64,000 nucleotides of DNA. Origin: Tubulanus polymorphus. Taxonomy: Eukaryota; Nemertea; Palaeonemertea; Tubulaniformes; Tubulanidae. The position numbers were made by a program, and so were the translations under genes. Position 1 is the stretch's first letter. Every line of letters begins with the position of its first letter. Under the pieces are notes generated by a model, which saw only the letters and a program-made list of their open reading frames with translations, searched no databases and was not told where the DNA came from. Below, piece by piece: positions 1-64,000 of this stretch. Where the stretch lies: positions 20,540,450 to 20,604,449 of the forward strand of contig NC_134029.1 of the NCBI RefSeq assembly GCF_964204645.1, in the 5' to 3' direction.

Positions 1-136
1 TGCTAAAAGTTAACTAGGGCCTATTTCAAATTTTCCAAAGAATGTCAAGGTCTTTATTCTATTATGGCTAACTTTTTAGATAATATAGAAAATAATTAAG
101 AAGATTGCTCAGTAGTTTACAAATAAAGAAAATTAC

Positions 137-263
137 CTCCAGTGGTAGTTGCAGCAGCAGGGGTTGAAGTTCCAAATCCGAATGTTGGAGGTGCGCTGGA
201 GGCAGGGGTAGCAGTAGCAGCCCCAAACCCAGTAGTACCCGTACTACCAAAACTAAATGCCAT
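137..263 (-). CDS. NUP54: FG-repeat nucleoporin, first coding exon (Nup54-like, partial)
   Basis: First coding exon of a gene that continues off the left edge. The protein starts MAFSFGSTGTTGFG and carries three FG dipeptides in a Thr/Ala/Ser/Pro-rich linker over 42 residues. A clean donor (GAG followed by GTAATT on the minus strand) ends the exon in phase 1. FG repeats line the nuclear pore channel and bind transport receptors. The MAF-S/N-FG start is how Nup54, a partner of Nup62 and Nup58, usually begins, so Nup54 is preferred. Nup62 and Nup58 also start with FG stretches and cannot be excluded without the coiled-coil part. An in-frame ATG further upstream (position 362) would add about 33 residues, but these look nothing like a nucleoporin, so the inner ATG is chosen. 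Confidence 0.6.
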
Positions 264-830
264 CGTTAGACAACGGTTTCTATAATTTTTTCGATCTAAA
301 TAAAGCTTTAGATAACGATTTAAGGTCGATTCAGGCTCACTAATCAAAAAACCCACTTCCAAAAATCGACCGCACTACCACCTATGATCGGGTGGTTAAG
401 AATAAAATTAGGATTCGGAATTGGGCAATATCCCAAGTGCCGACCGGTTGCCAGGAATAAGAATCTAGTAATCAAAACATTTCCGAAATGTTTTAGCGTG
501 TTCACTTTTCTGCGATACTTCCCAATTCTTTTGCACTTCCAAGTCAAGGGGCTTAAGTCGAGACCTGGTTCCCGCTCTACAGGGTGTTTTCAGCCATGCG
601 TATCAGCGCGTGGGTCCCGATTAGTATTTAAGAATCAATTATCTAAAGTTGCCAGATTTTTGAATTTTACGATTTGATAACTTAAATCTTTTAGATTTTC
701 AGTAGAAAAATAAATACATTTATACGATATAAGTGCTTTCTATCAATGAATGGACTAATTGTCCGACCGCACGATTCTGCAACACTATAGCTGCAGCAGG
801 GTTCGTATCGGAAAATAAAAACTGAACATG
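264..830. other. 5' flank of the nucleoporin gene, no gene seen
   Basis: Presumed 5' UTR and promoter side of the minus-strand nucleoporin gene. Reading frames here have no recognisable domain, biased composition or splice context, and I call no gene. Confidence 0.5.
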
Positions 831-1365
831 CAATAAACTGAAACTAATGATTTTGATGAAAAGCGTGGTTTTATGAGAAGAAATTCGTTGAATATAATGC
901 AAAACTATCCACAGAATAATCCAAACCTCGATACCAACACGTTAATTCCTGACATGCGCAAAGCGCGAATCTGGAACATTATGACGTGTGTGTGGTCATT
1001 GTGTCCATTGTGACCTGCACTGGTTTGATCCAGTGTGTGAAAATGACGGCCTCCAAAATAAATCATAACACACAAAACCGTACAATTTCCCAAACATTAC
1101 CAGCCTCCCTTCACACCCAGCAATTCAATGTCTCAATATTCGGTAAGTGTTTATCACATGGGTTAAAATGATGTTAATGTATTTCACCTCAGATATTGCG
1201 GGTAACTAATATTTGACCATGGGCCTCACACCTTGCTGTGCTGGAATTTGATTCTGAAATGATTCGGCAAAATGTGAATTAGTTTTGGTGAATTCCGTGT
1301 AAATTCATTCTGTTTTTATTGTGTTTTATGAAGTATCAAATGTTCTTCTTTCATTTGTAGATGTT
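831..1365. repeat. Direct duplication, copy 1 (about 535 bp)
   Basis: Nearly identical to 1642-2180, offset 811-815 bp; only a few substitutions and small indels are seen. Both copies share an exon-like segment ending ATATTCG before GTAAGTG, and both end at the acceptor-like TTTCATTTGTAG. Copy 1 then runs into unique sequence, whereas copy 2 runs straight into the tandem array. Confidence 0.9.
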
Positions 1366-1641
1366 ATGTAAAATTGACACCAGAAACAGTGAAAACAGTG
1401 TAAGTTTATTTTATCTTTTCAATGTTTTCTTCACCAGCAGTTTTCAGAATCAGATAATATTCATACTGTTTGTTCATTAGTTTCTCTTTTTTATATTTCA
1501 TGTTCAACCTGCAGCGAAACCTAAACCTCACATAGAAAAACCTCCTGAAGAAGTGAACAATTTTATTTGTAAGTTTAAATTTGATAATTCTGCAGTTATT
1601 TCTGAGGAAAGAAAACAATCCTGGATTTTTCTATTTTATTT
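1366..1641. other. Spacer between duplicated flanks, with exon-like segments
   Basis: Contains a short segment between an acceptor-like CTGCAG (ending 1513) and a donor GTAAGTTT (1569). It reads KPKPHIEKPPEEVNNFI in one frame, which looks compositionally coding, but no neighbouring exon links it to a gene. The stretch around 1580-1630 is a diverged copy of the sequence that precedes the 50-bp minisatellite in the array, so this is probably array-derived debris. Confidence 0.35.
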
Positions 1642-2180
1642 CAATAAACTGAAACTAAAGATTTTGATGAAAAGCGTGGTTTTAATGAGATGTAATTCGT
1701 TGAATATAATGCAGAACTATCCACAGAATAATCCAAGGCCTCGATACCAACTCGTTAATTCCTGACATGCGCAAAGCGCGAATCTGGAACATTATGACGT
1801 GTGTGTGTGGTCATTGTGTCCATTGTGACCTGAACTGGTTTGATCCAGTGTGTGAAAATGACGGCCTCCAAAATAAATCATAACACACAAAACCGTACAA
1901 TTTCCCAAACATTACCAGCCTCCCTTCACACCCAGCAATTCAATGTCTCAATATTCGGTAAGTGTTTATCACATGGGTTAAAATGATGTTAATGTATTTC
2001 ACCTCAGATATTGCGGGTAACTAATATTTGACCATGGGCCTCACACCTTGCTGTGCTGGAATTTGATTCTGAAATGATTCGGCAAAATGTGAATTAGTTT
2101 TGGTGAATTCCGTGTAAATTCATTCTGTTTTTATTGTGTTTTATGAAGTATCAAATGTTCTTCTTTCATTTGTAGATGTT
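1642..2180. repeat. Direct duplication, copy 2, fused to the array edge
   Basis: Second copy of the 831-1365 block. Its end joins the last repeat of the 50-bp minisatellite, and that junction marks the left boundary of the tandem array. Confidence 0.9.
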
Positions 2181-2291
2181 TCATCAGGAATCACTGTTTT
2201 ACAATCAGACTTTCACGGATTTAGCTCAGGAAAACAAGAATCACTTGCTTACATTCTGCACAGGACATCAGGAATCACTAAATGGAAATAA
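1858..2291 (+). CDS. Possible two-exon small ORF at the array edge
   Basis: A weak candidate. Exon 1858-1957 starts at ATG (MTASKINHNTQ...), ends at a good donor (ATATTCG|GTAAGTG) and is in phase with an exon opened by TTTGTAG at 2176. The second exon reads through the last 50-bp minisatellite unit to TAA at 2289-2291, giving 71 residues ending in ILHRTSGITKWK. In copy 1 of the duplicated flank the same splice would reach a stop after three codons. No family is recognised. The minisatellite is open in all three forward frames, so openness is poor evidence of coding. Confidence 0.12.
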
Positions 2292-2791
2292 GATAAGTTA
2301 CATTTATTATTTATTCATCAGTTGTTGATTTGATTCAAGGAACCAGTTTTATAGTTTTATAAATCATGTTTTGAAATGGAATCACTGAAACCTGTTGTAT
2401 TTATATATTTGTTCAATCCATTCAAGTTTTCCCCACTGATATTGGTGTATATTTGGTAAGGATTAGTTCATGTTGGGTTAGTTTTGTTAAACCGGGTTTC
2501 CTACTGGGATCAACTCAAATGTTATTTCTAATCAATGTGAAACTGGTTCCTGATGTCAATAATACAACTGTTATCAATCATGTTCCTTCGTGACAATCAG
2601 ATCATGTGTATGTTAAGAGTTAGAATTTCTGTAGATTAAACTGCTGTACTTATTTCATACTGATTGAACAGTTACAAATACATGTAACATTGTGTACAGA
2701 TACTGAGATACAGATCACTGCATTACTTCATCCTGTGATTGAACAGTGATTTAATGTTCTCTCATCTTAGATTCCGATCCGTCTAATTAAA

Positions 2792-3225
2792 ACACCCCTG
2801 TGAAGCTGGCTCCCGGTTCCCGGTTCCTTATTCGGCTCCCGATTCAAAATGCTATTGAACCGGGAGCCGAATCGGGAACCGGGAACCGGGAGCCGGCTAC
2901 TGGTTCAGCTCCCGATTCAAAATGCTTTTGAACCGGGAGCCGAATCGGGAACCGGGAACCGGGAGCCGGCTACTGGTTCAGCTCCCGATTCAAAATGCTT
3001 TTGAACCGGGAGCCGAATCGGGAACCGGGAACCGGGAGCCGGCTACTGGTTCAGCTCCCGATTCAAAATGTGAAGCTGGCTACTTATTCGATTCGACTCT
3101 ATTGCGGACAGCAGGTAAACATAATTACGTAACTATGTCTGCTGAAATGAGTGCAACCTTGACCTCGGCCACCAGGCTAATCGAGACGTCTGAATTAACA
3201 CCACGCGTGTGACGATTTCCTCGAT
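2792..3225. repeat. Hairpin minisatellite replacing G-rich block A in unit 1
   Basis: At least three tandem copies of a 73-bp unit (the motif GCT-T-TTG recurs at 2851, 2924 and 2997). Each unit contains a near-perfect stem: GCTCCCGATTCAAAA, loop TGC, then TTTTGAACCGGGAGC, with one mismatch in 15. No other array unit has it. Nearby sequence to 3225 also differs from the other units, so this is an insertion or replacement. Confidence 0.85.
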
Positions 3226-3807
3226 TGAACACAGATCTGTAGTTTCAGTTTTCACCCCTTTCACTCGTTTGAGATCGAGTTGTTTGAGAATAGTTTGAGA
3301 ATAGTTTGAGAGCAGTTTTAGAGTAGTTTGGTGAAAGAGCTGCCGTTTTAATCAAACGCATATCGTAGTTACGGGTTAGGATTATTTCTGTGTTTGAGAT
3401 TTTTGAGAATCCTCGTATCAAAAGAATCTTGACGATATTTACTTGTGGGAAACTCGTGAACTCCATTTCAAGGAAATAGAGTTTCTTTTTAGATATTTGT
3501 ACAAATTGTAGATTTATTTCTCTCAGTTACAGTTATTTTATTTTGCCATTTTTTCACGATCTTATCAGTTTATAAATGTTGCAGTTATCAGTGTTTCACA
3601 TAGACTTTGATCAATGTGTCTTTCGAGACTAATTATCAGTGATTAATTATTTCTGAATCTTACACAAATTTTGATGAACTCATTCACTGTATAATCATTG
3701 ACTTTATACACGTGATTAAAACATGCAACGCGCAATATCATGTTACGTGTGCTGTGCTGATATAATCTATTTGGTGCCGAATCAAAAACTTTGAAACAAA
3801 TTGTCCG

Positions 3808-4408
3808 AACCAGAGCCATGGACCAAACTCTGCCTCTAGGTCTTCAGCTCAGCCCTTGATTCCCTCGCTAAACTATGGACCAAATTTTGACTCTTTGGTC
3901 CCCAAACCAGGGCCATGGACCAAACTCTGCCTCTAGGTCTTCAGCTCAGCCCTTGATTCTCTCACTAAACTATGGACCAAATTTTGACTCTTTGGTCCCC
4001 AAACAAGGGCCATGGACCTAACTTTGACTCTAGGTCTTCAGCTCAGCCCTTGATTCCCTCACTAAACTATGGACCAAATTTTGACTCTTTGGTCCCCAAA
4101 CCAGGGCCATGGACCAAACTTTGACTCTTTGGTCCCCGAACCAGAGTCATGGACCAAACTCTGCCTCTAGGTCTTCAGCTCAGCCCTTGATTCCCTCACT
4201 AAACTTTGGACCAAACTTTGACTCTTTGGTCCTAGAACCAGAGCCATGGACCAAACTTTGACTCTTTGGTCCTCGAACCAGAGCCATGGACCAAATTTTG
4301 ACTCTTTGGTCCCCAAACCAGGGCTATGGACCAAACTTTGACTCGTTGGTCCCCGAACCAGAGCCATGGACCAACTTTTGACTTTTTGGTCCCCAAACCA
4401 GGGCCATG
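3808..4408. repeat. CCATGGACC-type minisatellite, unit 1
   Basis: Degenerate tandem repeats built on CCATGGACCAAACTTTGAC followed by TCTTTGGTCCCC and AACCAGAG. The GGACCAAA and TTTGGTCC parts are inverted repeats of each other, so each unit can fold. Reading frames through it simply follow the repeat. Confidence 0.9.
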
Positions 4409-5125
4409 AATGAAAAAATGTATTTATGTTGTCTTCACGAATCTATTTTGAGAATGAAATGATTTACGTGTCGGACTAATGAGAGTATAAGATGTAGACA
4501 ATGTTGTATATCAGTGCTGCTGCTGCTGCTACTGGTTTTATCAGCAACTCTGAGTTATTCTCTGAATCAACATATCTTACTGTCACTGACTGCTGTTACA
4601 CTTGATCCCAGTCGGAACTAACAAGTGTCGGTGAGAGGCCAATAAGAGGAAAATAAAAGCCATGCGAAAAGAAAAGTATGAAGCGAACGTGTGAGCTTTT
4701 ATAGCCACAAAATAAAACAGCATAAAATGCTGTTATAAAGAGTGGGGTCCGAGAGCAATTCGAAGGTTTAGTGTCCTGCACGCTTAGAGGGCGGGCAGGG
4801 GTCTATTCCTACCTCGACTCAAAAAAAATATTTAAAAAAAACGTTCGTAAAAGATAAGAATAGAAATTAAAAATGGAAAAATGGCAAATGACTGAATTAA
4901 TGGCCGGAGTTTTATATTGTTCCACTGGGTTTAAGTGTAACTTGAAAAGACAATCAAACAGATTGTTTTTGGTTATTGATAATTGATAAATCTGAATGAA
5001 TAGAATTATGTAAAACAACTCGTTGTATTATAAAACCTCTAGTAGACAGTATTGAAATGTCTATCAACTGTCATTAGTCCACAATAGTTTCATAATATGA
5101 GTGATTGGTTGAATTCGTGAAGCAG

Positions 5126-5134
5126 CATAAATAG
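5126..5134 (+). promoter_or_regulatory. TATA-like element, unit 1
   Basis: CATAAATAG, followed about 22-27 bp downstream by TCAGTCATCA, which resembles an initiator. The arrangement is conserved in all five units. Spacing is at the short end for a TATA/initiator pair, so function is inferred only. Confidence 0.35.
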
Positions 5135-5440
5135 CCTCTAGATGAATCAGTCATCAACGTCGTGCTTGATTTGTGTTCGGCACTCCTCACAACATTGTCA
5201 GTTTCGAGTTTGGTGAACCTTTAAACTTCCCTCCCTTGCAACATTGATGTTGAGTTCCTCACAGGTTTGGTTTGAGAATTTGCAGATGAAACCTCTACAA
5301 CTCGCTCCATTTGATAATCTGATTTCGATTTGTTTAGGAAATTGATGTGATCGTAAAAAATGGCAAATTGTTTTCGAGTTATTGTAGAGTTGAGCGGTGT
5401 CAGAGGAAGAGACAGAGTTGAGTAAGCTTTATGGGGCATA

Positions 5441-5640
5441 AAGGGAGGAAGGGAGGTCCAGGTGGGAGGGCATCGAGGGAGGGAGGGGTGGGGTGCGGGC
5501 GGGGGGAGGGAAGGGGTCCGGGAGGGCGGGAGGGAATGGGTCCGGGAGGGCGGGAGGGAAGGGGTAGAGGGAGGGCGGGAGGGAAGGGGTAGAGGGAGGG
5601 CGGGCGGGAGGGAAGGGGTCTGGGAGGGTCGGGTCGGGAG
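5441..5640 (+). repeat. G-rich minisatellite B, unit 1
   Basis: Tandem GGGAGGGCGGGAGGGAAGGG with runs of three or more G on the plus strand throughout, so it is a strong G-quadruplex candidate in DNA or sense RNA. It lies about 310 bp downstream of the TATA-like element and directly before the right inverted arm. Confidence 0.9.
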
Positions 5641-7152
5641 GTTAGATGAGTTGAAATGTTCTGATGTTTTAATTAGACGGATGGGAATCTAATGAAGATG
5701 AGAGAACATTAAATCACTGTTCAATCTCAGGTGATCTGTACTCTGTATCTCTACACAATGTTACGTATCTGTAACTGAAATCAGTCTCTGTTTATGGTTT
5801 GAACAAAAACTAATGTTTTACACTCATTTCAGGATGAGATTCTAAGAATTCTGCGCATCTTGATGAAAAACGCTTTAAATTTGAGGAAAATGGTGAGTCT
5901 TTGATGAAACTGCTGTTATTCTATTACAACTTATGCATGTATGCTTCTATATACAAATTATGTATTTCAGGGGTCGAAATGAAGCTGAACCTGAACAAAT
6001 CTGCAATTTACAGTAAACATTGCGCTCTAAGAATGAAATAAGTCGGAAGTGGTGAGTTTTATATCGATTTATCGAACTATTTAACTGACAATTTGTAACA
6101 TTGGTACATTTGTTTTTAGGAGGCAAAATAAGCGGAACATTTGACAGAATCCGTGAACAGTAAACATCGCCAATTCACTGAACATTTGTAAATGATGGAC
6201 ATCGATTCAGATCCTCAAAACAAATAACGGTACATATCTCTACAGATTCCAGTCTTGCTACTGTTTGGTATTAAGTCATTTCCTAATAAAAGACAGTTTT
6301 TATTTTATGATCATCCAGTTCCACACAGAATGAACTACATCTGAGCTGAAACAGTGGTGAATTTGAAATCATTCCACCAGAATTAAACACCAAGGAATTA
6401 TAATTAAGGTGAATACTCAATCACTTCTATCCTGGTCACAGTTAAGATTATCAGGAGAAAATTATGCAGCATTTGTATTTCAGGGGTCGAAATAAAACTG
6501 AACCTGAACAAATCTGCAATTTACAGTAAACATTGTGCTCTAAGAATGAAATAAGTCAGAAGTGGTGAGTTTTATATCGATTTATTGCAGTAATTTGTGG
6601 TGATTTATCAGTTATAAACAATTTATTATTTTTGTCCGGTTTCTATAGATTTATCTCCAAATGAAGTCAGGAAAATGGTGGATTTTTGAAGGGTGAATAA
6701 GACGACAGTTTAAAGCTACTATCAGATACCTCAGAAATCTGCATCACTTAACACATAGTGATAAACTACTCAAAAACATGGTAGGTTTTCTGTCAATTGA
6801 ACACAAACAATCCGCAGTTTCTATTTATTTCACTAATGATTTTCTGACATAATTTTCTCATTTCAGAATACGATGCACCAAACACAAATTGCAGCAGGAG
6901 AAATTAGAATATTCACCTTCAAAGAGTGAAGAAACTCTCTATTTCAGGAAATCATCAGTGCTCTGAACTTTATGACATTATCTGAAATCCTGCTATAGAA
7001 ATTGTCTGCATCGTCAAAATAGCACTAAACTAATCTGATACATGGTTAGAAATGGTGAGTTTTGCTCTAATTTGATAATAACCTAAAAATGTATTATTCT
7101 ATGCGGTATTTTTATGTGTGATTCTCTAGAAAGTTCTGTAAGAAATGTGGCT

Positions 7153-7535
<383 letters not shown>

Positions 7536-8842
7536 AATCAAATATACCGGAAAATACTGTCGACAATAAACTATTACAATAATCAAAACAAGTAAGAAAA
7601 ATAGTAATTTTCAGAATAACAGACACAAACACGTGACGTCTCTTTATTTCACTTATCACTTTTCTCTTTACAGAATGAAATCCACACAGCACCAGAATTT
7701 ACAGCTCAAAAAGACCTTATTCAAAGTTCACCTCAAACATATCGCTAGATCCTCCTCACGCGCAGCCTGACAATTTCGCAAACAAGTGAAACGAAAGCTG
7801 TGAGTTTTAATCTAAATTTGCTTTTCTTTCATAACTATTTAACTGACAATTTGTAACATTGATACATTTGTTTTTAGGAGGCAAAATAAACGGAACATTT
7901 GACAGAATCCGTGTACAATAAACATCGCCAATTCACTGAACATTTGTAAATGATGGACATCGATTCAGATCCTCAAAACAAATAACGGTACATATCTCTA
8001 CAGATTCCCGTCTTGCTACTGTTTTGGTATTAAGTCATTTCCTGATAAGACAGTTTTTATTTTATGATCATCCAGTTCCACACAGAATGAACTACATCTG
8101 AGCTGAAACAGTGGTGAATTTGAAATCATTCCACCAGAATTAAACACCATGGAATTATAATTAAGGTTAATATTCAATCACTTCTATCCTGGTCACAGTT
8201 AAGATTATCAGGCAAAAATTATGCAGCATTTGTATTTCAGGGGTCGAAATAAAACTGAACCTGAACAAATCTGCAATTTACAGTAAATATTGCGCTCTAC
8301 AGTAAGAATCAAACAAGTCAGAAGCGGTGAGTTTTATATCGATTTATTGCAGTAATTTGTGGTGATTTATCAGTTATAAACAATTTCTTATTTTTGTCCG
8401 GTTTCTATAGATTTATCTCCAAATCAAGTCAGGATGATGGTGGATTTTTGAAGGGTGAATAAGACGACAGTTTAAAGCTACTATCAGATACCTCAGAAAT
8501 CTGCATCACTTAACACATAGTGATAAACTACTCAAAAACCTGGTAGGTTTTCTGTCAATTGAACACAAACAATCCGCAGTTTCTATTTATTTCACTAATG
8601 ATTTTCTGACATAATTTTCTCATTTCAGAATACGATGCACCAAACACAAATTGCAGCAGGAGAAATTAGAATATTCACCTTCAAAGAGTGAAGAAACTCT
8701 TGTTGTTGCTGAAGCTGCTGTTATTTCTTCAGAACAAACTAAAGTAATTTTCTCAACATAATTCAACCTATAGTTTGATAATTCTGCAGTTATTTTTTAG
8801 GAAAGAAAACAATCCGGGATTTTTCTATTTACAGGTAACACA

Positions 8843-9343
8843 GGGCATCAGGAATCACTGTTTTGCAATCAGACTTTCTTGGATTCAGCACAGGACATCA
8901 GGAATCACTGTTTTACAATCAGAATTGCTTGGATTCAGCACAGGACATCAGGAATCACTGTTTTACAATCAGACTTGCTTGGATTCAGCACAGGACATCA
9001 GGAATCACTGTTTTACAATCAGACTTTCTTGGATTCAGCACAGGACATCAGGAATCACTGTTTTACAATCAGAATTGCTTGGATTCAGCACAGGACATCA
9101 GGAATCACTGTTTTACAATCAGACTTGCTTGGATTCAGCACAGGACATCAGGAATCACTGTTTTACAATCAGACTTTCTTGGATTCAGCACAGGACATCA
9201 GGAATCACTGTTTTACAATCAGACTTTCTTGGATTCAGCACAGGACATCAGGAATCACTGTTTTACAATCAGACTTTAATGGATTTAGCTCAGGACAACA
9301 AGAATCACTTGTTTACATTCTGCACAGGACATCAGGAATCACT
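8843..9343 (+). repeat. 50-bp minisatellite, end of unit 1 (nine copies)
   Basis: Period 50 bp, unit CAGGAATCACTGTTTTACAA followed by TCAGACTTGCTTGGATTCAG and CACAGGACAT with variants. Nine copies here, of which three consecutive types (TTTCTT, AATTGC, CTTGC) recur as a block, giving a 150-bp super-period. All three forward frames stay open because neither the repeat nor its shifts contain stops. Confidence 0.95.
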
Positions 9344-9727
9344 AAATGGAAATAAGATAAGTTACATTTATTATTTATTCATCAGTTGTTGATTTGATTC
9401 AAGGAACCAGTTTTATAGTTTTATAAATCATGTTTTGAAATGGAATCACTGAAACCTGTTGTATTTATATATTTGTTCAATCCATTCAAGTTTTCCCTAC
9501 TGATATTGGTGTATATTTGGTAAGGATTAGTTCATGTTGGGTTAGTTTTGTTAAACCGGGTTTCCTACTGGGATCAACTCAAATGTTATTTCTAATCAAT
9601 GTGAAACTGGTTCCTGATGTCAATAATACAACTGTGATCAAACATGTTCCTTCGTGACAATCAGATCATGTGTATGTTAAGAGTTAGAATTTCTGTAGAT
9701 TAAACTGCTGTACTTATTTCATACTGA

Positions 9728-9887
9728 TTGAACAGTTACAAATACATGTAACATTGTGTACAGATACTGAGATACAGATCACTGCATTACTTCATCCTGT
9801 GATTGAACAGTGATTTAATGTTCTCTCATCTTCATTAGATTCCGATCCGTCTAATTAAAACATCAGAACATTTCAACTCATCTAACC
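9728..9887 (+). repeat. Left inverted arm of the foldback block (unit 2)
   Basis: Near-perfect reverse complement of 12666-12810. The best-matched core is about 90 bp (from CCTGTGATTGAACAG to CATCTAACC), and a further 60 bp or so is weaker. Equivalent left arms lie near 14205-14360, 20700-20868 and 24770-24931. In unit 1 the arm near 2660-2800 is cut short by the hairpin insertion. Confidence 0.88.
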
Positions 9888-10098
9888 GCGGGGTTCGGGT
9901 AGGGTGGGTAGGGTTGCGGTAGGGATGGGGGATGGGGGAGGGCGGGAGGGAAGGGGTGAGGGAGGGCGGGAGGGAAGGGGTGAGGGAGGGCGGGAGGGAA
10001 GGGGTGAGGGAGTGCGGGAGGGAAGGGGTCCGAGAGGGGGAGGGACAGTGTGAGGGAGGGTGGGGCTGTGGTAGGGCTGGGAGGGATGGGAGTCTCGG
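9884..10098 (+). repeat. G-rich minisatellite A, unit 2
   Basis: G-rich repeat directly after the left inverted arm. It has the same strand bias as block B, so the two G-rich blocks are direct copies although their flanking arms are inverted. Confidence 0.88.
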
Positions 10099-10927
10099 TA
10101 GTTATTTTTGGTGTTTAACCACAGAATATTTCATATGTCTTTATATTGTATTCTAATAGAAACAAATAGGATTAATCAGAATAAGACACCTTTATAGTCG
10201 ATTACCAGAACCGGACTTTCATAACTCTGCGATTTTTAGGGCCATTATTCAAGTTGGCCACGAATGAGTTATTTATTAATTGAGCAGAATCTTCATTCTT
10301 ATTCAAGTCGTACAGTGAAAAGTTAACACGCATAGAATAGATTTATTGAACACAGATCTGTAGTTTCAGTTTTCACCCCTTTCACTCGTTTGAGATCGAG
10401 TTGTTGAGAATAGTTTGAGAGTTGTTTGAGAGTAGTTTTAGAGTAGTTTGGTGAAAGAGCTGCCGTTTTAATCAAACGCATATCGTAGTTACGGGTTAGG
10501 ATTATTTCTGTGTTTGAGATTTTTGAGAATCCTCGTATCAAAAGAATCTTGACGATATCTACTTGTGGGAAACTCGTGAACTCCATTTCAAGGAAATAGA
10601 GTTTCTTTTTAGATATTTGTACAAATTGTAGATTTATTTCTCTTAGTTACAGTTATTTTATTTTGCCATTTTTTCACGATCTTATCAGTTTATAAATGTT
10701 GCAGTTATCAGTGTTTCACATAGACTTTGATCAATGTGTCTTTCGAGACTAATTATCAGTGATTAATTATTTCTGAATCTTACACAAATTTTGATGAACT
10801 CATTCACTGTATAATCATTGACTTTATACACGTGATTAAAACATGCAACGCGCAATATCATGTTACGTGTGCTGTGCTGATATAATCTATTTGGTGCCGA
10901 ATCAAAAACTTTGAAACAAATTGTCCG

Positions 10928-11468
10928 AACCAGAGCCATGGACCAAACTCTGCCTCTAGGTCTTCAGCTCAGCCCTTGATTCCCTCACTAAACTATGGAC
11001 CAAATTTTGACTCTTTGGTCCCCAAACCAGGGCCATGGACCAAACTTTGACTCTTTGGTCCCCGAACCAGAGCCATGGACCAAACTCTGCCTCTAGGTCT
11101 TCAGCTCAGCCCTTGATTCTCTCACTAAACTATGGACCAAATTTTGACTCTTTGGTCCCCAAACCAGGGCCATGGACCAAACTTTCTCTTTGGTCCCCGA
11201 ACCAGAGCCATGGACCAAACTCTGCCTCTAGGTCTTCAGCTCAGCCCTTGATTCCCTCACTAAACTTTGGACCAAACTTTGACTCTTTGGTCCTAGAACC
11301 AGAGCCATGGACCAAACTTTGACTCTTTGGTCCTCGAACCAGAGCCATGGACCAAATTTTGACTCTTTGGTCCCCAAACCAGGGCTATGGACCAAACTTT
11401 GACTCGTTGGTCCCCGAACCAGAGCCATGGACCAACTTTTGACTTTTTGGTCCCCAAACCAGGGCCAT
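10928..11468. repeat. CCATGGACC-type minisatellite, unit 2
   Basis: Same minisatellite as in unit 1, with a different order of TCTAGGTCTTCAGC-containing and plain sub-units. Confidence 0.9.
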
Positions 11469-12180
11469 GAATGAAAAAATGTATTTATGTTGTCTTCACG
11501 AATCTATTTTGAGAATGAAATGATTTACGTGTAGGACTAATGAGAGTATAAAATGTAGACAATGTTGTATATCAGTGCTGCTGCTGCTACTGGTTTTATC
11601 AGCAACTCTGAGTTATTCTCTGAATCAACATATCTTACTGTCACTGACTGCTGTTACACTTGATCCCAGTCGGAACTAACAAGTGTCGGTGAGAGGCCAA
11701 TAAGAGGAAAATAAAAGCCATGCGAAAAGAAAAGTATGAAGCGAACGTGTGAGCTTTTATAGCCACAAAATAAAACAGCATAAAATGCTGTTATAAAGAG
11801 TGGGGTCCGAGAGCAATTCGAAGGTTTAGTGTCCTGCACGCTTAGAGGGCGGGCAGGGGTCTATTCCTACCTCGACTCAAAAAAAATTAAAAAAAAACGT
11901 TCGTAAAAGATAAGAATAGAAAGTAAAAATGGAAAAATGGCAAATGACTGAATAAATGGCCGGAGTTTTATATTGTTCCACTGGGTTTAAGTTTAACTTG
12001 AAAAGACAATCAAACAGATTGTTTTTGGTTATTGATAATTGATAAATCTGAATGATAGAATTATATAAAACAACTCGTTGTATTATAAAACCTCTAGTAG
12101 ACAGTATTGAAATGTCTATCAACTGTCATTAGTCCACAATAGTTTCATAATATGAGTGATTGGTTGAATTCGTGAAGCAG

Positions 12181-12189
12181 CATAAATAG
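12181..12189 (+). promoter_or_regulatory. TATA-like element, unit 2
   Basis: Same CATAAATAG and downstream TCAGTCATCATC as in unit 1. Confidence 0.35.
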
Positions 12190-12499
12190 CCTCTAGATGA
12201 ATCAGTCATCATCGTCGTGCTTGATTTGTGTTCGGCACTCTTCACAACATTGTCAGTTTCGAGTTTGGTGAACCTTTAAACTTCCCTCCCTTGCAACATT
12301 GATGTTGAGTTCCTCACAGGTTTGGTTTGAGAATTTGCAGATGAAACCGCTACAACTCGCTCCATTTGATAATCTGATTTCGATTTGTTTAGGCAATTGA
12401 TGTGATCGTAAAAAATGGCAAATTGTTTTCGAGTTATTGTAGAGTTAAGCGGTGTCAGAGGAAGAGACAGAGTTGAGTTAGCTTTATGGGGCATTGATG

Positions 12500-12665
12500 G
12501 AGGAAGGGAGGTCCAGGTGGGAGGGCATTGAGGGAGGGAGGGAAGGGGTGCGGGTGGGGGGAGGGAAGGGGTCCGGGAGGGCGGGAGGGAAGGGGTAGAG
12601 GGAGGGCGGGAGGGAAGGGGCGAGGGAGGGCGGGAGGGATGGGGTCTGGGAGGGTTGGGTCGGGA
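12500..12665 (+). repeat. G-rich minisatellite B, unit 2
   Basis: Same composition as block B of unit 1, with a different number of repeats. Confidence 0.88.
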
Positions 12666-12810
12666 GGTTAGATGAGTTGAAATGTTCTGATGTTTTAATT
12701 AGACGGATGGGAATCTAATGAAGATGAGAGAACATTAAATCACTGTTCAATCACAGGTGATCTGTACTCTGTATCTCTACACAATGTTACGTATCTGTAA
12801 CTGAAATCAG
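12666..12810 (-). repeat. Right inverted arm of the foldback block (unit 2)
   Basis: Pairs with 9728-9887, enclosing about 3 kb that contains the two G-rich blocks, the CCATGGACC minisatellite and the TATA element. Equivalent right arms are near 5641-5790, 17183-17325, 23221-23365 and 27690-27835. Confidence 0.88.
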
Positions 12811-13567
12811 TTTCTGTTTAGGGTTTGAACAAAAACTAATGTTTTACACTCATTTCAGGATGAGATTCTAAGAATTCTGCGCATCTTGATCAAAAACGCT
12901 TTAAATTTGAGGAAAATGGTGAGTCTTTGATGAAACTGCTGTTATTCTATTACAACTTATGCATGTATGCTTCTATATACAAATTCTGTATTTCAGGGGT
13001 CGAAATGAAGCTGAACCTGAACAAATCTGCAATTTACAGTAAACATTGCGCTCTAAGAATGAAATAAGTCAGAAGTGGTGAGTTTTATATCGATTTATTG
13101 CAGTAATTTGTGGTGATTTATCAGTTATAAACAATTTATTATTTTTGTCCGGTTTCTATAGATTTATCTCCAAATGAAGTCAGGAAAATGGTGGATTTTT
13201 GAAGGGTGAATTAGATACCTCAGAAATTTGCATCACTTAACACATTGTGATAAACTACTCAAAAACCTGGTAGGTTTTCTGTCAATTGAACACAAACAAT
13301 CCGCAGTTTCTATTTATTTCACTAATGATTTTCTGACATAATTTTCTCATTTCACAATACGATGCACCAAACACAAATTGCAGCAGGAGAAATTAGAATA
13401 TTCACCTTCAAAGAGTGAAGAAACTCTTGTTGTTGCTGAAGCTGCTGTTATTTCTTCAGAACAAACTAAAGTATTCTCAACATAATTCAACCTATAGTTT
13501 GATAATTCTGCAGTTATTTTTTAGGAAAGAAAACAATCCTGGATTTTTCTATTTACAGGTAACACAG

Positions 13568-13817
13568 GGCATCAGGAATCACTGTTTTGCAATCAGACTT
13601 TCTTGGATTTCGCACAGGACAACAAGAATCACTGTTTTACAATCAGACTTTCTTGGATTCAGCACAGGACATCAGGAATCACTGTTTTACAATCAGACTT
13701 GCTTCGATTCAGCACAGGACATCAAGAATCACTGTTTTACAATCAGACTTTAATGGATTTAGCTCAGGACAACAAGAATCACTTGTTTACATTCTGCACA
13801 GGACATCAGGAATCACT
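13568..13817 (+). repeat. 50-bp minisatellite, end of unit 2 (four copies)
   Basis: Four copies between the acceptor-like CTATTTACAG and the AAATGGAAATAAG landmark. Confidence 0.95.
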
Positions 13818-14360
13818 AAATGGAAATAAGATAAGTTACATTTATTATTTATTCATCAGTTGTTGATTTGATTCAAGGAACCAGTTTTATAGTTTTATAA
13901 ATCATGTTTTGAAATGGAATCACTGAAACCTGTTGTATTTATATATTTGTTCAATCCATTCAAGTTTTCCCCACTGATATTGGTGTATATTTGGTAAGGA
14001 TTAGTTCATGTTGGGTTAGTTTTGTTAAACCGGGTTTCCTACTGGGATCAACTCAAATGTTATTTCTAATCAATGTGAAACTGGTTCCTGATGTCAATAA
14101 TACAACTGTGATCAATCATGTTCCTTCGTGACAATCAGATCATGTGTATGTTAAGAGTTAGAATTTCTGTAGATTAAACTGCTGTACTTATTTCATACTG
14201 ATTGAAAACAGTTACAAATACATGTAACATTGTGTACAGATACTGAGATACAGATCACTACATTACTTCATCCTGTGATTGAACAGTGATTTAATGTTCT
14301 CTCATCTTCACTAGATGTCCATCCGTCTAATTAAAACATCACAACATTTCAACTCATCTA

Positions 14361-14550
14361 ACCGCGGGGTTCGGGGAGAGTGGGTAGGGTTGGGGGGAGG
14401 GATGGGGTGAGGGAGGGCGGGAGGGAAGGGGTGAGGGAGGGGGGAGGGAAGGGGTCCGGGAGGGGGAGGGAAGGTGTCCGGGAGGGCGGGAGGGGACAGT
14501 GTGAGGGAGGGTGGGGCTGTGGTAGGGCTGGGAGGGATGGGAGTCTCGGT
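14361..14550 (+). repeat. G-rich minisatellite A, unit 3
   Basis: Follows the left arm of unit 3; G runs are on the plus strand. Confidence 0.88.
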
Positions 14551-15387
14551 AGTTATTTTTGGTGTTTAACCACAGAATATTTCATATGTCTTAATATTGT
14601 ATTCTAATAGAAACAAATAGGATTAATCAGAATAAGACACCTTTATAGTCGATTACCAGAACCGGACTTTCATAACTCTGCGATTTTTAGGGCCATTATT
14701 CAAGTTGGCCACGAATGAGTTATTTATTAATTGATCAGAATCTTCATTCCTATTCAAGTCGTACGGTGAAAAGTTAACACGCATAGAATAGATTTATTGA
14801 ACACAGATCTGTAGTTTCAGTTTTCACCCCTTTCACTCGTTTGAGATTGAGTTGTTTGAGAATAGTTTGAGAGTTGTTTGAGAGTAGTTTTAGAGTAGTT
14901 TGGTGAAAGAGCTGCCGTTTTAATCAAATGCATATCGTAGTTACGGGTTAGAATTATTTCTGTGTTTGAGATTTTTGAGAATCCTCGATTATCAAAAGAA
15001 TCTTGACGATATTTACTTGTGGGAAACTCGTGAACTCCATTTCAAGGAAATAGAGTTTCTTTTTAGATATTTGTTAACAGTACAAATTGTAGATTTATTT
15101 CGCTTAGTTACAGTTATTTTATTTTGCCATTTTTTACGATCTTATCAGTTTATAAATGTTGCAGTTATCAGTGTTTCACATAGACTTTGATCAATGTGTC
15201 TTTCGAGACTAATTATCAGTGATTGATTATTTCTGAATCTTACACAAATTTTGATGAACTCATTCACTGTATAATCATTGACTTTTTACACGTGATTAAA
15301 ACATGCAACGCGCAATATTATGTTACGTGTGCTGTGCTGATATAATCTATTTGGTGCCGAATCAAAAACTTTGAAACAAATTGTCCG

Positions 15388-15932
15388 AACCAGAGCCATG
15401 GACCAAACTCTGCCTCTAGGTCTTCAGCTCAGCCCTTGATTCCCTCACTAAACTATGGACCAAATTTTGACTCTTTGGTCCCCAAACCAGGGCCATGGAC
15501 CAAACTTTGACTCTTTGGTCCCCGAACCAGAGCCATGGACCAAACTCTGCCTCTAGGTCTTCAGCTCAGCCCTTGATTCTCTCACTAAACTATGGACCAA
15601 ATTTTGACTCTTTGGTCCCCAAACCAGGGCCATGGACCAAACTTTGACTCTTTGGTCCCCGAACCAGAGCCATGGACCAAACTCTGCCTCTAGGTCTTCA
15701 GCTCAGCCCTTGATTCCCTCACTAAACTTTGGACCAAACTTTGACTCTTTGGTCCTAGAACCAGAGCCATGGACCAAACTTTGACTCTTTGGTCCTCGAA
15801 CCAGAGCCATGGACCAAATTTTGACTCTTTGGTCCCCAAACCAGGGCTATGGACCAAACTTTGACTCGTTGGTCCCCGAACCAGAGCCATGGACCAACTT
15901 TTGACTTTTTGGTCCCCAAACCAGGGCCATGA
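15388..15932. repeat. CCATGGACC-type minisatellite, unit 3
   Basis: Very close to the unit 2 block in order of sub-units, which suggests recent exchange between units. Confidence 0.9.
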
Positions 15933-16647
15933 ATGAAAAAATGTATTTATGTTGTCTTCACGAATCTATTTTGAGAATGAAATGATTTACGTGTAGGACT
16001 AATGAGAGTATAAAATGTAGACAATGTTGTATATCAGTGCTGCTGCTGCTGCTGCTACTGGTTTTATCAGCAACTCTGAGTTATTCTCTGAATCAACATA
16101 TCTTACTGTCACTGACTGCTGTTACACTTGATCCCAGTCGGAACTAACAAGTGTCGGTGAGAGGCCAATAAGAGGAAAATAAAAGCCATGCGAAAAAGAA
16201 AAGTATGAAGCGAACGTGTGAGCTTTTATAGCCACAAAATAAAACAGCATAAAATGCTGTTATAAAGAGTGGGGTCCGAGAGCAATTCGAAGGTTTAGTG
16301 TCCTGCACGCTTAGAGGGCGGGCAGGGGTCTATTCCTACCTCGACTCAAAAAAAAAAAAAAAACGTTCGTACAAGATAAGAATAGAAAGTAAAAATGGAA
16401 AAATGGCAAATGACTGAATAAATGGCCGGAGTTTTATATCGTTCCACTGGGTTTAAGTTTAACTTGAAAAGACAATCAAACAGATTGTTTTTGGTTATTG
16501 ATAATTGATAAATCTGAATGAATAGAATTATGTAAAACAACTCGTTGTATTATAAAACCTCTAGTAGACAGTATTGAAATGTCTATCAACTGTCATTAGT
16601 CCACAATAGTTTCATAATATGAGTGATTGGTTGAATTCGTGAAGCAG

Positions 16648-16656
16648 CATAAATAG
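16648..16656 (+). promoter_or_regulatory. TATA-like element, unit 3
   Basis: Same element and spacing as units 1 and 2. Confidence 0.35.
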
Positions 16657-16960
16657 CCTCTAGATGAATCAGTCATCATCGTCGTGCTTGATTTGTGTTC
16701 GGCACTCCTCACAACATTGTCAGTTTCGAGTTTGGTGAACCTTTAAACTTCCCTCCCTTGCAACATTGATGTTGAGTTCCTCAGGTTTGGTTTGAGAATT
16801 TGCAGATGAAACCTCTACAACTCGCTCCATTTGATAATCTGATTTCGATTTGTTTAGGAAATTGATGTGATCGTAAAAAATGGCAAATTGTTTTCGAGTT
16901 ATTGTAGAGTTGAGTGGTGTCAGAGGAAGAGACAGAGTTGAGTAAGCTTAATGGGGCATT

Positions 16961-17182
16961 GAGGGAGGAAGGGAGGTCCAGGTGGGAGGGCATTGAGGGA
17001 GGGAGGGGTGGGGTGCGGGCGGGGGGAGGGAAGGGGTCCGGGAGGGCGGGAGGGAAGGGGTCCGGGAGGGCGGGAGGGAATGGGTCCGGGAGGGCGGGAG
17101 GGAAGGGGTAGAGGGAGGGCGGGAGGGAAGGGGTCGGGGAGGGCGGGAGGGATGGGGTCTGGGAGGGTCGGGTCGGGAGGTT
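16961..17182 (+). repeat. G-rich minisatellite B, unit 3
   Basis: Precedes the right arm of unit 3; the sub-unit GGGTCCGGGAGGGCGGGAGG recurs. Confidence 0.88.
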
Positions 17183-18389
17183 AGATGAGTTGAAATGTTC
17201 TGATGTTTTAATTAGACGGATGGGAATCTAATGAAGATGAGAGAACATTAAATCACTATCACAGGTGATCTGTACTCTGTATCTCTACACAATGTTACAT
17301 GTATCTGTAACTGAAATCAGTCTCTGTTTATGGTTTGAACAAAAACTAATGTTTTACACTCATTTCAGGATGAGATTCTAAGAATTCTGCGCATCTTGAT
17401 CAAAAACGCTTTAAATTTGAGGAAAATTGTGAGTCTTTGATGAAACTGCTGTTATTCTATTACAACTTATGCATGTATGCTTCTATGTACAAATTCTGTA
17501 TTTCAGGGGTCGAAATGAAGCTGAACCTGAACAAATCTGCAATTTACAGTAAACATTGCGCTCTAAGAATGAAATAAGTCGGAAGTGGTGAGTTTTATAT
17601 CGATTTATCGAACTATTTAACTGACAATTTGTAACATTGATACATTTGTTTTTAGGAGGCAAAATAAGCGGAACATTTGACAGAATCCGTGAACAGTAAA
17701 CATCGCCAATTCACTGAACATTTGTAAATGATGGACATCGATTCAGATCCTCAAAACAAATAACGGTACATATCTCTACAGATTCCAGTCTTGCTACTGT
17801 TTGGTATTGATTTATTGCAGTAATTTGTGGTGATTTATCAGTTATAAACAATTTATTATTTTTGTCCGGTTTCTATAGATTTATCTCCAAATGAAGTCAG
17901 GATGATGGTGGATTTTTGAAGGGTGAATAAGACGACAGTTTAAAGCTACTATCAAATACCTCAGAAATCTGCATCACTTAACACATAGTGATAAACTACT
18001 CAAAAACCTGGTAGGTTTTCTGTCAATTGAACACAAACAATCCGCAGTTTCTATTTATTTCACTAATGATTTTCTGACATAATTTTCTCATTTCAGAATA
18101 CGATGCACCAAACACAAATTGCAGCAGGAGAAATTAGAATATTCACCTTCAAAGAGTGAAGAAACTCTCTATTTCAGGAAATCATCAGTGCTCTGAACTT
18201 TATGACATTATCTGAAATCCTGCTATAGAAATTGTCTGCATCGTCAAAATAGCACTAAACTAATCTGATACATGGTTAGAAATGGTGAGTTTTGCTCTAA
18301 TTTGATAATAACCTAAAAATGTATTATTCTATGCGGTATTTTTATGTGTGATTCTCTAGAAAGTTCTGTAAGAAATGTGGCTGGTGCTG

Positions 18390-18801
<412 letters not shown>

Positions 18802-20107
18802 AATCAAATATACCGGAAAATACTGTCGACAATAAACTATTACAATAATCAAAACAAGTAAGAAAAATAGTAATTTTCAGAATAACAGACACAAACACGT
18901 GACGTCTCTTTATTTCACTTATCACTTTTCTCTTTACAGAATGAAATCCACACAGCACCACAATTTACAGCTCAAAAAGACCTTATTCAAAGTTCACCTC
19001 AAACATATCGCTAGATCCTCCTCACGCGCAGCCTGACAATTTCGCAAACAAGTGAAACGAAAGCTGTGAGTTTTAATCTAAATTTGCTTTTCTTTCATAA
19101 CTATTTAACTGACAATTTGTAACATTGATACATTTGTTTTTAGGAGGCAAAATAAACGGAACATTTGACAGAATCCGTGTACAATAAACATCGCCAATTC
19201 ACTGAACATTTGTAAATGATGGTCATCAATTCAGATCCTCAAAACAAATAACGGTACATATCTCTACAGATTCCCGTCTTGCTACTGTTTTGGTATTAAG
19301 TCATTTCCTGATAAGACAGTTTTTATTTTATGATCATCCAGTTCCACACAGAATGAACTACATCTGAGCTGAAACAGTGGTGAATTTGAAATCATTCCAC
19401 CAGAATTAAACACCATGGAATTATAATTAAGGTTAATATTCAATCACTTCTATCCTGGTCACAGTTAAGATTATCAGGCAAAAATTATGCAGCATTTGTA
19501 TTTCAGGGGTCGAAATAAAACTGAACCTGAACAAATCTGCAATTTACAGTAAATATTGCGCTCTACAGTAAGAATCAAACAAGTCAGAAGCGGTGAGTTT
19601 TATATCGATTTATTGCAGTAATTTGTGGTGATTTATCAGTTATAAACAATTTCTTATTTTTGTCCGGTTTCTATAGATTTATCTCCAAATCAAGTCAGGA
19701 TGATGGTGGATTTTTGAAGGGTGAATAAGACGACAGTTTAAAGCTACTATCAGATACCTCAGAAATCTGCATCACTTAACACATAGTGATAAACTACTCA
19801 AAAACCTGGTAGGTTTTCTGTCAATTGAACACAAACAATCCGCAGTTTCTATTTATTTCACTAATGATTTTCTGACATAATTTTCTCATTTCAGAATACG
19901 ATGCACCAAACACAAATTGCAGCAGGAGAAATTAGAATATTCACCTTCAAAGAGTGAAGAAACTCTTGTTATTGCTGAAGCTGCTGTTATTTCTTCAAAA
20001 CAAACTAAAGTAATTTTCTCAACATAATTCAACCTATAGTTTGATAATTCTGCAGTTATTTTTTAGGAAAGAAAAAAATTCTGGATTTTTCTATTCACAG
20101 GTAACAC

Positions 20108-20359
20108 AGAGCATCAGGAATCACTGTTTTGCAATCAGACTTTCTTGGATTTCGCACAGGACATCAGGAATCACTGTTTTACAATCAGACTTGCTTGGAT
20201 TCAGCACAGGACATCAGGAATCACTGTTTTACAATCAGACTTTCTTGGATTCAGCACAGGACATCAAGAATCACTGTTTTACAATCAGACTTTAATGGAT
20301 TTAGCTCAGGACAACAAGAATCACTTGTTTACATTCTGCACAGGACATCAGGAATCACT
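20108..20359 (+). repeat. 50-bp minisatellite, end of unit 3 (four copies)
   Basis: Four copies; the first has the TTGCAATCAGAC variant seen in every first copy. Confidence 0.95.
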
Positions 20360-20867
20360 AAATGGAAATAAGATAAGTTACATTTATTATTTATTCATCA
20401 GTTGTTGATTTGATTCAAGAAACCAGTTTTATAGTTTTATAAATCACGTTTTGAAATGGAATCACTGAAACCTGTTGTATTTATATATTTGTTCAATCCA
20501 TTCAAGTTTTCCCCACTGATATTGGTGTATATTTGGTAAGGATTAGTTCATGTTGGGTTAGTTTTGTTTCTAATCAATGTGAAACTGGTTCCTGATGTCA
20601 ATAATACAACTGTTATCAATCATGTTCCTTCGTGACAATCAGATCATGTGTATGTTAAGAGTTAGAATTTCTGTAGATTAAACTGCTGTACTTATTTCAT
20701 ACTGATTGAACAGTTACAAATACATGTAACATTGTGTACAGATACTGAGATACAGATCACTGCATTACTTCATCCTGTGATTGAACAGTGATTTAATGTT
20801 CTCTCATCTTCATTAGATTCCCATCCGTCTAATTAAAACATCAGAACATTTCAACTCATCTAACCGC

Positions 20868-21015
20868 GCGGTTCGGGGAGAGTGGGTAGGGTTGAGGGAG
20901 GGAAGGGGTGAGGGAGGGCGGGAGGGAAGGGGTGAGGGAGGGCGGGAGGGAAGGGGTCCGGAAGGGGGGAGGGACAGTGTGAGGGAGGGTGGGGCTGTGG
21001 AGGGATGGGAGTCTC
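20868..21015 (+). repeat. G-rich minisatellite A, unit 4
   Basis: Shortest A block; it follows the left arm of unit 4. Confidence 0.88.
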
Positions 21016-21826
21016 GGTAGTTATTTTTGGTGTTTAACCACAGAATATTTCATATGTCTTTATATTGTATTCTAATAGAAACAAATAGGATTAATCAGAA
21101 TAAGACACCTTTATAGTCGATTACCAGAACCGGACTTTCATAACTCTGCGATTTTTAGGGCCATTATTCAAGTTGGCCACGAATGTAGAATCTTCATATT
21201 CAAGTCGTACAGTGAAAAGTTAACACGCATAGAATAGATTTATTGAACACAGATCTGTAGTTTCAGTTTTCACCCCTTTCACTCGTTTGAGATCGAGTTG
21301 TTTGAGAATAGTTTGAGAGTTGTTTGAGAGTAGTTTGAGAGTAGTTTGATGAAAGAGCTGCCGTTTTAATCAAACGCATATCGTAGTTACGGGTTAGGAT
21401 TATTTCTGTGTTTGAGATTTTTGAGAATCCTCGTATCAAAAGAATCTTGACGATATTTACTTTTGGGAAACCCGTGAACTCCATTTCAAGGAAATAGAGT
21501 TTCTTTTTAGATATTTGTACAAATTGTAGATTTATTTCTCTTAGTTACAGTTATTTTATTTTGCCATTTTTTCACGATCTTATCAGTTTATAAATGTTGC
21601 AGTTATCAGTGTTTCACATAGACTTTGATCAATGTGTCTTTCGAGACTAATTATCAGTGATTAATTATTTCTGAATCTTACACAAATTTTGATGAACTCA
21701 TTCACTGTATAATCATTGACTTTATACACGTGATTAAAACATGCAACGCGCAATATCATGTTATGTGTGCTGTGCTGATATAATCTATTTGGTGCCGAAT
21801 CAAAAACTTTGAAACAAATTGTCCGA

Positions 21827-22014
21827 ACCAGAGCCATGGACCAAACTCTGCCTCTAAGTCTTCAGCTCAGCCCTTGATTCCCTCACTAAACTATGGACCA
21901 AATTTTGACTCTTTGGTCCCCAAACCAGGGCTATGGACCAAACTTTGACTCGTTGGTCCCCGAACCAGAGCCATGGACCAACTTTTGACTTTTTGGTCCC
22001 CAAACCAGGGCCAT
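21827..22014. repeat. CCATGGACC-type minisatellite, unit 4 (contracted)
   Basis: Only about 185 bp remain; the first and last sub-units match the other blocks and the middle ones are missing. Confidence 0.9.
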
Positions 22015-22736
22015 GAATGAAAAAATGTATTTCTGTTGTCTTCACGAATCTATTTTGAGAATGAAATTATTAACGTGTAGGACTAATGAGAGTATAAAAT
22101 GTAGACAATGTTGTATATCAGTGCTGCTGCTGCTGCTGCTGCTACTGGTTTTATCAGCAACTCTGAGTTATTCTCTGAATCAACATATCTTACTGTCACT
22201 GACTGCTGTTACACTTGATCCCAGTCGGAACTAACAAGTGTCGGTGAGAGGCCAATAAGAGGAAAATAAAAGCCATGCGAAAAGAAAAGTATGAAGCGAA
22301 CGTGTGAGCTTTTATAGCCACAAAATAAAACAGTATAAAATGCTGTTATAAATAGTGGGGTCCGAGAGCAATTCGAAGGTTTAGTGTCCTGCACGCTTAG
22401 AGGGCGGGCAGGGGTCTATTCCTACCTCGACTCAAAAAAAATTAAAAAAAAAACGTTCGTAAAAGATAAGAATAGAAAGTAAAAATGGAAAAATGGCAAA
22501 TGACTGAATAAATGGCCGGAGTTTTATATTGTTCCACTGGGTTTAAGTTTAACTTGAAAAGACAATCAAACAGATTGTTTTTGGTTATTGATAATTGATA
22601 AATCTGAATGATAGAATTATATAAAACAACTCGTTGTATTATAAAACCTCTAGTAGACAGTATTGAAATGTCTATCAACTGTCATTAGTCCACAATAGTT
22701 TCATAATATGAGTGATTGGTTGAATTCGTGAAGCAG

Positions 22737-22745
22737 CATAAATAG
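22737..22745 (+). promoter_or_regulatory. TATA-like element, unit 4
   Basis: Same element and spacing. Confidence 0.35.
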
Positions 22746-23048
22746 CCTCTAGATGAATCAGTCATCATCGTCGTGCTTGATTTGTGTTCGGCACTCCTCA
22801 CAACATTGTCAGTTTCGAGTTTGGTGGACCTTTAAACTTCCCTCCCTTGCAACATTATTGTTGAGTTCCTCAGGTTTGGTTTGAGAATTTGCAGATGAAA
22901 CCTCTACAACTCGCTCCATTTGATAATCTGATTTCGATTTGTTTAGGAAATTGATGTGATCGTAAAAAATGGCAAATTGTTTTCGAGTTATTGTAGAGTT
23001 GAGTGGTGTCAGAGGACGAGACAGAGTTGAGTTAGCTTTATGGGGCAT

Positions 23049-23221
23049 TGAGGGAGGAAGGGAGGTCCAGGTGGGAGGGCATTGAGGGAGGGAGGGAAGG
23101 GGTGCGGGTGGGGGGATGGAATGGGTCCGGGCGGGGGAGGGAAGGGGTAGAGGGAGGGCGGGAGGGAAGGGGCGAGGGAGGGCGGGAGGGATGGGGTCTG
23201 GGAGGGTCGGGTCGGGAGGTT
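23049..23221 (+). repeat. G-rich minisatellite B, unit 4
   Basis: Precedes the right arm of unit 4. Confidence 0.88.
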
Positions 23222-24147
23222 AGATGAGTTGAAATGTTCTGATGTTTTAATTAGACGGATGGGAATCTAATGAAGATGAGAGAACATTAAATCACTGTTC
23301 AATCACAGGTGATCTGTACTCTGCATCTCTACACAATGTTACGTATCTGTAACTGAAATCAGTCTCTGTTTATGGTTTGAACAAAAACTAATGTTTTACA
23401 CTCATTTCAGGATGAGATTCTAAGAATTCTGCGCATCTTGATGAAAAACGCTTTAAATTTGAGGAAAATGGTGAGTCTTTGATGAAACTGCTGTTATTCT
23501 ATTACAACTTATGCATGTATGCTTCTATATACAAATTCTGTATTTCAGGGGTCGAAATGAAGCTGAACCTGAACAAATCTGCAATTTACAGTAAACATTG
23601 CGCTCTAAGAATGAAATAAGTCAGAAATGGTGAGTTTTATATCGATTTATTGCAGTAATTTGTGGTGATTTATCAGTTATAAACAATTTATTATTTTTGT
23701 CCGGCTTCTATAGATTTATCTCCAAATGAAGTCAGGAAAATGGTGGATTTTTGAAGGGTGAATTAGACGACAGTTTAAAGCTACCATCAGATACCTCAGA
23801 AATTTGCATCACTTAACACATTGTGATAAACTACTCAAAAACCTGGTAGGTTTTCTGTCAATTGAACACAGACAATCCGCAGATTCTATTTATTTCACTA
23901 ATGATTTTCTGACATAATTTTCTCATTTCAGAATACGATGCATCAAACACAAATTGCAGCAGGAGAAATTAGAATATTGGCCTTCAAAGAGTGAAGAAAC
24001 TCTTGTTGTTGCTGAAGCTGCTGTTATTTCTTCAAAACAAACTAAAGTAATTTTCTCAACATAATTCAACCTATAGTTTGATAATTCTGCAGTTATTTTT
24101 TAGAAAAGAAAACAATCCTGGATTTTTCTATCCACAGGTAACACAGA

Positions 24148-24396
24148 GCATCAGGAATCACTGTTTTGCAATCAGACTTTCTTGGATTTAGCACAAGACA
24201 ACAAGAGTCACTGTTTTACAATCAGACTTTCTTGGATTCAGTACAGGACATCAGGAATCACTGTTTTACAATCAGACTTGCTTGGATTCAGCACAGGACA
24301 TCAGGAATCACTGTTTTACAATCAGACTTTCACGGATTTAGCTCAGGAAAACAAGAATCACTTGCTTACATTCTGCACAGGACATCAGGAATCACT
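24148..24396 (+). repeat. 50-bp minisatellite, end of unit 4 (four copies)
   Basis: Four copies. The last has the TTTCACGG and GGAAAACAAG variants that are otherwise found only in the single copy at 2181, linking the two positions by recent exchange. Confidence 0.95.
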
Positions 24397-24930
24397 AAAT
24401 GGAAATAAGATAAGTTACATTTATTATTTATTCATCAGTTGTTGATTTGATTCAAGGAACCAGTTTTATAGTTTTATAAATCATGTTTTGAAATGGAATC
24501 ACTGAAACCTGTTGTATTTATATATTTGTTCAATCCATTCAAGTTTTCCCCACTGATATTGGTGTATATTTGGTAAGGATTAGTTGGGTTAGTTTTGTTA
24601 AACCGGGTTTCCTACTGGGATCAACTCAAATGTTATTTCTAATCAATGTGAAACTGGTTCCTGATGTCAATAATACAACTGTTATCAATCATGTTCCTTC
24701 GTGACAATCAGATCATGTGTATGTTAAGAGTTAGAATTTCTGTAGATTAAACTGCTGTACTTATTTCATACTGATTGAACAGTTACAAATACATGTAACA
24801 TTGTGTACAGATACTGAGATACAGATCACTGCATTACTTCGTCCTGTGATTGAACAGTGATTTAATGTTCTCTCATCTTCATTAGATTCCCATCCGTCTA
24901 ATTAAAACATCAGAACAATTCAACTCATCT

Positions 24931-25120
24931 AACCGCGGGGTTCGGGGAGGGTGGGTAGGGTTGGGGGGAGGGATGGGGTGAGGGAGGGCGGGAGGGAAGA
25001 GGTGAGGGAGGGGGGAGAGAAGGGTCCGGGAGGGGGAGGGAAGGTGTCCGGGAGGGCGGGAGGGGACAGTGTGAGGGAGGGTGGGGCTGTGGTAGGGCTG
25101 GGAGGGATGGGAGTCTCGGT
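24931..25120 (+). repeat. G-rich minisatellite A, unit 5
   Basis: Follows the left arm of unit 5. Confidence 0.88.
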
Positions 25121-25947
25121 AGTTATTTTTTGTGTTTAACCACAGAATATTTCATATGTCTTTATATTGTATCTAATAGAAACAAATAGGATTAATCAGA
25201 ATAAGACACCTTTATAGTCGATTACCAGAACCGGACTTTCATAACTCTGCGATTTTTAGGGCCATTATTCAAGTTGGCCACGAATGAGTTATTTATTAAT
25301 TGATCAGAATCTTCATTCTTATTCAAGTCGTACAGTGAAAAGTTAACACGCATAGAATAGATTTATTGAACACAGATCTGTAGTTTCAGTTTTCACCCCT
25401 TTCACTCGTTTGAGATCGAGTTGTTTGAGAATAGTTTGAGAGTTGTTTGAGAGTAGTTTTAGAGTAGTTTGGTGAAAGAGCTGCCGTTTTAATCAAACGC
25501 ATATCGTAGTTACGGGTTAGGATTATTTCTGTGTTTGAGATTTTTGAGAATCCTCGTATCAAAAGAATCTTGACGATATTTACTTGTGGGAAACTCGTGA
25601 ACTCCATTTCAAGGAAATAGAGTTTCTTTTTAGATATTTGTACAAATTGTAGATTTATTTCTCTTAGTTACAGTTATTTTATTTTGCCATTTTTTCACGA
25701 TCTTATCAGTTTATAAATGTTGCAGTTATCAGTGTTTCACATAGACTTTGATCAATGTGTCTTTCGAGACTAATTATTAGTGATTAATTATTTCTGAATC
25801 TTACACAAATTTTGATGAACTCATTCACTGTATAATCATTGACTTTATACACGTGATTAAAACATGCAACGCGCAATATCATGTTACGTGTGCTGTGCTG
25901 ATATAATCTATTTGGTGCCGAATCAAAAACTTTGAAACAAATTGTCC

Positions 25948-26452
25948 GAACCAGAGCCATGGACCAAACTCTGCCTCTAGGTCTTCAGCTCAGCCCTTGA
26001 TTCTCTCACTAAACTATGGACCAAATTTTGACTCTTTGGTCCCCAAACCAGGGCCATGGACCAATCTTTGACTCTAGGTCTTCAGCTCAGCCCTTGATTC
26101 CCTCACTAAACTATGGACCAAATTTTGACTCTTTGGTCCCCAAACCAGGGCCATGGACCAAACTTTGACTCTTTGGTCCCCGAACCAGAGCCATGGACCA
26201 AACTCTGCCTCTAGGTCTTCAGCTCAGCCCTTGATTCCCTCACTAAACTTTGGACCAAACTTTGACTCTTTGGTCCTAGAACCAGAGCCATGGACCAAAC
26301 TTTGACTCTTTGGTCCTCGAACCAGAGCCATGGACCAAATTTTGACTCTTTGGTCCCCAAAGCAGGGCTATGGACCAAACTTTGACTCGTTGGTCCCCGA
26401 ACCAGAGTCATGGACCAACTTTTGACTTTTTGGTCCCCAAACCAGGGCCATG
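25948..26452. repeat. CCATGGACC-type minisatellite, unit 5
   Basis: Same family, of intermediate length, with a few private substitutions. Confidence 0.9.
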
Positions 26453-26666
26453 AATGAAAAAATGTATTTATGTTGTCTTCACGAATCTATTTTGAGAATG
26501 AAATGATTTACGTGTAGGACTAATGAGAGTATAAAATGTAGACAATGTTGTATATCAGTGCTGCTGCTGCTGCTACTGGTTTTTTAGCAACTCTGAGTTA
26601 TTCTCTGAATCAACATATCTCACTGTCACTGACTGCTGTTACACTTGATCCCAGTCGGATCTAACA

Positions 26667-26695
26667 AATAAAATAAAATAAAATAAAAAATAAAA
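26667..26695. repeat. AATAA microsatellite private to unit 5
   Basis: About five AAATA-type repeats replace the ordinary GTGTCGGTGAGAGGCC segment present at this place in units 1-4. Confidence 0.85.
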
Positions 26696-27155
26696 GCCAT
26701 GCGAAAAGAAAAGTATGAAGCGAACGTGTGAGCTTTTATAGCCACAAAATAAAACAGCATAAAAGGCTGTTATAAAGAGTGGGGTCCGAGAGCAATTTGA
26801 AGGTTTAGTGTCCTGCACGCTTAGAGGGCGGGCAGGGGTCTATTCCTACCTCGACTCAAAAAAATAAAAAACGTTCGTACAAGATAAGAATAGAAAGTAA
26901 AGATGGAAAAATGGCAAATGACTGAATAAATGGCCGGAGTTTTATATTGTTCCACTGGGTTTAAGTGTAACTTGAAAAGACAATCAAACAGATTGTTTTT
27001 GGTTATTGATAATTTATAAATCTGAATGAATAGAATTATGTAAAACAACTCGTTGTATTATAAAACCTCTAGTAGACAGTATTGAAATGTCCATCAACTG
27101 TCATTAGTCCACAATAGTTTCATAATATGAGTGATTGGTTGAATTCGTGAAGCAG

Positions 27156-27164
27156 TATAAATAG
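27156..27164 (+). promoter_or_regulatory. TATA element, unit 5 (consensus match)
   Basis: Here the element is TATAAATAG, a better match to the TATA consensus than the CATAAATAG of the other units; the downstream TCAGTCATCA is retained. Confidence 0.42.
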
Positions 27165-27467
27165 CCTCTAGATGAATCAGTCATCATTGTCGTGCTTGAT
27201 TTGTGTTCGGCACTCCTCACAACATTGTCAGTTTCGAGTTTGGTGAACCTTTAAACTTCCCTCCCTTGCAACATTGATGTTGAGTTCCTCAGGTTTGGTT
27301 TGAGAATTTGCAGATGAAACCTCTACAACTCGCTCCATTTGATAATCTGATTTCGATTTGTTTAGGAAATTGATGTGATCGTAAAAAATGGCAAATTGTT
27401 TTCGAGTTATTGTAGAGTTGAGCAGTGTCAGAGGAAGAGACAGAGTTGAGTAAGCTTTATGGGGCAT

Positions 27468-27690
27468 TGAAGGAGGAAGGGAGGTCCAGGTGGGAGGGCA
27501 TTGAGGGAGGGAGGGGTGGGGTGCGGGCGGGGGGAGGGAAGGGGTCCGGGAGGGCGGGAGGGAAGGGGTCCGGGAGGAAGGGAGGGAATGGGTCCGGGAG
27601 GGCGGGAGGGAAGGGGTAGAGGGAGGGCGGGAGGGAAGGGGTCCGGGAGGGCGGGAGGGATGGGGTCTGGGAGGGTCGGGTCGGGAGGTT
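27468..27690 (+). repeat. G-rich minisatellite B, unit 5
   Basis: Precedes the right arm of unit 5. The complementary strand has a long Pro/Ser/Arg-rich open frame across it, which follows from the repeat composition and is not treated as a gene. Confidence 0.88.
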
Positions 27691-28502
27691 AGATGAGTTG
27701 AAATGTTCTGATGTTTCAATTAGACGGATGGGAATCTAATGAAGATGAGAGAACATTAAATCACTGTACAATCACAGGTGATCTGTACTCTGTATCTCTA
27801 CACAATGTTACATGTATATGTAACTGAAATCAGTCTCTAACTATGGTTTGAACAAAAACTAATGTTTTACACTCATTTCAGGATGAGATTCTAAGAATTC
27901 TGCGCATCTTGATGAAAAACGCTTTAAATTTGAGGAAAATGGTGAGTCTTTGATGAAACTGCTCTTATTCTATTACAACTTATGCATGTATGCTTCTATA
28001 TACAAATTATGTATTTCAGGGGTCGAAATGAAGCTGAACCTGAACAAATCTTCAATTTACAGTAAACATTGCGCTCTAAGAATGAAATAAGTCAGAAGTG
28101 GTGAGTTTTATATCGATTTATTGCAGTAATTTGTGGTGATTTATCAGTTATAAACAATTTATTATTTTTGTCCGGTTTCTATAGATTTATCTCCAAATGA
28201 AGTCAGGAAAATGGTGGATTTTTGAAGGGTGAATTAGATACCTCAGAAATTTGCATCACTTAACACATAGCCAACTACCCAAAAACCTGGTAGGTTTTCT
28301 GTCAATTGAACACAAACAATCCGCAGTTTCTATTTATTTCACTAATGATTTTCTGACATAATTTTCTCATTTCAGAATACGATGCACCAAACACAAATTG
28401 CAGCAGGAGAAATTAGAATATTCACCTTCAAAGAGTGAAGAAACTCTAGTTGTTGCTGAAGCTGCTGTTATTTCTTCAAAACAAACTAAAGTAATTTTCT
28501 TT

Positions 28503-28637
28503 ACATAATTCAACCTAGTTCTCGCTTGTTATAAAACTCTAAGTTCAGAGCACTGATGATTTCCTGAAAAAAATGAATATGTAAATAATTGAACCGTAGA
28601 GTTTTATAACAAGCGAGAACTATAGGTTGAATTATGT
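28503..28637. repeat. Inverted duplication in unit 5
   Basis: Arms of about 40 bp at 28503-28541 and 28597-28637 are reverse complements apart from a 2-bp gap. The spacer includes the reverse complement of sequence that is in direct orientation at 6950-6973 in unit 1 (TTTCAGGAAATCATCAGTGC). So a fold-back or micro-inversion event occurred in this unit only. Confidence 0.9.
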
Positions 28638-28810
28638 AAGACATTATCTGAAATCCTGCTATAGAAATTGTCTGCATCGTCAAAATAGCACTAAACTAAT
28701 CTGATACATGGTTAGAAATGGTGAGTTTTGCTCTAATTTGATAATAACCTAAAAATGTATTATTCGGTATTTTTAGGTGTGATTCCCTAGAAAGTTCTGT
28801 AAGAAATGTG

Positions 28811-29155
<345 letters not shown>

Positions 29156-29955
29156 CCAATCAAATCTACCGGAAAATACTGTCGACAATAAAGTATTACA
29201 ATAATCAAAACAAGTAAGAAAAATAGTAATTTTCAGAATAACAGACACAAACACGTGACGTCTCTTTATTTCACTAATCAGTTTTCTCTTTACAGAATGA
29301 AATCCACACAGCACCAGAATTTACAGCTCAAAAAGACCTTGTTCAAAGTTCACCTCAAACATATCGCTAGATCCTCCTCACGCGCAACCTGACAATTCCG
29401 CAAACAAGTGAAACGAAAGCTGTGAGTTTTAATCTAAATTTGCTCTTCGTTCATAACTATTTAACTGAAAATTTGTAACATTGATACATTTGTTTTTAGG
29501 AGGCAAAATAAGCGGAACATTTGACGGAATCTTTGAACTGTAAACATCGCCAATTCACTGAACATTTGTAAATGATGGACATCGATTCAGATCCTCAAAA
29601 CAAATAACGGTACATATCTCTACAGATTCCAGTCTTGCTACTGTTTGGTATTAAGTCATTTCCTGATAAGACAGTTTTTATTTTATGATCATCCAGTTCC
29701 ACACAGAATGAACTACATCTGAGCTGAAACAGTGGTGAATTTGAAATCATTCCACCAGAATTAAACACCATGGAATTATAATTAAGGTGAATATTCAATC
29801 ACTTCTATCCTGGTCACAGTTAAGATTATCAGGCAAAAATTATGCAGCATTTTTATTTCAGGGGTCGAAATGAAGCTGAACCCGAAAAAATCTACAAATA
29901 GTCAACAAAAATTCGACAGTTAAGGTGAATATTCAATCACTTATTCTGGTGAAAG

Positions 29956-30194
29956 TAGAAATTATCAAGGTTGTCATGATTTTCGTATATTTTAATTTTC
30001 AAGGTACACCTTTCTCATATACCCAAGTTTTTTTCTCTTCATTCTAGAACGAAGTGGGCACCGCCATCTGACCATCACAGAGCCTCCGACCACCATCTGA
30101 CCATCACAGGGCCTCGGATCAATACGCGCCGCCCATCTGACAGGAACCGGAACCTACTACATGTAGATCGAATTGTTGCCGCTTATTCAGAGAT
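29956..30194. other. Right flank of the array, no gene seen
   Basis: Unique sequence with a short tandem pair (CCATCTGACCATCACAG, twice, near 30065-30110). No reading frame or RNA signature is supported. Confidence 0.5.
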
Positions 30195-30541
30195 CAGAGG
30201 CGTTTTTACGAGCATCCGATTTTTGCGATCGATTTCGTGAACGATTTGCTTCGATCGTACGATCGAATCGAACGTTCGTAAAAATGACGAAGGATTTGGC
30301 TAATCACATGACATAAATATGGCGACGTTGAGGAAAAAAATGTATGGTTTTGAACTACCCGGTGCCGCCATCTTGGAAATCAAATCGCCAAATCGCTCGC
30401 CGAGCGAGTTGGTCGATTTCAAAAATCGATCGGAAAATCGTGTTCGTAAAAACGCCGATCGTGAAATCGATCGCAAAAATCGGTGCTCGTAAATGCGTTC
30501 CTACGATCGATCGCAAAAATCGGATGCTAAAAACGCCTCTG
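30195..30541. mobile_element. MITE with palindromic centre (family 1, copy 1)
   Basis: Terminal inverted repeats of about 38 bp: CAGAGGCGTTTTTACGAGCA at the left and its near complement ending AAAAACGCCTCTG at the right. An internal near-palindrome is built on CGCTCGCCGAGCGAGTT. No coding capacity. The target duplication is unclear. Related to 43195-43615 by the internal palindrome and by the GCCATnTTGGA box. Confidence 0.8.
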
Positions 30542-30574
30542 CTATGATCACGATTATCAAGGAATTGTGTTTAA

Positions 30575-32310
30575 TTTTACCGGCCGGTACGGGTATAGGC
30601 TACAGGCTACTGTTGTTCTGTTTGTGATGGTTTTACCGGCCGGTACGGGTATAGGCTACAGGCTACTGTTGTTCTGTTTGTGATGGTTTTACCGGCCGGT
30701 ACGGGTATAGGCTACATGCTACTGTTGTTCTGTTTGTGATGGTTTTACCGGCCGGTACGGGTATAAACTGCATGCTACTGTTGTTCTGTTTGTGATGGTT
30801 TTACCGGCCGGTACGGGTATAGGCTACAGGCTACTGTTGTTCTGTTTGTGATGGTTTTACCGGCCGGTACGGGTATAAACTACATGCTACTGTTGTTCTG
30901 TTTGTGATGGTTTTACCGGCCGGTACGGGTATAGGCTACATGCTACTGTTGTTCTGTTTGTGATGGTTTTACCGGCCGGTACGGGTATGAACTACATGCT
31001 ACTGTTGTTCTGTTTGTAATGGTTTTACCGGCCGGTACGGGTATAGGCTTCAGGCTACTGTTGTTCTGTTTGTGATGGTTTTACCGGCCGGTACGGGTAT
31101 GAACTACATGCTACTGTTGTTCTGTTTGTGACGGTTTTACCGGCCGGTACGGGTATGAACTACATGCTACTGTTGTTCTGTTTGTAATGGTTTTACCGGC
31201 CGGTACGGGTATAGGCTTCAGGCTACTGTTGTTCTGTTTGTGACGGTTTTACCGGCCGGTACGGGTATGAACTACATGCTACTGTTGTTCTGTTTGTAAT
31301 GGTTTTACCGGCCGGTACTGGTATAGGCTACATGCTACTGTTGTTCTGTTTGTGACGGTTTTACCGGCCGGTACGGGTATGAACTACATGCTACTGTTGT
31401 TCTGTTTGTGACGGTTTTACCGGCCGGTACGGGTATGAACTACATGCTACTGTTGTTCTGTTTGTGATGGTTTTACCGGCCGGTACGGGTATGAACTACA
31501 TGCTACTGTTGTTCTGTTTGTGATGGTTTTACCGGCCGGTACGGGTATGAACTACATGCTACTGTTGTTCTGTTTGTAATGGTTTTACCGGCCGGTACGG
31601 GTATAGGCTACAGTCTACTGTTGTTCTGTTTGTGATGGTTTTACCGGCCGGTACGGGTATAGGCTACAGGCTACTGTTGTTCTGTTTGTGATGGTTTTAC
31701 CGGCCGGTACGGGTATAAACTGCATGCTACTGTTGTTCTGTTTGTGATGGTTTTACCGGCCGGTACGGGTATAAACTGCATGCTACTGTTGTTCTGTTTG
31801 TGACGGTTTTACCGGCTGGTACGGGTATAAACTGCATGCTACTGTTGTTCTGTTTGTGATGGTTTTACCGGCCGGTACGGGTATAAACTGCATGCTACTG
31901 TTGTTCTGTTTGTGATGGTTTTACCGGCCGGTACGGGTATAAACTACATGCTACTGTTGTTCTGTTTGTGATGGTTTTACCGGCCAGTACGGGTATAGGC
32001 TACATGCTACTGTTGTTCTGTTTGTGATGGTTTTACCGGCCGGTACGGGTATGAACTACATGCTACTGTTGTTCTGTTTGTAATGGTTTTACCGGCCGGT
32101 ACGGGTATAGGCTACAGGCTACTGTTGTTCTGTTTGTGATGGTTTTACCGGCCGGTACGGGTATAAACTGCATGCTACTGTTGTTCTGTTTGTGATGGTT
32201 TTACCGGCCGGTACGGGTATAAACTGCATGCTACTGTTGTTCTGTTTGTGATGGTTTTACCGGCCGGTACGGGTATAAACTGCATGCTACTGTTGTTCTG
32301 TTTGTGATGG
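30575..32310 (+). repeat. 56-bp satellite, 31 copies
   Basis: The span of 1,736 bp is exactly 31 x 56. Each copy starts TTTTACCGGCCGGTACGGGT, containing the palindrome ACCGGCCGGT, and ends TTCTGTTTGTGATGG. Variation is almost confined to the middle (ATAGGCTACAGG, ATAAACTGCATG, ATGAACTACATG) and to GTGATGG/GTAATGG/GTGACGG. Substitutions without length change suggest recent expansion under homogenisation. Confidence 0.96.
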
Positions 32311-33330
32311 TATATCACATATCCTTAATAACATCTCATAAAGCTGTAATGTCAGTTTTTCTAGTAGAAAAGCCTCCATAGGTGATTTAAACCCACTATG
32401 TACAAATATACATATATATATATATATTATTCATCAACAATCATTATCAAAATAGGTAAATGAATGAATAACTAGAACAAAACGCACAAAATAACAAAAT
32501 CTCTCAACCTTAGCACAAAATAACCAACTCTTACTCTCTAGACTTTCTCAATTAGCTTGTTCTTCGCTCTATATTTTCCCAGTGTTCTAGTTATTTTTTC
32601 GACGCCTGATGATGATCTCTAGAGATTCTCCAAAACGTCGTGTAGTTTGATTTAATTCTTTTAATTTAAAGTGGGTTTTAATCTTATTTAATTTCTCATG
32701 AAAATCGAAATTGAAAATTGATTATCCGCTTTCTGAGATTGATCAAGAGCATAAAGATACTCGAGTTTGTATTTTGAACCCCAGAATCTGTGTATGCATG
32801 TATCAACTTGTATATTATCATTGTAAATGGACTTATTTTGTATGATGTGTCCCACAATAAAAAACCAAAAAGTTGAAATCATTTCAACTGAGAATTTTTT
32901 ATTATGGGACTTTATTCTGTATTGAATTGTTTTATTGTTTTATTTGAAATAAAAATCTTTTTTTCTGTGTTGTTCTAGTTATGATTACAGACGCCAGCAG
33001 TTTCACAGACTCTGCTGCGTCACATCCAATCCGTTCAGTTTCACACACAAACACACACACATAATTCAACGTGTTTTCTATTGAAGAAAAAAGTTGAAAT
33101 TTGATTAATTAAATGTTTGTGAAACTGATTCAGGCACCAGTTGCACAGTCCACCCTCATGAACTGTCTTGAGATTTATTTAAGATTGGTTATAGAACCAA
33201 GACCTAGTCTTAGGCTGGTCTTAACCTTATAACGCCATGCAACTGGTCCCAGGGATTAAATACTGTTTACTATGCGAGGGTTTTATTGATTCTTGCCCTG
33301 CGGTATGCGAGGGTTAATAATCTGTTCTAA
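32311..33330. other. Intergenic stretch with an AT microsatellite
   Basis: Contains (AT)n at about 32411-32427 and a MITE-like element (listed separately). TATGCGAGGGTT occurs twice around 33271 and 33303. No supported gene. Confidence 0.5.
33136..33247. mobile_element. Small MITE-like inverted-repeat element
   Basis: ACCAGTTGCA at the left and TGCAACTGGT at the right are perfect inverted repeats about 112 bp apart. The interior is also partly self-complementary (AAGACCTAGTCTTAGGCTGG). Non-coding; classification is inferred. Confidence 0.55.
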
Positions 33331-34090
33331 GAAATCCTAGTGTTGGCCTACTTAATAAACGAAGAAATCCTAGTGCTGGCCTGCTTAATAAACGCAGAAA
33401 CCCTAGTGCTGGCCTGCTTAATAAACGCAGAAATCCTGGTGCTGGCCTGCTTAATAAACGCAGAAATCCTAGTGCTGGCCTGCTTAATAAACGCAAAAAT
33501 CCTAGTGTTGGCCTGCTTAATAAACGCAGAAATCCTAGTGTTGGCCTGCTTGATAAACGCAGAAATCCTAGTGCTGGCCTGCTTGATAAACGCAGAAATC
33601 CTAGTGCTGGCCTGCTTGACAAACGCAGAAATCCTAGTGCTGGCCTGCTTAATAAACGCAGAAATCCTAGTGTTGGCCTGCTTAATTAACGCAGAAATCC
33701 TAGTGTTGGCCTGCTTAATTAACGCAGAAATCCTAGTGCTGGCCTGCTTAATAAACGCAGAAATCCTAGTGCTGGCCTGCTTAATAAACGCAGAAATCCT
33801 AGTGCTGGCCTGCTTAATAAACGCAGAAATCCTAGTGTTGGCCTGCTTAATAAACGCAGAAATCCTAGTGTTGGCCTGCTTAATAAACGCAGAAATCTTA
33901 GTGTTGGCCTGCTTAATAAACGCAGAAATCCTAGTGTTGGCCTGCTTAATAAACGCAGAAATCCTAGTGTTGGCCTGCTTAATAAACGCAGAAATCCTAG
34001 TGTTGGCCTGCTTAATAAACGCAGAAATCCTAGTGTTGGCCTGCTTAATAAACGCAGAAATCCTAGTGCTGGCCTGCTTTAATATACGCA
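33331..34090 (+). repeat. 33-bp minisatellite, about 23 copies
   Basis: Unit AAATCCTAGTGCTGGCCTGC followed by TTAATAAACGCAG. Because 33 is a multiple of three, a 267-residue forward frame of an 11-residue repeat (LINAEILVLAC) stays open from 33340 to 34143. There is no splice or start context beyond the repeat, and the opposite strand is open too, so I treat it as non-coding. Two degenerate units follow. Confidence 0.93.
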
Positions 34091-34855
34091 GTTACCCTTG
34101 TGTTGGCCTAGTGATGAAAGCAGTTACCCAAATATTGGCCTAGTGAATAGACGCAGTCACCCTAGACTTGTCGCCTGACCACCCGCATTCACAGTCAGGA
34201 ATACCTGAGACCGGCAACCAGTCTACAGTCACCCTTTATATCAGCTCCAGTCCTCATTTCTTGGAATTGTAATTGACCCGTCCATGCTGCTGTCTCGCCT
34301 TGCGTGAGGTAAGGATCTTGCTTACCAATGGATCGATGATGTCTACAGTTTCAGTGTTTTTATGTTCTTGTTTTGCAATGGCATTTTAATGATTTTGTGG
34401 CTTCATGTTAAGCGCGATGATTACTAGTAGCGGTAAAACTATTTAGTTTTTATCATTATCGATTGATTTATTCACTTATTTCTAGCAAAATATCTATCAT
34501 CTAATTCATTATCGACTGATTCGTTTTGTTAACGCAAAGCCGCGTACGAGCCGAAGTGTTTTGAACTTGAAAGGCGTGGGTGACTTTAGATGACCAGCCT
34601 TTGCTTCAGAAAAAAAAAACATGTTATTACATAATAATATTTACAATGGCAGGCTTGAAGTTTAATTTCACCAACTGATTGCGCGTACTACAGTCAACAA
34701 GGGCCACTTAGATTACACACGGAACTGGGCCACTGATAAACTGACTGCGATGGAAATCCCGTGCACATTCTCGGAATACTTATGTTTTCGAAAACAACAT
34801 CCGTAAAACGATTCTCTGGAGGGGCTCGCTGTATCATTCTGAAACACGAGACACC
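34091..34855. other. Upstream region of the BRICHOS gene
   Basis: Unique sequence after degenerate minisatellite units. The last 100 bp or so probably holds the promoter and 5' UTR of the BRICHOS gene, but I see no clear TATA box. Confidence 0.4.
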
Positions 34856-36142
34856 ATGAACACAGTTATTCAGATTGTCGTGTTGGTCGCAGGATTATGT
34901 AATCAGGTATAGATAAGAGATTGAATTGTACATATTTGACACCCATATCTTGGCGAAATTGAAACGCAATTCCATGACAGAACAGTACCTTAAGTTATAG
35001 ATTCTAGGCCTACTGAAACGGCATTGTATTAGATTTCCTTCGTTGCATTTCTAAAGGATCAGATGTTTATCGGTTTCGCACTGTTTTAAAGGGTGAATGA
35101 AATATCTAGTCACATTTTTTCAGTATTTCGTGAAGGGTTCTGTTCGCAGCTACCGGGAGATCTCGGTACCCGATTCCGTGAATTCAGATGAAGTAACAAT
35201 TTTACATGATTTAGAATTGGTATGTTCTAGTTTGATCGGATGAAACATCATATCACATATTTCTTCATCGGCGTCCATCGACGTTGTTAACATATATTAT
35301 CATTTATCTAGGGATATACAGCCTACAGAGATAGGACAATCGGAGTATGTTTCATTTCACGTATTATACCGTCAGTTTTCCGGTCTAACTCCAAGTCGTT
35401 GACGTTCAAATATTATCTTGATTCAGACGTAAGTAAACAGGATGTACATAAAAATAGACACTTTCTCGCGTGCATATTCATATATTCGCAGTTTTGGACC
35501 TTTAAAAGCATAACTACCGGGTATTCAGTAATGAAATCTCAATCATAATCTTTTGCTTCGGCGTCGCATATATATATATAAGATATGACTCTACGAGTTG
35601 AATTGAAAAAGCTAAAGAGCTTAACCACGAATTGTGGTGCACCGTATCCTAGTGTTGTCATTGTCATTTGATAATCTTTCGTACAACAAACTATCATTTT
35701 TCAGACTTTGCCTCAAACACCTGATATAATGCTGAAAGCTACTGGAATTTTGAATGATTTGACCAGTTTTGGAAGTCGTATAACCAAACACTGTAAAGAT
35801 TTGCCGGTCCTGATGACTGAACCCGGGAACGCTCGGCGAACCCCCGTCGTTCTACCACGACGAAAGAAACGAGCCTGGGCATCGAGTACTTCAGTCTCTG
35901 TCACATCTGATGGAAATGTTATTTCATGTTCGGACGAACAGACGGGCGAAAGCGTGTCAACATTCTGCTCGACAAACACGACGGACACAAGGCATGGAAG
36001 CAGACGCGGACGTGGTCGGGGTCGGAGTGGGCGTAGAGGTCACGGTAGAGGGGCAAATAGATCAGAAGAAAGAAGAACCGATGCCGGGTCGGACTGGGAA
36101 AGGGAGAAAGAGCAATCGTGGTGGGATTGGCTGACTTCGTAA
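34856..36142 (+). CDS. Secreted BRICHOS-domain precursor with cationic C-terminal peptide
   Basis: Four exons in phase 0 (34856-34906, 35125 to about 35220, 35312-35428, 35705-36142) give about 233 residues. Exon 1 is a signal peptide (MNTVIQIVVLVAGLCNQ). Residues about 40-118 match a BRICHOS domain: VTILHDLEL-GYTAYRD, then two conserved cysteines (C62 and C118, the latter in THC) and the conserved Asp. After it comes PRRKKR, a furin site at 140-144. The released tail of about 89 residues has two cysteines (C163 and C176), an Arg/Gly-rich stretch (184-207) and a Trp-rich end (SWWDWLTS). BRICHOS acts as an intramolecular chaperone in proproteins. In annelids such precursors carry beta-hairpin antimicrobial peptides (arenicin, alvinellacin, capitellacin). 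Here a peptide role is inferred and the tail matches no known peptide that I recall. The 5' edge of exon 2 is uncertain by one base. Confidence 0.8.
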
Positions 36143-36209
36143 AAACTGACCACTGCCACTATATATACATCGTTGAACTATAGTTTTTTAGTGACTAAAA
36201 TTGAGCTCT

Positions 36210-36215
36210 AATAAA
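36210..36215 (+). terminator. Polyadenylation signal of the BRICHOS gene
   Basis: AATAAA about 70 bp after the stop codon. Confidence 0.6.
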
Positions 36216-36688
36216 AAATCATTAGTTGTCATTTAATCTAGAACCGGATTAAATACTCTAGAATCGCTTTCATAATTGACTGTAACAAATTACTATTTTT
36301 TCACGACGGGGTCGCGGTCACCGCAGCGGGTCGGCGTGAGTATAATTGCGATCCCGGTCGGTCCACCGGGCCGAGACTGTCTTTCATTGTATACTCGTCG
36401 TTCAGGCTGCATGATCAAAATTTCTTACATCATATAACTATGTAATCATACATGATCATAGTTGGCTATATCGAGTCCAGTCTTGTCAGTCTTCGAGAAC
36501 CGAGTAACCCGAAGGCCGGCCGAAGACCATCAAAACAAAAACCCGGATCCAAAACCGTGAGCCGGAATTTACGGACAACTAATCGAAATTGCGCAATGAC
36601 AACGGGATTCCGTGAAGTCATTCGGCATTTGACAGTGGAAACCCCGTTTTTTTCAACAAATTAAAAACACAATTTGAGGTCATTAATC
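36216..36688. other. Intergenic region between BRICHOS and DHRSX genes
   Basis: Contains a GC-rich patch at 36303-36382 with partly complementary GGTCGCGGTCACCG and CCCGGTCGGTCCACCGGG. The DHRSX promoter and 5' UTR are expected here. No gene supported. Confidence 0.4.
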
Positions 36689-36697
36689 ATGTTATGA
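36689..36697 (+). promoter_or_regulatory. Minimal uORF overlapping the DHRSX start
   Basis: ATG TTA TGA; its stop overlaps the first ATG of the main frame (ATGATGG at 36694). If the 5' UTR includes it, it could lower initiation at the first DHRSX ATG. Inferred only. Confidence 0.35.
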
Positions 36698-39000
36698 TGG
36701 CGATAATTTTTCGTATTCGATATTTCATATATATCTATTGGATTGCAATAAGAGAAATCTTCAAAGGAATCTTTCATAAAGACAGAAATATTTACGATGT
36801 AGGCCTAGGTGAGTATAAAAAGAAAAGTGAAATGCACTTTATTCAACAATTCTGAGTAGTTCAGCTACAACTGGATTCAGCTTAATGATCGGGTATTTCC
36901 TCAAAATAGATTCATTTCCCGATTAAAAAAAGGTTAATGACCGAAACACTTAACTGTATGTAAACACGTATCTATTATTTTTAAGATTCACAGAAGTTCG
37001 ATGTAGGAAAGCAGGAGTCGAGATGTGTTGCTATTGTCACAGGTGGTTCAAAAGGTATCGGTTATGAAGTTTGCCTTCAACTTTCATTCAGAGAAAATTA
37101 CCACGTCATTATAGGTAAGTATACTGAGTCGTCAGTCAACATCTTCTAGATTCAATATTCCCCTCATTTTTACATTCCTATAAATTTACTCTCGATTTCA
37201 GCCTCGCATTGCGATGAAGAAGGAGAAGCAGCAGTGAAAAATATCAAGAATATAAATCCACAATCATCAGGTTACTATTCTGAATTAGTTTGATGATTCG
37301 GTTTCCGGTAGAAAAAATAGACACAAAATTTTGTGTTTGATTTCAGTTGAATTCCAGAGTTTGGATTTAGCCGACTTTGATTCCGTCAATGACTTCGTTC
37401 GCAGATTTAAACGAAGAAAAATCGGTTTGAATTTGCTCGTCAACAATGGTAAGCATTGTTATATCATATTAAGATTTATTTCTTTTAAAACGTCGGTAAA
37501 TCTCTGTGCTTATACAGACTGAATTTGGTTAATTTCAGCTGGTATTATGATTCCGAAATACGGCGTTACGAAGCAAGGTTTCGAGTCACAATTCGGTGTG
37601 AATTATCTCGGGCATTTCTTGTTGACCCAACTATTGTTGGATTGTTTGAAAACGTCGGCTAGTGACCAGTTTCAGTCGAGAATTGTAAATGTGTCTTCGG
37701 TGGTCCACGAAATGGGTTACATCAACTTTGAAGACCTTCAAGCCAGGTGTGTGCCGGCACGATGCTGCACAAAAATGTAAACATGTAATGGGGTACCAGC
37801 AACGAAACATTGGTTAATTTCTAGTGAAGATCTGTTCATTTTCGATGAAATTTGAACTGGGTTTTTAGACTGCCAAATCCAAAAATTATCCAAATCCTAG
37901 GAGAGATATAAGATCCACTGTCATTGAGGAATGTCTCATGAGAAAAGTTGATTCAAATTTAATCGAAATGTAGATGGAATTGAAGCGCGGTGACCCAGTT
38001 ACGACTAGTGAGCCTGGCATGGAATCCTTGCTTGCTACAGTATCTTTGCTGGTAGCCCATTCATCATTGATTTTTCCTCATTCCACATTGTATGGTAGAG
38101 TTCTACTTTCAACTATTCAACTTTAGATTAACCTAGAATTGCAGAATTGAATTTTGTCGAGCGCAAGAATGAATCGGTTGTAAAATCTAATACGCGTCGG
38201 TTTAATACTTTTCAGACGTTCTTATTCCGCTCACTTCAGTTATTCGCAATCGAAGATAGCGTTAATACTTTACACATACGAGTTACAGAGACGACTTGAA
38301 AACTGTAACGTTGTAGTGAACTGCGTAAATCCAGGCGTTGTCTACACCAGTTTATATCAGCACGCTTGGGCTTATAAACTCATGCAATTCATCGGCAGAT
38401 ATTTTATGTTGGTAAGTTTGTTCGAAGAAACGGTATGTGTAATATTCTTCCAGGTCCCATTCAACAGTTACTGGTTTAAGTTGATTCTTATCAAAGCATT
38501 GGGATAAGGCAATTTACGACGAGTCAAATCCAAACCGAAAGAACCAGCACTCGGTATAAATGTTTCTCCCATGTGGATGAAATCATAATCACATATAATT
38601 TCTAACTCAAAACAAGAAAATTATTATCAGTTAAGAATCAGTTATCGCAAACAGATTTCTGGTCTTGACATCTATTGATTTAATTCTAACTATCGTTTTA
38701 GGTTTTACTCAATTCGCTATAAATTGAGTTTACCCCTTGGTTCTGAAGTTGTAAGTGATCTTTGATTAGGAACCAGTTTTATCTGATGTTTTTACGTTAA
38801 TTTTCCAGACTCCAAAGGAGGGAAGCGCAACGATACTTTACGCGGCATTGTCTCCTGAATGTAGCAGCCGATCTTGTTCTTACTATGACAACTGTACTCG
38901 AGTACCTTCATCACCGTTGACCTATGACATTCATTTACAGAATGAGTTGTGGTACCTGAGCCACCATTTAACTCAACTTCATCCAATGGACAAATCATAA
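36694..39000 (+). CDS. DHRSX: DHRSX-like short-chain dehydrogenase/reductase
   Basis: Seven exons (36694-36808, 36986-37114, 37202-37270, 37347-37448, 37539-37746, 38216-38411, 38809-39000) with consistent phases give 336 residues, close to the 330 of human DHRSX. A hydrophobic N-terminal anchor is followed by the Rossmann motif TGGSKGIG (57-64), LVNNAG (135-140), [12 protein letters not shown], the serine region NVSS (189-192) and the catalytic YSQSK (Y217, K221). The C-terminal part ([17 protein letters not shown], then [17 protein letters not shown]) follows DHRSX rather than retinol dehydrogenases. DHRSX is a membrane-associated NAD(P)-dependent oxidoreductase acting in the polyprenol-to-dolichol route. 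Exon 2 uses the acceptor TTTTTAAG rather than the CACAG 8 bp further on, because only the former keeps phase. Confidence 0.92.
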
Positions 39001-39041
39001 TGTTTGAGATTTTAGATTTTATACAAGTATTCTTTGTTGTT

Positions 39042-39047
39042 AATAAA
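39042..39047 (+). terminator. Polyadenylation signal of DHRSX
   Basis: AATAAA 42 bp after the stop codon. Confidence 0.6.
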
Positions 39048-40396
39048 ATATATATTAAATTCATCTTTATGCATAGGTCCTTGTTTTTTGTGTGGAAATT
39101 AACAAATCATCACGATAGGCTTCATTTATTAATTACCGGGTATGTAAATTTCTTCAGATTTCAACCACAACCTCAACAAATTTTACGGGCTTCTTTTTCC
39201 AAGGACAATGTAAACAATTGATCGAACTCCTAAATCATGGAATCTATTCAAACAGGATTCGTTTCTTATAGCTCAAATGCAGCCCGATTTGGAAGATGTG
39301 TAAATGTGTGGTTTATAAAGCATATTAATTGGCAGAAAATGTTTCTTTTCAAATCATTAGAATTAACATTTTTGTGGTTTTTTATTTTCTGTGAAAATCG
39401 CGTCAAAATACCCACATTGTAGTTTGCATTCTTCTACAATGATATAGACTGCATTTAATCTTTAAGGTAACCTGTATGTAGGTTGAATGAATTGAATGAA
39501 TAACACATCGTGAAAATTGTTGTGAATAAATTATGTGTATTTTCAATTGTAACGTCATGATTCTTATACAAAATATATAACAAGTGTTTAGGGTATTCTA
39601 AAACAACTGGGACGAACCTATAGTTAAACTGACTGTAATTATAAATATCTCTTGAGCAGAAAAACTATTAAGGCAGCACAGGATAAGTTTTATAATCTAA
39701 CCTAATCATGGTTTGTAGCAGTAACGCTTGTTAAGTCAGCACTTTTGGTGCGGAAAAAGTATCACTTTTCTCAGTGAATTGTGCCCGTGATAGACATAGG
39801 AACTGCTCTCATGATTTGTCAAACCAAAACAATAACCTCTGGACAAATCACCTATGTCATTCATTCACTAGGACATGTGTTAATTGCCCGGCCGAGCTGA
39901 ACAAATTTTTTCCCAAAAAGTAGCACTAAGTTTACTCGCTACAAACTATGCTAATTTGGCACCCTACATAGGTGCAGAAATACTGTGAAAAACAATAGCT
40001 GTTTTACACAGTTCAGATCATTAGTGATATTCAGCAGTAAATACATAGTATTCAAAACTGCTATAGACCAGTCAGTCTCGCAGTCTGCCAAATTAAGAAG
40101 TCAAAGTTTATAGGTGACACCTAAAATGTGTTAAAATGTGCCATACATGATGCCAGATTTTTTTCTAATAATTTAGAATGTGACCAAAAAGTCGAGATAT
40201 AGAACGTTACAAAAATCTATCTGCCAAGAAATGTCTTTTATAAACGCTTCGAAGATCTTTAAAATGACCTTTTCTCGCACATGGCACATAGTCTGCCAAA
40301 CCGGAGCTTTGAGTCGTATTATGACATAGATACGTGAAATGACGATCATATTTGACTAAGGAGCTTAAAAACTTTTTCACGATCAACTGCTGATAA
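39048..40396. other. Intergenic region, DHRSX to CFAP97 3' ends
   Basis: AT-rich sequence between convergent genes, presumably including the 3' UTR of CFAP97. Short frames of 60-90 codons have no domain or splice support. Confidence 0.5.
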
Positions 40397-42742
40397 TCAC
40401 CACCTATCGCTCCAAACCGGACGCCGATCGACCCGCGGTTTCGCGCTGACGGGCCTCCGACTCCGGGCGCTGCTCACGTTACTGTTAATGCTACAAACGC
40501 TGCGAGTTCTATTTTTGTCCGATAATAAAAGCGTATTTTCTCTATCCGTATCCGTTCCGTCTTGTTGATATATCGGAAATGGCAGACCGTACGTCATGCG
40601 ATCGTGATAGTCTCGCAACATTCTCTCGCGCGATATCTCTTTCGTCGGTTTAACCTTTTGCAATCGATTCAAAAATTTCTGTAAGACAAAAACGTGAAAC
40701 TCTTTTAAGGCTGTGCAAAGAATCGTTCCTAAGACCTTTAAAAAGAGGGATAGCGTGTACTTTAGGTCAATGTGAAATTTAACACATTCGCTTGTAATTC
40801 TGACAGCAGGGGTCAGTTCCGTAGTAGAGAGCAAAGGTTGACAATGTAACAGCTTCAGTGCCAACTGGCAAATGGGGGGGGGGGGGGTGGCACTGTAAGC
40901 AACAAAAAAAGGAAATCCGTACAGCAAACTCAGCCTTATTAGGTGGTGTTTGGAATTTCAATTATTCACACCGAACTGAGAATCTGGGAAAAAGAGGCTT
41001 TTTCCAAATCAATCTTATTCTTAATTCTTTCCCCAATTCAGATTTTTCACAAATAAATCTTCAGTATATTTGGAGTTGGCCGGTACCCAGTTAGGCTGTC
41101 GACTGTAATATCAAAGTAGGCCTATGTGAAACTTACCAGATTTTCCTCTTCAATTTTTTTCTGTTCTCGCTGTCTGTTAATGGCCGAATGACTGAGTCGT
41201 TTAAACGACGGATTTTTAGCCGACGACGCGCGCGGTTTTTTCGGCGTCAGTCGATGTAACAAGCGTTCGTTTTCGCGTTCGATTTCCAATTCGCGGCCGC
41301 GACTGAACGAGTAATTCGATTTTTTACGCTGTTTTTCGGGAATAAACAAAACGCGTCGATTCGGATTTTGAACGCGTTCCTTATCCAATTCCAAAACGGC
41401 TTCCATCAAAACTTGCAAGTCCATTTTTTCTTTTTCGATCTCTTCGACGTTTTTACCGTTCGGCAGTTTTTTCTGGTACTGCACGAAATCTTTATGCGTC
41501 ACCGGACTTTTCGGCGGTTTTTTATCGAGGCTATTTTTTCGCTCGCGCGTACCGTTTTTTTTAGCCGCGCGATCCGGCGAAGTCGTCGGACTTCGATTCG
41601 GCGAGGCGAGCGGGGAAACGTCCGTCATGTCGCTATCGTCAGAAAGTTCCGAGCCCGAATGATCGGAAGCCGAACTGGAACCCGAATAATCGTAGTCGTC
41701 CTTCGTAGATTTTTCCTCGTCGATTTCCTCGTTCGAAACGGTCGGGATTTGTACGATCGGCTCGTCGGAGCCGCTACGAGAAGATTTCTTACTCGGAGCG
41801 CTGTGCTCCGGAGAAGAGTCCGATTGAGATTTTACAGCGGATGGAGACGAATCTCTCGAACGAGATCGCGACCGAGATGAAGCGGACGACGATCGACTCG
41901 ACGATGATCGGGAGTCGCCGCCGCTGCTGCTGCTCGACGATCGCGAAGAGGATCGAGATGAATTCGAAGATCTGGACCGTTTTTGCCGTTTACCGCCATC
42001 GTCATCACCCGATAATTCATCGGTCTCGGAATCTAAAATAAAACAACAATTTCAATAATGACATCGCCGACGAGGTGTAAAACGTTGAAACTACTGATTA
42101 CTGATGTAATTAATGAATTTCCAAAGCATCAAATTTCTAGGATTCTAGGCTAGCCTGAAAACCAAACGATGCACAGGTTCCCCTACCGTCCCTGTTTGGG
42201 AAAAACTAGTTGCTACCTTCATCATCAGACATTGTCATGGATGAAATGAAGGCCTGGCCCTGAATCATTATGCAATTGGGCTATCAGCAATTTAGATAGT
42301 CAGTAACCTGTCTGTGGTTTAGTTTCACGATTGGATATTTTCACAAACCACATCTTGGTATAAGCCCATCCGATTATAAAAAGCTTACCACCAACGATTA
42401 GGTAACTAACTACAATTTAGAAGGTGTTGTTCAAACGCCTTGTTCAAATTGCGAAAAATGTTTACCTATTCTATTATTCATCGACCCTTTATCATCTTTG
42501 TCAGTATTTCCAATAATTTTTGATTGCTGTTCTGATTTCACTGAATCTGTCATAACTGTTTCAGTTTTATCGTCGTTATCTTCTGGATTTGATTTTTCAG
42601 CAGCAGCATCATCAGAATGTTCTTGCAAAATATCAGATGTATCATCGATTTTTTTGGCAGTTACAACTTTCGACGTCCTGGGTGACTCGAAAAAATCATG
42701 GTCGACACTACCCCGTAACGCTGGGTCGATTTCTGAAGACAT
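40397..42742 (-). CDS. CFAP97: CFAP97 (hemingway) ciliary protein
   Basis: Three exons on the minus strand (42466-42742, 41137-42032, 40397-40678) give 484 residues; human CFAP97 is slightly longer. The N-terminus has the family's VDHDFFESP motif. The middle is a long Ser/Arg/Asp-rich stretch ending in TDVSPLASP, also seen in the human protein. The C-terminal half holds the conserved NYSFSRGRELEIERENERLL and the HSAINRQREQKKIEEENL helix, which continues across the last intron into NRLQKVKPT and MLRDYHDRMTYG. The family is needed for motile cilia and sperm flagella (Drosophila hemingway). A 13-G run lies in the last intron near 40874. The gene is head to head with the HMG-like gene, about 1.15 kb apart. 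Confidence 0.92.
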
Positions 42743-43194
42743 TTCGTCTATTTACGCGTCGCTTTTGGAAAGTATTTACTGGGAAAAGGTCGAAATATCT
42801 CCCTTGACAACCGGAAATATGGAGTAAATAACAGCCTACGATTCAATCGCATCGGTCTCCGGTAGAAAATGATTTTATTTTGACTAACTACGAGCTTCAT
42901 ACTCGGCTGGTTTTCGTGCATTGCTTCTAACCTTATACTTACAGCGCCATCTATCGAGGATTTGGCATGCGGCAAATTTGAAGACGACTTGCACAGGGCC
43001 TTAAGACAGGTAAATTAGGACATTTCGGTATGACTGCAGTTTAGGTGTCCCTAATGGTTATGTACCTAACCTTACCATAACACTATTCTTTAGTAACACT
43101 AGCGCCACCCAGTGGATAGGTGACCCAAACTGCAGTTAGACCCCATAGTTGGATATTTCCAATTTTTAGTTGAAGCAAAAAGTTACATTTTAAC
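42743..43194. other. CFAP97 upstream region
   Basis: Probable promoter side of CFAP97. No TATA box or other gene is evident. The rest of the gap to the HMG-like gene is occupied by a MITE. Confidence 0.4.
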
Positions 43195-43615
43195 AGGCGC
43201 TTTTACGAAATTGAATCTGATTCGGGTACCCTGATTCGATTTAGCTAAATCCGATTCGATGTCGGAAAACAAAAGGTTTAGTAAATCGAATCGTGTTTCG
43301 TAAATGAGTCAAATCAATTTATCAATTTAAAGGTCGCGATTCGAAAGAAAATGGGCGTCAATGGTGACCGAATTATTGATGAATGATGGTCTGCAATAGA
43401 TGTCTTTAGCCCGCGGTCGAAGAGGACGCCATGTTGGATTTCACTGACTAAATTGCCACTAACTTGCTCGCCGAGCAAGTTAGTCGATTTAATAAATCAA
43501 TTTACTAAACCGCGTCCATAAACGAGTTGATTTACCAAATCGGATTCACTAAACCACGTGCTGTAAACGTGAAACTTAAATCGATTTACAAAGATTCAGT
43601 TTCGTAAAAGCGCCT
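43195..43615. mobile_element. MITE with palindromic centre (family 1, copy 2)
   Basis: Inverted termini AGGCGCTTTTACGAAATTGA and its near complement ending CGTAAAAGCGCCT, with one mismatch in about 24. The internal perfect palindrome AACTTGCTCGCCGAGCAAGTT and the CGCCATGTTGGA box match the element at 30195-30541. A 3-bp AAC flanks both ends and may be a target duplication. Non-coding. Confidence 0.8.
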
Positions 43616-43893
43616 AACGTTACATACCAAATTTTTTTGATCATGTTTATTACTGAAATTAAACATTTTACACTATTAGTCACAAACCTTCCTAGTTATG
43701 AGTTAGGATAGTTATGTACTGGGTTACTTACGGCTAAGTAATTAGCGTCAAGTGGTAACAAGCGTCAACGAGTTCGGATTCGCTAATCACAAATCCTTGA
43801 GTCGTCCTTCTTAAGGACCCGACTGAATTTTAGACGATTCAACTTATTTTTTTCAGTAAATGATAGTAGCAGCGATATATTGCGTAATCCATT
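43616..43893. other. Upstream region of the HMG-box-like gene
   Basis: Short AT-rich stretch expected to hold the promoter and 5' UTR; no clear element is recognised. Confidence 0.3.
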
Positions 43894-46800
43894 ATGACTA
43901 CGATCTCTAAACGTAAGCGACAACCCAAAATGGGTACGAGGACCCCTGATCCTGCCGGAAGAAGAAAGAATTTTTTCCAGGTGTTCTGTAACCAAGAATA
44001 TTCGCATATCGCCGCCCGTTATCCGTTTCTAACGCCTTCTCAAATTCGAAAAAAATTGGCTACTCAATGGTCAAACGATAAGAAAAATAAAATTGGGTAA
44101 GTGAAGGAATTGAAAATCCCGGGTTGACCCTTTACAATACGCCTAAATGGGTATAGGTTCAATTATTTTTTAATTATAATCCCTATCAAAAGATGGCAGC
44201 ACCTGTCAAACACTTAAGTATATTTGTAACTAAGGTACACCGCACTGCAGTGTAGAGACGCACTTTAGATGTATGCAAAGCACTTAAAAAAATCCACGAC
44301 TTTAGGATAAGAATTTTGGTTAGCACTGAAATCATTGAATCGGAAAGTTGTTTGATAAACTTATAGGTTCTATTGATACATTTCAGTCTGTTCTCTCCGG
44401 GAACAAAAAATGACGATAAGAAAATGAAAGACTCTCCGCTGTGGCAGGCGAAACAAAAAATCAAGAAGTTTAACCAAGGATCAGTATTCGATTTCGCTGG
44501 TTCGCCAAAAAAACTGGACCATTCCGCAGTCATTCCGTCGTTTGATTTGGACAACAATGAGTTACCGCTGGATTCAAGTTCGATGAAAGTCAACAAAAAT
44601 TCGTTAAATACTTATAAAGATATCAAAAAGAAAACCCGGAAACGAAATGTCGAGAATAGCGGAGTCAAAATCAAGGCGAAACTGATGTCGAGAAAAAGTA
44701 AGATAAAAAAATACAGCGACGATACAGTTTATGACTACAGTATTGAGGATTCGCCAGAAATAGCGTCCTCATCAGCAGCGAGAATTTACCAGAAAACATA
44801 CACCAAACAACCTCGAAAACCCTGCATTCAAAACAACACCTATGCAACGAAAAATGTCAAAAGTATTCTCTCCAGGTAAACATTTCAAGTTTGATTTCCG
44901 GTATTTTCAATCGATCTCCTCTCATTCAGTTAATAGGATTAAAACATTCATTTACAAATTTTGAAAGGCAAATTAAGCAAGATTAATTTACGGGTAACAG
45001 AATTTCAGAGGACACAACATTTTGGAATCTCTCTAGAGGCCATTGTCGTGAGAGAGTCTGAAAAGTCATGTCTGATTTTCGAAATATGTTATAAATATAG
45101 CTTTTAACCTTTCAAGATTTATGTGTGTTTGTCGGTTATGAGTGTACAGGCAATTCCTGCATTGATTGTATTTGTTTGTGGTTTATTTAGGGATAGACGC
45201 AGCACGGGTCGGGTTAAATTCGGTGATAAAGACGTGACGTCTACGTTCACCTACACGCCTCAACCATCTCAGAACACGCTGTCATCGATATCATCGGATC
45301 GTACAGGTTCGTGAATCGACTTATTATCTTTCACCATTTGTCTCACGAATAAATATGATCTCCACGAGTGATTGTTTAGAGGGGTTGCAATGCCTTTCAC
45401 TTTTTAAAAGTACGGAGGGGAGGATGTAAATTTTACCGTAAACCAGCGGCCCTTATGAAATGTCTGTTGCCCCTCAATATATTAAACTGATATAAATTCT
45501 CTCAATTGCGTCGTAAACTTATGAGTAAATAAGAAATAATGGATTACAACAAAATAAAGCAAAATTTTCTATATATTTTTTGTGACACCAAAAGCTGTAA
45601 CAGCCACAAACAGCAATCACTGAATGATGAATACAGGCATACAGCCCCTCTAAAGGCTGCTGGATTTTTAGATAGTGGTCAAACTGCTTCTATTCCTTTG
45701 TCTGCAATGCATTACACAAACTAATTCTTACTAACTCACATAAGTTATATTGCTCAAGTGTATTCTATTCGGTCACACACATTCTTACTCCTGACCGGTA
45801 AATATTCTTACCATTTTCATTTAGCGAGTGCCGAATTAGAGAAAGGAGAATGGTGGAAAAGACGCCCAACCGATGTTCCTGCGAAGGCCGAAAGTTTCGA
45901 CGGTTACAGCGTGTATAAAGGATGTATCGAGCCGTGCACGTCACGATTGCAACAGCAGGACGATGAAAACGACGAGTGTTATTTCACGGATGAAGATAGT
46001 GTCGAGGAAATCGACCAGGGGGAGCCATCATCAACTGCGCGTCAGGCGGAGCAGACAGATTCGAGTACGAAGAAAAAAGATGTTGCCGTATGTAAAGCTG
46101 AGAGTTGCAGTTACGGAAGTAAAATAATCTTATCCGGCGGTTTACATATCGAAGTGGACGCCGATGAAACGACTCGATCTGTCGATAACGCTTTTTTGTC
46201 GCCGAGTCCGAAGAATTTATCGTCGTCGTCGACGACGGAGGAGGAAGAATTCGACGACGGAGAAATTTCGTTCAAATTGTCTCAAGAATCGATGTCGTTG
46301 TTCGACGATGATTTCATCAACGGTTCCGCCGCGTCAGAGAGCAGCAATCGCGATTCACCTCGCGGCGGCGACGACGTGCGGCGCAGTAGCCGGCCGAAGA
46401 AGGCTAATACGTTGTATACGAATCCGGATTTTATTACCGCCGATTATCGAGCGAAGCGTTCGCCTTTTGCTTCGGGAAAACCGTCCGTTAAACGCGCCGC
46501 GCAGATCGATCGAAAACCGACTGCGAATAAAATACCGTCGGTAAATCAATCGGATCGTCCGAATCAAGAGCTAAGCGGTCAAGATCTTTTCTCAGCGCGA
46601 AAGATCATCAGAGATGATGAAAGGTTTGGGGCGAATGGCGATCAATCGCGTTGCACAAAGTCGGACGAGAACAAACCGTCGTTCGCTGGTGAAAGAAAGA
46701 CAAAGAAATTGAAAATATTTCAAATTGAGAAATCGAACGGCGAAGCCGAACTGAAAACGAATGCAGTTGATCGGATGTTTGAAGATGAAGGCGGTACCAT

Positions 46801-47594
46801 TCCAGGTTCGCTCCACGGAGTTACGGATGCGACCGTAGAGAACGTTGAAGATTTGACGAAAGCAACAGAAGCGACGGCGCCGAAGACGATGTTGACAATA
46901 GTTGCTGAAGTTCATAGCAGCAACGAGAATCACTCAACGAGTAGGATAACACAAAAGGTATTGTTTATAGATTATTGAGTTGATAATACTCTCAGAAAAA
47001 AGTTTCTATATGTAGTATACATAATATATTAACCTGTGCCTAGATCCCATATGGAATTAATTGGTATTTTATTCAATACAGTGTACAGACAAAAGTTTAA
47101 CATGAAACATCCTTTGAGAAAATTGCCTAAATTCTTCCTATTTGAATTCTTATCGTTTTAGCCCATAATGCGTAGCAGTTCTAGTAACGAGAATTCACCG
47201 CAACTTTCCGAAAATGAGTTCAAGTGGAGTAATGTTGCGACAACAGCGACTGACGAGGTATATTGACTTCGTTGAAAAATAACTTATCGACGTAAAATTG
47301 TTATCGGTTTGAAAACTACCTGTGTTATGTAATCCAAGCTAAAATATTGTTATTGTCTCATTAGATTCAGTACTTAACTGATGGAGCTCTGTGTGACATG
47401 TTTCAAGTACCAGCTACCAGAAAATCTGCGAGGTAAATTGCTGGTTTGAACAAGATAAGCACATTGTATTGAGCTTTGAATTTACTCTTATCTCTTCCTA
47501 CTTATTGTATTTATATAGATTGGTGTCCAGTGGACGAATATCAAATAGGGATGCATACAGTCATTGGTTGACTGGAGACGACTTCTTCCTGTAG
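43894..47594 (+). CDS. Unrecognised nuclear protein with HMG-box-like N-terminus
   Basis: Seven phase-consistent exons (43894-44096, 44387-44875, 45191-45306, 45825-46957, 47162-47257, 47365-47432, 47519-47594) encode 726 residues. Residues about 24-66 (RKNFFQVFCNQEYSHIAARY, then PFLTPSQIRKKLATQWS) resemble the first two helices of an HMG box. The rest is low-complexity: Lys/Arg clusters, acidic serine stretches (SSSSTTEEEEFDDGEISF), an SSRPKKAN basic patch, and a conserved-looking C-terminus SHWLTGDDFFL. This composition suggests a nuclear, possibly chromatin-linked protein regulated by phosphorylation. I cannot name an orthologue. The gene structure is much more certain than the function. 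The large fourth exon is CpG-rich compared with its introns. Confidence 0.75.
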
Positions 47595-49446
47595 ACTTTG
47601 TTTACCGAGTTATACCGAAAAAAGCAGCCCTGCATTTTTAACCCTAAGCCGGGCAATAGTTTGATTTGTTGGTTACATTTTAATTGATACGATGTACTTA
47701 TCATTGCAAAATATTAAATTTTATCCAGCCAATGCCTGAGCGAATGCTTGATACGGCATTAACACTGCATTTATCGTAATTGTAACAAAGGAAAGAAACC
47801 TTTAGTGGAAGGTAAAATCTGAAACTTTTCCTTGAGTTATAGTTTATTAGCCTACTTGGGACTTTAGTCCCAGCAAGCTATTGCGTTCACTTTTGTCCGC
47901 CCATAGACGGGATCCAGTTATTTTGGAAAGTTTTAAAGACACTTCAATAATTGGTACCTAGGCATATTTTGTTAGTTGTTGTTTTATAGTTATCACAATC
48001 AATTGCAAAATTGTAGTTTATGACATATTCTATGATTCTATGGTTTTTGTATAGGGTCACCAGGGGGCGTAAGATATTGAAGTTGTTTGTTGAGCATTTG
48101 AAACCACTTCCCAAGTGGGCAAGTGGTGTCCCTGGACCCCTAGTTATTTGGAGGAGGGTGCGTTACTTGTAATTTGCAAAACTAAGTATTCCATACATAC
48201 CGTACATGTATTAGTAGTAAACGAAGTAAATTTCTCCAAAACTCGCTAGCTTCGCTTGATAAACTTACCAAAAAATAAGTGTAAGATTTGTAAGAAGAAT
48301 CGACTGGCACCGAGCATGGGGAACTTACTGAAATGTTGACATTCATATCCGTTATCGAAAGATGGTTTATGTAATCCGTAATTCATTCAAAAATTCCAAA
48401 TGAATTGTTTTAATATTTGATCGTAGTGAATATCGATTTATGATGTTGTATTTTTCTAATTATTTTTAACGCTTCTTGTTAATCCATTAAATAGGTTTTA
48501 TATCACGTAGTTACAATATAATAATTGTATTCAACAGATATTTCACGTGGCTTTTGTTTATTTCTATCGCATTGATTTTCTCGGAAGAGGATTCAAAAAT
48601 CCGCCATAATTCCATTTTTAGAATGCAGTTGCTTAAAAGGTGGTTGAAAACCAGCAGCTAGTTGACATAGTTATAATTGAAATTGCATTGTAACCATGGT
48701 ATTTTGTCCACAACCTTGGAGTCACCAAATAATTACACCAAGCTGTAAACAACTTTCGAGCAACTGGCCCAAGATAAATACCACGGAATCAGTTCGTTTG
48801 AAACCAGATCCCACTAACCACTGACTAGTCGTATACACTGGAACCTCGTTATCGGTTATTACAAATCTAGAATTTTGTTTCAAATACGACAATTTAATCA
48901 TACTGGATATGATAACAAACAGATTTCCCAATTCCCTGGAGGTCATAACTGGTGGTAGCTCTGTACAATACTAATCCCTGTCAATTGTAGATAAATAAAT
49001 CTAATTATGGGACTTTTACATTTGAACAATGACTTGAATAACTCGCCCCAGCTTATAACCTACATATTCAAAACTATGAAGTAACCCATGGGGTTCCCAG
49101 AACTGGTCGAGCCCAATCCACGTCACCTGCCTAAGTATAAGAAAGACAACATATGGAATTGACATAATGTTATATAATTTTATTTACATCAAAATACGTG
49201 TATCACATGTCCATGTACGGAACTAACTTGCACACGCTAACATTTCCACTGTTAGTTTATCTCCTCTCGAAAGACCCTTACGTTAAATGATTCACGCTTT
49301 ATAGACTACGGACATGTATCCCCCCTATTCTCTTAGGAAGCGTTCACTGGAGGAACCATTTCAATACACGAATGCATAATCCAGCAGAGTCACAAGGTAT
49401 CTTAATTAGACATGAATCGACCTCGTTCGTTATCGTTTGATATCGA
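47595..49446. other. Intergenic region between two convergent genes
   Basis: Contains an inverted-repeat motif (TTGGGACTTTAGTCCCAGCAAG near 47857) in what looks like a dispersed repeat of about 300 bp, plus a MITE listed separately. No gene supported; the 3' UTRs of the HMG-like gene and ZMAT2 lie at the two ends. Confidence 0.4.
48626..48766. mobile_element. MITE, CAGTTGCTyrAAAG family, copy 1
   Basis: CAGTTGCTTAAAAGGTGGTT at the left; at the right AACTTTCGAGCAACTG, the approximate reverse complement. Length 141 bp, matching a second copy in a ZMAT2 intron. Confidence 0.65.
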
Positions 49447-51523
49447 TCATTTTTTAGAAGTACCAAATCCTGAAAATCCCATCAACGAAGCCATATCCGG
49501 ATCGTCCACGTCATCTAACGAATCATCTGCTTTTCGCTTTCTTTCCTTTCGTTTTTCTTTTCTGTACGACTTCTGTTTTTCCTCCTAAAAGTGATAAGCG
49601 ATATTGGATGATGGAATTTACATGAAGACCCAGACATATACAGCATAGCCTCTTTAAATCAACCTTCGATTGATATAACCAACCTAAGATTTCACCCCCA
49701 AAAAAAAGGAAAATTTTCATAAGTTCACACTGAATATAAGTTAACAAACTATTTTCTAATGAAATAATTTTCTGGTCTCCTGAAGTTCGTTGTTACGAGG
49801 TTCCGCTGCATATATACGAATAGATTTTTCGGGATTAATTTTAATTACCTCCTCTCGAAGTTCCTTCATTCTTTCGGTGAAATCGTAATCTTTTTTCTTT
49901 TCTTCCTTTTTCTTTTTGTTCATTTCGAATCGACGTTTTACTTGATCGAGCGTCGACCGTTCGACTTTCATCGACATACCGAGATTTCTTTGATCTGAAA
50001 AAGAAGTCGCATTTTTTTCGATAACGCACCCTTGATATTGGAATTTACCTTTAGACAGTCTATGAGGTATTTTATAAAAACCCACAATAGTGATGAAACA
50101 ATGACAAACTGTAAATTCATCTTGTTTTCCAGATGTTTCCGGGAAGAATTCTTCCAATCTTCGCGGTTGATTCAAAGTCTTTCAAATGAACTCTGAATTT
50201 TGAAAATCAATAATGTTCATTTTGAAAATGAATAATCATCAATTATTGACAAGAATAAACTGAAGTTTTTTGATTTTTATTCCTAACTTCAGAAAATCAG
50301 AATTTATAGCCATTGTTTTAGCAACACTATTGTGGGTTTTCAAATACTATGCATCTTTGATACCATAACGGAAATTTGGTGTTCCGGGAAGAAACCTTAC
50401 GTTTTTTTCCATTAATGTGATCCAAGAAATTAATGGAATCTTTAACCACACAGTCGCATACATTGCAGTAGTATCTGAAATTTTATGAGAAATATTTCTG
50501 TAGAAATTAATGATCAGAAAACAGACTTGAATCCAAAAATCTGGGACGAGCTGCTCAAAAGTTGGTTTAAGTTATCGGGGGTAACCAGTGGTAAGTTGAC
50601 ATGGTGAAAATGAAAACTTCATTAACACCATAGTAATCATCTGCTGAATTATTGTAACCAACTTTTGAGCAACTGAGCCCTGGCCATAGATACACAACTA
50701 CATAACAATATGGAGTCTTGAACCTACAATTCAAAACATTGATGAGTTAGAATTTATAAAAAGCCCAGAATTTTCAGTTTTACACTAAAAACCATTTTCA
50801 AGGAAATCAAAAACAAATGTTTGATTTTGAGAAGCTAGTTATCAATTTCTAGCGCTCTTCATTTACATTGATAACTCCTTCGAAATGATCATTTTGCAAA
50901 AAACTCACCCTCCTTGTTCTGATGCAGGCGTAGTCTTCGTAATAACAGTAGACCTGTTGAGTTTAGATTCGAGATCGACCTAAAATTGTGAAAAACATTC
51001 CATGATATCGGATTTATATGTCGATTTATTGATCCACTTCGACCAAATTCCTACGATAAAATTTCACCTTATAATCTCGAGGTTTCAGTAGTTCACGTTT
51101 GACGGGTTCTGGATAGCTGTTTTTGCCTTCAAGCTTTTCAAATTCTTCTTCAATTTTCTTTTGGGCAATCCTCTCAAATTCCTCTGGATCCCATTTCCTC
51201 CTGTGGTCATCAATTTTCTGAAGTGAAAGGTGTAAAATAAATACTCCATTTATTTAGACTCAATTAATGCCTAGAGTGAGCAGATAAAGGAATATCTTGG
51301 TATTTTGTTGTTGTGAACAATTTAAACACAGACTATTCATTCAAGTTTTTAAAACTTCCAATAACTATCCTGACTTTGTGGAAAGGGTAAAGGACATCGA
51401 AATCATTGCAATTGATATGTAAACATAAGCCAAAACTAATGAGACGTTTCCTACTACGAAAATCATTCATTTAACAGTAAAAATGAGATTAAAACTGGAA
51501 AAACTTACTACTGAATAAGCCAT
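49447..51523 (-). CDS. ZMAT2: ZMAT2, spliceosomal zinc-finger protein
   Basis: Six minus-strand exons (51509-51523, 51068-51217, 50909-50979, 50401-50474, 49849-49994, 49447-49584) give 197 residues, against 199 in human ZMAT2. The matrin-type C2H2 finger is [19 protein letters not shown] with C82, C85, H98 and H104, followed by [22 protein letters not shown] almost unchanged. A Lys/Glu-rich helix follows, and the end is [18 protein letters not shown], as in the human C-terminus. ZMAT2 is the Snu23 orthologue and joins the spliceosomal B complex near the 5' splice site. The first coding exon holds only five codons, MAYSV. It is a housekeeping-type gene, head to head with FAM114A. Confidence 0.95.
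50543..50680. mobile_element. MITE, CAGTTGCTyrAAAG family, copy 2 (ZMAT2 intron)
   Basis: GAGCTGCTCAAAAGTTGGTT and AACCAACTTTTGAGCAACTG form inverted ends in a 138-bp element within the intron between the zinc-finger exon and the exon before it. No coding capacity. Confidence 0.72.
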
Positions 51524-52226
51524 ATTTAATTCAATTCAATTACAATTTTATTGCTGAATTTAAAACTTTCTAATTCTCATTATTTATAACATAAAAAACA
51601 ATATGATTACAGCCCTGTCAATTGAAGATTAACATGCTTTGTTTTTTTATTATTAAATATTCTATGTTTGAATCCCAATACGTAAATATCAGTGCAATAA
51701 AGTTTGACTTTATATTGACATGTTACTAATTGCAAATTGGCAGAGCCCGGTCACAGATTCAATTCAATCCAACAGTTATATTTAGTCTATTACGTGGCTT
51801 TTATTACTTGTCAAAAGAAGTAAGTATCGTCAAGTTTAGGACCGAAATTATGATTATCGATAATGATTAAATAATGCTGAAAAAATAAACCATCAATAAA
51901 TTAATGAAAGATTATCAGCTTTTGGTTTGGAAATCAATGAATAATTTTTTTTCCACAAAATTCATCCTTCCTTCCCTTTGCCCAGTCTTCAAACGTGTTG
52001 AAGACTTTTAACCTTTCTCATCATATCTGCTCTGAAAAAGATTGAATTAAAGAGAGTGAATTCAAGTAAAGATTTGTCGGACACTGTCAACAGCTAACCT
52101 TTTCTTGATTTATATTTAGATTTCTTCATTTGTTGCTACATGTTGATCATCTATCAAACTATTCAATATTGAATTTCATGAAAGGACTTCTATATTCTTC
52201 TTTAGGAAAGAGTTGACACACTCATA
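51524..52226. promoter_or_regulatory. Shared upstream region of ZMAT2 and FAM114A
   Basis: The 703 bp between the two divergent start codons. FAM114A appears to have a 5' UTR intron ending at TTCTTTAG (52205), so its promoter may lie further left. No TATA box is obvious. A bidirectional promoter is inferred from geometry only. Confidence 0.4.
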
Positions 52227-55192
52227 ATGTCGGATTCCGAAGAAGATTTTGCGAGTGCTGATGAAGGCGAAAATACCGAACGTGGACACAGAACGCGCAA
52301 GAACAGCGGCAGGTCGAAAAAATCGGGGTCATCGACGACGTCCCCTCCTAAATCGGCAACAACAGACCGTAAAGATGAAGAGGTGAAAGCGCCAATAGAA
52401 GTCGATTCAGTAAGTGGTAGTGAAGTAGTAGATGTTGTCTTAAATGAACCGCAATCTCAAGATATTCTTGATGAAAAGAATGAATCTCGTGAGCTTACAC
52501 CGACTAGAAACGTCGAACGGATGAAAGATGAGAGTCAACCGCTGGTAGATTCAGAAGCAGTAAGTCCGTGATGATATTGACAAAAATGTGTCGTATCTAA
52601 TTACTGTGATTTGCATCTCAGTAAAGCATATACATTTAATTTCAAACATTATATTTACAGGCATGTAATACCGATGGGGGTTGGACCTCTTCATTTGGAA
52701 ATTGGGGAAGTGCTTTTCTATCTACGGCAACGAAATCGATGTCTACCTTAACTCATTCAGTCGGTAAATAACATTCTAGATTATCATCTTGAAAAAAAGA
52801 ATCAACTTGAAATTTTTCAGTCGATAAATCTGATCCTTGGCTTTTAGAGGATGGTTTCCAGACGGTGCTAGATACTGTGGAGGCTACATTGGCCGTTCCT
52901 TCTCCAGAAGAAATGGCCGCGCAACAAGCGGCTGATGCTGCCAAAGAACACGATGCGGTGGAGGAAGAGGAGAAAGAAGGTGAAGAGAAGACTGATGAAA
53001 AGGGAGGAGGTTCAACAGTAGGAAGCTGGTTAGGTTGGGGAGCGGAAGGATTCTCAAATATCACTCACAAAGTCCAAGAAACGGTAAAGCAGTCGCAGAA
53101 AAATTACTGGCCAAAATGAAACCTCCTAAATAAAGCACTTATGATGATTTAATTGTTTTGATTTTTAGAGTAAAACGTTTGTACATGGGTCGCTTGATGT
53201 CTTAGAAGCTATTGGAAAGAAAACTGTCGATGCTTTAAAGGAGGGTGACCCCGGATTTCAGAAAACTAAAACAATGATGCATTCTGGAAGAAATAAACCA
53301 GTCCTATCAGAGGTAGGTACCTCTGTCTACATCATTGATGATTCCGTTAAATGGCTCAAGTATCTTATTACCACTTATTTCATATTCAGGTTCTCAGGGA
53401 AGCGAAGGAAACTGCGGAAAAGAATGCTGAGGCTGAAAAAGAATTCGAAGAATCAAGGAAGGCGAATTTCAGCGCTCAATTCGATGATGCACAAGGTACT
53501 ATTTAAATTCTAAGGCCAGAAGAAGGAAATTCTGTCTAATATAAGTACATATATAAAGCTGATATATCCATTACGTTGACCTCATATTCAGGTTTAGTGC
53601 ATCTGGAAGCTTTGGAAATGCTATCAAATGAAAGCGAAAGCAAAGTGCAGTCATTATTGTCAACGATGTCGGCCGACGTTTTAGAAAAACTTAAAACTGA
53701 ACTGATTCAAATCAAGGATCATTTTGAAATAGATGAAGTCGACGATGAAGGTAATTTTCTATGAGAAATGATCTCAGTACGTAGAGCCTTACCTTCTACT
53801 GAAAAAAGAAAAAGATATTAATTTATTCGTTTTTCACAGAGGAGACAGATGATCATGATTTTGTAAATTTGATTACCAATCATCTTAGTGACCTGCATAT
53901 CGAAGCATCACCCGATAAACTTCTCAAGGTAAAAAGCCTGTACCTCGCAGGGTTCATAGCAAGGCTCCAAAAATAAGTGCTTATTTTTTGAAAACATTTA
54001 GTAAAGCCCTTAAAAGTTACTTTTCACAAATATCAATAGGCAGCTTACTTTTGACTTCTGGCATCCCAAATTATGTTTTGGATAATCATATGTTATGGAC
54101 GAGTGGACAATCACGATGAGGGCCATGGTTTTCAATGCGTTACAGAAGACCATTCTTTTCTATTCTAAATTTTTCATGAGTGCTTGCTTATGCCTCAGCC
54201 TTACTACCATGAACCCTGTCTACGTCGATTCACCGGTTCACCATTTATATCGACAGTTCTTATTATAGTCTCAGTCAGACGGTCGAACACAGATAGAAAC
54301 GTGCAGCAACCTGACCGACGGCAAAGATATCCATCAACACGCAATCCAATCACTGGCTTTGATTACATCCCGCTCCGTCGAACAATTCCACAAAGCCGGA
54401 GAATTAATCCTTCTGCGTAAAAATCCGACTACCGATTTCAAAGTTCGCGCGCAAACAATATCAGAGTGAGTCGGAGACCTCGATTTTCGAATTTTGAAGT
54501 TTTTTTGCCTATTGTTATTCTATTATACCTGCGTTGATTTATGATTTTCAGTTTGACCAAAGTGATGTGTTCCGAAGTTGGAATTATATCGTCGAAATAT
54601 ACCGAAATCCTTAATTCAATTATTGTAAGTGCTGCTTATACAACGTACGTATCTGTAAACTCGTCATAGTCTGAGCACTCAACTGTGGGTATTTATATTT
54701 GTAGGAAAATGCCGAGGATAAAGATAGTATTAACCAGTACATTACGAATATCTATTTAGAGGTAAAGATTTATATCCATTCGGAAATAGCAGGGTCCGAT
54801 CTAAGGAATAAAAGCCACTTGCCTGTCTAGTACATCATAATCGGATTTAGTGCTTAGATCAGACCCTTAATAGCATATCAGGGTAGTTCATTGAAACGTG
54901 AGTAGGTATTAAAACAGTAAAGACCATCAGACTTGTGATGTGATCATTAAACACATATTCCTGATACTATCAAAACTTTTCCTTATTCTTTAGTTCTGAA
55001 ACTCATCCTCTAGGCTTCGTTTAAGCTTTGGTAATTACTATAGTTCCATAGACCAGATGGTGAAAAAATGATTAACAATATTCGTCTCTTTATATTCAGG
55101 CAACTAACAGCAGTACATACATTCAAGATGCATTCCAGTTGTTATTGCCAGTTTTACAACTAGCGGCAATTGAAATCCAGTCTGAAACTTAG
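52227..55192 (+). CDS. FAM114A2: FAM114A family protein (NOXP20-like)
   Basis: Eleven exons (52227-52559, 52661-52763, 52821-53083, 53169-53312, 53390-53495, 53592-53750, 53840-53928, 54269-54465, 54552-54624, 54705-54761, 55100-55192), all in phase, give 538 residues. The order is an acidic Ser-rich N-terminus (SDSEEDFASADEGE), a WG-rich block (GGWTSSFGNWGSAFLSTATK), DGFQTVLDTVEATLAVPSPEE, GSWLGWGAEGFSNITHKVQE, then the helical core HGSLDVLEAIGKKTVDALKE and LVHLEALEMLSNES typical of the family (DUF719). Vertebrates have FAM114A1 and FAM114A2; the single invertebrate gene is co-orthologous to both, so the number is a convention. Members are linked to Golgi/Rab2 and neuronal functions, but the molecular role is not settled. 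Confidence 0.92.
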
Positions 55193-55636
55193 CTCCATCC
55201 AAGAGATATCTGGTGAGAGAAGGAAATAATCAGAGCAGATTACTTAAAATATGAACGAATTCGATTACGTTTCACATTATTGGTCAGTCTTGCATTCCTT
55301 GATTTCGTGTATATACATGTAGATAATGAATTCAATATTTGGTTTGATTATATTATGGTTTCTTTCGAAGGTAAAGTTGATCTGAAAATATGTTACAAGC
55401 AAACTTATATCACCGTAATTACTGGTATAGGATGTTTTTTGAAGTGCAATGAAAATACTATCTCTACTGAGGGAATTTGAGACCGATATACGCGCTATTT
55501 GTGATTGGTTCTTTTATGATTATGTTGTAAAGTCTATTCTATTAAGCTTATTTTCAATACAAACAGTGCAGCGTAGCTCTGTTCTAACAGTTAGGTATAT
55601 CATAGACTATAGAAAAGTAGCTTATTGTTAGGCTAA

Positions 55637-55642
55637 AATAAA
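55637..55642 (+). terminator. Candidate polyadenylation signal of FAM114A
   Basis: AATAAA about 445 bp after the stop codon, with a second AATAAA at 55694. Which is used cannot be told. Confidence 0.4.
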
Positions 55643-56224
55643 GATGATACCTTGTTTCCCATACAAATCGAACGCTTCAATTTTGTAAACTGCAATAAAA
55701 TTTCTATCTGTAACTGCTGGGTTTGTTATGGTTAGCTTCATCATGATTTAAAAAAAAAGTTGTGTACAGGGTAAGTAGGCAGACGGCTGGGTCAACTTTT
55801 AAGCTCAGCAGTAATGAGAAACAAGGTATCAATTTTCTTAGCCTTATAGAGTAAATATATGAATTGATGTAAGCCATTTAAATGGTATTTGTGTGCCATA
55901 TGGCGGTTACATGTTAACTGTGAAATTAGATTTAAACTATTGATCAAACAATCGAAATAAATGTGATATCTATGAATACGTATAGTTGCTTAAGACTAAT
56001 GGTATCGGTTAGTCCTGCACATAGCTCAGTTGAAGCCAAATATAGGATTCAAATAATCCAGTTATTGAGAATTTAATTATCAGATCATGATGAAAACAGT
56101 TTAAAACTATAGATAGTTCTTCGAACATTTAGCTTGGTGGTAATAATTTGGTCAGTCTTATTAGACTTCTTATACCAATACATTTGAGAGGGCTTCAATA
56201 TCATTCTTACAGCAAATGCATTTA

Positions 56225-56437
56225 GGGGTCGTCCATTTATTACATACGCAAGGTCAACGTTTGCCACACGTAGATACTGATGATCTTTCTTTTAAAACAT
56301 TGAAAGTTATAAGCAAAGGTCTCTTGGGAAACATTAGCACCTACCCATGGAGGGGGCAAAAGCGTTCTGTACCGATGTGTACAAGGGGTGTATATGAATT
56401 CAGCAATGCTTTGTGTACATAATAAATGGATGTCCCC
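56225..56437. mobile_element. MITE with GGGGTCGTCC termini and TA target duplication
   Basis: 213 bp, left end GGGGTCGTCCATTTATTAC, right end GTACATAATAAATGGATGTCCCC; the arms match over about 27 bp with three or four mismatches. TA is present on both sides. Non-coding and non-autonomous. The superfamily is not certain from the ends alone. Confidence 0.78.
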
Positions 56438-56976
56438 TATAGATGAGTAAAATCAATGTTCTGTACCTGATCTGGACAGAATCCGATGTGTATCTTGTGA
56501 TAAATATGGGAAATACTAAGGTATAAATATGATGTTATAGGCTCAAGAGTAGACTGATAATTCTTCCAAATAAATGTATAGATATCTAGTCATATTTTAT
56601 CGTTGTCTATTGGTAGATGAGCCACACATTGCTGTTTGAATACTTATGATATCCGTGAAAGATACAGCAAAATGATCATCACCAAATATTTCGAAATCAA
56701 AATTTCAACAAATGAAAACTACTGCATTTATTATCAATCGCGTGTATCGTTTATTAACAATGGATTCAAAATCATATACAATCGATATTCATTTTCTAAG
56801 TACATGGAGGTTGGAGTTCTATGACTAGAATTCATAACAACGCACAGACATTCCACGCATGCATTTAAATTCGGACCGACACCAAAGATCTCCGAAGCAC
56901 AAGGAGCTTGGCACTCTCGGAAACAGAGATGATCCAAAACTTTCAAACTCATGTCTTCCGTATCTAAAGATCTCGT

Positions 56977-59704
<2,728 letters not shown>

Positions 59705-60104
59705 TTTTTCTGTGGAATTTTCATCAAAATTTGCAACCCGGAAGTAAAATAGGGGTGCTAGGACTGTTTCACAGACGGTAAAAGACTTCATTGAATTGGA
59801 TTGAAATTGCTGGGTAATCGGGTTCGAATCCCATATTTACATGCGCTAAGCGATTGATTCTACTATCGGAATTGTCCTGTAGGTGATGTGAAATGACAGA
59901 TGATGATCAACAAGGAAAACTAACAAAACAGAACTATGTAATTTCGAATTATTTCAAATTTACAATATATTTTACAAATAAATTTCAACAAATATCTATT
60001 CAATGAAACACTATTCCATCACGGTATCTATTCTATCCACATCACCACATAAGCCGGAGACACAAATAGCCCTCACTGGCCTCCATCTATCGTGATGACA
60101 ACGA
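59705..60104. other. Between ZNF330 start and CHCHD7 stop
   Basis: About 400 bp holding the ZNF330 promoter and the CHCHD7 3' UTR, both genes pointing left. No separate gene seen. Confidence 0.5.
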
Positions 60105-60407
60105 TCATACTCCCAACTTTGATTTTCGTATCGAATCTCTCTCTTCAGGGGGAGGTAAAGCGGGGTTTACACCGGCACGCCTTCGTTCCTTTGTTACTTG
60201 TGACCAAAAATCGCGACATTTTCTATAATTTAAAAAATGTAAGCTACATTTTTCGCGATCGTAACCGCTGTCACTCATGCATTTCATCGATAAGTTCTGT
60301 TCGCGCATGCACGGGTTCGTTTCAGCGTCTAGATTTTTTGTGGCTTTCTGAATACGTTGCTGTCTCTCCTCCTCGGTTTTCGATCGTTTGTCTTTATCAA
60401 TAAACAT
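60105..60407 (-). CDS. CHCHD7: CHCHD7 (Cox23-like) twin CX9C protein
   Basis: From the ATG at 60407 the frame gives 100 residues. Twin CX9C motifs lie at C33/C43 and C54/C64, with the family sequence NPCMREQNLSMKC and YDREKCSLHFLNYRKC, then FWSQVTKERRRAGVNP as in human CHCHD7. Twin CX9C proteins are imported into the mitochondrial intermembrane space and oxidised by the Mia40 pathway; yeast Cox23 is linked to cytochrome oxidase assembly. The exon is open further upstream to an acceptor at 60458, in the same frame. So either this ATG is the start and the region upstream is 5' UTR, or the exon is joined in frame to 61229-61552. The N-terminal 25 residues (MFIDKDKRSKTEEERQ) are not typical of CHCHD7. 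Confidence 0.85.
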   Translation of the reverse strand: MFIDKDKRSKTEEERQQRIQKATKNLDAETNPCMREQNLSMKCMSDSGYDREKCSLHFLNYRKCRDFWSQVTKERRRAGVNPALPPPEERDSIRKSKLGV

Positions 60408-61228
60408 TTTGAGTGCGTCTATGTATACTTTCAACGGCAGAGCGGGGCTGCATGTATCTGAAAATGATCGATGTGAAATTAAATAAACGACATAGATTGG
60501 CCCAGTCTGTCTTATAAGCCAACCAGATGTTGTTTTGCTTAGAACGAAACTGCCAGCATCTGATTAGCATAATATACACGGACTGGTGGCTGCAAGCAAC
60601 AACTTGTCCACCCAAGAAATCTTGGCCCTGCCCTTGGGCCATGGAATGAATGAAGTGCGGCAATTGTTGCTGGTGCAAGCTTCGGTAGAAGGTAGGCCTA
60701 ATCAAACCCTGGCAGGCAAATAACTGTTGTATCTGTAATTTTTTCGTTGGCGAAACCACTTCCGGCATTTTCTGTCAATTGCAGAGAGAGGGTGAAATTG
60801 TCCATTATGGGAATATCCCGGGCGTACATTGTCTGGATCTGGTAAGAAGTATACTACTGGTATTGGAGTACGAGATTGATCAGACATAAGAGATGGATTG
60901 CGTATTTACTCTGATCCGAGAGTGTATCTACTCCCTCCAGGCAACGTCGGGTTTCTGTTTCTGTATGATACATCGCTGCATCCAAATGTGGCTTAAATGT
61001 AACAGGAGAGAGAGATAAACTTTAGGCGCTGGTTTGTGAGATATTTTTAGCACAGACTGTCCAGAGAGAGGCTGGCTAGGGAATCTCTCAGAGGAATCGG
61101 TTGGTCTGGTAATGAAAAATAAATTGAGACTTCGACTGTCAGACTGACAGTAGTGTTCGCGAGTTGTTGTACTGACACCCAATTATTCATGAAGTTCTTA
61201 ATTACATAGTTAACAAACTGTAACTTAC

Positions 61229-61552
61229 AAATACTTTCAAGAAATGTCGGAATATCAATGGTTTTTTCTTCGGCTTTTTCCTTCACAGTCTTCGTCCTTG
61301 AGTTTCCTGATGATTTCGTAACCTTATCCCCACTTGCCAGATAACGCGCTTTATCCGTTCGTACGGAACCGTGTACGGATAACTCCGAAGGCCGCTCTTC
61401 GTACGCACCGGCGTAATTGGACGCACGGACAACATAAAACTCAATCGTTCCTTCCGAATTTCTGACGTAATGCGATATTTTGTTATATTCTTTTAAAAAG
61501 TGTTTCGAGGAGGGTGCGATTTCCCGCGAGGTACCGATATGAAAATTCTGAG
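61229..61552 (-). CDS. Possible upstream coding exon, unidentified, in frame with CHCHD7
   Basis: Open for 324 nt between an acceptor-like ATGTGTAG and a donor GTAAGT, ending in phase 1. The CHCHD7 exon begins in the matching phase, so splicing would give ...FLESI-Y-TCSPALPLKVYI...MFIDKDK. Codon use looks coding (SHYVRNSEGTIEFYVVRASN, then SVRTDKARYL), and I recognise no domain. It may be the 3' part of another gene, an alternative first exon of CHCHD7, or a true fusion. No upstream start exon was found. Confidence 0.35.
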
Positions 61553-62175
61553 CTACACATAGATTTTTTGAGAAATAAATTATTTCCAATTTTCACCGAT
61601 CCCAGTGTAAAAGGTCCGTACTGATATTTTGAGTATTGCTATTTTCAGAATCACTGACGGACCTTGCTTTAGTATTGCGGCACAAGAACAGATTATTGTT
61701 TTGAAATGCAGCGTTTTTGGGGGAGGTGAACGTCCGTCGGGCACAAAATGCTCAGTGCTTGGCCTCTAACTAAATTCAAATTTTGGTGGGCCTTGATAGA
61801 AAAGATCTTGACGGATATTAAACTGGTTTCCTTTTTAAGCAAACAACAACAGATTTTAATATTGTATATGCAGGTTTTTATTATATGCACCGCCCTGATG
61901 CCTGGGATACGGCACCAGCAGTTTGAATGACAAAACAGTTTGCATACAATGATTTGGGAAGCAGCAAAAATGACTGAAACTGACATCTATGCCTTTAAGT
62001 CCCGTGAGTACCCTTCGAAAGCTCTATCCATGTTCCGTACGAATAGCTTCGGAATTATCCGTACGAACAGCCACTTTCTAAGCGGGCTTGTATCATGTTC
62101 TAATCACAAAAATACAGGATGAACTGAATTCCGAATCCGGCGTCCTGGGGCCGAGCCCGGTGCATTGGCTGAAAG

Positions 62176-62197
62176 CGTATCGTTCTGGAACGATACG
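62176..62197. repeat. Near-perfect palindrome with pentamer repeats
   Basis: CGTATCGTTC-TG-GAACGATACG, a 10-bp perfect stem, followed to about 62240 by degenerate TATCG/TATTG pentamers. Confidence 0.85.
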
Positions 62198-63715
62198 TAT
62201 ATCGTATCGTATTGTATCGCATTGTATTGTATGGTGTCGGATTGAATACAAATGCTGCTTTGACTATATCATCAATGAGTAAAGTTCTATCGAAATGAAA
62301 TTTATCACAGAAGAATACGACATTTAACAACTATTTGATCATCAAAATATTTTATTCATGATTTTTCAATAAATAAAAACTTTCGTTAGTACACGCACTT
62401 GAAAATCATCTCACGATAACAGAGTTGAGTAGATTATAGTAAACTAGATAAAATATGATAAGAACTAATGTTATTTCTGATGAGATTCATGCAAATATTC
62501 CAAACTAACACGTTCAGGTTTCCATGGTAGCATATTGAGATACTTGCATTAGCAAGCGGGAACCAGCACCTGGTCTGCGGTTTAGTTTTGTGATTGGATA
62601 CACAGCCTATTGATTATGCAAGCTTGGGGGCACCAAAGGTTGGCCATGAAGTATCCAGACAATGAGTGCCAATAGTCAGGATACTATGGATTTCATAATA
62701 TTCCCTGGGATCACAGTAGAATCAATATAAAACCAGACTAATAACAGTTCTGACTACCATTGAATTTCTTATTGAATCTAGAATCGAACATCCAATTCAA
62801 ACTGTGGAATGGTCCTTAGAGTATAGTCTGGTGGTGAGCGTGCAAGGTAGTTTTCAAAATAAAGAAAAAGCAGAGAAAATCGAATAAATGAATCAAAAGC
62901 AGTCTTTTTTATTTCATTTCACAATAGTCTAAATGGCCAGCCATCACAGAGCAATATAAAACACGACTAAATGATTATCCAGTAAATTCAATATTTCGTA
63001 ACCTAAATAGAATCATTAAATTCAACAGATCAGTATTTCGGAAATTAACATAGGGGCTCTGAATAACTTCTTGACCAGCTTCCTAAAATACTAGATAATA
63101 ACAATTTGCATTTTTTAACTAGTTTGGAGCAATGAAATACACCCATTGCCACTGAAACCCCCTAGTCACCGCTAAAATTTCAGCAAAACTGTAACTTTTT
63201 AACCGCTCTGTTGTCATAAAAAAAGCTAAATGGCATAAATTGATTTTTAAAGTGATTTTTCAAACAATAACTAGAATTTTGCCATTTTAACCTTATACCT
63301 TATCAGCGTCCGATCTAAGCACTTGCCTGATTGCCCGTGACAAATATATATTTTCATTCGGACGTGTAGGTTATCATTATCACTTGTCTACCGGGTTAGA
63401 GCAATTTTATGTCTCAAAGTCTTTTTTCTCACTCGATACAACAGATGATTGTGCCACCAATCGGACTGCCTTTGTAGAGCAAGTTGATTTTCGAGGGGGC
63501 AAATTAAATTTCAGATATAAGGATATATTTCAGATATATTCAGGGCAAGTGGATTTTACTCCTTAGATCGAAGCCTGCCTATAAATCAGTTTTTTTTTAC
63601 AATGTTATATTAACATGCGATACATAAAAAGACGAATGTATACATTTTGAATAATCTAAAAGAACACTGTAAAATATGATAACCATGAAGCACATACGTT
63701 CAATGTATATAATAC

Positions 63716-63737
63716 CAGGGAAGTGTACACTTCCCTG
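63716..63737. repeat. Perfect 22-bp palindrome
   Basis: CAGGGAAGTGT-ACACTTCCCTG. An isolated palindrome; function unknown. It could be a protein-binding site or the remnant of a foldback element. Confidence 0.85.
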
Positions 63738-64000
63738 ATAATACACAGTAAACATTACTAAAAATGTTTCTATTCGATCGAAACAAGGAGGTGGGAGAGC
63801 CCCCCCTAATATGAATGACTAGAATATCAAGTCCCAGAGTTATATTACATATGAACTATGAACTATGAATTACACAACAACGAATGAAAACAGAGGTAAA
63901 TTACAATTTGTGTACAAATATAACACACAGCGGTTCCGTTTTTAAAGGTCGATTTTTAATGTTGTACATCGATTTTCATATGAGTTCATTCGGATACAAA

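Follow-up and report, generated by a model that had tools for sequence, protein, structure and literature searches.

A probable secreted BRICHOS prepropeptide with an unusual three-block C-terminal tail

The window, by which we mean the whole 64-kb stretch of DNA analysed, carries a BRICHOS gene on the + strand, running from an ATG at 34856 to a TAA that ends at 36142. Open reading frames and splice sites were read together as four exons, giving a spliced product of 233 residues. The features of this gene and of its neighbours are as follows.

34856..34906, + strand: exon 1, ATG and a hydrophobic leader of 17 residues, a putative signal peptide; weak donor
35124..35219, + strand: exon 2, linker and start of the BRICHOS domain, with HDLEL at its end; phase 0 on both sides
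35312..35428, + strand: exon 3, carrying GYTAYRD and C62, the first of the BRICHOS cysteines; both boundaries in phase 0
35705..36142, + strand: exon 4, second BRICHOS half with C118, cleavage site, whole tail and stop; open frame 35675-36142
35184..35809, + strand: BRICHOS domain, residues 38-123, Pfam PF04089 (span includes introns)
35858..35872, + strand: RRKKR furin-type site, residues 140-144, from the motif; predicted cleavage
35873..36139, + strand: tail AWASST...WLTS, 89 residues, net charge +1; no match above family cut-off
35873..35989, + strand: acidic Cys-pair segment of the tail, 39 residues, net -5, with C163 and C176; by composition
35990..36067, + strand: Arg/Gly block, 26 residues (about 184-209), net +9, with RR pairs inside; by composition
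36068..36139, + strand: acidic Trp-rich end, 24 residues, net -3, SWWDWLTS; by composition
36210..36215, + strand: AATAAA polyadenylation signal, starting 68 bases past the stop
37523-37777 and 38184-38504, + strand: adh_short pieces, Pfam; a further exon near 36985 by eye
41125-42051, - strand: Hemingway/CFAP97 domain, Pfam
52811-53510, + strand: DUF719 in two pieces, Pfam

The adh_short pieces belong to short-chain dehydrogenase exons (36985-38504, + strand) that lie directly downstream of the BRICHOS gene. On its other side, positions 2831-29897 are occupied by direct repeats nested in one another and up to about 4 kb long, with offsets of, for example, 4.4, 7.1, 10.5, and 11.2 kb. The 25 longest matches are mostly 91-97% identical, and the region, which also holds GCT arrays at 7150-7535, 18380-18801, and 28817-29154, looks like a recent tandem expansion. 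Two minisatellites follow, at 30575-32311 (56 bp x 31) and 33330-34109 (33 bp x 24), the second ending about 750 bases ahead of the start codon of the BRICHOS gene. An Rfam search of the 64-kb window at gathering score gave no match, and a bacterial-type promoter scan, which is ill-suited to an animal gene, gave none either.

The three introns of the BRICHOS gene are all GT-AG and all in phase 0; together with the ATG and the TAA, they fit the coordinates and the four exons of the initial annotation. A single frame is open from the BRICHOS domain through RRKKR to the stop, with the AATAAA beyond, and the ATG frame of exon 1 contains no second ATG back to the nearest upstream stop. Splice sites were scored in bits on a generic matrix, for which the top-5% mark over the window's 3,638 GT sites is 2.0. 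On this matrix, the exon 1 donor (CAG/GTATAG) is weak at 1.1 bits, the remaining two donors score 2.0 and 3.1, and an unused donor-like site at 34308, upstream of exon 1, is far stronger at 6.7 bits. One of the three acceptors used reaches just 3.0 bits; none above 4 bits was found between 34300 and the exon 1 donor, nor in 36000-37010. Inside exon 4, the only donor above 0 is at 36120 (1.0 bit) and every acceptor scores 3 or less, and because of these low scores we see no clearly better splice that would take out RRKKR or the Cys pair. The gene model is least secure at exon 1.

Random sequences with the exon's own make-up, drawn 2,000 times from a first-order Markov model, leave all 145 codons of exon 4 open in 0.35% of cases and the 89 codons of the tail by themselves in 5.9%. 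Two competing open frames overlap this exon, one on the + strand (35817-36134, 105 codons) and one on the - strand (35713-36039, 108 codons). A codon-usage score trained on 1,964 codons gave -0.09 for the tail frame versus 0.04 for the reverse frame in a test without power, the three BRICHOS stretches themselves scoring at or below zero (-0.20, -0.34, and -0.01). The coding support for the tail is moderate.

The BRICHOS hallmark pointed out in the initial annotation was confirmed by hmmscan, in which residues 38-123 of the spliced product matched Pfam PF04089 at 38.3 bits (cut-off 25; E 1.6e-9). These values place the assignment far above chance, and BRICHOS is the sole Pfam family at E up to 1 for the 233-residue product. 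HD occupies residues 45-46 and is followed by GYTAYRD, and the cysteines C62 and C118 are spaced 56 residues apart, so that the superfamily signature of two cysteines and one aspartate (D46 of HD) is present. In the PDB search, the Bri2 BRICHOS chain 8rnu ranked first of six, with an E no better than 0.026, and aligned across the HD...TAY.D...C stretch, including HD and C62. We take D46 to be the position of Bri2 D148, which is consistent with this alignment.

RRKKR lies between the BRICHOS domain and the C-terminal peptide, 16 residues past the Pfam match, and its motif indicates that cleavage after it is likely. The proregion (residues 18-144) contains 20 Lys/Arg and 13 Asp/Glu, a net charge of +7, or +2 without RRKKR, and is not acidic. 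The N-terminal leader of 17 hydrophobic residues presumably acts as a signal peptide, and is encoded by the exon with the weak donor. The product has the class and the layout of a BRICHOS precursor.

The RRKKR site, the 89-residue tail, its cysteines 13 residues apart, the Arg/Gly run, and the Trp-rich end were all located where the initial annotation had seen them. It had called the released peptide cationic, which holds for the Arg/Gly block (+9) and fails for the tail as a whole (+1), for the Cys-pair segment (-5), which has no Lys or Arg, and for the Trp-rich end (-3). On this charge, we rejected the idea that the whole mature product is an arenicin-type cationic hairpin. The Arg/Gly block is almost free of hydrophobic residues, unlike amphipathic membrane-killing peptides. 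Three RR pairs in the tail end at residues 189, 199, and 212. We also considered whether the Arg/Gly block is a slipped DNA repeat, and rejected this reading given the mixed codons of the tail (13 Arg of five types and 11 Gly of four) and Tandem Repeats Finder, which at default score listed nothing over the block.

Neither in Pfam (best E 0.16) nor in NCBIfam (best E 0.061) did the tail match any family above its cut-off, and no solved chain in the PDB matched it significantly (best E 0.14), in agreement with the initial annotation, to which the C-terminal peptide had looked new. Its Arg/Gly part weakly matches Sm D1 (E 0.14) and the basic tail of the chemokine CCL21 (E 1.4), matches that we read as composition only. 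The observed maximum of the Chou-Fasman beta score of the tail was reached by 0.5685 of 2,000 shuffles, and the best window fell in the Cys segment.

Neither the gene nor its tail showed a close paralogue in protein searches of the genome (267.8 Mb, 77 contigs): one search returned six matches, four of them the gene's own exons and two at E >1, and a second matched the BRICHOS gene alone. Within the window, tblastn likewise gave the gene itself and nothing else below E 3. Scans of prokaryote contigs (27 pattern matches) and viral contigs (one pattern match) produced no relative. A genome search with PF04089 scored two candidates and missed the split domain of the window itself, and therefore gives no count of BRICHOS genes.

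We did identify an ITM2-like BRICHOS gene, L001 (G000:C9:15626782-15629910), of which five exons were read (BRICHOS 44.5 bits, E 1.8e-11). In its protein, a stretch rich in His precedes an RHRR site, which is followed by a 31-residue C-terminal product. An intron before the xxTAxxD motif is common to both genes in place and phase, ahead of the exon with NLTAIVD in L001 and with GYTAYRD here, and this sharing supports the model of the BRICHOS gene. The motif exon has 39 codons here versus 37 in L001, where this exon and the membrane-segment exon both end in phase 0. Past the motif exon, the alignment is loose (24% identity), and the next exon boundary in L001 may differ. The local alignment of residues 18-144 with the L001 product scored 47, within the range of 500 shuffles (mean 32.0, sd 5.7, maximum 54), so it is the Pfam profile and the common intron, rather than pairwise similarity, that speak for kinship.

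A Hox cluster of ten genes on one strand lies within about 320 kb of contig C6 (G000:C6:5318228-5634747). By eye, we take its genes to be Post2, Lox2/Lox4, Antp, Lox5, Scr, Dfd, Hox3, Hox2, and Hox1; both a Lox2- and a Lox4-like gene are present. With Lox5, Lox4, Lox2, and Post2 so named, the animal is presumably a lophotrochozoan. Searches for the erythrocruorin-linker and haemocyanin families, which had no positive control, gave no match, and a search for COX1 of the mitochondrial genome gave none either.

Taken together, this is a real gene for a probably secreted BRICHOS prepropeptide with an unusual three-block tail. The explanation that we tentatively prefer, at somewhat below an even chance, is that the tail is an effector of defence or of the mucosal surface. 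The leader would direct the product into the secretory pathway, where the BRICHOS domain, with a C62-C118 disulfide expected from the family, would act as an intramolecular chaperone during formation of the C163-C176 pair. A furin-like convertase would then cut after RRKKR144 and release the 89-residue peptide. Further convertase cuts at the three RR pairs could divide this peptide into three, an acidic one with a single disulfide, an Arg/Gly one, and a Trp-rich one that is again acidic. The Arg/Gly block may bind anionic surfaces such as lipopolysaccharide, glycosaminoglycans, or nucleic acid, and the Trp-rich end may touch membranes or partners. For the defence or mucosal-surface role we are guessing from what is known to become of annelid BRICHOS precursors, and we would put its chance at roughly one in three. 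The net charge of +1, the acidic Cys segment, and the near lack of hydrophobic residues in the Arg/Gly block count against a defence role. The preferred explanation also has to face a proregion that is not acidic, a beta score not above shuffles, a codon usage that does not favour the tail, and a similarity to the ITM2-like product within the range of the 500 shuffles.

A structural or signalling role appears about as likely as the defence or mucosal one. The same precursor, cut at the same site, could release a component of mucus, adhesive, or tube or shell matrix, or a peptide hormone, and we regard this as a serious possibility, still short of probable. The acidic, Arg/Gly, and acidic-Trp blocks, with charges of -5, +9, and -3, would then form a self-associating or glycan-binding piece, and the internal RR pairs resemble those of prohormones. 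The Sm D1 and CCL21 matches, when read as composition, also point in this direction, although neither is significant. In an extension of this kind that we consider improbable, the client chaperoned by the BRICHOS domain would be an RGG-like polyampholyte containing Trp, which after secretion would condense extracellularly, for instance into mucus, glue, or a coacervate that traps microbes; such a client is not described in the portions of the open BRICHOS literature compared.

It is unlikely that the domain itself is the working part, as a secreted or membrane-bound chaperone, with a disordered tail that is unreleased or functionless. The tail's lack of a family match and its unexceptional beta score would suit such a protein, as would the lack of a close paralogue, unlike the multigene preproalvinellacin described in the sections of PMC5431198 compared; the position of RRKKR just past the domain argues against it. 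Improbable, too, is a partly wrong gene model, in which the leader or the tail would be altered by another splice or by another first exon, such as one encoding a transmembrane segment. Such an error could enter through exon 1, which has just 17 codons and a donor far weaker than the unused site at 34308. The ITM2-like gene has a transmembrane segment, and its cleavage-site exon is preceded by an intron in phase 1; a transmembrane segment also replaces the signal peptide in 5 of the 13 HfBRI precursors, as described in PMC10745061. Against this, the introns used all fit phase 0, no other in-frame ATG precedes the start back to the upstream stop, and neither the stretch from 34300 through exon 1 nor 36000-37010 holds an acceptor above 4 bits, though one of those used scores 3.0.

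New peptides have come out of BRICHOS precursors since, as PMC10745061 puts it in the part compared, the domain can be recognised and the released peptide cannot. If the tail is released, the BRICHOS client here would have a layout of charge blocks and Arg/Gly and would not be a short cationic peptide, and it would test the breadth of the clients that BRICHOS chaperones serve. If the animal is no annelid, the gene would test whether such precursors extend beyond annelids.

Compared with known systems, the gene shares with ITM2 (Bri1-3), including L001, the BRICHOS domain, a furin-type site, a C-terminal peptide, and the intron before xxTAxxD. It differs from the ITM2 layout, a type II membrane protein with a short C-terminal peptide, in its 17-residue N-terminal leader and 89-residue tail, the membrane part of this difference depending on exon 1. 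In L001, the exon preceding the linker codes for a membrane segment, RHRR is followed by a peptide of 31 residues, and there is the extra phase 1 intron. The review PMC10182729, in the part compared, describes BRICHOS proproteins as ending in a beta-prone region, proSP-C excepted. Among the genes up-regulated in the mussel digestive gland, a BRICHOS-domain protein appears close in the list to a C-type lectin and a defensin-like protein, the trigger being a diet of toxin-producing alga and not infection (PMC4203926, in the passages compared).

Closer in layout are the annelid antimicrobial precursors (arenicin, alvinellacin, capitellacin, nicomicin, abarenicin, and the HfBRI series), which, in the sections compared, have a leader, a BRICHOS domain with two Cys and an Asp, a dibasic site, and a C-terminal peptide unrelated in sequence (PMC6265681, PMC10745061, PMC7761999, PMC9410094). 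Their proregion is reported as anionic in arenicins, alvinellacin, capitellacin, and nicomicins (PMC6265681), whereas it is not acidic here. Preproalvinellacin has five introns, the last ahead of the peptide region (PMC5431198); here, there are three, and the tail shares an exon with the second BRICHOS half. The peptides with reported activity are short and cationic in the descriptions compared (capitellacin, 20 residues; HfBRI-25; HfBRI-28; nicomicin, 33 residues), whereas the tail here has 89 residues, a net charge of +1, and three charge blocks. The initial annotation had called it far longer than the peptides it named, which is correct for those; published BRICHOS tails, however, span 18 to 91 residues (PMC10745061).

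Long tails are found in HfBRI-54, HfBRI-75, and HfBRI-91 of Heteromastus filiformis, and since HfBRI-75 and HfBRI-91 are long and without pronounced cationic character, and are grouped with antimicrobial precursors by their authors, neither the length nor the low charge of the tail is new (PMC10745061, in the parts compared). Compared by description only, HfBRI-54 combines a hairpin containing Cys with a random-coil end rich in Thr, HfBRI-75 and HfBRI-91 carry 11 cysteines versus two here, and the section compared mentions neither an Arg/Gly block nor a Trp-rich end for them (PMC10745061). The main text of the open BRICHOS literature compared, including PMC9627735 and PMC9714404, contains no tail that combines an Arg/Gly block with a Trp-rich end. 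The precursor class is known, and the three-block tail, judged by its composition, looks new.
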